In this document: positions 1 to 64,000 of the stretch, one piece after another
Numbering within the stretch: the stretch's first letter is position 1
Layout: each line of letters begins with the position of its first letter
Assembly (NCBI RefSeq): GCF_002994745.2
Contig: NC_037091.1
Span: forward strand, 33,358,612-33,422,611
DNA length: 64,000 nt
Reading direction: 5' to 3'
Source: Rosa chinensis
Lineage: Eukaryota; Streptophyta; Magnoliopsida; Rosales; Rosaceae
Translations under genes and position numbers: made by a program
The notes under the pieces: generated by a model
What the model was told of the DNA's origin: nothing
The model's input: the letters and a program-made list of their open reading frames with translations, nothing else
The model's database searches: none

Positions 1-462
1 ACCTACATAATGAGATATAATACATACACATAATGAATCAGATTAAGTAAGTTATACACATAATTCTGCTCACATTTAACCCACAGCTTTGTACTCCAAG
101 ATAATTCTAACAGCATTAGCCTAATAGCATTGATATATCGAAGTACTAGCACAGCTTTGAGACATTAAAGCTCTAAGAGAAAGAATCAAAATCCACTTAT
201 TTGAATTCTCAAGTACATAGGAATGAACTATCAAGTTTAAGAGAAACCAAACAAAGTTGGATACAAGCACAAACATTAGTAAATGCAAACAATTTATTAA
301 CATGGACAAGCACCAAGCTTAAAATCAGTAAATGCAAGCAATTGTTTTCCGTAGTAGTGATACAATTATCATATAAGCTTATAAGTATATACAAGTAAAT
401 ACAAAAAGTTAAGTTTCAAAACCCAAATCATTAGACAAAAAGATGGTTGTGGTAGTAGTTAC

Positions 463-553
463 CTAGAGGAGTGTTACCATTTCCAGGTTTCCTGTCATTT
501 CTGCTCTCATCCTTCATCTTGCCTTTAAGTCTTTCATCTGATTCGAGCTCTTT
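463..553 (-). CDS. Possible isolated coding exon, unidentified
   Basis: A 91-bp open stretch on the minus strand is bounded by a good acceptor (CCGGCAG before it) and a good donor (CTAG/GTAACT after it). It would encode a charged peptide beginning KELESDERLKGKMKDE and ending near NGNTPL. The composition is rich in Lys, Glu and Asp, as in a coiled or disordered segment. I do not recognise the protein, and no partner exon splices in frame with it in the neighbourhood. It could be a real exon of a gene running off the left edge, or a captured fragment like the HISN3 piece next to it. Bases 1-462 and 554-1050 are AT-rich with nothing else I can support. Confidence 0.3.
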
Positions 554-1051
554 CTGCCGGATTCACCACATTTCATTCACCTCCACAGCTTTATTAGCTA
601 TACAACCAAAAGAGGATTAAAATTTATCCGAAAAGAGAACTGACCTTGATATGAACAATACAACTATAAATTATTGGGTTGTCTACTACGTACAACTTCA
701 ACTGAACTGTATTGTAAAGCAATAGAACCTTGTATATACTAATGAAAAAACATCATGCATCGGCGAATGTGTGACCGTTGCTTATTAGGCTAAAGCACAA
801 AAGCCTATTATTAAACATGGTATTTGAAAATGCTCAAAGAAAAAAAAACTACAATAGTTCCAGTAGCTCGCTGCAAAACTCGTCCACTGTGTTCTAGCAT
901 TGATAATATGATCTGAGTTTTAATAAACTGATATTTCAAAGGCAATAATAAAAACTGCTCAACAATATGTAATCTAATGAGACTGCTTAGCCTCGTAAAG
1001 AAAGTGAACAAATGAAGGACATACGAGGTAAAATTCTGGATAACTTCATAC

Positions 1052-1945
1052 CCTCTTTCTACAGCCAAGGTCTAAAACAAGCCTTTCTTTTCCAACAACA
1101 TGAACAAGATCTTTAAGCCTTTCAAGGTCCATTTGCCCATTATTAAATACATACTGCAAGAAAACCAAGACAAGTTTTAGAAAATGTTTTCCTGATATCA
1201 ATTGTTCTAACAAATATACATGGTTTTTCAATTTTAGAAGAGGAGAAAAACAGAACTCACAGAAGTGACAATGACATGGCTAGCCCCTTCTTCTATGTAT
1301 TGCAAAGAATTATCTGAATTGATCCCACCTCCTACTTGCAAACCACCTAGATTACACCAGTCCTCACAGCAAGTTCAGCAGAGGAAAATCTGTAAGTTTT
1401 AAACATATCATCAACCATAGAGAACAAAGTGAAATAGCACACTCACAAGGTTAAACTAATCTCAGCATGTGCAATGAATAATGAGAAATCTGATCCTTTT
1501 ACAAAAGTTGGCACCTCTTTGATATCAGTTTCCTTAAACCTCGCAATCCTAATTGATGCAAGTTAGAATCTTTAATCTAATGCAACTATTGTATCCAGCC
1601 ATATTACTACCAACCGAAGACAAAAGTGTATTTTCGTATACAAGAACCACTATCTCTGCTTACTAAAGGAATACTTACTACAAAAACTATTACATTAATG
1701 GAATCCAAAAATCAATTTGAAAAGTATAAAAGAGCAAAAGAATCACAACAACAAGAAGGCATCTAGCTATTGACCCACCAGAATAGGCATGCAGAGCTTC
1801 AATGGCCGCAGCTCTACTCAAAGGATCTGCCCCCAGCATTATAACATGGCCCCCTGTAAGCCCATCTTCCTTATACATCTTTGCATACTCCCCCGCCGAC
1901 TTATCTGACTCGAACTGACTCGAAATTGGTAACCATAGCTGGCCC
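1052..1945 (-). pseudogene. HISN3: HISN3-like fragment (BBM II isomerase), frameshifted
   Basis: Three exons encode the middle of the plastid histidine-pathway enzyme 5'-ProFAR (BBM II) isomerase. HISN3 converts ProFAR to PRFAR in step four of histidine synthesis. Exon A (about 1779-1945) gives [19 protein letters not shown] and then the [11 protein letters not shown] motif. Exon B (1261-1346) gives [13 protein letters not shown] and [11 protein letters not shown]. Exon C (1052-1153) gives [16 protein letters not shown] and [11 protein letters not shown]. The splice sites between them are intact and in phase. The N-terminal transit peptide, the first TIM-barrel strand and everything after exon C (the family continues with DGRYAIVTDRW) were not found. 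A 10-bp tandem duplication at 1905-1924 also shifts the frame. It is a partial, broken copy; the functional gene must be elsewhere. Confidence 0.85.
1905..1924 (-). repeat. 10-bp tandem duplication causing frameshift
   Basis: The plus strand reads CTGACTCGAA twice in a row. Because 10 is not a multiple of three, the conserved residues before it (VTNFES) and after it (FESDKSA) lie in different frames. The repeated residues FES appear on both sides, which confirms a duplication rather than a sequence difference. Confidence 0.85.
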
Positions 1946-2242
1946 ATCTTCCTTCGAATCAGAAAGCATCGACCAAACAATCTGTTTCACTTTCCCTTAC
2001 AAACAAAAACCCACAAAACAATCACACAAATCCAACAATACACAAACAGAGTTTTAAGCCCTAAAAGATTTGAACTTTGAATCTCCAATACCTTGTATAT
2101 ATCAATACAGGGTCGGAAACGAACAACATAGCTTATGGGTACTCGATCGCCTATACCCTATAACCAAACAACAACAAAAATAGGTTCTATGTTATTACTG
2201 CATACAAAAAGTTACATACCAAAAACGGAAGCAGAAACTTAC

Positions 2243-2309
2243 TGAACGTTGTAGATGGCCTAGACCCATCAAACTTCTTTTTACCGAGACCGTCCAATCT
2301 CAAAAGCAT
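2243..2309 (-). CDS. Possible short first exon, unidentified
   Basis: On the minus strand an ATG opens a 67-bp frame beginning MLLRLDGLGKKKFDGSR and running to a strong donor (TTCA/GTAAGT). Upstream on the same strand (2420-2870) lies GC-richer, CT-rich sequence that could be its leader; it holds two overlapping Ser/Pro-rich ORFs that look like composition artefacts. No following exon could be assigned with confidence. It may be the start of a gene disrupted by the HISN3 fragment, or chance. Confidence 0.22.
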
Positions 2310-2999
2310 AACAAAATCAATAGTTCAAACTTAAGGTAACCATACAATTTCATAGCTCATAATTTCAATTGGAACAAAGATTGGAAGGAAGCAAGAGAGA
2401 ACATAACCAAGCTGGACTTGACAAATTAGTTAATATTGAAGCCACCCACAAACTCTCGCTTCTTAAACTCTAAAGAAAAACAATCATACTTCAACAATAG
2501 CCCACAAAAACAGTCATACGTACAGATCTGGCGTACAGAGAATGGCGTTCCGACGCTGGACTTCGTCTCCGACCGGCGTCGTAATTGAATCTTTCCTCTC
2601 AAACTCCAAGCTTTGATTTGAGAGAGTAAGATAGAACGGCCTGGATGATGCCCTCGTCCTCCTCGGAGCAAAATGCGGGGTCTGAGTCGATGAATTTGGT
2701 GAGGCACGCGAGATGAAGGACTGGACGAAATCGATGCGGAAGAAGCCAAGGAGGCAATGATTTCGAGTGAGGAAGAAGAGGAGGAGGAGGAGCTCGATCT
2801 TGGGAGGAGGAGGAGGAGGAAGAGCTCGGGCTGGGTTCAGAATGGAGGTCGAGAGTCAAGACTGAGCTTAGCCGCTTAGGGTTTGTGTTTTGGTTTTGGG
2901 GTCGGGCCGGGTGCTTTTTTTTTCTAAGTGTGAAAATTTAAAGTTTTAGTCCCCGCGTCCTCCAATTCATTAAAACACTTAGCGCGTCCACGAAATGAG
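2310..2999. other. Leader-like, GGA/CT-rich sequence, no gene supported
   Basis: The stretch 2600-2870 is a purine-rich (GAGGAGGAGG) tract on the plus strand, equivalent to a CT-rich leader on the minus strand. The remainder is AT-rich. No domain or splice structure is visible. Confidence 0.4.
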
Positions 3000-3173
3000 G
3001 TTCCCGCAAATTTTCAAACAAAACTTTTAACACCGGTCATTTTAAGAACCGATGTTAATGATATACATTTAAATCGGTATTTTTCTAAAACGATGTTAAC
3101 TTACTTTTTTACATCATGTGCAAGTCTGACCGATTTAAATGATGTGATGTAAATGAACAAATTTCTAGTAGTG
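3000..3173. mobile_element. CACTA transposon end (truncated)
   Basis: The reverse complement of 3162-3173 is CACTACTAGAAA, the standard terminal sequence of plant CACTA (En/Spm) elements. The sequence internal to it has repeated subterminal motifs of the type ACCGATTTAAATG / AAATCGGT. No matching left terminus was found upstream, so only one end survives or the element is rearranged. No transposase is visible. Confidence 0.6.
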
Positions 3174-3552
3174 ATGGCCTTGATCTCCACAATCTCGCTG
3201 GCAGTGGAGGAAGAAGCAGTCCTTATCCCCAAACCTAATCAAGAAGCAGCGGAGGACGACATCGTTGTGTGATGATGGTACAGTAGAGGTTGTTATATCT
3301 CTCTCCCATTTTTCTTCTTGCATATTCGATGGTGGGTTCTCTGAAAGCGATGGTTGAAGTAGAAGAATAAGGGTGCTGGAAATGGTAATGGCTCCCTTAA
3401 GGATCCATAGCCAAAGACCTGGGAGTTTCCTTATCCAGTCATGTCATTATCTGTTGTTTCAAACACTAGATAAGAACAGTAAATCCCAATCCCAAACCAA
3501 TCCAATCTAGTCAACTTTGCCAAATGCGTCCATAGGGCTATTTTTGAATGTT
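3174..3552. other. Intergenic, no feature seen
   Basis: AT-rich sequence between the CACTA end and the hAT target duplication. Short ORFs only; nothing recognisable. Confidence 0.4.
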
Positions 3553-3560
3553 ATGTTATC

Positions 3561-4237
3561 TAGGGCTGGGGACGAGCCGGTTTTGTGTTGATACTGAGCC
3601 TGATACGGAAAATATATTTCAGTACGGGCCAAGATGAGATTTTGATTTTTCAAAGTTGGTACCAACAATACAGAAACCGAACGGGTTCGGTTCCGGCTCG
3701 GGCCCATTATGAGATTTAAGTTTTTTTTTTTAAATTAAAAAAATGATCGTGCTCTCGAGTGAGCATCTGCCTAGACCGCCTTCTTGGCTCTAGTCATGAA
3801 TTACAGCCAACTAAACAAAAACAAAGCAAGCAAAACTGCAAAACCAGCATGACCGATATAGAAAGGTAGACTATTGAAATCCAAATACAACTCAAATATC
3901 AATTTTTACAAACCCTAAGAAAATAACATTACCCTGCAGATACCATTTCTTCCATATAACATGCACAAATTGACAAAACCCAGATCTTAGAAAAGATAAT
4001 TAAAATCGATGGGAATAGATCTAGGAAGCGTTCCTTGTGGGTGGTGTGATGATTGTGATGCCACCGAAGTCGACTGAAGATGGTGGAGGGGCCGAGGACG
4101 TCGGAGGTGCAGCAGTGTGGTGGTGATGGCTAGAGTGCTGAGACTCTTTGAAAAAGAGAGGCTGAATAAAGGGTGAAGGAGAAAGAGCCAAAGAGGGATG
4201 AAGACAGAGGGAGGGAGGGAGGGAGGGAGGGAGGGAG

Positions 4238-4333
<96 letters not shown>

Positions 4334-4648
4334 CGACAGAAAAGAAAATGGGAGGAATAAAAGGTGAGGGAGAGAGAGCCAAAGAGGGGTGAAGATGGAG
4401 GGGGAAGGAGAAAGAAAGAAAAGAAAGTAGGAGGCGATCGAAGTTTCATATTATATTTTATATAAATCGGGACAGGATGGGTCCAAGTGGTAATTAAAAA
4501 ATGACAACCGTGTCCAGTCCCATTTGTTCCGTTCGGTACGGGCCAGGCCTAACAGTTATTTTTATATTTTTAATACCGACCTGTTTTAGCTATTTTTGGT
4601 ACGGGCTTGGGTTAGGTTTGGTACTTCGGTTTTATATGCCCAGCCTTA
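3561..4648. mobile_element. Non-autonomous hAT-like element carrying a (GA)n run
   Basis: The left end TAGGGCTGGGGA and the right end (reverse complement TAAGGCTGGGCA) form short imperfect inverted repeats of the hAT type. They are flanked by 8-bp near-duplicates ATGTTATC (3553-3560) and ACGTTACC (4649-4656), which differ only by two C/T transitions. The interior is non-coding. It has GGTTCGG/GGCCCG-rich subterminal stretches and a long purine microsatellite. It resembles the element at 28452-30170. No transposase ORF is present. Confidence 0.65.
4205..4331. repeat. (GGGA)n then (GA)n microsatellite
   Basis: About seven GGGA units run directly into roughly 45 GA dinucleotides. This strand asymmetry creates long artefactual ORFs of repeated RE or SL on both strands. 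Confidence 0.95.
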
Positions 4649-4656
4649 ACGTTACC

Positions 4657-5720
4657 GAACAAAACACCAACCTTTTTTTTTCCCTTTATAAAGCCACTAG
4701 ATTAAAAATTGTCTTAAATTTTGGATATCAAAAATCAATCTTTTTATGAAAATGTCACAACAGTAAAAAGTCATCAATCATTCTCTTTTTTTCCCTCTCT
4801 AGCGAGGCTTTGACTACTTCTGGCGAGCTCACAAAAGCTACTCTCACTACCTTAAAAAACTACTCTAACCAACACCAAAAACTACTTTCACTAACCCCAA
4901 AAACGACTACTCTCATGAACACTAGAAAACTACTCTCACCAACAATAGAAGCAACTTCTCACCAACGTCATCATTTTCCATAATGGTGGACAAGGTCTCT
5001 ACGTGATTCACAGCGTTACTTGCCATTTCTGAGAATGGAAAAATCATCTTTTGGAGGCGGTTGCAACGCTGCGATTTCCTAGCATCACTAAGAAATTGGG
5101 CGTCTGATTTCGGCGAAGAAGAAAATTGATGTAACGTCTCTAATGGGAACGATGTCATCCATTTGAGATTTGAAGAATTGCCTCTCAGAAGGAGAGGGAT
5201 CGCATTGTTAGTACACGTCGCTAGTTTTATAAAAAGTCTATGCTTGCTTTGGCCCTTTACAATGGCCTCTTCAACATGAAGTTGGCCTCGATCACTTCTA
5301 TTTCAGTGTGAGTGCATGGAAGTTGTTGGTCTTGTGCTAGCATTGGTTATAGAGGCGGCTTTAATGGTTGGCTCCACTTTAGGGTTTGTGCTATAGCTTG
5401 ACAAGCCCGAGATCTAGCAGGGTACTTGTAAGTATCTGGTTTAGTCATGAAATCAAGGCGCCAATGAGACAGGAATATCCCCCTTTTGAGTTTCAATTCT
5501 TTCCAGGAGTCTCAGTGGTGCTCTGTTGTAAATACAAGAAGTTTGTAAATTTTTCCCGGATTTTTGGCCTTTTGGAGAGCCCATCTTCTGGTTGCACTAG
5601 TCCTTTCTTCCATTAGGAGAAAGGTGGATTGTGTTCTGCTTCTTCTGATATGCGTCCCAAACCTAACCCTAATTATAGGATGCAAGGAAGCAGTTGATAA
5701 CTGCAGCGGGAGATGATGAT
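4657..5720. other. Intergenic, low-complexity, no gene supported
   Basis: The stretch 4840-4960 holds imperfect repeats of the type AAAACTACTCTCACCAAC. The rest contains ORFs of 76-78 codons without recognisable domains. Confidence 0.4.
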
Positions 5721-6780
5721 TGTCATGCCCCTGATTTTTAATACAAATAAAAATCGATATATAATCCTATAATTATACATGCGTGATGATTCAGCAATCA
5801 ATAATACAAATACCTGGAAAACCTTTTCCTTTTAAACCAAGTACTAACTGATGCCCTGAACCCACAAAGTCAATATATACTCGCTCCACAGAGTTATATA
5901 TTACACGAGTTTACAAATTAAATTGCCACAACAAGATAATGATTGTAAATGCTCCTCAGAGCTTACTATAAGCGGAACTCTTAATAACAGTAAAGTCACA
6001 AAATTTACTTCCTACGTTAAAGCTACTAGCACGCTACTTCAGTTTCAACCACAATTACCCTGACCTGCAGGATCAACCCCTACACCATTGAATAGTGCAC
6101 CGGGTTGACACATAACAAACCCGATAAGCCTTTGCAAGATCGTATGAGTAACCAACTCACACAAAATCATGGGATAAAACTCGCACGTTTCAATCAAAGA
6201 AACAACTCATGCAAATCACAGGATAAACCCACACGTTTCGATCAAGAAACAAATCATACAAATCACAGGATAAACCCACACGTTTCGATCAAAGAAACAA
6301 CTCACACAAATCACGGGATAAACCCACACATTTCGATCAAGAAACAAATCACGGGATAAAACCACACAAAATCACGTTTCAATCAAGAAACAAAGCACGA
6401 GATAAACTCACACAAATCATGTTTTAATCAAGAAACAAAGAATGATGGACAGATTAGAGCTCTAACTGATCGTATCCACAAACCCGGCCAAAGGCGTGAA
6501 GTCCCGATTTTTCTACCCACGATCACATTTCGTGATCCACGATCTTCAACTCGTAAGTCTTTGGTATAAATACCAAAACATTAAAAGAGTCGCACTGGAC
6601 CCAAAATGTTACACGAATCTAGAATAAAAGATTTCCCGTAATTGATCCCTATCAATTACTCCCGGTACAAGACCCACACTTAAATAAACCACCCATGAAC
6701 TAAAAAATGTTCCACAATACACAACACTTCCTCACTTACTCTGCCACTATCTGCTTCGCAAATTAACACAAACGCAAGGC
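5721..6780 (-). mobile_element. Fragment of a long LTR (copy A of a dispersed family)
   Basis: On the minus strand this stretch ends GGGGCATGACA, a CA terminus that pairs with the TGTGATGCCCC start seen at the end of copy B (28063). Bases 5940-6150 match 25607-25800 and 55750-55930 closely, including the shared CCTGACCTGCAGGAT segment. The interior has a degenerate short repeat built on 'caaatcacgggataaaccc...cgtttcgatcaa' (6165-6440). No coding capacity. It is best read as part of a solo or broken LTR of a Ty3/gypsy-type or LARD element. The right boundary is uncertain. Confidence 0.6.
6165..6440. repeat. Degenerate short tandem repeat inside LTR copy A
   Basis: Five to six imperfect copies of a unit of about 40-50 bp containing ATCACGGGATAAA and CGTTTCGATCAA. 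Copy B shows a related array with a diverged unit (25950-26230), so the repeats belong to the LTR itself. Confidence 0.7.
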
Positions 6781-6784
6781 CAGT

Positions 6785-7256
6785 ATGAGGAGGATGAAGC
6801 TGGGGTCACAAGGTCTGGAGGTCTCGACTCAAGTACTGGGTTGCGTGGGCATGTCAGTCTTTTATGGCCCCCCGAAGCCCGAGCCAAACTTGATCACATT
6901 CCTTCACCACGCCATTGACACTGGCGTTACCTTCCTTGATACCGCTGATGTTTACTGTCCCTTCACCAACGAACTTCTTCTGGGCAAGGTAATCAAGCAC
7001 TGTTGTTCTTTGCATGTAGCTACTATGGGCTAGCTTATTTGGATCGTTCACTTGAGTAAATTGTTCAGACTTTGAGTGGGGGGGGGGGGGGGGGGTGAGA
7101 AATAAGGTTGAATTGGCCACCAAATTTGGTATCAACTTTGAGGAAAACAAGAGAGAGATTATTCGAGGGGAGCGGGCTTATGTGTGAGCTACTTGTGAAG
7201 GAATCTGGAAACGACTTGGTGTAGATTCTGTTGATCTCTATTATCAGCATTGACTT
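6785..7256 (+). pseudogene. Aldo-keto reductase pseudogene (N-terminal part)
   Basis: Exon 1 begins [20 protein letters not shown] and continues to the AKR motif [13 protein letters not shown], then NELLLGK followed by a donor. This matches plant AKR4/AKR13-type NADPH aldo-keto reductases (auxin-induced PCNT115 or perakine-reductase-like), with the cofactor/catalytic D and Y of the DTADVY motif visible. Exon 2 (about 7095-7256) gives VELATKFGINF, then a TGA stop where the family reads an Arg or similar codon, then WKRLGVDSVDLYYQH. An 18-G run sits at the intron/exon junction and replaces a normal acceptor region. Coding homology ends abruptly at 7256, where unrelated repeat sequence begins. 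The copy is dead: premature stop, damaged splice region and truncation. Confidence 0.85.
7078..7095. repeat. G18 homopolymer
   Basis: Eighteen consecutive G residues lie at the start of the AKR pseudogene exon 2. A run this long is prone to slippage and to assembly or sequencing error. Confidence 0.9.
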
Positions 7257-8480
7257 GATTCACATTTACGCAAGCGTACGTATCATTGTCAAGATAGGAA
7301 AATATTATACCCAAAGTTATCGTACCACGGGGATTAGTGGCTAACCCACAAACCTTGGGTAGTTGGAATTAGAGTCACTAAGCAAATAAAAGAAAAAGAA
7401 AAGAAAATTAAATAAAAATTCTACTCTAAGGCACCAAGCCTTAGCAATGCTCGGCTTTGGTTTTCACCGAAACCTAATCAAAGCTACGAGCTTAGTGATG
7501 GATATTTATAATGAGTCGAATTTGTCACCGAAAATTGTAAATTGAATTTCTAATAACTAAATTGCAAGAATTTAAATGAAAGATTTTAGCTAACAACTAA
7601 ATTAAACAAAGAAAAGAAAAGTAAGGAATGGAAATTAGGTCACTAGGGTATCCTCTTATCCAAATTCAATGCACAAATATATTCTGACAATGGTTAAACA
7701 ATTTATAATGACATCGAGAACCGTACCCAAGGCTTTTCAAGACTCATGGGTCATTAGATTCTGTAAATTGTATTTCTACTTCGGATTAAGGGCCATAGAA
7801 ACTCAATTGGGACAATCTAGAGCCTTGTTAGGGCCTCTAATTGCACCAAAAGGCGAAGAGTCCTAGAATCAAGGTTCCCTAGCTAGCCAATACGACAATC
7901 GAAATTGATATTGTAACTAACCATGTTCTAAACAAGTGTCCTAGCCATAAATTAGAAAGGTGATTAGGCACCCTAATTTATTTTAGACATGCTCACCTAC
8001 ACATTCAAGAGTTAATCAAGCTCCGAATCATGCATCTAAGCCAAGTATTATAGAATAGAACATATGTCATACATGGAATTGAAAATCATTAAATCAAAAC
8101 ATATTTATTACATTAAATCCATGCTAGGCTCAAACCCTAGTTTCCTAAATAAACTACTCACTACCCATATATAGATACATCATCAAAAGTATAGAAAAAT
8201 ATGAAAGAGATGATAAGGAAGAGAGGGGAGAGTTGATTTGGTCACTCCTAGCTATAGGCTAGTATAAACCAAGCAATTTCTTCACTCAACTACCCAAAAT
8301 GGAGTGTAGGGCTCTTGATGATGATTCCTTGAAGCTTGAGTGAGTCCTTCTTTAAACTTCCAAAATAAAATTAAAAAAAATGTAGAAAATGGAGGGGAGG
8401 AGATGGGATGAGAGCAGCCCTTGTTTTGGTGGTGTGCAGCTATGCTAGTTCATAGATGAAGATGATAATTGGAATTAATA
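7257..8480. other. Probable transposon-derived spacer
   Basis: The sequence starts with a segment around CGCAAGCGTACGTATCATTG and GTTATCGTACCACGGGGATT. I recognise this type as part of non-coding regions of plant LTR elements, but the family cannot be fixed. The remainder is AT-rich with one 65-codon ORF of no recognisable kind. It truncates the AKR pseudogene on its left and abuts copia sequence on its right. Confidence 0.4.
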
Positions 8481-8489
8481 TAGGGTCTC

Positions 8490-11400
8490 TAGTGGACTCT
8501 ATGTCACTATTCGAGCTATTAAATCCAATAAAGTCATTAGAGAAGATCTCTTGGATTTAGACTCATATTGGCTTTGTCACGATAGGATAGGTCATCCTGG
8601 TCATGATATGATGATCCGTCTACCAAAGACTTCACATGGACATCTTTTCCTTTGAGCGAAACGAAGCATGAATCAAAAGTTGATTCCTGGACTAAGTGTG
8701 ACCGCCGCAGCCGTCAACCACCAGCCTAGGGCTGGCATAGTCCTTATCCATGACGCCATAGATGGCGTACATTATGGTGATTACGCCCCAGGTGATGCTG
8801 CAATCACCAACTTTGCTTCAAATAGCGTTTTAGACGCTCAGGCCCAACCAAAATCCTCATTGATTGCTTCTAAAGTCTCTCTCTCGTTTACAAAGCCTGT
8901 TCATTAGGGAAATTAGGACTGAGACCGTCCTATGCAAAGGATATGAAAATACTCATTATGTTTTTACATAGACTTCATGAGGATTCTGTGGACTGATTCA
9001 ACCAACCTGTGGACGTTTAAATATCTCATGATGTTGGTTGACACGCAAACACGTTGGTCACATATTGTGCCATTGTCCACTTGTAATACTGCTCATGCTA
9101 CACTCCTAGCCCATATCATATAACAATGGGCTCACTCCCCGAATCATCATATTCAGTCAATTGGACTTGACAATGCTAGAGAGTTTACATGGAAGACTTT
9201 CGATGGTTATTGCAATGGGACTGATGTTGGAAATCATATTCTCATGAACACACTCAAATGGTCTCACGGAAATGATTACGATGGTAGTCAGGACATTGGT
9301 AATGCGCACCAATCTCCTTATATCTGCTTGGGGTGATGCAATATCACATGCAGCGATGCTAATTCGTCTACGACCCACCACCACTCAATCTATCTCTGCG
9401 TTACAGCTAGTGACAGGGTACAAGTATCGCACTTACGCAACTCTGAGTAAGCCATTTATGTGCCAATTGTGCTGCCACAGCGCACTATGACAGGTCTTTA
9501 CAGACGAATGGCCAACTACGTTGGATTTGAGACTCTGACAATCGTCCGCCACTTAATGCCCTTGCAAGGCGATCTCCTTACCGCTAGATTTGTGGGTTGT
9601 CACTTTGATGAGACAGTCTTCCCGTCGTTAGGGGGAGATAAGAACACGAATGTTCAACATGAACGACAGGAATTGTCATGGTCTGTCCCCACTATGTCTC
9701 ATCTGATCCCCGTTAAAGTGACAAAATCACACAAATATGCTGCAAACATGCCTGCAAGGATGGACGTTCCTACGAGAGGACGTAGCGCCACCCTATATGG
9801 AGGTAGGCATGCCACCAATGCCAAAGAGAGTGACACTCTGGCGTTATAGGCCATAGCCCCATCTAGGATGCGTGGGAGGCCCGTGGGTTCGAATGATACT
9901 TTGGCACATTCCAATCCTTTGATCATCTAGACTCAAAATCCGTCTCATGAGAATCTTCCGAATTAAGGTTACCATTGGGGGACGCCTCAACGTTAGAACC
10001 TATTCCTGAGAATATAGAGCTCTTTGAAAATTACACTAGTGTACATGAGACGTGGGATAGAAACTCCATCATAATTGATGATGTAGTTGCACGTGAGTTT
10101 GTTGAGTCCGATGATATCGAACCACGCTCTGTTGATAAATGAATGCCAATGTAGAGAAATTTGGCCAAAATGAAAAAATGCGATCCAGGTTAAGTTGGAT
10201 TCTCTAACGAAGAGGAAGGTTTTTGAGCCAGTGATGCCAACATCTCCTAACATAAAACCTGTTGACTAATGGGTCTTCGTTAGAAAGCGTGTTGAGAAAA
10301 AGAGATGGTAATCTCGCCTTATGGCTCAAGGCTTCTCACAAAACGCCCTGGAATCAACTACGATGAGACATATTCTCTCGTAATGGATGTCATTGCACTC
10401 CACTACCCTGTCAGTTTGGTAGTTTCCAAATAACTGATCATGCGGCTTACGAATGTGGTCACCACGTATCTCTATAGGGATCTAGATATAAAATATACAT
10501 GAAGGTTCATGGTGGACTTCATTTATCTAAGTCAAGTGGCTCTAGACCACGGAGCACTTTTGCAATAAGATTGAAACGCTCACTAAAGTGACTACTTGAT
10601 TAGGAAGGGATATGCTCGCGCATTTTCATAACAAGTTTCTGATTCTATAACTATTCATGTTGGACATGATCTTCATTAGAAGCCATTAAGGAGTTAAGGG
10701 AAACCGTTGAACACTTAAAATCCGATTTTGAGATGAAAGATTTGGGAGAACACGATTATGTCTTGGTTTGGAACTTGAGCATCGTGTTGATAGGTGCTTA
10801 AGCATTTTGACAAGGTCAAAACTTAAAGCACCCCCATGATCATCTGTAGTCTTGATCCTGAAAAGGATCCTCTTCGTCTGAAGGATGATGACGAGGATGT
10901 GCTAGAGGCAGAAGTGCCCTACTTAAGTACAATAGTCATATTATTGTACTTAGCTCAATGCACAAGACCGACATCTCATATGTTATGAACTTGTTAGCTA
11001 GGTATAGCTGTGTGCCAACGCGACACCATTGGATTGGTGGAAAAAGATATCTTTCGATACTAGAGATATACGACTGATAGGGGCATGCTTTATCCCTATA
11101 GAGAGATGATGGATTCGGAGTTTCAGACATCTCATATGTTATTAACTTGTTAGCTAGGTATAGCTGTGCGCCAACGCGACACCATTGGATTGGTGGAAAA
11201 AGATATCTTTCGATACTAGAGATGTACGACTGATGGGGGCATGCTTTATCCCTATAGAGAGATGATAGATTTGGAGTTTCGGACCTATCACACACTAGGA
11301 GCCGCCAACATTGGCCTTAGTCCACTATCTCCATCCCAAAACGATAAGCATTTTGGAAGGTTTTGTTGATATTGGGTATCTTTCTGACCTGCACAAAAGT

Positions 11401-12015
11401 CTTCCCAAATTGGTTAAGTGGTCACCATGGGTAAAGACCGTGATATCTTAGAGGTCTACATAATAGACCCTAGTCACTATATCTTCGGACAATTCAAAGA
11501 TCATTGCTCTTCACGAAGTGGTTCATGAATGTATAAGGATTGGATCCATAATTACGCATGTTCGAACAATTGTGGTTTAAGGTCTACCACAGATGAGCCT
11601 ACGAGCGTATAGGATAATACTGCTTGTTTTGAACAAATAAAGCAAGGCTACATCAAAAGCGACAAGGATAATCAGCAACAACAAACTCTCCTCAAGATCA
11701 AAGTGAACTGGGTTCAATCTGAGGACAGTGTGGCAAGCTTGCTCACTAAGTCATTGCCTAAATTCCACTTTCGAGAAACTTGTTGGCAGCATCGTTTACG
11801 GATGTTATCTGAACTCCCATGACCGTTGTCATCAGGGGGAGATGCAGACATCAGGGGGAGGTGTCTACATGGATGGTCTCGAAACGTGAAGGGTGTGTTG
11901 TGCTTTTTTTTCCCTTCGACAGAGGTTATTTTTGTCCCACAGAGTTTTTGTTACTCAACAAGGTTTTTAACGAGGCAACGAGAGAAGCACCGCTTTTGGA
12001 CGACACAAGGGGAAG
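8490..12015 (+). pseudogene. Degenerate Ty1/copia pol region
   Basis: Pieces of a copia polyprotein follow in the normal order but in shifting frames with many stops. They are the GAG-pre-integrase box (HDRIGHPGHDMM, near 8577), integrase core remnants (GLDNAREFTWKTF, near 9163), a linker with RGRPVGSND, reverse transcriptase pieces (LMAQGFSQN near 10320; LDPEKDPLRLKDDDED near 10855; LLYLAQCTRPTSHM near 10935) and the RNase H end (SVASLLTKSLPK, near 11731). The catalytic YVDD motif is no longer readable. Gag and the 5' LTR are missing, so the element is 5'-truncated. A short purine-rich PPT-like tract (TCAGGGGGAG, repeated near 11829 and 11850) precedes the 3' LTR. Confidence 0.8.
10971..11282 (+). 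repeat. 156-bp tandem duplication within copia pol
   Basis: Bases 10971-11126 and 11127-11282 are nearly identical, with only a few substitutions. They duplicate the RT/RNase H linker segment (LLARYSC...PTRHHWIGG). The duplication happened after insertion or during a defective replication cycle; it is not a normal feature of copia pol. Confidence 0.9.
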
Positions 12016-12250
12016 TGTTTAAGTAAATCCAAATTGTGCCTAGCCCAAATTCTAGGTTACTTAACCTAGTGGTAATAGGGTTTTAATTAGAGAGAATCTC
12101 GGTGAATATCTTAGAGATATCCATTCATTGTATGATTACCTTTCCTTGTGCGATTCAGATTCTATGCATTGTAATTCTCTATATAAAGAAGCCCCTATTA
12201 TCAATAAGAATACACAGCAATTCTCTCTCAAATATCGATTCCCTAAAACA
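12016..12250 (+). mobile_element. Copia 3' LTR
   Basis: The sequence begins TGTTTAAGTAAATCC immediately after the PPT region and ends CCCTAAAACA, giving the TG...CA form over 235 bp. It contains a TATA box (CTATATAAAG at about 12178) and a polyadenylation-type AATAAG (about 12204), as expected for U3-R. No primer-binding site follows it, so it is the 3' and not the 5' LTR. Confidence 0.75.
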
Positions 12251-12728
12251 TTTTTCTATTTCTTTTTCTTTCACCCTACTGTATTTCTTTTTCTTTCACC
12301 CTACTGTTCCTCTGTCTCTGTCTCTCTCTCATTCAAATCTCCTCGGTCTCAACGGAGCCACCGGCTTCGTCGCTGTCTCTCAGTTTGGACTCAACCTTCA
12401 CCGACCCGAAGTCCGATGAAGACTTCGATCTCTCTCTCTCTCTCTCTCTCAATCTCAATTTGGTCTCAATGGAACCACTGATATCATTGCCGTCTCTAAG
12501 ATCGGACCCAGCCTTAACGAACCTAAAGAATGAATTGATAAGATCAAGGACTCCAAGGACTTGCAGCAATAGAGCAAAGCCTTCGACAAACTCACTGACT
12601 GAGTGGAAGATCACCAGTTTGATTCCACCCGATTCCAAGAGGCCATGGCTTCCATCGCTGCTACCTTAGAAGCCAATTTGGAAGCTATGAGAAAGAGGGA
12701 GAAAGAATTGGCTACTCTGAAGATCAAT
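12251..12728. other. CT-rich sequence, possible retroelement-derived ORF remnant
   Basis: CT-repeats (12320-12460) precede a weak ORF (MEDHQFDSTRFQEAMASIAA, from 12603) with a short Glu/Lys-rich helix (ANLEAMRKREKELATL). This is reminiscent of the N-terminal coiled segment of some retrotransposon gag proteins, but with stops upstream and downstream. No firm assignment is possible. Confidence 0.3.
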
Positions 12729-12800
12729 CTACGCGATGTTGAGATAATTGTCATCAACATGTTTCTACGCGATGTTGAGATAATTGTCATCAACATGTTT
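12729..12800. repeat. 36-bp perfect tandem duplication
   Basis: The 36-bp unit beginning CTACGCGATGTTGAG occurs twice head-to-tail (12729-12764 and 12765-12800). It repeats twelve residues in the weak ORF (RDVEIIVINMFL). Confidence 0.95.
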
Positions 12801-13746
12801 CTGGGTTTGAATTGGAACAATGAGGTAGGAAGTGAGTTTTTTAAAAAAAAAAATTTGAGAAAGATTGAGAGCTCTAAGTTGTTCCAAGAATATTCCCAAA
12901 GATTTAGAGAGATTCCCAATTAGTTTTTTTACTCGAAAGATCCAACTCAACCACTCCCAAGTATCAACAAAATCATCCAATCCAAGAGAGAACAAAGAGT
13001 TGCAAGTAATACTTGCCCATTTATAGCAATCATTAGAGAAATTCTTGCCCCAACCACCAACGTCACTTTGCAGACCACCCATGAACTCCTCCAATGCATT
13101 CTAATCATTCAAAGAAGATGGAAATTGGCAAATTCAGTTGAATGATTCTGTTGGTGTAAGTTGCTGCTGTAATTGTTGGTTTGTCAGTCGATGGCTTTCT
13201 AGATAGAGACGAGATAGGAAAGAGGAAGCATGTAATGAATTCATCAAGTGGGTTAGGCTGGCATCATTTGACCACAAACTAAAGTTTTGTCATGAATGGG
13301 TTTAATTAATCAAATGGATTAGATTAAAATTTTATTTAAATTTTATTTTTTTAAATTCAGATTGCAGGTCACAAAATGAGAGCTCAAAACCTGAGCTTAG
13401 AAGCAAAACCCAACAACAAAGATGACCACCCATAAATCTTGAACATCCATATTTGCACAAACAAACCCAAAAGCCTTCAACTGTAAACAGAAATCAAGAA
13501 TGTACGAAGGTACAAATGATTGAAATGAAGAAGAAAGAAAGAAGAAACGAGAGGCAAGTAGGAGGTGATGATCAAAATTCTACTTTTGCGTTCCCGATCT
13601 TGAAGTATAAGAAGAAGAGGAAGTAGTCTACAAAGGTACGGCACTGACTGGGGGCCGCCAAAGGTGGAGCAAGTTTGGCATTCCCCAAAAAAAAAAAATT
13701 CTCTTTTTTTATTATATGAAGAAAACTAAGGAAAATAAAAAATAAA
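12801..13746. other. Intergenic, no gene supported
   Basis: AT-rich sequence with short ORFs only and no recognisable domains or splice structure. Confidence 0.4.
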
Positions 13747-13921
13747 GGGAAAATTGGTCATTTAATGATCAAAATATGACAGTTGTCAGCTTATGTAACG
13801 GAGCTAACGACTCTAGGTATCATTCTTCGGTCGGGGTCAATGCCATTCCGATATTATCTGAACGTGATATACTAAAGTTTAGAATGAAATAAAGGTTAGG
13901 TGTTGTACGGACAATTTTCCC
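13747..13921. mobile_element. Small MITE-like element
   Basis: Ends GGGAAAATTGGTC and (reverse complement) GGGAAAATTGTCC form an inverted repeat around 175 bp of non-coding DNA. The termini resemble those of the inner Mutator-type element at 51863-53374 (GGGAAAAATTCACC). No clear 9-bp target duplication is visible, so the boundaries or the class may be off. Confidence 0.4.
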
Positions 13922-15155
13922 TTATTGTAATGGGAGATGATCTTCTCCTAAGCAAGAAAGTTGCCTAACCTTCCTAAGCTTTCAACCATGTGATGACACA
14001 TGTAACAGAAACATCCAATGACCATAATAGTACCACGTAGTGATTGACATCAAAAAGACAAAAACCAATGATATTTTTCCCTACCGATACACTCTTCTAA
14101 TCTTCATCCTCCAAAACTCTCTTCTTGACCAAATTTGACTTGATTTTACTACCACTTAGTTCCACTTCTGTTCAAATTTTCTTGGTCTTTGTTGAGTTCT
14201 TGACTCGTCCTTATGGGTTTTGGTGGTTGGTAAATTTTCTTATGGGATTGGCTGGGATTCAATTGATGGGACGGAATCGGGAATGCTAGTCACCAATTGA
14301 ATTGGTGTTGTTTCAACCATGGCAGAAACCCAGACTGATCATCAATATCATAGAACATCTTGCTCAAACTTCCTTCTGTGACCATGTGGTTAATCTTCTG
14401 AGAGCATTGGAGTTGCTCATGCCTTGATGATAGGTTTTGATGAAAGAGCTGTATTCCCGAATCCCGATGGCCCTATAGTAGTAGCAGTGGAGGTAGGAAA
14501 GAGGGATCAAGGCTAGCTTGTAAATGCAATTGATGGAAAGAGGGATCAAGACTTGTAAACACAGTAGGCCTTGTAATTATTGGATTTTGATGAGAAGAAT
14601 CTAAGGATAGATCTGATCCATGCTATCAAACCCAGAACTCCAGAAGAAACACATTGATGGTATAACAGTTCACTCAACACCCTTAACAAATACTCTCAAG
14701 TGAGTTTCGACGAATTTGATGGGAGCTCTTGATTTTTCTGAAAATTTGATGGAAGCAGTAGTGATTGTGCTCATTTTGAGATTCATTTTGCAGTTGTGGT
14801 AATTGATTTCGTCGATATGACATGTAATTTCAGACTCAAACATAAACCCAAGTTGTCTATTTAAGAAGAGTGCATAGGGGCTATAGAAGCAAGACATGAG
14901 ATTTTGGGTCTAGTGATCAGGAAAAGAAGAACAGAAAGAAGAAAGAAGAACAGAAGTGATGAAATGAATTACAAAGAGAAGAAACAAGTTTAGCAAAAGA
15001 CAAAATAAAACTCAAAACTAATAGAGAAAAATCATGTGAGTTTGTTGCGTACCGTTGGATCTCATAATAGCCATGTGGCATTACCTCCTTGGCTCCTTTA
15101 AAGCTTAGGTAGCTTAGGTAGACTGTGAGGTTAGGAGAGGATCTTGATCCCATTG
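13922..15155. other. Intergenic, no gene supported
   Basis: Short ORFs of 61-78 codons occur on the minus strand without recognisable domains. Confidence 0.4.
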
Positions 15156-15164
15156 TAATATATA

Positions 15165-15574
15165 GGGCTAAATACTAGTTACAACCCTATGGTTTAGGTC
15201 TAAAATCAATTCAGTCCCTAAACTTCTAATTTCATCAAAAACACACCAGCATTTTCAATTTTGATCTAATAGGTCTAATTCGTTAATATTCTGTTATGGG
15301 TTCAAGTTATAGTTGGATTATTTGTTGAAAAACTATTTATTTGATAGATTTTTAATAGTGGATCTCACTTCTAAATTGACTATGCAGGCCACCTCAGCAC
15401 TACATCATAAAACATATGCCATATATGAGCCATGTCAACAATTGTCGGAAGACTAATAAATTAGATCTATTAGATCAAAATTGAAAGTACAGGCGTGTTT
15501 TTGATGAAATTAAAAATTCAGAGACTGAATTAATTTTGGATCCAAACTACAAAATAATAATCAGTATTTAGCCC
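15165..15574. mobile_element. Foldback Mutator-type MITE with 9-bp target duplication
   Basis: Termini GGGCTAAATACT are inverted at both ends and the arms stay complementary for roughly 120-150 bp (for example GTCCCTAAACTTC against AATTCAGAGACTG). The element is flanked by a perfect 9-bp direct repeat TAATATATA at 15156-15164 and 15575-15583. Nine-bp duplications are the hallmark of Mutator-like transposons. It is 410 bp long, non-coding and inserted just upstream of the HSP20-like gene leader. Confidence 0.85.
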
Positions 15575-15689
15575 TAATATATAAGTTGATTCTAAAGTTC
15601 TAAACCCACTCGATTTAAGACATGTGGGGCCTACGATATGTTTAAGAAATTGCTGTTTCAGTTTTTTTTTATTGTTTATTTAAGGGGAA

Positions 15690-15802
15690 AAAAAAACGCC
15701 AATAGAGGAAAATAGAGAAGGGTTTCGCTCCTAGAGTCCTAGCAGTCTCGAAGAAAGGGCAGGAAGACTCAAAGTCTTGTTTTGGTGCGAAGTTATCTGA
15801 GA
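15690..15802 (+). other. Probable 5' leader exon of the HSP20-like gene
   Basis: A non-AT-rich stretch ends in a consensus donor (GAGAG/GTGAGC at 15803). It lies 2.2 kb upstream of the first coding exon, and an acceptor occurs at about 18013 (TTAATAG/GTGC) just before the ATG. A long leader intron containing repeats is inferred from this. It cannot be proved without transcripts. Confidence 0.4.
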
Positions 15803-16925
15803 GGTGAGCTCTAGTTTCATGGTTCAACAGATTATGGTTTCTGGTTTTCTCGTCCGCGTCATCTATTACCTAATTGGTTTGCTCCCTTAAATGATCTGCT
15901 TCATTCTTTTGCTAAGAATTTCAATTATATGGAAAGCTTTGGTTGGTTTTTCATATTTCTCCTTTACAGTTTTGGTGCTGGTAAAATTATTTTTCTTGAT
16001 AGTCCTCGAATCCATGAATTGATTACACACAATTTTTGGGATTTTCGGGTAGCATAAGGTTGATGTATTATCTGCTTAATTTGGTTGAGAAACAAGGGAG
16101 TTATCGTAGAGAGAAGCTGTAACTTTTTCGGTGCTTACAGTAACGACCCAGCTGAGTTTCAAAGCTCACCTGTTTTATTGAATTCTTCAACTGAGGATAA
16201 AACGTTATAGAAGGTTTCATCCCCTTTCCTTAGGATCAAGAATCACCTAAAACGGATAAGAATTGAGTCCTTGTAGAGAATTTTGAAATGTGGGCGGGGC
16301 TGGATCAGATTTTCTGGTGCGGAAATCTGAATAATATGGGTTCTGATGAGAGGTTGAAGACGATGGTGAGGTGGCAACTACTGCCACATAGCACATTGTC
16401 TAGGGGCTATTTTGTTTTGGCTTGTTCTAGTGCTCGCAACCCCATTTTCTTTTACGGCGTTTGAACCCTTGCAATCCTTGTGATAACTCCAACATGGTGA
16501 AATGTGTTTGATTTCAATTTTATGAGCCGACTTGAAAAATTCCATTTAATTTATTCTACATTAATTACTTATTCTTGCTCTTTTGATCGTGTCTGGTACA
16601 TGTGGAAATAGAAGGTTTGATTTTGCGAATGCTATATTATCATTACGGAATCTTATAGCAATTAATGATCTACGTGCATGTGCATGAATTCGTTGTAACT
16701 TGCTTATCCTTCGGTAATATTAATTCTTATAGATAAAATGGTGATGCCTCATTGTAGAGTCAGATGGGTAATGGTTAGAATACCTCAAGTCCCTTGTGGT
16801 ATGGGTGTGTTTGATCCCATGGCAGGCAAGCAGGGAACAAGAAAAGTCTCTGGGGTGAAAAGCCTCACAACAGTCGGAGCACTAGTCTGTTGCCGTTTAT
16901 TATATATGCATGTGGAGTAGTCCAA

Positions 16926-17230
16926 CATTACGTAGAGAGTGATTTAAGTTTTGTTGTAGGCTTGTAGCCAAGACAATGATGGTTATCTTAGTTGGATGTA
17001 TGAATATAGACAATCCTTAGCTGATCTTCTGTACGACCTATTATCATGCTTCTCTGTTGTATTCCAGTACTTAATTTGTGTGCCATCTGGGTAGGGGTGC
17101 CTAGCTAGAAGTAGTACTACAATGAAATTATTGAGTTACTTGTTAGCTTGCTGTAGGCTTCCATGTGATTAGCATATAACCTTTAATAGTCCATTACTAT
17201 GATTAAGCATGTAAAGCTACTAAGCACTGC
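16926..17230 (+). repeat. Segment duplicated upstream of NSA2
   Basis: Blocks here recur in the same order at 19781-19912: ACATTACGTAGAGAGTGATT, then a block around GGCTTCCATGTGATTAGCAT, then TTTAATAGTCC with a run around ACTATG. The second copy is shorter. The two copies lie in the leader intron of the HSP20-like gene and in the leader of NSA2. Confidence 0.7.
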
Positions 17231-18057
17231 TTTGTGGTTTTAATAGTTGGGGGCTTCAGCCTTCTTTGGTTTATTCCATTAACTTATTAGAGTGATCTAT
17301 TAATCTTGTTTTCTGCTTTATGCTTTTTAGAAGTGGAGAAACTTCCTTTGACAGATTTTCTCAAAAGAAGGTTTTTTAATATTTGATCCAAAAAAAAAAA
17401 AAATTGAACATGTTTCTCAAACCCAGCATGCCTAGTAGCCGCCTAGACTAGTCGAGGCGGCTGATCACCTTCTAGTGCCTAGACCTCCCAGAGGGATTTT
17501 TAGAACATTGTCTGTGACCCAATTTAGTGTATGTAGACACCCATAGATATGCCCTGCACTTGGTTGTTTACTGGATTTGGTCCCCTTGCAGTTTTATAAA
17601 CACACTATTAATTGGTTCTGAACCTCTGGAGGCACAGCCAAATATATATGTATACATCTATTGTTCTTAAGAAGACTTTAGCTACTGTCATTGTCATTGT
17701 TCTCTAGTTCTTTACAAGTTAATAAGGAAGAAAAACTGATACAAAAATGATCCGTATCATTCACCCATTGTACATGACATCGACGATGAAATCGATCATC
17801 TGCAGATTCTTGTAATCTTATATTTCCAAATAAACAATATAATTTCTTTTTAGTAAGTTTTGATATTACTTGTATGCAAGCTTTTATTTTTCCTATTTTT
17901 GAAATTTACATCATGCTAAATCTCGGATTACATGTGAAATTAACTTTTGCTCATCAATAAATATCTTTCTTATCTTGTGCTTGCCCGGTTACTTATTTAA
18001 ATAAAATTAATAGGTGCATCTGAGAGATCTAGACCATAAAGAAGCAAATTTGATAGC

Positions 18058-18684
18058 ATGGACAGCCAAAATGTTGGTTACCATCCATGTCTGAAGCCAG
18101 CTGTTGTTATAACTGGAACAGCAAATGAAGGTACTGCTGGACCAGCTATTGGTCATGTTGACATTGGCGTGAGTGATGCTGCCTACTTATTTCGAGTTGC
18201 ACTTCCAGGTCTTCGGAGGAAACAAAGTAGGATTATTTATCTTTAATTTCATCATATATGTACATCATCTCATACGTGGTGCACAAGCACTCTTTATTGC
18301 ACTGTGACACTCTTTTAAATGCCTACCATAATGATTAGAGATTGTAATAACCAAGTAGGTAACCTTGGTCTAACAGGTACAGTGAAATGTATGATTGAAA
18401 GTGACGGGAAGGTTCATATTGAAGGAGTCATGACAGAGACTGGACTTGTCATAAACTCATCAACTGTGTACCAGATGAAAGTCCAGCAACTATGTGCAGC
18501 TGGACCATTTACCATCTCTTTTAATCTTCCTGGATCTGTTGATACTCGACTATTTTCTCCTGTCTTTCGGCCAGATGGAATCCTGGAAGTGGTGGTTTTG
18601 AAATCCAAAATGTCTTCAGAATTCCTCTATCCATTTGATGGCAACAAGTCTTCCCCTGTCAAGTTTCCCCAAGTAACCGTCTGA
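18058..18684 (+). CDS. HSP20-like (alpha-crystallin domain) protein, IDM2/IDM3 family
   Basis: Two coding exons (18058-18226 and 18341-18684) join in phase to give 170 aa. Exon 1 starts MDSQNVGYHPCLKPAV and contains GPAIGHVDIGVSDAAYLFRV and ALPGLRR. Exon 2 contains IESDGKVHIEGVM, YQMKVQQLCAAGPFTISF, NLPGSVDTRLFSP and FRPDGILEVVV. This order (VDIG...YLFRVALPG...DG.V.I.G...GPF.L.F.LPG.VD...F...F..DGI.E) is the C-terminal alpha-crystallin fold of the plant IDM2/IDM3 proteins. These proteins act in the nucleus with the histone acetyltransferase IDM1 to promote active DNA demethylation. It lacks the longer N-terminal half of IDM2, so it is closer to a short IDM3-type or single-domain relative. Donor (AAACAAA/GTAGG) and acceptor (ATTAGAG/ATT) are canonical. 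The frame is open, so it may be functional; the exact orthologue is inferred. Confidence 0.75.
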
Positions 18685-19480
18685 TGTCAAGTTTCCGTAA
18701 GTGAAGTCTGTTCCATCATGGGATACCTGTTTGCTTGTGGGTTTACAAAGCGCATGCATACACAGATGTCTTGTCTTGTTATTTCTGCAAAACGGAATGT
18801 GTTCAGCTCTGTTTACTAGAAAATGATTTCCTAACAGTTTCAGATGTTTCTTTTCGTTCAATTTACATCGACGATGAAGATCAAGCCCCGTTTAGATTTA
18901 TTGGACAATCAATTGGAAACTCATTTCATGAGTATCAGGGGTCAAGCTCTTGGCACTTTGAATTTCTGAGTCGGACAAAGCATGGTATGGCCGTATGGGG
19001 TGGAGATTGTCTCATGACAGGCCCCCTTGTAGTTCTTTTTTCCAGCTTCTTGATTCGGGTTCCCCTTCTCAGCCACCCGCGAGATTTTTCAAGAGTCCCT
19101 TGTCGATCTGCTTCCCTCAACCCTTCTATCACCCTCATTGGACTTGGCCTTTTTTTGTTTTGTTTTTTATTACATAAACAATCTTTCATGAATGAACTTA
19201 CGACTCTTATTTACAAAGAGAATAGACTTATGTTACTAGATTAAATTGTACTGAGCGGATATTATTTAATCAAAACAAAAAATAAAAACTTGTTATACAA
19301 CTAGAATTAAATGAATACAAAGTAATAGCCGAAAGAGAAAATAATGGGAGATTCTTGTTCAAAACCGAATCGGCCAATCGGTGCCAAAAACCGTACTAAA
19401 CCGGTAAGAGCAGTGCCAGTATGTATTCGAAAAATCGGTTCAACCGAACCGAACCGAACCGGTTTTTTTTTTTTTTAATT
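18685..19480 (+). other. 3' flank with an unexplained open frame
   Basis: After the stop codon at 18684 an ORF (18735-19244) carries a plausible exon-like segment (SDVSFRSIYIDDEDQAPFRF, HEYQGSSSWHFEFLSRTKHG) preceded by a CTAACAG acceptor-like site. I do not recognise the sequence. From 19350 on there are AACCGAACCGAACCGG motifs typical of hAT-like repeat ends. It could be an exon remnant or a 3' UTR with a chance ORF. Confidence 0.3.
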
Positions 19481-19499
19481 TCAGTATTAGGTGTCCACT

Positions 19500-20459
19500 T
19501 TCCATTGGTTGTGGCGGCTGATACTGGGTGTCTAAACCTAAAAACACACCCCGGCCTTCATCTTTTTGTCTCTTCATCAGTTCATCGAAGCTGGGCAAGC
19601 TTCTCTCTCTGTGTCTCTCAGAGTCTCAGGTCCGTTTCTTCACACACCCCCCTTGTTATTTGGTTTCCTGGGAAATTTGGGTCTTAGTGTCGAAGCCTTC
19701 AAGGATATATGTGTAGTTCAATAAGCCCTTGTTCTATTATCTGATGAAGGTTTAGAATGGGCCGTTCATTAGGTCTGGTTTTACATTACGTAGAGAGTGA
19801 TTTTGTTTGCCTATCTGTGAACTAGAATGAAATTATTGCTTGCTCTAGGCTTCCATGTGATTAGCATTATAATTTTTAATAGTCCTCCACTACTATGCTA
19901 AACACTGCTGGTGGGGATCAAAGGCCTCGTTGAGGAAATAGGAACCCAATTACCCTAACCATGTTTGGGGTATCGTTCACTGAAAAAGATGCCCCAGAAA
20001 ATTGGAAAGTGAAATGGCTGTAGTTTCCCTAGTACTAGGGAACTTAGCACTAGTGAAACAGTTGTATAAGTATTTGGTTGGGAGTTTGGGTTTGAAACTA
20101 TTGGGTATTGCACGAATCGTGATGTCATGGTAAAGTTATATGATTGTTTGCCTAGGATGTTTTAGGGTTTATCACCTTCGATTTTCAAATTGTGGGAGTC
20201 GGTATGAGTGAAATTTTGGTTGGGGAAGTTTGCTGAATGAGAGATATAAAAGCGAATCAGATAAAGAAAATTTGATTTGATGTTTCTATATATTTTGTTT
20301 TGTTTTGTTTTGCTGTTGAATAATTATGTTATGCACTTGTTTTTGATGGATGATTTTCTAATGTTTTTTTATGTTATATCTGTCAGTCTTTTGTAGATTC
20401 TTGTTGAGGCTTGCTTGTGATTTATAACAACGAACTGAGAGCAACAAATCCCTATAACC
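19500..20459 (+). promoter_or_regulatory. NSA2 upstream and leader region
   Basis: CT-rich leader-type sequence (19560-19640, CTTCTCTCTCTGTGTCTCTC) is followed by the second copy of the duplicated segment (19781-19912) and then AT-rich sequence up to the start codon. A leader intron is possible (acceptor TTTTGTAG near 20395). No TATA box could be chosen with confidence. Confidence 0.4.
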
Positions 20460-22561
20460 ATGGTTTGTTTTTTTTATTTTTTTATTTTTATCTCTTTCTC
20501 TCTGTTTATATCTATCTTATTTATTTAGGATGAAATTTCATATTGTTTGTTATTTGTGGAATTCAGCCGCAGGGAGATTATATAGATCTTCACAGGAAGC
20601 GATATGGGTACAGACCTGACCACTTTGAGCGCAAGCGCAAGAAGGAGGCTCGTGAGGTCCACAAGCGCTCTGAAATCGCGCAAAAGGTCAAATCTATTAT
20701 TTTCCCCTTACTGTCCTGAGAAATTAAAATAAAATAAAATTCCATTCTTATTATGTTTCTTACTAATTTTGTAATGGAACAGGCTCTGGGTATTAAAGGC
20801 AAGATGTTTGCCAAGAAACGCTATGCAGAAAAGGCTCTAATGAAGAAAACGTGAGTTCTCTTTCCTGTGTTTTAGAGTAATTTAATTGAACCTTTTTGTT
20901 TATTTCTTCTTAGTTCTACTCTGAGGATTGTTCTCTTACAACTTTGCTCATAACTCAGAAGTTTTCTATTACCAGTAAATATGTTTAGCATGTAGTAAAT
21001 GATTTTGAGATTCTTCTTTCGTGGTTATTGATATGGTTCTTTTTTCCACCCTAGACTGTTAATATGTTCTTCTTGACTTGAAAGTATTATATATTTATAT
21101 TCATGTAGCAATAATTGCTTGAGAATTATTAGTTTGTTGTGTGATAAAGCACAATACAAAGTTACTATCATATGTACAAGTTTATACGCTTATACGCTTA
21201 TCAGGTAGTTTGCCGTTGTGTTGGTAGCACACACTGAAGAGTGTGTTTACTATTTACTGTTTATTGAACTAGTGATTATAATGACCTGTATTTCACAATT
21301 AAATATTGTTTGTGAATGTTGACAGATTGGCTATGCATGAGGAGTCATCGACTAGGCACAAGGTTGATGATGATGTTCATGAAGGAGCTGTTCCAACATA
21401 TTTGTTGGATCGTGACAATACAACACGAGCAAAGGTATGGTTGAATGGCCATTAAATACAATGATTAAGATAGATTTTCATGTCGGTATCTGACTTTATG
21501 CTGTAAATAGACTCTTAGCAATTCCATCAAGCAAAAACGGAAAGAGAAAGCTGGGAAATGGGAAGTCCCTCTGCCTAAGGTAACTCAAGTGCAACTTTTG
21601 GACCCTGTACTTTTTAATGTGTGAATAAACAATTTTCTGACTGAGTTGTATCTTTTCCAGGTAAGGCCTGTGGCTGAAGATGAGATGTTTAAAGTGCTTC
21701 GAACGGGCAAACGCAAGAGTAAGAATTGCCTTCTCTCTATCCCTATGCATCCAAGATTTAAGTTAGCTTCCCATTGATAAAGTTTGAAGTCAATTGGTAG
21801 TTTATATATTCATTATTTAGGCTTATAATTACTATTTTCCAGACAACCAGATAAAATTGTTTTTCATTCATATATTTTCATGCTACGGTTGTAAAACTTT
21901 TGCGCAGGTATATACAATGTAATTTTGTTGCTCCTATTCTTGGTAGCTTATATTTTGGTTCTTCTGTGCAGCTAAGCAATGGAAGCGGATGATCACAAAA
22001 GCCACATTTGTGGGACCTGGTTTTACCAGGAAACCTCCCAAATATGAGCGATTTATCCGGCCCAGTGGATTGCGATTCACTAAAGCTCATGTGACACACC
22101 CTGAACTCAAATGTACTTTTAACCTTGAGATTATCGGTGTGAAGAAAAACCCCAATGGTCAAATGTACACCTCTCTTGGTGTCTTGACCAAGGGAACCAT
22201 CATTGAGGTACCTATCTGAGTCTTCTGTGATGATTCATGACTTATAACTTTAATAACATGATTTCTCAGGCTGTTTGTTGTTTTTTTATCCCTGAATTTC
22301 AGGTGAATGTAAGTGAACTTGGTCTTGTCACACCTAACGGGAAAGTTGTATGGGGTGAGTTCAAAACCTCCATGTGCTTGGCATTTTGCTTAATTTTCAA
22401 TTAACTTTGCCATCATACTCCCCCTGTTTTAAATGAGGGTACTTTTAGATTTTTATATTGTGTGGTTGTACTCATCTTTGCTGGTAAATACAGGGAAATA
22501 TGCTCAGGTGACAAATAATCCAGAGAACGATGGATGTGTAAATGCAGTTCTGCTTGTCTAA
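20460..22561 (+). CDS. NSA2: NSA2 ribosome biogenesis protein (60S maturation)
   Basis: Nine exons: 20460-20462, 20567-20686, 20783-20850, 21326-21434, 21511-21579, 21661-21718, 21972-22207, 22303-22354 and 22494-22561. They sum to 783 nt, that is 260 aa plus stop, the usual NSA2 length. Every junction has GT/AG and correct phase. The protein begins [17 protein letters not shown] with a Lys/Arg-rich N-terminus ([17 protein letters not shown]), has the linker [15 protein letters not shown], and ends in the S8e-type domain ([57 protein letters not shown], stop after CVNAVLLV). NSA2 is a nucleolar pre-60S factor needed for processing of 27S pre-rRNA. All conserved blocks are intact, so the gene looks functional. 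The oddity is exon 1: its coding part is only the ATG, with the donor directly after it. Confidence 0.96.
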
Positions 22562-22960
22562 GAGGATTAACTGCCAAGCTTTGAGGGGACTCTTCTGATT
22601 TTGCATCGCACATCGCAGCCATATCATGCAATAGCCAACTAGCCCTTATCCCAAATTTTGGGGACCAAAAATATGGATGTAATGTGATGTGTAGATCATA
22701 CAATTTTGGCTTTCAAGAATTGAACCGTTGGTGCATATTTTGGCCAATTTATAAATTATAATAGACATCCTTGTTCAACTGTATTCCCAAACTATTATCA
22801 GTCTAAGAACATTGTGTCCTACAGATTGAGAGTGATTGTGATATGGTCAAATGATTTAGCCAAACTATTTTGTAGTACAGCGAAATTACACATAATAACC
22901 AGCACAAATGATTGTTAAATAGTGCCGTTATCTAAGCAATTCAACCTTTTTAAGCTAGGT
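22562..22960 (+). other. NSA2 3' UTR and flank
   Basis: AT-rich trailer after the NSA2 stop. No other feature is visible. Confidence 0.5.
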
Positions 22961-23511
22961 ATTCCTGGCAACATCCCTCAATCCTGAACTGAACTTGGTG
23001 CCATCTCAAGCAAGAGAGTAGCACCAGCAGCAACTTCCTCCTTCAAGGGAGCTTCCACAGCTTCCTTAGATCCCTCAACCAATCAGGCTCTATAGCCTCC
23101 TCCTCAACATCTGTGTGTGGCCATGCGGGAATCACTTCTTTTTGGGCTTAAGAACACCCAACATAGCCCTCAAAAATATTTACCACCTCGGACGGCCTCG
23201 TTTCTCTTGGGTGACATGTGGTGTATTAGTATTAGGAAAGCCTTCCTCAACATCCAACGGTGCAAAGTCCTCCACCCCAGTCAACTTGGGCTTTTGTCCT
23301 GCCCTAGTTAGGAGAGTTTGGCCTCCTTTCGGTTCCCAGAAAGCCGCACCACATGAGTCAACTGCTCTGCCACCACCTAAGGCGCTACCGCCACAGGTAT
23401 AGCACACTCACAATCACGGCCTCCCAGCCTCGTATAGCTTGCAAGTCGACCGTCGAGAATAGCCTGCCCATTCTCGACAGAGGCAGAACCCTAGCCTCAA
23501 CAGTGAGATTC
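22961..23511 (-). pseudogene. Unidentified coding remnant interrupted by hAT insertion
   Basis: A GC-richer stretch continues at 25353-25560 beyond the hAT element, so the two pieces were once contiguous. On the minus strand an open frame at 23180-23407 reads CYTCGGSALGGGRAVDSC and ends with DFAPLDVEEGFPNTNTP and a basic RGRPRW. The Cys pairs and basic patch recall zinc-knuckle regions of plant retroelement gag or ORF1 proteins, but this is a guess. No intact frame spans the locus. Confidence 0.3.
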
Positions 23512-23519
23512 TCCGCCGC

Positions 23520-25344
23520 TAGAGGTGGCTAACGGACCGGCCCGATCTCTTTTTTTGCTTAGAGCCGAGCTCAGGCCGACCTATTTATTATCATGCTCAG
23601 GCTCATGCCGGCCCATTTACTTGAACATTAAACCCGGCCCGGTCCATGGCCCGAGCAAATATCGTGTTGTGCTCAGACCATCCCAAAATTAGGCACGATT
23701 TAAACAAATTTAATTTTAGTATTTTATGTTTTATTTGTAATTGAAAATTGATTATATTTAACTACTTTGAAAAATAAAATAAATAAAACTCATAACACTT
23801 TTTCTAATCGTAATAGTTTTCTAAGATTAGTTTCCTAATGGTTTTTATATTTTTTTTTTCATATATTTGAAAGGATGGTTTTTATATTCTACTATAAGAA
23901 AGAAAGAAAGAAAAACGCAATGAAATGTTAGTAATGTTAATTTAGGATTGAAACTATATCTAATGTGACAACTTTACCAAGCCTTGGCCGCCTCTACTTG
24001 GTTCTAGAACCTCGTGAAGATTATGCTCGTCCGGCAGCGACACCCCATTGTCAGAGGTGGCCTTGGCCATGCTGATGGTGTGCGGTTCGTGCTGCCGGAC
24101 GGGTGTTTGCTCTCTATTGCAGGCTTTCTAGGAGTCTCGGGCTTGGAGATTGCAGTAAAGAAGTTAGCGTGAGTTTCCAGATTTGAGGCTTCACGGCTAT
24201 GGAGGTTGCAGGCACTGATTCAAGGAGCAGGTTTTCGGAGCCTAATCTTCCAAACTCAAACGGCGACATCGATGGGAGTTATGGCGGCTTGGGGATTGAG
24301 ATGTTTGAATCCTTTGGGGTTCGAATATGTTTCGGTTATGCTCGAGTTCATTTGCTCTTGTGGGTGGTAGCATCGAAGGAAGGCACAGAAGATGTTTTTG
24401 GTTTTGGTGGTGGCGATCATGGCGATGGCTGTGATTGACTTAGCCGCGAAGTGGGTGTTTAGGCCAGTCTGTTGGGTCTTGGGCTGAATTTTTTCCTAAT
24501 GGGATTTAGGGCTGCTGGTTATTGCCCTGGACCTTTACTTTGTCATTTGGACCGTGTGTTTAGACCTCGGCCATATAGAATGTTATTAGCTTTTACTTTC
24601 AATAACCCTATTTTGAGGGACATATGCTTGTTAGTTCCTTAATGAGCGCTAATAAGTGTAGTTGCTTGTCTATCTGCTATTTTTTTTTTTCCATCGCTTA
24701 TAGGCTTGCTTTTTTAAGTGAGCGCTAGATATTTAATTAGTGGTCTATCCTTATGTACCACTGTTGTACCCCCACAGCCTCTTGCCTATCTAGTCAATGG
24801 CAGCGAAAGGATATATAATGGCCATCCTGGCTTGAGAATTAATGACAATCATTGATGGATTGATTCAAAAAAAGAAAAAAAAATGCAAACCATAAAAGAT
24901 TTATTATCATATTTTTTTTTATTTATAAATCCTTTGATTGTATTATTGTGAGATTAGTCTTCTTTAATAAACATGTATTTAATATTTAGAAGAAAAAAAT
25001 GTTAAAATAAAGAGATAATGTTCTATTTCACTACTTCGTCAACATTAATGGGTGAAATTGTCAAGAAATTTTGAATAGAAAGGATGTTCAGATCTCTTCA
25101 CTGTAAATTTTTATATTTTCAAAATAAAAGGAAATTTTATGTTTATAATGAGCCGGCCCTCAATATGTCATGCTCAGGTTGTGTCAAGCCAATAATGGGC
25201 TTGGTCCTGACCGGCCATGGGCTAATATACCTTGGCCCCACCCTGCCTAGCCCACCCTTAATCGTGCTCGGGCCGTGCTATGCCGATTTTGCATGTGCCA
25301 GATTCGTGCAGTGCTCAAGCCTAGCGCAATGTTTGCCACCTCTA
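23520..25344. mobile_element. Non-autonomous hAT element with 8-bp target duplication
   Basis: Terminal inverted repeats TAGAGGTGGCTAAC (left) and TAGAGGTGGCAAAC (right, reverse complement) are hAT-like. Target duplications TCCGCCGC (23512-23519) and TCCGCCAC (25345-25352) match at 7 of 8 bases. Subterminal regions are rich in GGCCCG-type motifs, as in many plant hAT families. There is no transposase. The centre carries what looks like a retroposon relic (23980-24880). Confidence 0.85.
23980..24880 (+). mobile_element. Probable LINE/SINE-type retroposon relic nested in hAT
   Basis: A GC-richer segment differs sharply from the surrounding AT-rich hAT interior. It ends with ATTGATGGATTGATTC followed by an A-rich tail (24868-24885), as retroposon 3' ends do. 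No target duplication could be recognised. A 79-codon ORF (24199-24438) has no recognisable domain. Confidence 0.4.
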
Positions 25345-25606
25345 TCCGCCACACTAGGGTTCAAAGTCCTAATCTCTGTCACCGGTCCAGCCTGGCCCGA
25401 ACTCACCCCAGCTCCAGATTTCTGCACGCCTCTCACAACCATAACATTGACAACCATTCCAGCTCATTTCACCGACGTCGCCCCTGCCTCCTATGCCACC
25501 TGTCTTGCCATCTGATGAAACCAAAAATGGATCACATCAATCTACCTCGTGCCTGAATGGACCACAAGCTCGGCAGAGTCCTTTGATTTGCTCATAGTGC
25601 AAGATC
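25345..25606. other. Right half of the locus interrupted by hAT
   Basis: CC-rich sequence continues the region left of the hAT insertion. The plus-strand ORFs here are Pro/Ser/Thr-rich and are probably shadows. Nothing is recognisable. Confidence 0.35.
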
Positions 25607-26706
25607 CAATTGCAATTCTCCTAAAAGCGGAAGTCTTAATAATGGTAAAGTCACAAAATTGGCTTCCTACCTTATAGCTATAAGCACGCGATCTCAGCTT
25701 CAGGCACAATTATCCTGACCTGCAGGATTAACCCCTACACCGTTTGAATGATGCACTGGGTTGCCACACAACAAGCCCGGTAAGCTTTTGCAAGCCTGTA
25801 TGAGTAACTCAAAACAAACACCACACAACTCACGCCAAAAACGAGGAAAACCTTTTAACTTGAGAATAAGGAAAACATACCATGCTTCCCAAAACAATAC
25901 TCTTTTCCCAAAAGAAAACAACGAAAGTTACACCATGACAAAATCATATAAATCGTTAACCTAACAATTCAAATATGATAAATCGATCCAACCTGGATAA
26001 TAAAAGTCAACTCACAACAAAACATATCATTTGTTAACCTAACAAATAGAATATGAAACTTCGGTCCAACCTGGACAAAACATCAACACACCTCAATCAT
26101 ATGTATTGTTAACCTAACAAATAGAATATGAAACTTTGGTCCAATCTGGACAAAACATCAACACACATAAATCATATCAATTGCTAACCTAACAAATCAA
26201 ATATGAAACTTCGGTCCAACCTGGACAAAATATGTACCCAGGAGTCGTAAGTAACATACTTAGATCCATGAGGTATGATGGCAGACAGACTAGAGCTCTA
26301 ACTGAATCGTAACCTGTCACCTGGCCAAGGTTCAACCTTACGATATAACATTGCCTGAGGATGCAACCTGCAGCCCCGGATCCGTAGGCCAACCTGACCC
26401 TCAGATCAAAACATTAAACTAGTCACACACTAGACCCAAAATGTTAAATCAAATCAAACGGAGAAATCACAACTTGTGACTCCCCAAATCCTCGGACCAC
26501 TAGTCGTCAGATTAAAACATTTATAATGGTCATACCGGACCTGAAAATGTTACCCAATCCAAAAGGAGAAGCACAACCTGTAACTCCCCAAATCCTCAAA
26601 CACTTTTCAAAACAATAGAAAATACCATTTCCCACCATAATTTTTTCCCAAAAAGTCACATTACAAAACGAGAATGAACTCACCCACACATATATATTTC
26701 ACATAA

Positions 26707-26737
<31 letters not shown>

Positions 26738-28063
26738 GTCATTCACTCAGGAATGCCACTAATACCAACTAATCCGTTCGTAAATGAACATTGTGAGATT
26801 ACTCATCTTGAAACTCCCGCTGCGTCTTCACACCATTAGACTACTTACACAACGCACTCTGTCAAGCACCTAAGGAAAACGCAGCCTTGATACAGTCAAC
26901 GAATCACAAATAATTAAAGTTCGAATCCCCAAATCGAACCACAATCCCAAAGTAATGCCAATTGAGGCGAAACCACATCCGAGACCTCCCAAAGTCTCCG
27001 GAATACTTCCACGATCGATATGACTAAACCACAAGTCAATTGGACGCTCGAATCCTCACGGATCGAATAAATTGAACGGTCCAAAACCGTAAAAATCATA
27101 ACAATTTCATACGAACTCTAAAAATTGCGTAGTACATATCGAAACACTTGTATCGACGAGTAGAGAATATTTAAAACCAGAAACAGTCCCTTATATGGCC
27201 GGAATATCGCCCGAACGCCACGATAGGAGGTGGCCCACCACCACTGGCCAAAACTCAACATTTCACAAAACTCCCAACATCAATGATCTTCTTCTGAGCA
27301 TGCTTATCAACTTTCATAACTAGCATGAAATCAGAATCGAAGTGAAAAGGGTCGAAAACTACCTCATAAATCGTGAATCACTGTTCAATCCGAGCTGAAC
27401 AGTTTTCCACTTGAATCGATCTAAACCAACCCCAAGGATTGAAGAAGGAGGCTGCTTCGAGCTCAACACAGGAAGGATGAAGCCGTGGCGTCGCTGGAGC
27501 TGCGTTTTCTGACCGGGTCAGAAAACACCAAACTTCGTCGCTTTGCTGCGCCGCACACTATGAATATCGCCTCTAGAGGATGTCACAGAGACGACCGGAG
27601 TTAGAAGGCGAGTCGATTTGGAAGGTTTCACCGCCAGAGACTGCCGGAGCTCACCGGAAAAGCCGGGTCGAGTTTCCGGGTTTGGGTCGGGTCTGACGCA
27701 AGGAAGAGAGAGAACGGAGAGTTTGATTTCCGGAAAAAGAAACTCAAATGGAAATAGTAAATTTTCCGAAAGGGAAACTTCTATTTATAGTGGTTTCCAA
27801 GAATATCCAAAACTTCCACATACGAACTCCGATTCTCGCGTTCCACATGTCCACGAACTCGTTTCGACGCGTTCTACAACTTTTGTGAATGAAGTTTTCA
27901 GAGAATCTTAACGTATCAAAAGTCAACCTTGAACCCCCCCAATATCCGCACTATTTGTCCGGAACACTTCCGCTCCGTCCACGAGCCACGAAACCGTCCA
28001 ATAACCATAAATTAGATTCCGGAAAATCCTCAGAAAATATATACGAATTTCCGGGGCATCACA
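25607..28063 (-). mobile_element. Long LTR fragment (copy B)
   Basis: Read on the minus strand the element begins TGTGATGCCCCGGAAATT at 28063. It runs about 2.4 kb to a point where homology to copies A and C is cut at about 25607. Its inner terminus would be GGGGCATGACA as in copy A, so the LTR ends are short inverted repeats of the TG...CA form. It includes the CCTGACCTGCAGGAT segment shared by all three copies, a diverged short-repeat array (25950-26230) and a (TG)n run (26714-26737). No coding potential. It is likely a solo or truncated LTR of a large gypsy or LARD family. Confidence 0.65.
26714..26737. repeat. (TG)12 microsatellite
   Basis: Uninterrupted TG dinucleotides within LTR copy B, preceded by an imperfect TATA-rich stretch. 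Confidence 0.9.
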
Positions 28064-28443
28064 ACCGCCATCTCCTTCGCCATGAGTAGAAGAGAACTTT
28101 TAGAAGAAAATGGGTAGAAATCCTAGGATTTTTTTCACCACCTAGCTACATTGCGAACTTGCAGCTAGGTAAGATAAAAAGAAAATCTCGATCTTATGAG
28201 AATTACCCTATTTTGTCTGTTGGGTCCACTCTAGTTTGGATTGTCTTTATTAGTTTATACATGTTGTCCAAAAATTATAATTGTTTGATTATGCGATTAC
28301 ATAAAATAATTAGACATTCTGGTGATAGTTAATGATTTTATGACTTACGATACATCTGTCTGATGCTCTTTTGTTTATATTGATTTTTACTGTGATAATT
28401 ATTATTTTATTAAAACTTTATTTAATTTTATGAATTTGCTACT
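28064..28443. other. Intergenic, no feature seen
   Basis: AT-rich sequence between LTR copy B and the hAT target duplication. Confidence 0.4.
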
Positions 28444-28451
28444 GAATAGAG

Positions 28452-30170
28452 TAGGGCTGGCATTTTCAGCCAAGACAAACCAACCAACCGAGTCCGAGTC
28501 GAACTGGAAAAGTTGGTAGCCGACCATGTCGGTAACCGAAAGTTTGGTATGGTAGTACCGAACCGAGAGAGATATATTGGTACGGTATTGGTACTGAATT
28601 TTAGACATATACGGTATACCGTACCTAACCGTATATTGTATATATTATTTATTTATTTAAATATATTTTATATATATCGATCTGAATCGTTGATTATTAT
28701 TAGTTTTATTTCATATTAAATTATAACCGTTCGATTTTAAATTTTCCAAACCCTAAGGGGGGGTTAGATCGAGCCCTCTCTCAGTCTCTCACTCTCTCTC
28801 AGACCCGAACCCTCTCCGCCTCGGCGCCTCTCGACCTCTCCTTCAGCCCTTTGAAGTGATGATGTTCAAACTATCCAATTAAGAATCGAATCCAGAGATA
28901 AGAGATTCATGTCCTACGGCCGGTGAATTTTCCCTAAGACTCATTAAATTTTTGTTTCAATTTTAGCTAGAAGTGCATGGATTCATTTGACTCATGTTCT
29001 AAATTGAGTAATCTCTGAGACTCTAATGCTTTTGCTGCTTTGCATCTTGCTGTCGTGGATCTCAAGTGGAATGGGTCTCTGTTGCCATTAATCTCAAGTG
29101 GAATCTATGAGTTCTTAACCTGTGATTTGTTACTCTTTGTTTACCAATATGTTCTAGGTTTTCATGGTTTCCCTTCTATGCTTGCAGGAACAAGAGGACC
29201 AAGGACTGAGTTTGAGTGTTTGAGACTTTGAGGGAGACGAAGGCAAAGTCACTGCACAATTGAAGGTATAATTCATTAATTCGTTTTATGCATAATTGAT
29301 AATTCTTTGTAGATTTGATTTGCAGCAATTGTGGTAGGTTTGATTTATGAGTAATAGATACATCTCATCTTGAGAATAAGGTAGAATTAGTAACAGCCTG
29401 GATTGATACCTCTTCGAAATAATGTCAAATGAATTATGAATTAGTAATTTTGAGTAATGTCAGTGCTCACTATCTATATGTGATGGCTGTAGGTAGAATT
29501 AAGACTGAAGAAAATATAGTCATGTACCTGTGAATTGTTATGTTCTTCGTAAATTTTAAGTTTGTTTTTCTTACTGGGCTTTTCAGGTGTTGTTCCAATC
29601 TCAGAAATTCAAGTAATCATCTAATCAAGGTCGGCTTAGACCTGGAGCAACGTATCATTTCATTCATTTGTGTGAAGTGTGAACTATGAGTGTTTGAATT
29701 AGAAATTGTATGAACTATGAAGTGATGATGAGATGAATTGAAGTTGATGTATTGCTTTATTTGTTCATGGTTGTACTGAAGTGATGATGAGATGAAGATG
29801 AACTGAAGTTTGTATTGCTTTATTTGCTTATGGTTGAACTGAAGTGTTGAACTTTGCTTATTTTTCATTTGCAGATTTGCTTATGGTTGGGCCTTTAAAT
29901 TCATATGATTATTGCAGTTTTTCATTTGCTGGACAGGTTTGGCCGTTTGGGCTTTTACAATTGTAGTTGGGCCAGGACTGAAAGCTAGCCAAATCTTAAG
30001 TCGGTTGGAAGCCCAACCAACCGATACCAACTGGCTATCTCGGTATACCGACAAGTTAGTATACCGACTTTTTGGCCGGTAATTGGTAGCCCATTTTGTG
30101 TACCAACAATGTTCGGTTCGGTAGGTGGTATTGGGCTTCAAGGTCCGATACCGAACCGAACCAAGCCCTA
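28452..30170. mobile_element. Non-autonomous hAT element with perfect 8-bp target duplication
   Basis: Left end TAGGGCTGGCATTTT and right end (reverse complement) TAGGGCTTGGTTCGG are flanked by an exact GAATAGAG duplication at 28444-28451 and 30171-30178. Subterminal stretches are full of GGTACGGT/ACCGAACCGA motifs. The interior (28770-29880) is non-coding, with an imperfect tandem repeat near 29700-29850. It has the same general design as the element at 3561-4648 and is probably from a related family. Confidence 0.88.
29700..29860. repeat. Imperfect tandem repeat, about 59-bp unit
   Basis: Blocks GAAGTGATGATGAGATGAA and TTGCTTTATTTG(T/C)T(C/T)ATGGTTG recur about every 59 bp for two to three copies inside the hAT element. 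Confidence 0.75.
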
Positions 30171-30178
30171 GAATAGAG

Positions 30179-30397
30179 TTTGGAGACATGGGTCTGAATT
30201 GTTAATCATTACCCATGAATTTAATCCTGTAGGAATATAAGTTAAAATCAAATTGAAACACTGTCATGTAATCAAGTTAAACACGAGTTTATACAATTTG
30301 TAATCAGATATCAAGAACCTTATCCTGAACAATAGAGCTTTATAAAAAGAAGATTGTATAACTTAGTGAGGTGTGGTTTTCAAATCTTTGAACTGTA

Positions 30398-30444
<47 letters not shown>

Positions 30445-30478
30445 TACCAATATTTATGAATCATATGGTGATTTCACT
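30179..30478. other. Intergenic with (TA)n microsatellite
   Basis: AT-rich sequence with about 20 TA units at 30400-30440. No gene. Confidence 0.6.
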
Positions 30479-30491
30479 TTTGGTTCCTATG

Positions 30492-31437
30492 TTTTTTTTT
30501 TTTTTTGGAAATAGAAGTTGAACATTAGATCAATAGCCAAAAGACTAGAGTCTACCATAACTTACATAAATAAAACTTAGCAAGAAAATCCAAACTAAAC
30601 TATCTAAGCTAGAGCAGATCATTAAAATCTCTAGGACTCTCACATTTAAGCGAGCCTATACAAGAATGAAAAAACCTCACCTCCTGCAGAAAAGAAATCA
30701 TTCAACTAACCCCCACTTACCAATCATGCAATTGTGGTACAAGTAAGACACTAGAAACGTCATAGAAGACTCATAGAAGTTAATCCAACCTCACACAGCC
30801 TCAATACCCTAATACATTAGGCCCCAGATTGCCTTAACCTGAGCCCAAGGCCGTAGGCCCAAGACCAAATCTACCCTTACATAGTAGGAAGATTCCCCTG
30901 CCCTATCAGCCCAAATTTGAGCCCAGGCCCAGAGACCCAAGACCAAACCCAAGCCAACAGAGGAGGAGAATCAAGCTACTTCTTTGCCTCCACTGCCATC
31001 ATGTCCCCCTACGGCAATACCGTTCGACCACAGCTCCGGCGGCCGACTTTTCCACCTGTTCATCAACATCGTCGACCTGTTACAGGGGGTCAACAGTCCT
31101 TAAGCGCACAGAGGACCGGCTGGAAAAGAGAACCCCCGCCGCCCTGACCTCAAAGACTCCTCCCGCCCCTTGCTAAAACAAAATCTGTGCAGCGTCGATA
31201 CCTAGACACCTGTACCTGTTCCACTTCCCGATCTGGCAATCCCACCATCCTGAGATCTGATCAAACTCGTTGTATAGACCCAGCCACGAAAACCATCTCC
31301 TTCTCCCTCTGAAACCATGATTTAACAAAGGCTAGAAGCCTACTCGACTCGACATGGAGAGAGATTCCCGGTCCCAATTCTGCCGTCATCGCTATTCTCG
31401 AACTCTAGGGTTCGCTATGCACTCGTTCCTTTCTATA
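30492..31437 (-). mobile_element. Retroposon in reverse orientation with 13-bp target duplication
   Basis: A run of T at 30492-30506 is the poly(A) tail read from the other strand. The element is flanked by an exact duplication TTTGGTTCCTATG at 30479-30491 and 31438-31450. Long, variable target duplications plus a tail indicate LINE-mediated integration. The 946-bp body is GC-richer than its surroundings. On the minus strand it has short frames (for example ISLHVESSRLLAFVKSWFQ, near its 5' end) interrupted by stops, so it is a 5'-truncated LINE or a non-autonomous retroposon. No reverse transcriptase motif is visible. Confidence 0.8.
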
Positions 31438-31451
31438 TTTGGTTCCTATGT

Positions 31452-31825
31452 ATGAGTACGACTTCTACAATCTATTTTCTTTCAATGCCAACCAAAATTT
31501 TGCTGTGAAATTTGTGGGATTTTTCGAGTAATTTATTATCTTGTTATGATCTTTTACACACTTCTACTATAAAATTTGTCATCTATATATTATTAGGGGA
31601 GAGAAGAATGATAACTTTGAATTTTCTATATAAGCATATGATGAGTGGTTATCTGTAGATGGTGGGTAATTATTATATGAATTTTTGTTTAAAAGAAATT
31701 GGTTTTTATTTTATGTTATTTTGTTATTTACCATGATAACCCTAAAATATTACAAGTTACATAAAGATAATATATGGTCCCAGGACCAACCAAAGTGAGT
31801 TAAGTTAATAATAGTGTGTGTGTGT
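31452..31825. other. Intergenic, no feature seen
   Basis: AT-rich sequence with a short (TG)n at 31815-31829. Confidence 0.4.
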
Positions 31826-31834
31826 GTGTCTAGG

Positions 31835-32230
31835 GTATAATATACAGATTTTAACCAGAGCAGAGCTCCACTTTGAAATTAACGTGTGAAGTTCGAGTTT
31901 TTGGTCACTTTTTGGTCGCATATTCACATGTTGACTGTTTAGTTTTTAGATACTACTGTATAGATCATCTCTGCAAATTTTCAACCAAATTGATGATCGT
32001 TAAGGTATCTAACTCGCTTAAACCAATGGACTGACTGAACTATCTACCTAAACTGTACTAGCTTTAAAGTAGTTATCAATGCCTTAACGATCATTAATTT
32101 GGCTGAAAATTTGTAGAAATGATCTATACACTAGTACCTAAAAACTGAACGGTCGAGATGTGGATATGAGACCATAAAGTGACCAAAAACTCGAACTTCA
32201 CACGTTAATTTCAAAGCGGAGCTCCTCTCT

Positions 32231-32234
<4 letters not shown>
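31835..32234. mobile_element. Palindromic MITE, copy 1
   Basis: The two halves are inverted copies. The left half contains AGAGCTCC, TTTGAAATTAACGTGTGAAG and CACTTTTTGGTCGCATATTC; the right half carries their complements. The centre contains AAATTGATGATCGTTAAGG and its inverse. It belongs to the same family as 44843-45237 and 50553-50955 but has diverged and lacks their telomere-like motif. The right end abuts a (TA)n run. Confidence 0.75.

Positions 32235-32264
<30 letters not shown>
32235..32264. repeat. (TA)n microsatellite
   Basis: About 15 TA units at the right edge of the palindromic MITE. Confidence 0.9.
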
Positions 32265-32266
<2 letters not shown>

Positions 32267-32642
32267 TAGGGTCGGGCCACCGAATTTTCCAATAACATGA
32301 ACACGTTAACTTCATACTATCATACTATTAAACTATGATGATTTCATGTTTTCTTTTGATAATCCTAGTAATCCCAAGAAAATACTCAAATAGATAGTGA
32401 AGAAATTTATTCAATTTTTCTGCTATCAGTTCTAGTGTTTTGATAAACATGTTCATAGGGTCGGGCCACCGAATTTTCCAATAACATGAACACGTTAACT
32501 TCATACTATCATTCTATTAAACTATGATGATTTCATGTTTTCTTTTGATAATCCTAGTAATCCCAAGAAAATACTAAAATAGATAGTGAAGAAATTTATT
32601 CAATTTTTCTTCTATCAGTTCTAGTGTTTTGATAAACATGTT
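32265..32642. repeat. 189-bp tandem duplication
   Basis: Copies 32265-32453 and 32454-32642 each begin CATAGGGTCGGGCCACC and differ at only about three positions. It is very recent, non-coding and adjacent to the MITE. Confidence 0.95.
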
Positions 32643-33320
32643 CATTTGTTCAAATAAATAATACTACAATAATTTACAAAGACTTGCGTATATAGTTGTA
32701 TGCATTTCAGATAATTTTTTTATCAAAATAATATTAGAAAACTAAATACGTGAGCATAACTCAGATATTAGAAAACGAGTAATCACTCCAGGGGTTGTTT
32801 GTTTGCCATTGAGCATAACTCAGATATTAGAAAAAAGGGTAAAATAGTGATTTAAAATTTTACAAAAATCAGATATATGTATTAAGTAAAATACGATGTG
32901 TGTATATAATTTCTCATGAAATTATACCAATATATTTTGTTTGGAAAATTTATATCATACTATTCTAAGTATTGAAGTAGTAAATTCTAATCATGTATAT
33001 CATAAATTAGCAAATCAATGAACCTATTTCACAATCACCTACTTATGATCATTTTAATTTACATACACAAATCTAAAATAAGAATCCAAACAATAAATTT
33101 TATAGAATTTTATTATTATCATGAATATCATAAAAATTAATAAACCATCAAACCTACTTGCAATATAGATGATAAGATTAAGAGAAGTGGGAATACAAAC
33201 CTAAAAAGAGAATCAACAGCAATAAGGAGTAAAACATCAGCAGACTACAGCTTAAACCAGGATCATAAGCTAGAACTGAAGAACAATGGTAAACTTTGAT
33301 CAATCTACTCATTATAAGCA
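32643..33320. other. AT-rich intergenic sequence
   Basis: A short direct repeat TTGAGCATAACTCAGATATTAG-like segment occurs near 32751 and 32810. Otherwise nothing is recognisable. Confidence 0.4.
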
Positions 33321-33324
33321 GAAT

Positions 33325-33917
33325 TGCCACAAAAATCCGTGTGAAATACATACACATTTGCAACTGATATCCGTGTGTATTTATCTCGGTAACCACTAAT
33401 TGTCATATTAATTGTCATTCGATTGTTTACACGGAATTCTGTCTCCAGTCTCCTTTTTTCCCACAGAATTTATTAGTTATTTTTTATTTTTACACGGATA
33501 TCCGTGTCTAATTCCACACAAATATTCGTGTGTTACTCATTTCACACATAAATCTGTACTGAAAACTTATTGTCATGGAAATCCGTCCCTCCATAATTCA
33601 CATAGCATAAAAAATAAACTAATTTATAATGCGTACAGAAATCTGTGTGAACATCAACTCACACAGATATCTGTGTGAAAATATTTTAGTTTTTACATAG
33701 ACATCTATTACTGTGGTTTATTCACACGGATTTTCGTTGATATTGTTATTGTATAAATTATTTTGGGCTCAATTATGCTTATTTCTCACGGTTATCTATT
33801 AGTATAAACTTTTTGAGTAGTGGTTGACCGAGTAGTATAAACATCTGTTAGTATATCTGTGGCTTTTAAATAATCTGTGTGAGATAAATGTGTGTGAATT
33901 GTTATTTTGCTAGCAGT
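33325..33917. mobile_element. CACTA-like element end with palindromic subterminal repeats
   Basis: The right edge, reverse-complemented, begins CACTGCTAGCAAAATAAC, a CACTA-type terminus. Inside lie about ten degenerate copies of ACACGGATATCCGTGT, including two perfect 16-bp palindromes at 33492-33507 (ACACGGATATCCGTGT) and 33661-33676 (ACACAGATATCTGTGT). Dense subterminal repeats are the transposase-binding landscape of CACTA elements. A matching left terminus is not visible, and no transposase is present. Confidence 0.5.
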
Positions 33918-34368
33918 GGGTGGACCAATATTTTGATTTCTACCAAATTTCAAAAGAAAGAAAAGTGACAATAGCTTCTATGTATAGCCCTATAAGGCTG
34001 CAGATATTTGGTATATGTTTAAACATGAATTTCCAAATACTTGGCAAGGTTTTGGTACTTACTCATGAGGGAATTTGATCCATAAAATAATATTGATTAT
34101 TAGACAGCTTTGGCTAAAAATCTAAAATGTAGTAGGTGGGCATTGTAAAAAATTATAAAACTCAGTTTACACTTTACAGAGTTGTTAAGGAGAGATTTTG
34201 GCTTTTCTTTTTATGTGCTATTGTCATATTTTATTGGGACTCAAGGCTTAGATTAGAATGGATGTTAAAGTGAAAATCCAAAAACTCTATATGAGGCATG
34301 TGAGTTGGCCAAAATTTTTGGAGAGAACTATGAGAGACGCAAGGCTAACTCTAGAAGTTATTTGCAAG

Positions 34369-34523
34369 TGTTGAAGAAATTTTCAAAATATAATATTTAT
34401 TAAAAAATAAAAATGTGTCATTTGTGTTTGCACCTTTTGAGTTTGTCTGAATGAAGTAATATGACCAAAGTCAATTGATACAAGTGAAAACGTACCTTAC
34501 TATTTGAAGGGGTACTGTACCTA
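34369..34523 (+). mobile_element. Left part of an older LTR-like repeat split by the 34.5-43.5 kb element
   Basis: The stretch begins TGTTGAAGAAATTTTC, a common LTR start. It seems to resume at 43548, where a TATA box (CTATATAAAGG) and a stable hairpin (43689-43722) follow, consistent with the U3-R part of an LTR. Boundaries and class are inferred only. Confidence 0.35.
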
Positions 34524-34980
34524 TGTGAGAATACGAGAACTAAGTATGGAGTATGATAGAGAGAGAGATAGTGACACAAGCATGTATAGTGGTTCATCTT
34601 GCCCTTGACGCAAGGCTACTTCCACTTAGAAGTTCCACTATGAGTGAGGCCAAGTAGCCTTTGTAGTATACAAGTGTGGGGATCATGGATCCCATCCTCA
34701 TCTAAGAAGGGGAGGACTTCCCTTTATAGCTAAAGGAAGTCTCCTTCTAGTTTACATTTCTGATGTGGGACATAATACACATATTTACTTCTCTTGAAGC
34801 CTCTTGGAGAGCATGGGAGGGTGACCTCCTGACTAGATACCGGCCGACCTCCACCATGGCAACGTAGCTCGGGTGTCGGTCTACTGGATGCATGCCATAG
34901 GCGGGGCTAGCCATGTCGTGGGGCTTACCTATGATGTCATTGCTTATGCTTGGCGGTATGTGGTATAAGTGATATCAACA
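34524..34980 (-). mobile_element. 3' LTR of the non-autonomous retrotransposon
   Basis: This 457-bp LTR, read on the minus strand, starts TGTTGATATCACTTATACC and ends CGTATTCTCACA. It differs from the partner LTR at 43091-43547 at about 25 positions (counted by eye, about 5.5%). A PPT-like tract ACTTGGGGGACT (plus strand 34979-34990) lies directly beside it, which sets the element's orientation to minus. Confidence 0.9.
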
Positions 34981-35880
34981 AGTCCCCCAAGTCCCCGAGT
35001 AAGAGGTGCTTCTTGGTTGGAGAGTTTAAATATGATGCCGCCAAGTATGAGTGATGACCTCGTTGAACGCCATACCCATAGTAGTCCCCCACTCCGTAAG
35101 CAAGAAGGGACTGTTTGGGTCTTGTGAAGTTTCCATGGTAGGTTGGTGCCACGGGGGGCTCATCATCGATCTAGTACCTGCAAATAAGATAAGAGTGTAC
35201 AAAGAGCATATTGATTGCGCTAGGGCAATCTAAGTGACAATTGAGTCAAATGCATCGAGGTGCATGAATGTTTATATGAGATACATGTTACACATTGTGT
35301 GTGCACGTATTATGTAGTGTTGACATAAGGCGTACAATTCAAAAATGTATGTGGTTGTGATAGTATAACGAAGTGCATGTAATGCATAGATGTGTGATGA
35401 ACGTGATGACGCGTACATAACAATATGTATATGTTGTATGCATATGATGCACATGTGATAAGATCGGGAGTGTTGTTATTCGCCGAGTCCCCCAAGTCAC
35501 GTAGTTAGTAAAACTGGAATTCGGACTTAGATTATGTTCAATGATACCGGTGAGGCTAAGAATGAAGCTCCGGTATCGAAGTAACTACTTGTCATACTAG
35601 CGAGACTATGGCAAGACCATGATAGTCCCCCAAATATGAGTGTGTAAGAATTGCGCTCGCTCATATTGAGCGAGTGATAGGTTGTGTGAGTTATGTCCTA
35701 TGGTCTTATTAATGGGATGTAAAAGAAATTTAATTGTTGTGATCAACAATAGGTGAAAAATTTCAATATTTCCATTAATAGACCATAGCACGAAAAGTAT
35801 GAGTGTGAAGCTCAATGATAGTCCCGGTCAGGTACTACCTCCACTTGTGATAAGTGGTATGAATAAGTCCCTCAAGTGTA
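34979..35880 (-). repeat. Repeated PPT-like tracts
   Basis: Variants of AGTCCCCCAAGT (ACTTGGGGGACT on the element's sense strand) occur next to the LTR at 34980 and again near 35084, 35488, 35622 and 35868. Neighbouring words such as GTATGAGTG are shared too. The region looks like decayed duplications of the polypurine tract. Confidence 0.6.
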
Positions 35881-35989
35881 GAGAACGCTCGGGAGGTGAG
35901 ATGACTCAAAAGTAAGGGACTTGACCTTGGCTTACCCGTTGGGGGTACCTCGCATGGGGTAAGGACTATAATGCAAGGGACTGAACCTT

Positions 35990-36420
35990 GGCTTATGTAA
36001 GGGAGCTACCCTTTAGTTATCCCGTTGGGATACCTGGCTCGAGTAGAGGATTTAAGAGGGCCTGTAGGCCTTGTGTACAACGACTTTGGTACCCGTTGGG
36101 GTATTGTATAGGCATCGGCCTCCAGTACCCGTTGGAGGGCCCGGTCTCTGGTACCAGGCTGGGTAGTTAGAGGGCTTAGTGCCTCTGGTACCCGATGGGG
36201 TAGAGTGAGGGCTTTAGCATCGTGACCCGGTGGGATCACATGAGGGCTTGAGCCTCTTTAACCCAATGGGGTTGAATGAGGGCTGATAAGCCTCCTGTAC
36301 CCGGTGGCGTGGCCCCGGGTAAAGTGAGGGCTTGGGCCTCCTGTACCCAGAGGCGTGGCCCCGGGTAGAATGAGGGCAGGGCCTTCTAACCCCATTGGGG
36401 TTCCTCGCTAAGGGCGAGGA
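35990..36420 (-). repeat. Degenerate array of TACCCGTTGGGGTA-type palindromes
   Basis: About ten units of 35-60 bp each pair a palindrome-like core (TACCCGTTGGGGTA, GACCCGGTGGGATC, AACCCAATGGGGTT, TACCCGGTGGCGTGG) with GAGGGCTTNNGCCTC. Related cores recur near 42740-42950 (TACCCGGTGGCTC, TACCCGTTGGCTC). The array is inside the LARD-like element and non-coding. Confidence 0.8.
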
Positions 36421-39350
36421 TTTGAAGTGCCATATTTTACACTTACGTAGTGTCATGTTGTTGAAACAAAAAAATTCGCACATCCAATTACAACGAGGCC
36501 CGTCTATGTCAGGAAAATATGAGTGCTTTATTTAAATAAAATTAAAAGCCTCTCATGAAAACAAGGATGGACAAAGTTGATAGCTTTTAAAACTCTAAGC
36601 AAAAAGAAAAAGCACAAGAGTCATTAAGCTGGTCTATTGGATTTTTACAAGACGTCAGAGTTCTTGTTTTGTCAAGATATAAATTACAAAGCAACTACAA
36701 AATACAAGAGTTGTAGTCTTCACGGAATACAAGTTCCCCAGGTAGTTCACTCCAAGTTGAACTCTAAAACTCTATGTTTTATACAAACCAAACTCATGAT
36801 CGTGGCAATATAAAAAGCACTGCATAAAGACAAAAAAAAGGGAAGGAAAGCAAAGGGGACAGAAGAAGCCGCAGCGTGCTCCATAGGAATCAAAGGTGGA
36901 GGATCCGTCTGCATCTCTTTATGGTTTTACCACTTTCAAAGCTCCAGTGGCGGTACCTTTAGGTGCCAATACTGTTTCAGAGCTTCATTCGGCGTGCCTT
37001 AGGGTGCCGAAACTGCTTTCAAAGCTCCGGTGGCGGTGCCTTATGGTGCCAATACTGTTTCAGAACTTTGATACGGCGTGCCTTAGGGTGCCGATATTAT
37101 CCTCAAGTTTTGGCTGTTTAATACACCGAACTGTCAGAGGGCCCCTTATAATCACAGGAACTCTGTCAATTCCACTTAAACACCACATATAATTACCCCC
37201 TGCATCCTTTCAAAATACCATAGCCAAAAAGAGCCAGTCCCGATCTCCATTCCAAAACACCTATTCTCAAAATAGCCAATGGGTAAATACAAGAAGGCCT
37301 CACCCTTGAGTTTAAATCCTGGAGTTCTGATACTTGGCTACGGTATAGTCGCTGTTCTTGTCTCCGGCCACCTGTATAGCCAGGGAGAGAGGCTATCAAA
37401 ATAAATACAATTCTGCAGCAGACTTTAAATTTAATGTCTGCAAATAAGTTGAAACAGCTGATACTCTAAAGAAGAAACTCACCTTTAGAATGCTGTGACT
37501 ACTATCACCTGGTCCGACTTGAGCCTGCACAGGAAACAAACTTGTTAAAGTTAAATACAAGCTTTGAAGCATTTAATTCCAAGAACAAAGCTAAAATAGC
37601 CAAAGAGACAGTCTGAGGCTTTTAACATTGAAAGATGACAAACAAGAAAGAAAGCTGGGTAGTGGGATTGCAAGGCAGGTCACAAGTTGTCAAAACTAAT
37701 CACACTCTTTGTGGCAGCCAATTCCAAGACAAGTTTAATGGACAGGTTCTTATATTTGCAAATGATCAAGACAACCAAATGAGACAGACCAAGACTTGAT
37801 CTCAAGGGTTGACAAGTATGTGTTCGTGGGTGCAGTGTGTCAAGAGAAGAAAGAAAGATAAGAATTTGCAAACTTCAAAGCCAATTATGTGCACAAGTTT
37901 GGAAGCATTCGTCGTCCAAAAAGTTTCGAAGCGGTGTCAACAAAAAAAAAGTAATGAAAGTCGCTAGGTGGACTGACAAGAACCAACTTGAAGGTTTAAT
38001 TGGAGGCAATTTGGCTCATTGTTCATCAAAAATGTGTTGAAAGTGCACTATCATTCAGGGCATATTCCAAAGCCAAATTAAATCTATTCAAGGAGAGGGC
38101 AACAGGTCCTGAACCAACATTATTGCAAGAAATATCCAAGAGGTGCCGACATGAGAAAGTAGAGGAAGAAATATCTTGGTTTGTGATCTTACAACCAAGT
38201 ATGAATGTTTAATTAATCATGCATTCTCTCTGTGCAAAGTGTGCTGTGTGCAGTACCACCACAAAGAAGAAAAGACAAAAAAGAAGCAAAGTTAATAATA
38301 AAAAAAAAGGAGCTAGTCTTTACTTCCAAACCAGACGCACCAAAACAAAAGCAATATTGGGAGTCCAGAGGCTTTGACTACCGGACTACGACGAGATGTA
38401 AAATTTCCCCTGTAACAAAGAAAAAGGGGTTAATCGCAGGGACTTATCGGTGGGAGCAAGCATTCCCTCTTCAAAATTATGCTCACAAACGCACCTGAAG
38501 AGTCAAAGGCAGGAGTATTGCTTTCGCAACCCAAGGTGTACCTTTGCCTTGTTCGACCTCACAACACCAGAAAACAATATTCAATTCCCCGAGTCGCTGA
38601 TGGGAAGAACCAAGAAGAAAATTTCAGTTTTGTTGTACACAAATCAAACAAAGGAGTGAAATGAAGGATGCAATCCTCACCCGGTTTGTGTGCAGAAATC
38701 TCAATTGCAGGCTCTGAAATCCTCCTTGGGCAAGAATATAATTGCGACTCTATCTTCAATCCCATCTCCAAGTTGATTTCTGTCTTCAAATCCAACTCCA
38801 ATTCAACCTCGCAGTAGATCAGTATTGAGCTCGTGTTCTACCTGGTTTGGGATAAGATGGGGCGATATGCTTGGAGAGAAAAAGAATAAGAAACAACGAA
38901 AAGAAGAGGAGAATTGAAATTTACAAAATGAAATTATGGCTGGGTGTCCTTATCAAATTTGGGACTCTGGGAAGATTGGGCCTTTGAACAGTTCGATGGG
39001 TGCCTGGGCCTTCGAAAAGTCTCTCTGATGCCCAAAACAAAAGTTCGATATACTTCCCCGAATTCTTTTCAAGAAAAATTGAGACTCGGAGTTCACTCGC
39101 TACATTGGGTGTCCCCGTATTAAATTTGGGGCCGAGAAAGCTTCATGGAGCGAGGAACATGATTCGCAAGGATACAAAAGAAGCCCATTTCAAAATTTGG
39201 GCCCGTTGGAAGAGTTCGGCAAAACATGACGCTATGGGTTTCCATTTCCAAACACCCAGGCTTTGGTTTCGTTAAAGATACTTCGGAACCTAAAAAATAT
39301 CTTTTTGGTACAAAACCAAGAAAAAGCCCAAATTCCCAAATCTTCAGAAC
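36421..39350. other. LARD interior, AT-rich spacer
   Basis: Contains an imperfect repeat around GCTCCAGTGGCGGTACCTT / GCGTGCCTTAGGGTGCC (36940-37100, four half-units). Short ORFs only. Confidence 0.5.
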
Positions 39351-39359
39351 TACAATGGT

Positions 39360-39800
39360 TTGATCCCTTCACAGGGTATGTAGGTAATCTAGCGACCCAC
39401 TAGATGCAACCACAAATTCAAATCGAATCCCTGACTCCACCAGTCAAATTCACCCAAACACCAGAAAAATCAAATCATTCCCAAATTACCCAAATACAAA
39501 TTCAAGGGCTCTAAACCCTCAAAAATATCTCAAACACAAATCCAAAAAATAAATGGGTCATCTACCCATTTAAATCCCAAAGGCTGGAACTACATGTGGT
39601 TTGATCCCGCAAGGGTATGTAGGCAATCTGGAATCAAATAATCTAGATGCAACCGCGTCCTAAACACTATTCCTATTCCAAAAATCCAAGCCTTCCAATG
39701 GGTCGTTCACCTATTGGAACTCTTGAACTACGAGTGGCTTGATCCCTTCCCGGGTACGTAGGCAACCCATTCCAAAATTCGGGTGCAGCCGCAAAAACAA
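39360..39800 (-). repeat. Three dispersed copies of a CTACGTACC...GGGATCAAGCCA motif
   Basis: Near 39356, 39596 and 39730 the same order recurs: TGGTTTGATCCC, a variable spacer, GGGTA(T/C)GTAGGCAA, then ATGCAACCGC. I recognise this motif as common in non-coding spacers of plant Ty3/gypsy Tat-type elements. Confidence 0.7.
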
Positions 39801-42700
39801 ACAACCACACACTGGTTTCTTTATAAATGGAATCAAAGGGTGTTCCCTTGTAACAAGGGATTGTAATTAAGAGACACATTCTGTCTTGAATGGGTCGAAC
39901 CCGAAATAATTAAAACTCTATTCTGTTAATGAATACGAGTAAAATTACGTTGGGTGACATTTTACACTCTGTGCAATTTTTAACCTAACACATGTGTATA
40001 CATGTAGTAATTTAATTGATTTGCAATTAAAGAAAGCATGACACGTACGCATAAACAAATATGCTATCAAAAATTAACGCATTTAAAGATACGCTTAGAT
40101 TATAGTAATCACTATCGAAGCATGTAAAGCATTGCAATAGCTCAAAGTGAAAGAGCATAAGTGAGAACTTATCTAGAGCCGTGAAGAAGTGGTATAATAT
40201 TGTAAAGTATTGAAGTTGCTCATAAATAGGACTCTATATCGGCTAGCGAGTACCAATAGTTTATTTGGCCTCATTTGTACAAGAGGGTGCCCAGTTGGGA
40301 TGATTGTACCTCACTAAAAATAAATAGGTGATTAGCAGTTTGTTTATATAATTAGATTGACTAAATATATGTAGTTGAGACTTCATGTAATCATGTTGAA
40401 ACATAGCGTAATTATAACTACACGACATTAATAGACAACTAATTAAATGCTTGAAGTTTCACAAACGCGAGCATGTGTGAATTTGGTGAAAACTAATTAA
40501 TTTTGTGGTCATGAGACATGCCTATGTAATTGAACATATGATTGAATATTTGAAACACACAAATAAGTGGAATAAGCAGTAGACTAGCTTGTATGTGAGA
40601 TAAGTATATAGTAATGGAAGTGAGAGCATGAATACAGAGTTGCTAGCTGTAGGAATGCAAAAACAGACAAGCATGCCTTTTGTTCATGTGTGTCACCAAT
40701 TTAGAGAATGGCATTGACACAAATGTGATTTAAATCATGACAAGGGCGCCTTTGCAGTAGCTATGCTATTTATAAGTTTATAATAGGCTGAGTGTATGTG
40801 TGCAGATTAATAGGGGAGCATAAGTAGCATGCAATAGGCACAAATTAAGTTATTAAGTGATAGTTGAATTATTCGTTCAGAGTGGTGTGAATGGTATGCA
40901 CATTAGAATGAATATATCAATTCCCTCGCCCAAAAGTACATGTGAAAACAATTAAACTTGTATGCAACACGGTGGTTAATTTAAAATTAATGAGATATAG
41001 ACCTCTATGATAAGTCTCTGCATATTAGCAATTAAGAAAGAAATATATACACTATACTTGAAGAGTACGTGGTGAGCAATGCAGCTCCCACGTGGTGAGG
41101 ATTAAATGTAACACATACATACATGGCACCCGAGCTAGCAAATGGCTACCATTTGTAATTATGCTCAATACTCACTAGAAAGACTTGGGTTCCTGGAACC
41201 TGAATTGGCTTATTGTAATAAAAATGGCAAATCTTTATATGATTGCAAAGCATGCATATAAAAGCCTTTGGGAGGTATACATGAGACATACGTGATCACC
41301 TGGGATGCTCAGATAGCAGTAATTTAAAGTCAAATGAGTTGAGAGAGAAAAAATTTCTACGTGTAACGCAGAGGTATGCTAGTTAATTTCTAAGTGTGTA
41401 GTGTCAACAGATTAACCAGCCTAGCCCATGCAGTCAACAGAGAGACATGCTAAGATTATAATAAATATTGCATTCTGTGTCGCTGCTCTGTGCAACAAGT
41501 ACGCTGGCTTGGTAAGATAGAGCAAAATAATTGTATATGAAGGACTTAGCTTAATGGATGCCGGAGGATTCTCCTTGGTATGAATCCAGGCGAGAGGTGT
41601 GGTTAGTGACTCGGTGGCTAGTTCTTGGAAACACAGCACTGCTGCCCAAAGTAGGTGCCCGGGTGCTTGAGCAAATATATATGTAATTTTTTTTTCAATT
41701 GCTAAAATGCGTAATTCAGCCATGGCTAGACCCGACGGGTCTGAGAGTGATACCGGTGGGTTGATGAGCCATGCCAGCGGGACTCGTATAGTGATACCGA
41801 TACCGGTGGGATGAAATAGATGATGCTCCGGGATTCCTGAGTGTCAAGAAAAGGTTTTTTTTTTTTTTTTTTTTGCAAGACCGGTCAGTGGGTCCGACAT
41901 GGGTTAGGGAGACTGAGATCGATGATCACTTCATGAGTGCCGGAAGCACACTGAGCTCCCAGAAACAGAGATATCAACTATATATACGGGTGTCGGTAAC
42001 TTGAAGCTCGTGACCCATCACCGGGGATAGGTGCCGGCATGTGTCACCGGGATGGTGGTGATGATCACCGAGATCGGGATGTCGGCATGAGAAGGGTGCC
42101 GGCTGGGGTCACCGAGATGCTGCTGGTATCGGAGGAATGAAGTGCAAATGACAAGGTTGCACGCAATTGCCAGCAGGAGATGCAATTGGTACCGGCGAAA
42201 CTGTGATTTTTCTTGGGTCTGAACCGAGATGTGAAGATGATGCCGATGAGGTGAACCCGGGATCCGGAACTGGTGGTGCCGGGAGGTCAAAAAGGTTTTT
42301 CTTCAGTGCTTGGAGAGCTTGAGCTAGTAACCGGACGAGAGTAAAGCGGGGAGCTCGTTGCCGGAGAATCACCATCTCTTTTTTTTTTTTTTTATGTCCC
42401 GGAGAAGGAGACAAGGAGATCCCGGAAGGATATGTGCAAGTACCCGATCCCAAACTCGCATATAAAGACAGGTGCAGGGTGGGGATGTGCCGTAGAACCT
42501 TGTTAGAGAACCAGATGATCAACGGGAACTGAGGTCACCAAAATAAAGAAATTTCTGAGGTCGTCATCGGGACTTGAATAGGTGATGATCTGAGTTGCTG
42601 GTACGGGTGCCGGAAGCTCAGAGTTACCGCTGCAACATGGTTAATTGCTTAGATGGAGCATGGGTGCTTGGATAAGTTTTGGGTGACCAAATCAATCTGG
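39801..42700. other. LARD interior, spacer
   Basis: Very AT-rich to 41700, then GC-richer with TACCGGTGGG words. The minus-strand ORF 42109-42522 (137 codons) has no recognisable domain. No gene is supported. Confidence 0.5.
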
Positions 42701-43064
42701 GTACCCATCCTGGCCTCTAATGTGAGATAGTTTCCGGCGGCCGTTGACTCTAGTACCCGGTGGCTCCTTGGAGGCTTGGGTGAGGTTGAGGGGTATCCTG
42801 CATGTACCATGTACCCGGTGACTTGTAGTACCCGTTGGCTCATAGTACCCATTGACTCATGTACCCGCGCGGCTCCTCGGAGGCTTGGGTGAGGAGGGTG
42901 AGGGGTGTCTTGCGTATACCCGCTCACTCGTGGTACCCGTATATGACCTGTAGTATTCATACATGACTCTTGCTCAAGGTCGGAGGTGTCTTACGCGTAC
43001 ATGATTAGTGGTTCCCGTACATGACCCTTGCTCAAGGTCAGAGGCTCTTACCCAAACCTAGGGA

Positions 43065-43082
43065 CCCTCCTTCTAGCGCCAA
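43065..43082 (-). other. Primer-binding site of the LARD-like element
   Basis: The minus strand reads TTGGCGCTAGAAGGAGGG six to nine nucleotides after the 5' LTR end, matching the TTGGCGC start used by the Tat element at 56485. Confidence 0.7.
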
Positions 43083-43090
43083 TGTTTCTG

Positions 43091-43547
43091 TGTGAGAATA
43101 CGGGAACTAAGTATGGAGCATGATGGAGAGAGAGATAGTGACACAAGCATATATAGTGGTTCACCTTGCCCTTGAGGCAAGGCTACTTCCGCTTAGAAGT
43201 TCCACTATGAGTGAGGCCAAGTAACCTTTGTAGTATATAAGTGTGGGGATCATGGATCCCATCCTCATCTAAGAAGGGGAGGACTTTCCTTTATAGCTAC
43301 AGGAAGTCTCCTTCTAGTTTACATTTCTGACGTGGGACATAATACATATATTTACTTCTCTTAAAGCCTCTTGGAGAGCATGGGAGGGTGGCCTCCCGAC
43401 TAGATACCAGCCGACCTCCACCATGGCAACGTAACTCGGGTGTCGGTCTACAGGATGCATGCCATAGGCTGGGCTAGCCATGTCGTGGGTCCCACCTATA
43501 AGGTCATTGCTTATGCTTGGCGGTATGTGGTATAAGTGATATCAACA
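43091..43547 (-). mobile_element. 5' LTR of the non-autonomous retrotransposon
   Basis: 457 bp, the same length as the partner at 34524. On the sense (minus) strand it starts at 43547 and ends at 43091. Flanking bases are ACCTA on the left and GGTAC on the right, so there is no perfect 5-bp target duplication, although GTAC occurs near both ends. Confidence 0.9.
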
Positions 43548-44800
43548 GGTACATATACTTCTATATAAAGGATTCATTCTCTATAGAATGAGAAAATTCC
43601 AAGACAATTCCAGAGAATCCTAAGAGAGTCCCAAGAAGATCTAAACCTCCAATATTCACCATTTTCATGTTTTATTACACATAAAACTACTAGAAACTAA
43701 TAGTGCACAATTAGTTTCTAGTAATCTTGAGCAATCTTGTAAACATTCTTTTGAGTGTTTATGTTGGTTTTCGTGAGTGTAAAACGCAGACCAACAACAG
43801 TATTGTGCTGGGCTTCATTGTATCCTAAAGGCATATTTGATTATTCCCCTTTACACACTTGATAGTGGGGCAAATAATGTCTTAAGGAAAGAGTTGCTAC
43901 AACGTGCCTTAGAAACATAAACTCTCTCATAATCCATATCACAAATTTGTTCTAACAATCTTAAGACATTATTTTAGCCAATGAATATTTTCATTTGAGA
44001 GAGTTTATGTCCAAGTTTGAAAACCGATAGAGGCTATATATTTCAAGAGAGGAGAAAAGAAAGTATCGATCTGAACATGATGTAAGACTCTTTCGTTCAC
44101 TGTCAAGTCTCTAAAGGCTCCAGGTACAAAAATTATTATTAGTGGTTTATATTTTTTGATGTTTTGCTAATAAATATGTATGTTAATTCTGCAATGTGCT
44201 TTGATTGCTATGTCGCACATATATGCGTATAAATGAGGAAGTTGAACCCATGATATAAATCTGGTTATATTGCTTGATTTGGGTTAACACCAAAATGACC
44301 ATAGATTTCTAGGTTGAGATTATTGCCATATAAATTAATATGCATATGTTCATTTACATTTTACATTTGTTTGATGAAGCCATTGATCTCAACGTACATA
44401 TTGCATTTCTTAATGACATCATGAGAAAGAAAAGTTATTGTTGCATATTAGATAAAATGAGCTTTGATCTTCTAGGGTTGTATGGGACTTTTGATATGTT
44501 CTAACATGTGATAGTATTGATATCTAGATTATTTGATTATGTTTGATTGATTAATTATGCATATACAAAGTTGCATGAATTTTTTATCATTTGCATTTTC
44601 GCTGATCTTGTCATGAATCATATCTAATACAAATTCAAAAGTTACATGCTCATAAACAAGATCAAAAAGTCAGGCCAATTAAATTTAGCAAGCATGTTTA
44701 TATATATCCAAGGGTGGAGGCACTGAGAGGCACATTGCATCACATGACCCAGTAAACTTTTCTGACCAAATATATATTATACTGTCAACATTAAATAAAC
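43548..44800. other. Remainder of the older repeat and AT-rich spacer
   Basis: A TATA box (43561-43571) is followed by a perfect 13-bp-stem hairpin (43689-43722) and by a 14-bp inverted repeat AATAATGTCTTAAG / CTTAAGACATTATT (43873-43886, 43960-43973). If this is an LTR, it may end at TCTAACA (43957). From 44000 to 44800 nothing is recognisable. Confidence 0.35.
43689..43722. repeat. Perfect 13-bp-stem hairpin
   Basis: ACTAGAAACTAAT and ATTAGTTTCTAGT are separated by the 8-nt loop AGTGCACA. It lies about 120 bp downstream of a TATA box in the suspected LTR and could be an RNA hairpin of its R/U5 region. Confidence 0.85.
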
Positions 44801-44842
44801 ATGTACTCATAATATATCCACCTTTGCATATATATATATAGA

Positions 44843-45237
44843 TCCTATCCAGAGCGAGGCATCGCTTTGAAATTTCAGAGCGAGGTTAGGGTTTAGGGTC
44901 ACTTTTCGGTCGCATATCCACATCTCAACCGTTCAGTTTTTAAGTACTAATGTATAGATCATCGCTGCAAAATTTCAACGAAATTGATGGTCTTTAAGGT
45001 ATCTAACTCGCTTAAACCAATGGACGAACTGAATCTGTCCGACCTGAACCGTACTAGCTTTAAGGCAGTTATCAATGCCTTAACGACCATCAATTTGGCT
45101 GAAATTTTGCAGAGATGATCTATGGATTAGTACCTAGAAACTGAACGGTTGAGATGTTGATATGCGACCGAAAAGTGACCCTAAACCCTAACCTCGCTCT
45201 GAAATTTCAAAGCGATGCCTCGCTCTGGATAGGATCT
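44843..45237. mobile_element. Palindromic MITE with telomere-like motifs, copy 2
   Basis: Ends GATCCTATCCAGAGCGAGGC are inverted, and the arms are complementary for about 190 bp each. Each arm holds TTAGGGTTTAGGG (44886-44898) or its complement (45179-45191). TA-rich sequence flanks both sides, as for the other copies, which suggests insertion into or between TA repeats. Confidence 0.88.
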
Positions 45238-45252
45238 GTATATACATATATA

Positions 45253-45339
45253 TATCCTATCCAGAGCGAGGCATCGCTTTGAAATTTCAGAGCGAGGTTA
45301 GGGTTTAGGGTCACTTTTCGGTCGCATATCCACATCTAT

Positions 45340-45409
<70 letters not shown>

Positions 45410-45410
45410 C
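45253..45410. repeat. Half-copy of the MITE and (TA)n run
   Basis: Bases 45253-45337 repeat the first 85 bp or so of the MITE (CCTATCCAGAGCGAGGC...CATATCCACATCT). A run of more than 30 TA units follows to about 45407. Confidence 0.85.
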
Positions 45411-45798
45411 AAGGTTCCAAAGAGGACGTCCTTGCTATAGTTAAGTTGCGGATGGGTCAAGCACAGCCGTCCATTGCTTTAAATGAAAAGCAACGGCTCA
45501 GATCGATCTCTTCCCAAAAACAATCAGAGATCGAAGTAGAAAGCCTCAAACGCACTGTAGATTCTCCACTTCGATATAACCAAAGTCTCTGGTTCTCCAC
45601 TCTGATGAGTCTCTTCTCACCCAAAACCATTAACAGCGCCGGAGTGATTCCACCGGCGACGCCTGATATCAGTCCCCGCCGAACCTCGTCATCTCCTTAG
45701 TCCTCCTCACTGCTGGCGTTTGGGTTCGACGATGACGCGGTCAACGGAGCTCATCACCGGTGAAGACCCCGATGAAGGTCCCGAAGTCGCAACTAAAG
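45411..45798 (+). promoter_or_regulatory. Duplicated leader and first exon, left copy
   Basis: Leader-type sequence holds an 83-codon open frame (ATG at 45452, ending 45700), then ATG at 45732 opens MTRSTELITGEDPDEGPEV and runs 67 bp to a good donor (AAAG/GTAAAG). The right arm carries the same exon on the minus strand with Leu in place of one Pro. Here the next coding exon on the same strand is the DDR4-like exon at 46733. The two do not join in frame (G + TAAACTGA gives a stop), so a chimeric protein is not made by simple splicing. Confidence 0.6.
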
Positions 45799-46732
45799 GT
45801 AAAGCTTTGAGTTTTCTGAGTTTGAAGATTTGGGATTTTTCAGATTTCCGATTTTAGATTTCAAATTTCAGATTTCAGGTTTCAGATTTTGAGGGTTATG
45901 GATTTTGTGGTGTGTGTGATTTTTCTTTAGGTTACTAACAGGTTTCAATTTTTTTCTTGTATGAAGTAAAATTCGGATAGGAAATGTTCTTAGATATTTG
46001 AAGTTATTGTATAAGGGAATTTGATTCTTGTTGAGGAGTGAGGATACTGCTTGGCATTTACTAGTAAATCAATTTGGTACGTCCCTTGCAATAGAATAAA
46101 ATAGAACTCAATAGTCTGAGAAGTAGAAATTGACAATCGAAAGAGAAATAAGAACTTTTATGGTTCTGGAAGAGTTTATTTCCACTGAGGAAAACCTACA
46201 CTGGAAGAATTGGATACCATAGTTGTTTCTCCTCCTCCTCAAAACTCTCTATGCGGTCAAAACAAATTGGCCAAGTTGTATCTCATTTGATTTGTGTTAG
46301 AAAGGGAAAATTTGCATTTGGGCATCTACTCCAAAATTTGCATTTGTGGTGTGTTTGATTTGTTGAGAAATAGCTTTGTGATGAGGTGATTCTCTTTGTA
46401 TAAGATGAATGTAACTCTTAAACTGACACTGTGGTCAGTAAATAAATTCTCAAAACATGGAGCCTTAATGCCCCCAGATATGTTCAAATTGTTATAAGGA
46501 AGGACAAGAGTGAAAGCATGCTCGACTGCAAGCAATTGAGAATGTTAAAATCAAAGATGCCTATAATTTACAAATTCAATTAAGAATGCTTTCACTCCTA
46601 ACGTACCTTTGTGATGAAGTGATTCGCACTTCTTAAGTACAAAGAGAGTATTTTGACTATAATTTACAAAAGTTCATGTTTTTTGGGTCAAGACTCAAGA
46701 GTAAGATGAAAACTTTTCAATCTTTCTTCCAG

Positions 46733-47752
46733 TAAACTGAGGAGCTGGATAGAAGAACAGCATGAAAAGATTGTTGAAAGCGAAAAGGAAGCAAAAGGAA
46801 AAGTTAATGCAACCAAAGATAAGGTAAGATATAGTATAAGGCAAGAATCCCTTGGAGCCTAAATGTTAGTTCTGCTTAAAACTAATTTTATTGTTAATGT
46901 ACAGGAAAAACTCCTCAAGCGGAAGTTGCAAGATAAGGTGGCGAAGCTTATTATTGCAAAAAATGGTGCTCCTCTGTCAATTTCAGAACATGAAGCTCTT
47001 GTTTCACAAATAAACAGTGAAGCAGCTCAAGCTCACGCTGAGTTGCTTGAAGCAGAGGGCATAGTGCCTAAAAGTATGTTCCCATTTCTATTATCTTTAG
47101 TTCACTGTGTTTTACGAGAAACATGAACTGTCTATCTGGTACAAGTGCTGTTTCTTCATGTCATTTTTGTTCCACTGTCATGTCTTTCGTGAATCTTTTT
47201 CATACATGCATGTGTTAAAAGTTCCTTGTACATATTTTGTAGAGAAACATAGATGTGATGTTTTAAGAACAGAGCCTTATCGTGTGGATGTTGATGGCCG
47301 CATCTTTTGGAAATTAAAGGGTTACAACAATGGAGAAGATATCGTGCTTCAAGGTTAGATTTTTGAGCGGTGTCAATTGTAATAAGTTTTGTTCCAGTTT
47401 ATGAGTCTGGACATTAAATTTGGTATTGTACAGATTTGGGGGCCTGGGATGCAGTTGTATCTAAAGAAGAATGGTTTGTTTATGGTGTGGAGACAAAGGA
47501 AGTAATTGACAATTACTGTTCTTATTTAAGGTATGCACAGTTACTCGTCTTACATTTTCAGTTTAGTTGAAACACCCTGATTCACATGATATCGCGTACT
47601 TTCTGTAATGTAGCTCTAGAACTCCAGAACTCAAAGTTCTGTTTGCTTATAAAGGTAATAACTCGAGTGTTTGCTTGGTTTGCAGGAGAAAAAAGTCTAG
47701 TGGAACCGTGTCGCAAACTGTTCCTCGTGAAAGCGATGAAGAAAACATGTAG
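46733..47752 (+). pseudogene. DDR4-like DDT/WHIM protein, C-terminal exons only
   Basis: Five exons (46733-46823, 46905-47073, 47243-47353, 47434-47530, 47686-47752) have canonical splice sites and consistent phase, and stay open to a TAG. They encode KLRSWIEEQHEKIVESEKE, EKLLKRKLQDKVAKLIIAKN, GAPLSISEHEALVSQI, then a WHIM-type segment (VLRTEPYRVDVDGRIFWKL, DLGAWDAVVSKEEWFVYGVE) and a short acidic tail (ESDEENM). This matches my knowledge of the C-terminal part of plant DDR4-like DDT-domain proteins, small partners of ISWI chromatin remodellers. The N-terminal DDT half is absent; upstream lies the inverted arm with a foreign first exon out of frame. The coding sequence itself has no lesion, so the capture is fairly recent. 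Naming within the DDT family is likely, not certain. Confidence 0.7.
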
Positions 47753-48472
47753 ATGAGGGCCATGGTTATTTCAAATGGCATATACTCCTAATTTGCTTTA
47801 CAATTGAATAGTGTAGATCATCAAGATTATCAAGAGATTGGCTGCTTCTGTCCAAAAGGAATTGTCAGTGTTGTAGAAGTAGGTTCACATACACAGTTGC
47901 AAGTATTTTGGATGCCCAATTGTTCTGCATATCTTCCTATATGGTAAAGCTGATTCATAAGTGTTGTCTTTTGATTTGTAACTGGGAGTTGTACCCCACT
48001 ATTTTTTGGGCGATCTTAAGGAATTGTACAACAGAGGAACCCCAAACTGATTAGTAATTTCTGAGTTCATATTATTTGCTGCATTTGTTTCCAGATTCAT
48101 CTTGATGTTTGTTACAGTTGATCATAATGTAATATTCTTCATCAACTTATCTATGATTTTATGCAGCATCATCTTTGGGGAAATAATACTACCTAAATCC
48201 TACTTCACTTTCTTTTTAAAATCCTTGGTGACGGTAACAATGCCAATTGCTCAACCCCTTCGTGCATCAAGATGCTCGTTCAAGTCATCAAGACGTTAAC
48301 TTCTTTTGAAGTCATTCATTTGGAACATTTTTGAGAGACCAGTTTAGTGGAATATGCTATTGTAATATTGCACAGCTCAAGTGCTTTACCTTTAGGTGCA
48401 TTCATTCGCATATCTTGCTTGACACACAAAAAAACAAAAAACAAAAAAAAATCACATCTCTTGCACATTCAA
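47753..48472. other. Trailer of the DDR4-like fragment and spacer
   Basis: AT-rich; plausible 3' UTR to about 48060. No other gene. The opposing minus-strand gene ends at about 48700, so the two units converge here. Confidence 0.45.
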
Positions 48473-48629
48473 AGAGCTTTGCTCTTGCTATGCTTCCAAA
48501 GCAAAGCTGATACAACCAACCTTTCTCAATCGGATACAATATACAAAGACTAAAGCCATTTCATTCCTTCTATAATACTGGAAAGTACAACAAATGACAC
48601 CTTCTCCAGCATAGCAAGAGCAAAGCTCT
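48473..48629. repeat. 22-bp perfect inverted repeat, 113-nt loop
   Basis: AGAGCTTTGCTCTTGCTATG (48473-48492, extending two bases further) is exactly complementary to 48608-48629. It lies between the two convergent transcription units. No target duplication was seen. It could be a tiny foldback element or a hairpin terminator. Confidence 0.8.
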
Positions 48630-48705
48630 GTGATATTGATCAAATTCACATTACATTCACATGTTCTATACATTGATTTCGTAAAGCTAAGAGGTCACCT
48701 TACTA

Positions 48706-50166
48706 CTACAAGCATTCCACAAATAAACACATGAATATTTGTACCAGGAATCCTGAGAAATTTAAAACATGAATATTATTAGACTTCATCCAGCATTAGT
48801 TCTATTAGCATTGTAGAAAGAGAAGTATAGATCTCACCAATTGCAGTGCGAGCGGCCTCAAGAAGTTCAAACTTGTGGGTTTCCCATCTATTGGGAGTTT
48901 GGAAAACCTATTCGGCATTCAAACAACAATCAGGGACATCCACAATAACAATTTGGGAATGTATTAGTTTTATAGTGTTAGGCCTGTCATGATGAAGAAC
49001 TTTCTCTGTCATGAGAATCTTTTAGATCAAAACTTGAGAAATATCTTAACATTCTGACCAATTGCCAATAATACTCAAAATTTGAAATGTATAACAACTT
49101 ACCTCTAATGTTACATTCCCATTGGCAACACAAGCAATGGAAAGAAGCACTCCAACAGATGATGCAACCATGTAAACTTTCAACAAAGTTACTCGACTAC
49201 GCCTTCGACCTTGGCTCAACAAAAAATTGTGGTATAAGAGCAGATACAATAATGAAGTCACTTAAAAGAGAGATGCAAGATTTGTATATCTACCTAAGTC
49301 CCCAAGTATCAAAGAAATTGAACCAATAGCTATAGAAGCGATAGCAATCACATCAGGATCTTCCCCTTTGGAAGTAAAAAGAAATGTATATAGGACTCCT
49401 ATCAGCTGAAAGACAGCCTGCAGCAGCACAGAAAGCTATAAAATAAAGAGGACAGAGAGATTCCATGAAAACTGAAGCATCAACAATAATTAAGTTGTTT
49501 TATGCTGGTCACTGAGATTCACCATACTTCCTCAATCTATTTTCAAATTTTGGAGTATATGCCCAAATGCAAATTTTCCCTTTCTAACACAAATCAAATG
49601 AGATACAACTTGGCCAATTTGTTTCGACTACATAGAGAGTTTTGAGGAGGAGGAGAAGCAACTATGGTATCCAATTCTTCCAGTGTAGGTTTTCCTCAGT
49701 GGAAATAAACTCTTCCAGAACCATAAAAGTTCTTATTTCTCTTTCGATTGTCAATTTCTACTTCTCAGACTATTGAGTTCTATTTTATTCTATTGCAAGG
49801 GACGTACCAAATTGATTTACTAGTAAATGCCAAGCAGTATCCTCACTCCTCAACAAGAATCAAATTCCTTTATACAATAACTTCAAATATCTAAGAACAT
49901 TTCCTATCCGAATTTTACTTCAGACAAGAAAAAAATTGAAACTTGTTAGTAACCTAAAGAAAAATCACACACACCACAAAATCCATAACCCTCAAAATCT
50001 GAAACCTGAAATCTGAAATTTGAAATCTGAAATCTGAAATCGGAAATCGGAAATCTGAAAAATCCCAAATCTTCAAACTCAGAAAACTCAAAGCTTTACC
50101 TTTAGTTGCGACTTCGGGACCTTCATCGAGGTCTTCACCGGTGATGAGCTCCGTTGACCGCGTCAT
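48706..50166 (-). CDS. Small plant membrane protein of unknown function
   Basis: Minus-strand exons: E1 50100-50166 (MTRSTELITGEDLDEGPEV), E2 49294-49435 (VFQLIGVLYTFLFTSKGEDP, IAIASIAIGSISLILGDL), E3 49103-49209 (RRRSRVTLLKVYMVASSVG, LLSIACVANGNVTLE), E4 48838-48907 (NRWETHKFELLEAARTAI) and E5 48706-48752 (GFLVQIFMCLFVECL, stop). E2 to E5 join in phase with canonical sites. Hydrophobic stretches in E2 (two), E3 and E5 predict three to four transmembrane segments, with an acidic cytosolic N-terminus. E1 to E2 is off by one base as drawn, so an exon is missed, a splice site is misplaced or the gene is frameshifted. The E5 end looks short. The product would be roughly 140-150 aa. I do not recognise a named family. 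Its promoter and first exon are duplicated in inverse orientation 4.4 kb away. Confidence 0.55.
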
Positions 50167-50488
50167 CGTCGAACCCAAACGCCAGCAGTGAGGAGGACTA
50201 AGGAGATGACGAGGTTCGGCGGGGACTAATATCCGGCGTCGCCGGTGGAATCACTCCGGCGCTGTTAATGGTTTTGGGTGAGAAGAGACTCATCAGAGTG
50301 GAGAACCAGAGACTTTGGTTGTATCGAAGTGGAGAATCTACAGTGCGTTTGAGGCTTTCTACTTCGATTTCTGATTGTTTTTGGGAAGAGATCGATCTGA
50401 GCCGTTGCTTTTCATTTAAAGCAATGGACGGCTGTGCTTGACCCATCTGCAACTTAACTATAGCAAGGACGTCCTCTTTGGAACCTTG

Positions 50489-50491
<3 letters not shown>

Positions 50492-50551
<60 letters not shown>
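50492..50551. repeat. (TA)n microsatellite
   Basis: About 30 TA units between the leader and the MITE in the right arm. Confidence 0.95.
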
Positions 50552-50552
<1 letters not shown>

Positions 50553-50555
<3 letters not shown>

Positions 50556-50955
50556 TCCTATCCAGAGCGAGGCATCGCTTTGAAATTTCAGAGCGAGGTT
50601 AGGGTTTAGGGTCACTTTTCGGTCGCATATCCACATCTCAACCGTTCAGTTTCTAGGTACTAATCCATAGATCATCTCTGCAAAATTTCAGCCAAATTGA
50701 TGGTCTTTAAGGTATCTAACTCGCTTAAACTAATGAACGAACTAAATCTGTCCAACCTGAACCGTACTAGCTTTAAGGCAGTTATCAATGCCTTAACGAC
50801 CATCAATTTGGCTGAAATTTTGTAGAGATGATCTATACATTAGTGTACCTAGAAACTAAACGGTTGAGATGTAGATATGCGACCGAAAATTGACCCTAAA
50901 CCCTAACCTCGCTCTGAAATTTCAAAGCGATGCCTCGCTCTGGATAGGATCTGTG
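50553..50955. mobile_element. Palindromic MITE with telomere-like motifs, copy 3
   Basis: Same family and structure as 44843-45237: ends CAGATCCTATCCAGAGC, internal TTAGGGTTTAGGG and its complement, and (TA)n on both sides. Confidence 0.88.
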
Positions 50956-51862
50956 TATATATATATATGCAAGGGTGGATATATTTATAATATTTAAATA
51001 AACTTTTCTGATCAAATATATTTAATGTTGACTAGTCAAACCATAATTCATAATATATTTATATATGTACTCACAGGTCAACATTAAATATAGGATTAGA
51101 TTATGTTTAGTCCCTGTACTATGACCTTTTTTTCATTTCAGTCCCAGACATTCTCAATTAATCTGAAAAGTCTCTAACGTCAAAATTTCCATCTAATTGG
51201 TCCCTCCATCGTCAAATTAGGAGTTGGTCTTAGGTGAAATGTCCAATATACCCCTCTATTATTTTTTTTTGTTTTTCCTTTTTAACTTCTTTTTTTTTCC
51301 TTTTTAATTTCTTTTTTTCCTTTTACTTTTTAAATTTCTTTTTTGCTTTTTCTTCTTTTTTTCTTGTTCCTTTTTAATTTTTTTTCCTTTTTTTCCTTTT
51401 TAATTCTTTTTGCTTTTTCTTCTTTTTTTCTTGTTCCTTTTTATTTTTTTATTTTTTTTTTCGTTTTGCCTACTTTCTCCTTCCTCAACCCATCAATCCC
51501 ATTCCGATCAAACTCCACAACCCATCTGTTTCTCTCCCCAAATTGAAACCAAACCCAGCAAACACCTAGCTTGGCGGTGCAGAGATGGACATCGAGCAAA
51601 AGTAAAAGGCTAGGAGCTGATCGATCACTGCTTCACCTTCTCTGAAGCCATCTCCCTCTCTTGGGATTCGCCCTCGCCTCCATCGTCACCGACGCCATCT
51701 CCCAAACACAAGCAGATCCTAATCAGCTCGGAAATTCGCCGCTAAACCACTCCCCTCTTGTTTTCACAGCCTACTTCTCTCTCTTCCACTCAAATCTCAC
51801 TATCTCTCTCCACATCAAGCCACAATTTGGAAACTTTTCACTAAAAACTACCATTTTTTCAG

Positions 51863-53374
51863 GGGAAAAATTCACCAACGGTGTCTGGACACTTAAGGGA
51901 CTTTCAGAATGATACCTGAACTTACAAAGTTATCAATGTGATACCTAGACTCATTTTTTCGTATCAACGTGGTACCTACGACCAATTTCAGTCACGGAGC
52001 CGTTAAATTTTGCAAGTGCATCGCACGTGAGTCACTTAATGAAGACAAAAAGACTGATTTACCCTCAATTTTCTTTTCTTTTCTTTTCTTTTCTTTCTTT
52101 CTTTCTTTCTTTCTTCTTCTTTTTCGATTTCTTCTTCCCCTGATTTGAATCATCAAGATTCAAAATCATCTTGCTTGTCCAATTCCCACCGCCGATTGCC
52201 AATCAAACACCGCCGCTACGTCTCAATCCACCTTCATGCACCGCAGATGTTTCTGGTTCCCCCCACTTCAAATCCTACAGCAAATTGAAATTGAGCACTG
52301 AGGCTTCGCCGCTCACTCCAAGCTCTTCCTCGTCGCCGCCGACGACGACTTAGCCACCACCACTCTCGTTCTCTCCTCCGACCCAGGGGTGGATCCAGGA
52401 ATTCAACCTTGGTGGGGCTTGAATTTCTTAACAAATGAAAAAAAAAATGGCTCTGCACATCAGCAACATCCATGAACTCCATTCAAGTTTACACACAAAT
52501 TCAGCAAACCCAACCCAGAAATCAAATTCACGTTTACACACACAAAAATTCAACAAACCCACAAATTCACGTATACACAATTTCAGATACCAAAAAACAA
52601 CCCAATACCCAGAAGGCCAGAAATCAAAAAGGGTTTAGCTAATTAGCTTTATCAATTTCAATTTGGGTTTTATAAATTGGTTATCAAAATACCTATTTAC
52701 CATCGGTGATTAGGTATTTCGGTGGACTCACTGATCAAGCCATCAAGGGGCTAAGACAGAGCCAGAGGAGGAGAATAAGAGAAGAAATCTAGAGCAGTAG
52801 TCGGTGGATTCACTGATCAAGCCATCAAGCCATCAACGCATCGAGGGCCAAAGACGGAGAGGAGAAGAAGAAAAGAAGAAACTGAGGATGTAGAGGGTTA
52901 GGTTGCCCATTGCTGAAGAGGACGAGGATGAAGAAGAAAAGGACCATGAGGAAGAAAGAGGGTTTCGCCGGAGATCGAGAAAGAAAATGGGCTCAATGGG
53001 CGTGGCGGTGGTGCTGGTTGAACTGATCGACCGATGTAGTTTGGTGTTGGTTGCAGTGGTGTTGGCAAGGAGATAAGGAGAGAATAAAGAAACCCAAAAA
53101 GAAGAAGAAGAAGAAGAAAGAAAGAAAAGAAAAGAAAAAGAAAGAAAGAAAAGAGAAAAAAAAAAACTTTGAGGGTAAATCGGTCTTTTTGTCTTCATTA
53201 AGTGACTCACGTGCGATGCATGTGCAAAATTTAACGGCTACGTGACAGAAATTGGTCGTAGGTATGACGTTGATACGGAAAAATGAGTCCAGGTATCACA
53301 TTGATAACTTTGTAAGTTCAGGTATGATTCTGAAAGTCTCCTAAGTGTCCAGACACCGTTGGTGAATTTTTCCC
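51863..53374. mobile_element. Inner foldback Mutator-like element with 9-bp target duplication
   Basis: Ends GGGAAAAATTCACCAACG are inverted, and the arms stay complementary for about 210 bp. Flanks are an exact TTTTTTCAG at 51854-51862 and 53375-53383. The interior (52080-53170) contains TTTCT-repeats, a segment starting CAGGGGTGGATCCAGGAATT (near 52384) that looks like an hAT-type end, and two copies of a TCGGTGGA(C/T)TCACTGATCAAG segment about 90 bp apart (52710, 52800). It has no coding capacity. It inserted into the outer element, dating it as younger. Confidence 0.92.
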
Positions 53375-53509
53375 TTTTTTCAGACCCTGAGGTTTTTAGG
53401 TCTTGCTCAAAATGGTGATTTGAATTTTGGGTCTGGTGAACTGATGGTTTTTGATGGCCAAGTTGACCAAAACCAGAAGTGAAGAAGAAGAATAGTGATG
53501 GAAAAGAAA

Positions 53510-53870
53510 AATGGTCGCCGGCATGGAGAACAATAATTGGTGTTTCGGGTCGATATAGATTGGTTCGCCGACGTGGCGCTACCAATGCAGCAGGATACGA
53601 TGGTCATTCAAAAGGAAAAAGGAAAAAGGAAAAAGGAAAAAGAAAAAAGAAAAAAGAAAAGAAAAAGGAAAAAAGAAATTAAAAATGAAAAAAGAAAATT
53701 AAAAAAAGGAAAAAGAAAAGGAAAAAAGAAATTAAAAAGGAAAAAGAAAAAAGAAAAAAGAAAAAACAAGGGCCGCCGGCGTGGAGAACAAGAATTGGGG
53801 TTTCGGGTCGATCTGGATTGGTTCGCCGACGTGGTGCTACCGATGCAGCAGGATACGATGGTCATTAAAA
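53510..53870. repeat. Direct repeat of about 95 bp inside the outer MULE
   Basis: A unit containing TTCGGGTCGAT, TTGGTTCGCCGACGTGG and ATGCAGCAGGATACGATGG occurs at 53514-53608 and 53772-53866, separated by A-rich sequence. It is non-coding; the K-rich ORFs across it are composition artefacts. Confidence 0.85.
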
Positions 53871-54169
53871 AGGAAAAAAAATTAAAAAGGCAAAATGAAA
53901 AATAAAAAAGGAAAAAAGAAATTAAAAAGGAAAAAGAAAAAAGAAAAAAAGGAAAAAAAAATTGTAAAGGAAAAAAGAAATAACAAAGGGGTATATTGGA
54001 CATTTCACCTAAGGTCAAATCCTAATTTGACGCGGGAGGGACCAATTAGACGGAAATTTTGACGTTAGGGACTATTCAGATTAATTGAGAATATCAGGGA
54101 CTGAAACGAAAAAATGATCATAGTACAGGGACTAAATATAATTTAATCCTTAAATATATTTAACTATAT

Positions 54170-54321
54170 CATTAAATCTGAACGGTCGAGATGTGGATAT
54201 ACGATCGAAAAGTGGGTTTATCAATGTATAAAGACACACACACAGTCATTCTCTGCTAAGGATTTCCTTGATAGACCACTTTTCGATCGCATATCCACAC
54301 CTTGATCGTTCAGTTTTTAGG

Positions 54322-54358
<37 letters not shown>

Positions 54359-54660
54359 TGTGGCCATTTTAAGGGATCCCTTGTGAGACCCACTTCTCGA
54401 TCGTATTTCGGCATCTTGATCATTCAGTTTTTAGGTCCTAATGTATAGATTATTTCTGCAAATTTTCAGCCAAATTGATGATCGTTAAGGTATCGAACTA
54501 GATTAAATCAATGGACAAACCGAATCTGTCGAACCTGAACCGTTCATGTTCATAATTGTAAATCGCAGTTGTGAATGCCTTATTTATTATCAATTTGGCT
54601 GAAAATTTGCAGAAGTTGTGCATGCAAGAAGCCTAGTTGTGCAACCAAATTGATAATAAA
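54170..54660. mobile_element. Decayed remnants of the palindromic MITE family
   Basis: Pieces such as CTGAACGGTCGAGATGTGG (54178), ACTTTTCGATCGCATATCC (54280) and CAAATTGATGATCGTTAAGG (54472) match copies 1-3 in scrambled order around a (TA)n run at 54323-54357. Confidence 0.7.
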
Positions 54661-54988
54661 TAAGGCATTCACAACCTGTTTATGATACACGTGGAAGGGT
54701 TGCGCACGCACTTGCGAAGTAATAATCTTTCATTTCATTTGTATATCAGGTTATAGGAATACAATATGTTTATGCAAAATGTACATCGTCTAGCAAGCAA
54801 ATATTTTGTTGCATGGCAACTGATTAGTGAAAATGAAAACTTACATCACTTGTGTAGGGTAAAAGCCTCTAAATGATATATTCTTCCTTCCACCAAACCG
54901 TCCTATAGGAAAATAATTTCCGAAACAACCATGCCTTGATTGAATTTCCTAAGCAACAATATGTGTATATTTTAGCATGCGAAAGTTC
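54661..54988. other. AT-rich spacer
   Basis: Nothing recognisable. Confidence 0.4.
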
Positions 54989-54989
54989 T

Positions 54990-55480
54990 TTCAACAACTT
55001 GCAAATTTTTTTTGTTTTTTTTCAAAAAGTAATTCATTGAAACATTTAACAATTACAATCGTTGAGAATAGCATCCTGAACAATCTTAGGAGCAGACACA
55101 AGCCACAAACGGCTTGAAGCTAGAGCTAAAATAGAACAAACTAAAATGTGTACTACACCAACAAGTTGTTAACGTACAATAAAACAGTGCTCTGAAACAC
55201 CTATAGATAAACCAACAAAAACTGAAGGGAAATTCTCAGCCTCCTTAAGAAAATTACCAACAATGGAATCATTGTCATGACCTTGAGATTTGAAGATCAA
55301 ACTATCAAAATCTGAAATCCGGGCATGCAAGACATCGGCAGACCAATCAAAACTAGACTCATCCTAGCATAAATAACACTGCTTGCGAAGGCACGCAATT
55401 GTGGTACTCACAGCATGATTATAAAGAGATCTTTTATAGAATATAGCTATGAGCAATCTACCTGCACGTAAGCACAGCAC
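54990..55480 (-). mobile_element. Retroposon 3' end relic in reverse orientation
   Basis: A T-rich run at 55005-55022 is read as a poly(A) tail on the minus strand. Preceding it on that strand is a GC-richer body with short frames (FYKRSLYNHAVSTTIACLRK, near 55440) of the kind found at LINE-encoded ORF ends. No target duplication was identified. Confidence 0.4.
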
Positions 55481-55511
55481 ACCTCAAATAATAAGAATAA
55501 CACACTTGAAG

Positions 55512-55990
55512 TGTCACGCCCCTATTTTCAAGCACAAATTATAAATAAATAACAATCACATACACTCCGGGCGTGATGGTTTAAACATCAATACAAAAAC
55601 AGTAGGAAAAATTTTCTTTAACCCACAATGTAAAGATGTCATGAACCCACAATGTCAATACAGACTCATTTTTTAGATTCTTATATTACATTACACCAAG
55701 TTTATAAACAAAACTGAATAACAATTCAATAAGTAAACAGCCCCACCCCACTCACTACACAGCGGAAGACTAACAAGTGCGTACGACAATTAAGTTCCTA
55801 AACTCATGACTGTAACAACAAGAGACCACAGTTCCATCATATTCACCCTAACCTGCAGGATAGACCCCTACACCATTGAATAGTGCAACAGGTTGAAACA
55901 ACAAACCCGATAAGCTTATGAAAGCTCGTGTGAGTAAACTCAAAACAATAAAGAAGAAGCATATGCTTTGTACATGCATGTACATTTGCA
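55512..55990 (-). mobile_element. Fragment of the long LTR family (copy C)
   Basis: On the minus strand this stretch ends GGGGCGTGACA, matching the end of copy A (GGGGCATGACA). It shares the CCTGCAGGAT(A)GACCCCTACACC segment and the AAACCCGATAAGC segment with copies A and B. It is cut on its right by the Tat-type element. Confidence 0.65.
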
Positions 55991-56008
55991 AGCATAATTA
56001 GCTATAAT

Positions 56009-56484
56009 GGGCCACGCTCATTGTACCGCCAAAGGTAATAATTCCAACTAAAGGAATGACATGCAGACACACCGCCAGACAGGCTACGGCCTCGGCGTCG
56101 GACCACCTCCAGATCACCGCCGACGCGCCGCCACGCGCCACGCCAAGATGGCATCAGAAGCTTCTGAAACTGGGAACTGAAGCATGTCAGTCCCACATCG
56201 AAAACAAAGAGAAGATCAACCTCTTCCTCACCTATAAAAGGTTCTCTCCTCTCTCCTCATTAATGACGCATTCAATACTTACCTACTGTTACTTTGTCAA
56301 CACAAATACATTGACTAACTTAGGCATCGGAGAGCAGAAGACCGCCCGGCGCGGTCTCCCTCTGACGCCCATTGTATTTCATTTGACAGGTGACGGTAGC
56401 TTCGAGAACAACACAAGTATCGATCCGCCAACCGGATCAACGTTAGCTAGGGTCCAGCTACCGCTGGACTTTTAGGCATCAACA
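56009..56484 (+). mobile_element. 5' LTR of Ty3/gypsy Tat element (start uncertain)
   Basis: The LTR ends CATCAACA at 56484, directly before the primer-binding site. It contains CAGTCCCACATCG (56186) and a TATA box CTATAAAAGG (56232), so U3 and R are identifiable. The left boundary is inferred from where copy C homology stops and could lie anywhere between about 55960 and 56060. The partner LTR is outside the window. Confidence 0.65.
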
Positions 56485-56502
56485 TTGGCGCCGTCTGTGG
56501 GA
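56485..56502 (+). other. Primer-binding site of the Tat element
   Basis: TTGGCGCCGTCTGTGGGA begins immediately after the LTR. This is a standard plant Ty3/gypsy primer-binding sequence. Confidence 0.85.
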
Positions 56503-56537
56503 ATCCTTGAACAAAAGGCCATCCCACCACACTCACC

Positions 56538-57896
56538 ATGACTAACGGTAGCGGGGGAAATGCTGAAGAGCAGGCAGACCATCCCTCCATCCCCCAATCT
56601 TCCGACCCAGCGGTGGGCGTTAACCGCGCACTATTCACAACCCCGGTCAACCCCGGTGGTGAGGTAGATCCAAGCGGCAGTCGCCCGCCGGGCCAAGACC
56701 TCGTCACTATGTACGAGCTAGCACTAGCGGATCTCCATAAGGCAAACAGGGAACGTGAGGAGGAGCGCAAGGAAAAGGCCGAGCCCCAAAGACAGGTGGC
56801 TACGCTTATGGAACGTTTTGAGGAACTGAAAAGGACGCTGGCGGCCACCGCCCGCCCAGCACTGAGCGGGCAATCACATAACACCAGGCATAGTCGACCC
56901 AGCACCGGCACATTGGTACCAGGGCCGGCTATACAGATGCAGGTACCGTTGAACCCATCTGAATTGTTGGGAATGGGACCACCGCCCATACCTCAACTAT
57001 TGCTGGAGCAAGTGGCGGAATCACTCCCGCACACCAACCGCTCGGGAGCCAGGGCAAGGACTGAAGGCAATCTGCCTATGCCAGGGCGCAGGCCATCCCA
57101 GCGGGACATTCAGGCCGATTCCGCCAGCGATGCAACCGCCCAGATATTGGAAATGATGCACCAACTGGAGCAGAGGTTGATCCGGGCGGAATCGGGCGTC
57201 CCAGCACCAACTCGGAATCCGCTCTTCACTTCCAGACCGGGACCCTTCTCCGCTGCAATTCTGCGGGCTGTCAGATCGGCACATGCAAAAATCCCAAAGA
57301 TGTCGCATTACGGCGGAATGTCCGACCCCTTCGTCCACATGGACACCTTCAAGAAGGTCACCAACAACAAGGGGTTCGACGACGCCACCTTGTGCCACTT
57401 GTTCAGCGAAACGTTGGATGGCGAGGCAATGAACTGGTTCTTTGAGTGTCCACCGGGGTCTGTCAGCTCATTCCATGCACTATCACACGCTTTCCTCTCC
57501 CGCTTCATCTTATTGTCCGCCGGTCATCACAACACGAGCCAGCTATTCAGCGTTAAGCAGGGGGTGGACGAATCACTGAAGGCCTTCGTCACAAGGTGGC
57601 GAGCGGCAGCGTCTCAGTGTCGCGACCTAGACAAAACTATGGCATCAGCGGCCTTCAGGAAGGGACTTCTCAAGGGACCGTTCCTCTATCACCTCAACTA
57701 CAATCATCCCAATGCGACGTATGACCACGTCATGAGTGAGGCGGTCATTCACGCTCAGGCGGAATTCATCACATATGGAGAAACCCCACCACCACCAGCA
57801 ACGCCAACAAAGTCAACACTGCCATCCTCCGGTCACCAGGAAACCGCTAACAAGAACCCGTCAGCACCACCAACTGACAAGAAAAGAGAGTGGTAG
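56538..57896 (+). CDS. gag: Tat-lineage Gag (ends at in-frame TAG)
   Basis: The ATG lies 36 bp after the primer-binding site and opens 452 codons. Residues 1-250 are polar and low complexity with a short helical segment (ELALADLHKANREREEERKE). The retrotransposon gag core is at about 255-410 (HYGGMSDPFVHMDTFKKV, LDGEAMNWFFECPPGSV, FSVKQGVDESLKAFVTRWRA, RKGLLKGPF). The frame ends GAG TGG TAG and continues in the same frame without another stop to the zinc knuckle (KWCKYHEDSGHNTNSC, near 58122), which Gag normally includes. Gag therefore lacks its nucleic-acid-binding end unless the TAG is read through. It packages element RNA into virus-like particles. Confidence 0.9.
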   Translation: MTNGSGGNAEEQADHPSIPQSSDPAVGVNRALFTTPVNPGGEVDPSGSRPPGQDLVTMYELALADLHKANREREEERKEKAEPQRQVATLMERFEELKRTLAATARPALSGQSHNTRHSRPSTGTLVPGPAIQMQVPLNPSELLGMGPPPIPQLLLEQVAESLPHTNRSGARARTEGNLPMPGRRPSQRDIQADSASDATAQILEMMHQLEQRLIRAESGVPAPTRNPLFTSRPGPFSAAILRAVRSAHAKIPKMSHYGGMSDPFVHMDTFKKVTNNKGFDDATLCHLFSETLDGEAMNWFFECPPGSVSSFHALSHAFLSRFILLSAGHHNTSQLFSVKQGVDESLKAFVTRWRAAASQCRDLDKTMASAAFRKGLLKGPFLYHLNYNHPNATYDHVMSEAVIHAQAEFITYGETPPPPATPTKSTLPSSGHQETANKNPSAPPTDKKREW

Positions 57897-60800
57897 CAGG
57901 GCCACCACCAGAACAAGAAGCAGAAGGACCAGCATTACAACAGGGGAAACCGCCCGACCCATGGGGATAACCGCAACAAGCAGGCGGAGTCCTCGCAGCG
58001 GTATGCAGTTTTCACGGTCCTAACGGCCTCGTATGAAGATATCTATAATCAGTGCAAGGATCTGATTCCACCGCCACCTCCTCCAAAGTACCCAAAAACG
58101 GGTAAACCCAGGAACACCGGCAAGTGGTGCAAATACCACGAGGACAGCGGCCACAATACCAATAGCTGCAACGCTCTCAAAACAGCCGTTGAGACCTTGT
58201 ACCGCGACGGCAAGATGGAACAGTTCAGGGTGCGCCCACCACCACCAGTAATTGCCAACGTCGAGACCTTGGGCCGCATCAACACCATCGATGGCGGTGC
58301 TCCAATCACCAACATGTCCCACAGGGCAAGAAAGCGCTATGCACGCGCTAATCATCCGAAGGAAGTCTGCAACATCCGCTACGAAAGATCCGCCAAACTC
58401 CCAAGATCAGGTTGGGAACCTATTACCTTCTCGGAGGAGGAGGAGCGCGGAGTCCATTTACCCCATGACGACCCATTCTTGGTTGATGCCATTCTTGGCA
58501 AATTCTCGGTGGGGAGAATCTTGGTGGATAGCGGGTCCGCTGTCAACGTCATCTTCAGCGGCTGCTACGACCATCTCAAGCGGAACAAAAAACTACTCCA
58601 GGATCACGAGCCACTGCTCAGCTTTTCCGGTGACGTCACACAACCGCTAGGGTCTGATTACATGCGCTTGGTTATTGGCACTAGTCCGTGCATGGCGGAG
58701 GTGCATACAGAGTTCATTATTGTCGACTGTTTCAGTTCGTACAACGCCATTATTGGTCGACCAGCGCTTAACAAGCTCAAGTGCATCATTGCCGGGTACA
58801 TGCTTCTCATGAAGTTCCCCACGCCCAACGGCACGGGCTGTGTGAGGGGAAGCCAGCAGCTGGCACGAGAATGTTATTCAAGGACTATAGCGCGGTCGAC
58901 ACGCCGCCATGAGATTATGACGATGGGTAACGAGGCACCACCACCAAACATCTTTGAGGATCCTAGAGATGAGGAGAAGAAATATGTAAAGAAGGAGCCG
59001 GTCAACCCGGACACGTCGTTGAAAGTTGTCTGCATCTCAAACGAGCACCCTGAGTGGACAGTCTGCATAGGCGCCCAACTAGATCCAGAGGTGGAGGCAG
59101 AACTCACTCAGTTCCTACGTGATAACGCCGCCGTCTTTGCATGGTCCTACGCGGACATGCCAGGTATCTCCCCTGAAATTATCACTCATAAACTGACCAT
59201 CAAGCCCTCCTTTTATCCTATCAAGCAGAAGCGGAGGACCTTTGATGAGGAAAAATACCGGGCAATCGGAGAGGAGGTCGCCAAACTACGGAACATTGGA
59301 TTTATCCGCCAAGTCATCTATCCCCAGTGGATCTCAAATTTGGTAATGGTCAAAAAGCCCAGCGGCAAGTGGCGGATGTGCATCGACTTCAAAAATCTCA
59401 ACAAGGCATGCCCAAAGGATAGCTTCCCGCTACCTCGTATCGATCAGCTAGTTGATTCAACTGCCGGACACGAACTCCTCAGCATGATGGACGCTTTCTC
59501 CGGATACAATCAGATCAAGATGCACCCTAGTGACCAGGAATGCACTACCTTCACCACCGATAAAGGCCTCTACTGCTACAATGTCATGCCTTTCGGTCTA
59601 AAGAACGCCGGCGCAACGTACCAGCGGTTGATGAACGCCATGTTCACTGAGCATCTGGGAAAAATCATCGAGGTCTACGTGGACGACATGCTAGTTAAGA
59701 GCATAAAGGCCAGTGGACATGTGGCAAACCTCAGGATCATAGTAACCATCCTCCTGGCCTATAATATGCGCCTCAACCCAGAAAAATGTTTCTTTGCAGT
59801 CACCGCTAGCAAATTTCTCGGCTACATCGTCAGCGAGCGAGGTATCGAGGCTAACCCGGATAAGGTACAGGCCATCCTTAACCTGGCGAACCCCGAGTAT
59901 AAGGTGGACGTCCAGTGCCTCCAGGGCAAGTTAACCGCCCTTTCTCGATTCATCTCTCGACTCACTGATAAGTGTGCCCCATTCTTCAAACTCCTCAAAA
60001 CAACTCACAAGAAGGTCATTGACTGGAACCCAGAGTGTCAGGCGGCGTTCCAGGGCCTAAAAGAATACCTGGCGGCAGTCCCTCTCCTTTCTGTCCCTGT
60101 GCAAGGAGAAACACTGTTCATCTATCTAGCGGTCTCGGCAACGGCGATAAGTTGCGCCATTGTCCGACGGGAGGGCCAGGATGAGCTCCCCGTGTTCTAC
60201 GCCGGCAGAGGCATGAACGGAGCAGAAACAAGATATTCACCGTTGGAGCAACTGGCCCTCGCACTTATCGTTGCCGCCAGACGCCTCCGGCAGTACTTCC
60301 AGGCTCACACGATCCATGTGCTAACCAATCAACCGCTGAGGCAAGTGATGCAGAACCCTGAACACTCGGGGCGCCTCAGTAAGTGGGCCATTGAGCTCAG
60401 CGAATTCGACATAGAATACAAGCCAAGAACCGCCATGAAGGGCCAGGCGGTGGCGGACTTCATCGCTGAACTTACTAAGCGTCAACCGGAACCCGGTACT
60501 CAAACAGAGCCCGGAACAGAAATAGTAAGCGGTGAAGAGGCAACTCCCCCACAGTCAGATTGGAACCTGCATGTGGACGGCTCCGCCTGCGCCAAGGCCA
60601 GCGGCGCCGGAGTCATCTTAACAGGACCCGGGGGACTGAACGCGGAGTACGCGTTGAAGTTCAACTTCAAAGCTTCAAACAACATGGCAGAGTACGAGGC
60701 ACTTATCGCCGGCCTACTCCTCGCCATTGACTCAGGAGTTGACAGCGTCAACATATTCAGCGACTCGCAACTAGTCGTTAACCAAGTCAACGACAGCTTC

Positions 60801-60950
60801 CAGGCCAAGGACCAGCAGTTAGCGGCATATTTGGGATACGTCAAAACCTTGCTAAAAAAGTTCAAATTTCACTCCATCACACAAATCCCCAGGGAAAAGA
60901 ACGCTAAGCCTGATTCACTGGCGAGACTGGCAACCGCCCAACCACATTAG
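57897..60950 (+). CDS. pol: Tat-lineage Pol: zinc knuckle, protease, RT, two RNase H
   Basis: The same frame as gag continues after the TAG, open to a second TAG at 60948-60950. In order: the CX2HX4HX4C knuckle (58122); aspartic protease DSGS (58534) within ILVDSGSAVNVIF; reverse transcriptase (59220-59880) with RMCIDFKNLNKACP, MPFGLKNAGATYQRLMN and catalytic YVDD (59675); a first RNase H (60100-60470) with YSPLEQLALALIVAARRL; and a second, archaeal-type RNase H (60562-60930) with LHVDGSA, NNMAEYEALIAGL, FSDSQLVVNQV and DSLARLA. The double RNase H and absence of a chromodomain mark the Tat lineage. All catalytic residues seen are intact, so only the stops disable it. Confidence 0.92.
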   Translation, partial: QGHHQNKKQKDQHYNRGNRPTHGDNRNKQAESSQRYAVFTVLTASYEDIYNQCKDLIPPPPPPKYPKTGKPRNTGKWCKYHEDSGHNTNSCNALKTAVETLYRDGKMEQFRVRPPPPVIANVETLGRINTIDGGAPITNMSHRARKRYARANHPKEVCNIRYERSAKLPRSGWEPITFSEEEERGVHLPHDDPFLVDAILGKFSVGRILVDSGSAVNVIFSGCYDHLKRNKKLLQDHEPLLSFSGDVTQPLGSDYMRLVIGTSPCMAEVHTEFIIVDCFSSYNAIIGRPALNKLKCIIAGYMLLMKFPTPNGTGCVRGSQQLARECYSRTIARSTRRHEIMTMGNEAPPPNIFEDPRDEEKKYVKKEPVNPDTSLKVVCISNEHPEWTVCIGAQLDPEVEAELTQFLRDNAAVFAWSYADMPGISPEIITHKLTIKPSFYPIKQKRRTFDEEKYRAIGEEVAKLRNIGFIRQVIYPQWISNLVMVKKPSGKWRMCIDFKNLNKACPKDSFPLPRIDQLVDSTAGHELLSMMDAFSGYNQIKMHPSDQECTTFTTDKGLYCYNVMPFGLKNAGATYQRLMNAMFTEHLGKIIEVYVDDMLVKSIKASGHVANLRIIVTILLAYNMRLNPEKCFFAVTASKFLGYIVSERGIEANPDKVQAILNLANPEYKVDVQCLQGKLTALSRFISRLTDKCAPFFKLLKTTHKKVIDWNPECQAAFQGLKEYLAAVPLLSVPVQGETLFIYLAVSATAISCAIVRREGQDELPVFYAGRGMNGAETRYSPLEQLALALIVAARRLRQYFQAHTIHVLTNQPLRQVMQNPEHSGRLSKWAIELSEFDIEYKPRTAMKGQAVADFIAELTKRQPEPGTQTEPGTEIVSGEEATPPQSDWNLHVDGSACAKASGAGVILTGPGGLNAEYALKFNFKASNNMAEYEALIAGLLLAIDSGVDSVNIFSDSQLVVNQVNDSFQAKDQQLAAYLGYVKTLLKKFKFHSITQIPREKNAKPDSLARLATAQPH

Positions 60951-62261
60951 AGTCTAGCGGACACAAGGGTGGAATACCTTGACAAGCCAAGTATCACAAA
61001 GACCCTGGCGGAGATTTTCAACATTCACGTCAATCCCAGCTGGATGGACGAAATCATTGCATACAAGCGCAGCGGCACATTGCCAGAAGATAAAGTCCAC
61101 ACAAGACAGCTCAAACACAGGGCAACCCGCTACAACATCCAGGATGGCAAGCTTTACCGCCAGGGATTCACCCACCCCAACCTCCATTGCCTAACCCCAG
61201 AAGAGGGAAAGGCCGTCCTAGCACAAATCCACGGCGGAGAATGTGGAAACCACTCGGGCGCCAGATCCTTGGCCAACCGCACAATGCGACAAGGCTACTT
61301 CTGGCCCACACTTGGTGATGACGCCCGGCGGATTTCGAGGTCTTGCCACAAATGCCAACAGTTTGCAGATCTCCCCCACGCACCGGCGGAACCACTGTCA
61401 GTCATCATCGGCCCATGGATTCATTCCACGTGGGGCCTGGATTTGATGGGAAAGTTCCAAACCGCCAAGGGTCAGTTCAAATACATCATTGTTGCCATAG
61501 ATTACAACAGTAAGTGGATAGAGGCGGAGCCACTGACGGCAATAACTACCGCAAAGGTAATTCGCTTCCTTTGGAAGAATATTTACTGCCGCTATGGTGT
61601 CCCACATACAATCATTACAGACAACGGCACACAGTTCAACAATAAGGAACTCATCTCATTTGCCGCCAACCTGGGCACCAAGTTAAGTTTTGCATCTGTC
61701 GCCCATCCCCAAACCAACGGCCAAGTCGAAGCAGCAAACAAGATAATCAAGAAGCTGCTAAAAAAGAAGCTCGACGACGCCAAGGGTTTGTGGGCAGAAA
61801 AACTTCTAGAGGTCCTATGGGCCATCCGGACAACCCCATCTACCGCCACCGGCGAAACTCCTTTTTGTATGATGTTCGGCACAGAGGCGGTCCTTCCTAT
61901 GGAGGTAACTCATCCTACCGCTAGGGTCGAAGGCTACGGCCCAGAGACCAACAACGACGGCGTCAACTTGGACAGGGATCTCCTAGAAGAAAGAAGATAC
62001 AAGGCCCATCTGCATAACTTGCAAAACAAACAACGGGTATCGCGTTTCTACAACGCCAGAGTCAAGGCCCGGAACCTCCAACTGGGGGACTGGGTAATGA
62101 AGGAAGTCATCCCGCCACCAACAAAACTCCGCCCAACATGGGAAGGCCCATACAAAATCGTGGAAGTCGTTAGCCCAGGCACCTTCTACTTAATGGACAA
62201 GGACGGCGTCACGTCGACCCACCCTTGGAATACTGAACACCTTCGGTATTACTACAAATAG
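60951..62261 (+). CDS. Tat-lineage integrase (in frame after second TAG)
   Basis: The frame is continuous with pol except for the TAG. An HHCC zinc-binding region (GECGNHSGARSL ... CHKCQQF, near 61230-61360) precedes the DD35E core: D in WGLDLMG (61438), D in ITDNGTQFNN (61619) and E in TNGQVEAANK (61727). The C-terminal part has LQLGDWVMKEV and LRPTWEGPYKIVEV, the GPY-type tail, and ends YYYK. There is no chromodomain. There is no ATG near the start, so it must be made as part of the polyprotein. Confidence 0.9.
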   Translation, partial: SLADTRVEYLDKPSITKTLAEIFNIHVNPSWMDEIIAYKRSGTLPEDKVHTRQLKHRATRYNIQDGKLYRQGFTHPNLHCLTPEEGKAVLAQIHGGECGNHSGARSLANRTMRQGYFWPTLGDDARRISRSCHKCQQFADLPHAPAEPLSVIIGPWIHSTWGLDLMGKFQTAKGQFKYIIVAIDYNSKWIEAEPLTAITTAKVIRFLWKNIYCRYGVPHTIITDNGTQFNNKELISFAANLGTKLSFASVAHPQTNGQVEAANKIIKKLLKKKLDDAKGLWAEKLLEVLWAIRTTPSTATGETPFCMMFGTEAVLPMEVTHPTARVEGYGPETNNDGVNLDRDLLEERRYKAHLHNLQNKQRVSRFYNARVKARNLQLGDWVMKEVIPPPTKLRPTWEGPYKIVEVVSPGTFYLMDKDGVTSTHPWNTEHLRYYYK

Positions 62262-62860
62262 TCAAACCGCTACCCAAGAGCATCTTGACTTAGCTAAATT
62301 TTTGCTCAAATATTTAGCTAAGGGAAGCTACCCAACGGGTACTACCCCACTGTTGTACACTGATCCGTCAGCTATCAATGAAACGAGGAATTATTCAAAC
62401 CATTGTTACCAAGTCTAGCACTGAGGGCAGCTGGCAACGACGGCAATCGTCGGTGGACTTCGTCCGCCACGTGCTGCACTTGGACCAATCTTAATTCCTT
62501 TAATGTTTCATTGATCGACAGAAGAAATATATATAACTCAAAACACTAGCACTCGCAAACACATCATGGCAAACCAAGTCAGAAATTTATTTCACTTTCA
62601 ATATTCTTTACAAGCTGTCGTGACTCAGCGGCCACAAAACAAAACAAAACAAAAACTAGGAAGGTCTCCAGCGGCCTCGGCCGGCTTCAGGGGTTGCCTT
62701 CGACATTTTCTGCTTAGGCGGGCGGCGGCACGATCGATCGACTCGCTTGGTCGGACCCTCGCGCCGTCGGACTGGGGGTCTCCATGGTACCATCCGCCCG
62801 GGTGTGTGCCTCCAGGAATCCGGCACGTGAAACCTCCGACGGGGTGGGGTGGGGAGTCTG
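62262..62860 (+). other. Spacer between integrase and the antisense ORF
   Basis: Non-coding sequence with an inverted TTAGCTAAATTTTTG / AAATATTTAGCTAAGG pair (62290-62327). The plus-strand ORF 62566-62925 overlaps the antisense ORF end and is probably a shadow. Confidence 0.5.
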
Positions 62861-64000
62861 CTAGGACCCTTCCGCCGGATGAGCGCCACTTTCTCCGCTA
62901 CCCGAGCAGACACCGGCTGGGGTAGGCACGTCTGTCTCCGGCGGGATACTCTCAGTCGGCGGCACGTCAGGCTGTGACGCTTTGGAGAAGTCGATGGCGC
63001 CCTTCTGCTTCAGCATGTCTATATTTGCTCGGGCCCCAGCCTTCGCCGACTCGGTCATTGCCTTCTTAAACTCCGCTGACTGCTTGAACGCCTCAACGGC
63101 GGCGACCGCAGCGGTACTCCCTTCAGCCCTCAGCCGGGTAACCTCACCCCCCAGCCGCTTCACTTCAGCCATTCTCTCGGCGGACTCCCGCTGCACAATA
63201 ATGAGTTTTTTATCCTTGGCGGTTATCCGCTCCTGCAGCAGGACGATGTCTTGCTCCAACTTGGAGACATATTCATTCCTCTCTAAGTCCCGCTCAATGG
63301 CTACGTTGAGCTTACCGCGGACGTCGGCATAGTCACATTCCGCCTTGGCAAACCCCCGCTCCGCCTCCGCCAGCTTCTCCTTCGCCTCCACCAACTCCCT
63401 CTGGAGACCTTGGATTTCATCCCTGAGCTCCCCCTCAATCAGGGGCCGCTTCGACGCCGCCACGAACATGTCGTGCAGTCCCGCCGATATTTGACCAAAC
63501 GCCGAGCTGAAGGGCGAATGGTCAATTGTCGTGGGGCGCGAGATACCCGCTAGGCCGCCGAACCCTAGCCGTTCGCATAGATGGAAGAGGAACTCCCGCT
63601 CACCATCTGTCATGAACGCGGCGTACTCGGCAAACGAGTCCAGATCACTGCCGGCGGCCGTCTCTCCCTCCACCGCAACAGTTTTCGAGGGGGCTTGGCG
63701 AGCCTTCTTCTGCCGGCGGGCCCCGATTACCTCAACCTCCTCTTCCTCTTCCTCGTCAGGAGAATCAACCTGCCGGCATTTTCTCTCCAGCACCCTTTGG
63801 TTCCCGGCAGCGGTCCTCGTCACCCTCGCTGGCGGCTCCGCCGGTTGCACCACTTTCCCCTTTTGAGGGCCACGCCTCTGAGCAGGCATCCTCTCCTTCT
63901 GTTGCCCAGCCGCAACGCCTCCCCTATCCCCGCCAGCCGCTTGGGTCCCCGTCTGCACTACCGGCAGACCATCCTCACCAAGGTGGGAGTGGTGCGGCAT
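62861..64000 (-). CDS. Antisense ORF of the Tat element, coiled-coil protein (partial)
   Basis: At least 379 codons are open on the strand opposite gag-pol, running off the window. An ATG falls exactly at the edge but may not be the true start. The N-terminal part is basic and Pro/Gln-rich and is followed by an acidic run (DEEEEEEVEVIG). A short conserved-looking block (FMTDGEREFLFHLCERLGFG) comes next, and then about 150 residues of heptad-rich coiled coil (LQRELVEAKEKLAEAERGF, LEQDIVLLQERITAKDKKL, VKRLGGEVTRLRAEGS). The tail is Pro/Glu-rich. Tat/Retand-type plant elements are known to carry an extra antisense ORF between pol and the 3' LTR, and this fits in place and strand. Function is unknown. 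The full open length and coding-like composition argue for selection or recent activity. Confidence 0.8.
   Translation of the reverse strand: MPHHSHLGEDGLPVVQTGTQAAGGDRGGVAAGQQKERMPAQRRGPQKGKVVQPAEPPARVTRTAAGNQRVLERKCRQVDSPDEEEEEEVEVIGARRQKKARQAPSKTVAVEGETAAGSDLDSFAEYAAFMTDGEREFLFHLCERLGFGGLAGISRPTTIDHSPFSSAFGQISAGLHDMFVAASKRPLIEGELRDEIQGLQRELVEAKEKLAEAERGFAKAECDYADVRGKLNVAIERDLERNEYVSKLEQDIVLLQERITAKDKKLIIVQRESAERMAEVKRLGGEVTRLRAEGSTAAVAAVEAFKQSAEFKKAMTESAKAGARANIDMLKQKGAIDFSKASQPDVPPTESIPPETDVPTPAGVCSGSGESGAHPAEGS

Follow-up and report, generated by a model that had tools for sequence, protein, structure and literature searches.

The window, a stretch of 64,000 nucleotides from Rosa chinensis chromosome 4 (NC_037091.1), harbors an element between positions ~45404 and ~50496 in which two inverted arms enclose pieces of two unrelated genes. 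The arms share a 1014-bp inverted block at 96.9% identity. With the (TA)n run left out, 45407–46340 and 50490–49544 show 15 differences over 933 aligned bases and one indel of 14 bp (K = 0.016). An earlier note had drawn these arms at 44815–46340 and 49544–50995; the inversion is present, with arms ~98% alike, but the outer limits 44815 and 50995 fall outside the element. Its ends lie in (TA)n runs of 64 bp on the left (45342–45405) and 60 bp on the right (50492–50551). Because the ends sit in (TA)n/(CA)n repeats, a target-site duplication of the 8–11 bp typical of MULEs could not be read by eye in the flanks.

The earlier note had also included a MITE in the inverted arms, which does not hold. 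The two MITEs match at 95.3% in direct orientation versus 89.3% inverted, and either one aligns with its own reverse complement at 87–88%; they thus point the same way, and it is their palindromic sequence alone that makes them look inverted. Among MITE pairs at four other loci tested, two clear direct tandem copies (97–98%) were found only in L003; the other three (L005, L007 and L008) each have one copy or more that reaches just 76–85% on the plus strand. As a separate observation, the 17–18 bases outside the MITEs (44811–44828 and 50985–50968) do appear inverted. Of the outer flank, considered as a possible known repeat, only a part of at most 78 bp recurred, in seven other places.

Captured genes and chimeric gene models

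The left MULE end (45404–45925, plus strand), delimited by blastn against 17 sister loci and covered by at least eight of them, comprises the terminal inverted repeat (TIR) proper (~45404–45597), a leader, a 67-bp first exon and the start of intron 1. It is followed on the same strand by 402 bp of intron 2 of a Jagunal-family gene (45932–46333; 94.4% identical to C4:37564779–37565184) and a short MULE internal repeat recognized from sister loci (46343–46382). Next comes a separate dispersed repeat of ~160 bp (46405–46565) with seven other copies at 96–99%. Beyond it, the 3′ portion of a DDR4-like zf-4CXXC_R1 gene has been captured as genomic sequence, with its introns (46594–48434, plus strand; 94.8% to the parental copy on chromosome 2, C2:78756319–78758140). 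The expected DDR4-like C-terminal exons downstream of the left first exon are borne out at 46733–46823, 46905–47073, 47243–47353, 47434–47530 and 47686–47752. Splicing exon 1 straight onto the first of these (KLRSW) is out of frame; an exon 2 at 46301–46385 (ERENLHLGIYSKICICGVFDLLRNSFVM), made of Jagunal intron and a bit of MULE sequence, restores the frame. All introns are GT-AG, and the resulting 228-aa frame is open and ends in a stop codon.

A Rosa rugosa protein (P0042) matches this left chimera end to end at 222 of 228 residues, with six different, and has the same residues in exon 2. In the captured part, comparison with the native gene gives dN 0.0266 and dS 0.0278 (3 silent and 11 changing codons) and a noncoding K of 0.037; with dN close to dS, selection was considered and no constraint was seen. 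Some of the changes between chimera and native gene fall on the native branch in an alignment read by eye. A Pfam search with the left fragment returned no family, and a PDB search a single match at chance level.

On the minus strand, the right MULE end (49959–50496; TIR, leader, first exon and start of intron 1) was delimited by comparison with sister loci and by a TIR-end search. Inward of it lies a genomic capture of the Jagunal-family gene that starts in intron 2 and stops just inside the last exon (48734–49952), ~95% identical to the parental copy on the same chromosome as the element (C4:37563716–37565184; L048 3717–5185), and then MULE internal sequence common to sister copies (48490–48731). 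The right chimera, isoform X1 (48779–50126; coding exons 50126–50100, 49417–49294, 49209–49103 and 48907–48779), translates exactly to P0001, and isoform X3, with exon 1 at 50166–50100, exactly to P0002. The co-oriented membrane-protein gene earlier placed here is a membrane-protein fragment and not a complete gene, as the native N-terminal exons are missing and the last exon is reduced to approximately its first 20 bp. A protein search for the right chimera, with a query that fused exon 1 and AVFQ in a reading frame absent from the sequence, gave 13 matches; none was named as an R. rugosa protein, so this chimera was not seen in that species.

The two gene bodies are convergent, as are the gene models LOC112196458 (X1 and X3) and RchiOBHm_Chr4g0409761. 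It is these models that suggest the convergent transcription from both arms proposed earlier.

The extended terminal repeat and its family

The first exon occurs, as the earlier note had recognized, in both arms (45732–45798, plus strand; 50166–50100, minus strand), with a single difference that changes P to L. The native DDR4-like and Jagunal proteins start with MAGVRV.. and MQQRR.., which rejects this exon as part of either gene; it is native to neither. Two frames, MTRSTELITGEDPDEGPEVATK in phase 1 and MKVPKSQLK in phase 0, are both open through the donor in the left copy. Nineteen further copies of the exon were examined outside the window. Together with the two window copies these make 21, among them the near-identical L033 and L034; the donor motif GGTAAA is found in 20 (L046 lacks it) and the start codon ATG also in 20. 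In most of the copies examined, the MKVPK.. frame is open and has phase 0, whereas the TAA that closes the MTRST.. start is missing in this copy and a few others. What had been described as a promoter and first exon is the family's own extended TIR.

A repeat search with the non-MITE arm, in which the best 40 of 97 candidates were scored, returned 60 matching pieces in the R. chinensis genome, both window arms counted. The first 520 bp of the arm form a dispersed repeat family, often as inward-facing pairs. At least 40 TIR ends of this family, including the window's two, are present in the genome (best 40 of 77 candidates scored), and by reading of the list, 26 of these 40 belong to 13 pairs that face inward within 13 kb, the window pair among them. 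These are long TIRs in the MULE range (~100–500 bp): the inverted end similarity is ~190–250 bp in most sisters with exon 1 at one end and ~105 bp in L039, as against 951 bp end to end in the window element. TA and/or CA runs flank most ends examined; L041 and L047 each have an end with only short irregular runs, and in L038 and L043 one of the ends carries a TATG-type run (L041 and L046 were seen at a single end). Exon 1 is also found at both ends of L032, of L038 and of two near-identical loci, L033 and L034/L035, and L047 has an additional internal 42-bp piece resembling it.

Transposase-like matches were detected in 8 of 20 fetched sister loci, six of the eight being 4.7–5.4 kb in length. 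FAR1/MULE domains were confirmed in all three transposase-bearing sisters tested (L037, L042 and L045), where five of six ORFs matched Pfam FAR1, MULE or SWIM families (PF10551, PF03101, PF04434) and the sixth (L042:5937–6506) matched none. In most sister copies, the transposase ORFs are broken into pieces. With the L042 transposase (N-terminal 260 aa) as query, tblastn gave no match within 44000–52000 of the window. A second coding gene 3′ of exon 1 was sought among the ORFs of sister copies and in three-frame translations of L029, L037, L040 and L043; none was convincing, the longest same-strand ORF reaching 122 aa (L043). The genome searches showed no second copy of the composite, which leaves any movement of the element after the captures hypothetical.

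Origin of the composite element

We consider the locus very probably a non-autonomous Pack-MULE of a Mutator-like family whose ends lie mostly in (TA)n/(CA)n microsatellites. Its long TIRs carry the family leader, the first exon with start codons and the splice donor, all facing inward. A Jagunal-family piece was taken up beside the right end, after which a ~930-bp stretch of that end was duplicated, inverted, onto the left end, presumably by gap repair or recombination between ends. The presence of 402 bp of Jagunal intron in the left arm indicates this order, with the left end a copy of the right made after capture; 17 sites unite the two arms against native Jagunal, whereas 5 and 3 sites are unique. 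The DDR4-like piece occupies the left half, where transposase-bearing sisters hold the transposase. At either end the first exon could then be spliced to captured exons, which yields a pair of convergent chimeric gene models, and each captured piece could be read inward from the end beside it. Besides the unreadable target-site duplication, the single copy of the composite and the right chimera unseen in R. rugosa, the similarity of the arms counts against this reading: the left chimera must be older than the divergence from R. rugosa, placed at ~5.26 My (PMC8213826), so a difference of only 1.6% implies slow change or gene conversion between the two arms.

The earlier note had held a simple inverted segmental duplication, placing one promoter and first exon before two unrelated genes, to be equally possible. 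While inverted arms ~98% alike would suit it, the genome-wide dispersal of the arm's first 520 bp, often in inward-facing pairs and in sisters with transposase-like sequence, favors a Pack-type transposon, and both bodies are fragments of fuller genes elsewhere; we regard a simple duplication as highly improbable. Slightly less credible still is a false inverted copy of one arm made during assembly. Near-identical arms and TA repeats are difficult to assemble, but these arms differ in bases and by an indel, sister loci also carry exon 1 at both ends, and the left chimera is present in the R. rugosa protein, down to residues encoded by the stretch that the left end received from the right.

A Pack-MULE at this locus might in addition act as a hairpin source of siRNA through read-through RNA, by analogy with maize Mu killer, for which such a hairpin has been proposed (PMC3440606, in the part consulted); foldback of TIRs into siRNA precursors has likewise been hypothesized for rice MULEs (PMC4858842, in part). 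The ~930-bp inverted repeat at 98% and the convergent models would fit this, but the first exon has the same sense in both predicted mRNAs and pairing would therefore arise only by read-through past both 3′ ends; we think such a role rather unlikely. More speculative, and a little more doubtful, is the idea that the extended TIR serves as a portable exon trap. As its 67-bp exon has start codons in two frames ahead of a conserved donor, a captured piece of either phase would be translatable, and a copied end would set two convergent traps yielding two chimeric proteins, of which the left is kept open in R. rugosa.

Relation to known elements

Gene-carrying MULEs are already known, and the rose element is a well-preserved example. 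This reading turns a puzzling inverted duplication into ordered steps of capture, copying of one end to the other and a second capture in the place of the transposase, with a chimeric frame that persists in two rose species. LOC112196458 and RchiOBHm_Chr4g0409761 are transposon-made chimeras, neither a full membrane-protein gene nor a DDR4 gene, and offer a concrete locus for asking if TIR-borne exons give rise to chimeric proteins, and if Pack-MULEs with long arms supply siRNA pathways.

By description rather than sequence, the family resembles MuTAnT/AutoMuTAnT of Medicago truncatula, a MULE with flanking TA microsatellites, long TIRs and a single Jittery-like transposase, whose autonomous copy of 4.9 kb compares with the 4.7–5.4 kb of most transposase-bearing rose sisters; MuTAnT copies are mostly 200–300 bp, and the sections consulted describe neither captured genes nor a first exon in the TIR (PMC4486113). 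Pack-MULEs or genic-MULEs of rice and other plants similarly hold captured gene fragments between long TIRs; they have promoters in the TIR, as the rose element is predicted to have, and acquired sequence can join the extended TIR, as here (PMC4858842, PMC3310237, both in part). The rose element differs by a duplicated unit that also includes a first exon bearing two start codons, and by its two convergent chimeras. Maize MuDR, in the portion of PMC3310237 seen, has two convergent genes read from promoters in both TIRs, an arrangement that gene models predict in rose; the rose element has a host gene fragment where its sisters have transposase, and downstream of exon 1 on its strand, where a second-end gene such as mudrB would lie, the sister copies looked at showed no ORF over 122 aa. 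Mu killer of maize has, like the rose element, an inverted duplication of MULE sequence that takes in its end; it silences MuDR (PMC3440606, in part), an activity that would be hypothetical for the rose element.

Inverted arms, flanking MITEs and captured genes

The inverted arms proposed in the earlier note are present in the window (C4:33358612-33422611) as an inverted block of 1014 bp at 96.9% identity, and the 67-bp first exon said to be common to both is found in each (45732-45798 forward, 50166-50100 reverse). With the (TA)n run excluded, the arms (45407-46340 and 50490-49544) differ at 15 of 933 aligned bases (K=0.016). The MITE had been counted as part of the arms, but its left and right copies match at 95.3% in direct and 89.3% in inverted orientation, each MITE being 87-88% palindromic itself. 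This palindrome of ~427 bp, often flanked by TA repeats, occurs at 44828-45253, 45239-45337, 50541-50968, 31836-32258 and 54391-54613; it also forms a tandem direct pair at 97-98% in another genomic locus, L003, the sole clear case among four tested. The simplest reading is that the element inserted into TA repeats amid MITE copies. An arm query including the MITE gave at least 264 genome matches, and among the matches listed most were to the MITE (query 14-523).

Outside the MITEs, 44750-44815 and 50985-51065 share short direct and inverted similarities (AAACTTTTCTGA.CAAATATAT, TTGCATATATATA), which may derive from an older element that received MITE insertions. The window also holds a second inverted repeat adjoining the element (51863-52115 and 53122-53374; 253 bp, 90%, ~1 kb spacing), a direct duplication (43088-43550 and 34521-34983; 463 bp, 94%) and, by eye, long open frames resembling Ty3-type LTR retrotransposon gag and pol (56511-62261).

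The Pack-MULE runs from a left MULE end (45404-45925) through a Jagunal intron piece (45932-46333), a MULE bit (46343-46382), a repeat of another kind (46405-46565), a DDR4-like capture (46594-48434), MULE sequence (48490-48731) and a Jagunal capture (48734-49952) to the right MULE end (49959-50496). The ~160-bp repeat recurs seven times elsewhere, on several chromosomes and at 96-99% identity, and looks recent. Both captures retain introns and were therefore acquired from DNA. The parent of the DDR4-like capture is C2:78756319-78758140, and a full-length relative, P0014 (LOC112189585), carries PF10497; the label comes from the earlier note, annotated relatives being named DDT domain-containing or cell division cycle-associated 7-like. 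The Jagunal parent lies in the native locus L048, with Pfam PF07086 found in protein P0003. A native intron stretch of ~243 bp (L048 ~3950-4190), flanked by AATAC repeats, is absent from the captured copy and may have entered the parent gene afterwards.

A dispersed MULE family

The non-MITE arm gave at least 60 matching genomic pieces (best 40 of 97 candidates scored), the dispersed repeat being query bases 1-516 (45410-45925). With the TIR only, we found at least 40 ends (best 40 of 77 candidates scored), 26 of the 40 scored forming 13 inward-facing pairs by our reading of the match list, the window's own included. Twenty stretches were fetched, comprising L048 and 19 with family ends; these 19 represent 17 copies, since two of the copies (L030/L031 and L034/L035) each span two stretches. 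Most family ends adjoin (TA)n and/or (CA)n. Leader and exon 1 lie at both ends in L032, L033, L034/L035, L038 and the window, and at one end only in L029, L036, L037, L039, L040, L042, L043, L044, L045 and L047; L030/L031 has exon 1 at one end and a partial leader at the other, while a single end was seen in each of L041 and L046. Transposase-like sequence occurs in eight of the 20 fetched loci (L036, L037, L040, L042, L043, L044, L045 and L047), and five of six ORFs from L037, L042 and L045 match PF03101 FAR1, PF10551 MULE or PF04434 SWIM. This sequence is read from the end without exon 1 and therefore faces the exon-1 end. L030/L031, a member of ~11 kb, contains a Psb27-like gene piece (PF13326) and, by eye, an apparent Copia-type retrotransposon.

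Chimeric reading frames and order of events

The left chimera has seven exons with all introns GT-AG and encodes 228 aa, six residues differing from a R. rugosa protein; unlike it, the R. chinensis model P0041 joins exon 1 to KLRSW through DFS. No constraint was seen on its captured DDR4 part. Right models X1 (start MKVPKSQLK, phase 0) and X3 (start MTRST, phase 1) were reproduced exactly from the window sequence. Among 21 exon-1 copies, 20 have the GGTAAA donor, 18 keep an MKVPK-type frame open (one phase-shifted) and five keep the MTRST frame open to the donor (both window copies, L029, L040 and L041).

The left arm stops within the Jagunal intron and the right arm runs on into the remaining capture; the right end is therefore the source from which the left was copied. 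In the intron piece, left and right agree against the native gene at 17 sites, with five sites unique to the left and three to the right. In R. rugosa LOC133744202, known from the protein alone, exon-1 residues precede residues encoded here by the Jagunal piece, which makes arm copying older than the species split, placed at ~5.26 My in PMC8213826. Copying before the split and arms only K=0.016 apart together need gene conversion or a slow rate, and this is a tension in the proposed order. For the right chimera, no R. rugosa counterpart appears by name in the 13 protein matches to the right gene.

Comparison with known MULEs

In the open-licence literature, we found no paper on a Pack-MULE in Rosa chinensis, and a wider search on Rosaceae and gene capture listed papers with Rosa in no title or visible abstract part. 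The locus is ordinary in kind and clean in detail, with putative transcription, translation and siRNA. TA-targeting MULEs have been described as MuTAnT (PMC4486113), and PMC3310237 describes promoters in MULE TIRs, the convergent genes of MuDR and acquired sequence within extended TIRs. For rice, PMC4858842 reports that promoters of MULE-derived genes tend to sit in TIR and internal sequence, and proposes lost TIR foldback as a cause of lower small-RNA-directed methylation.
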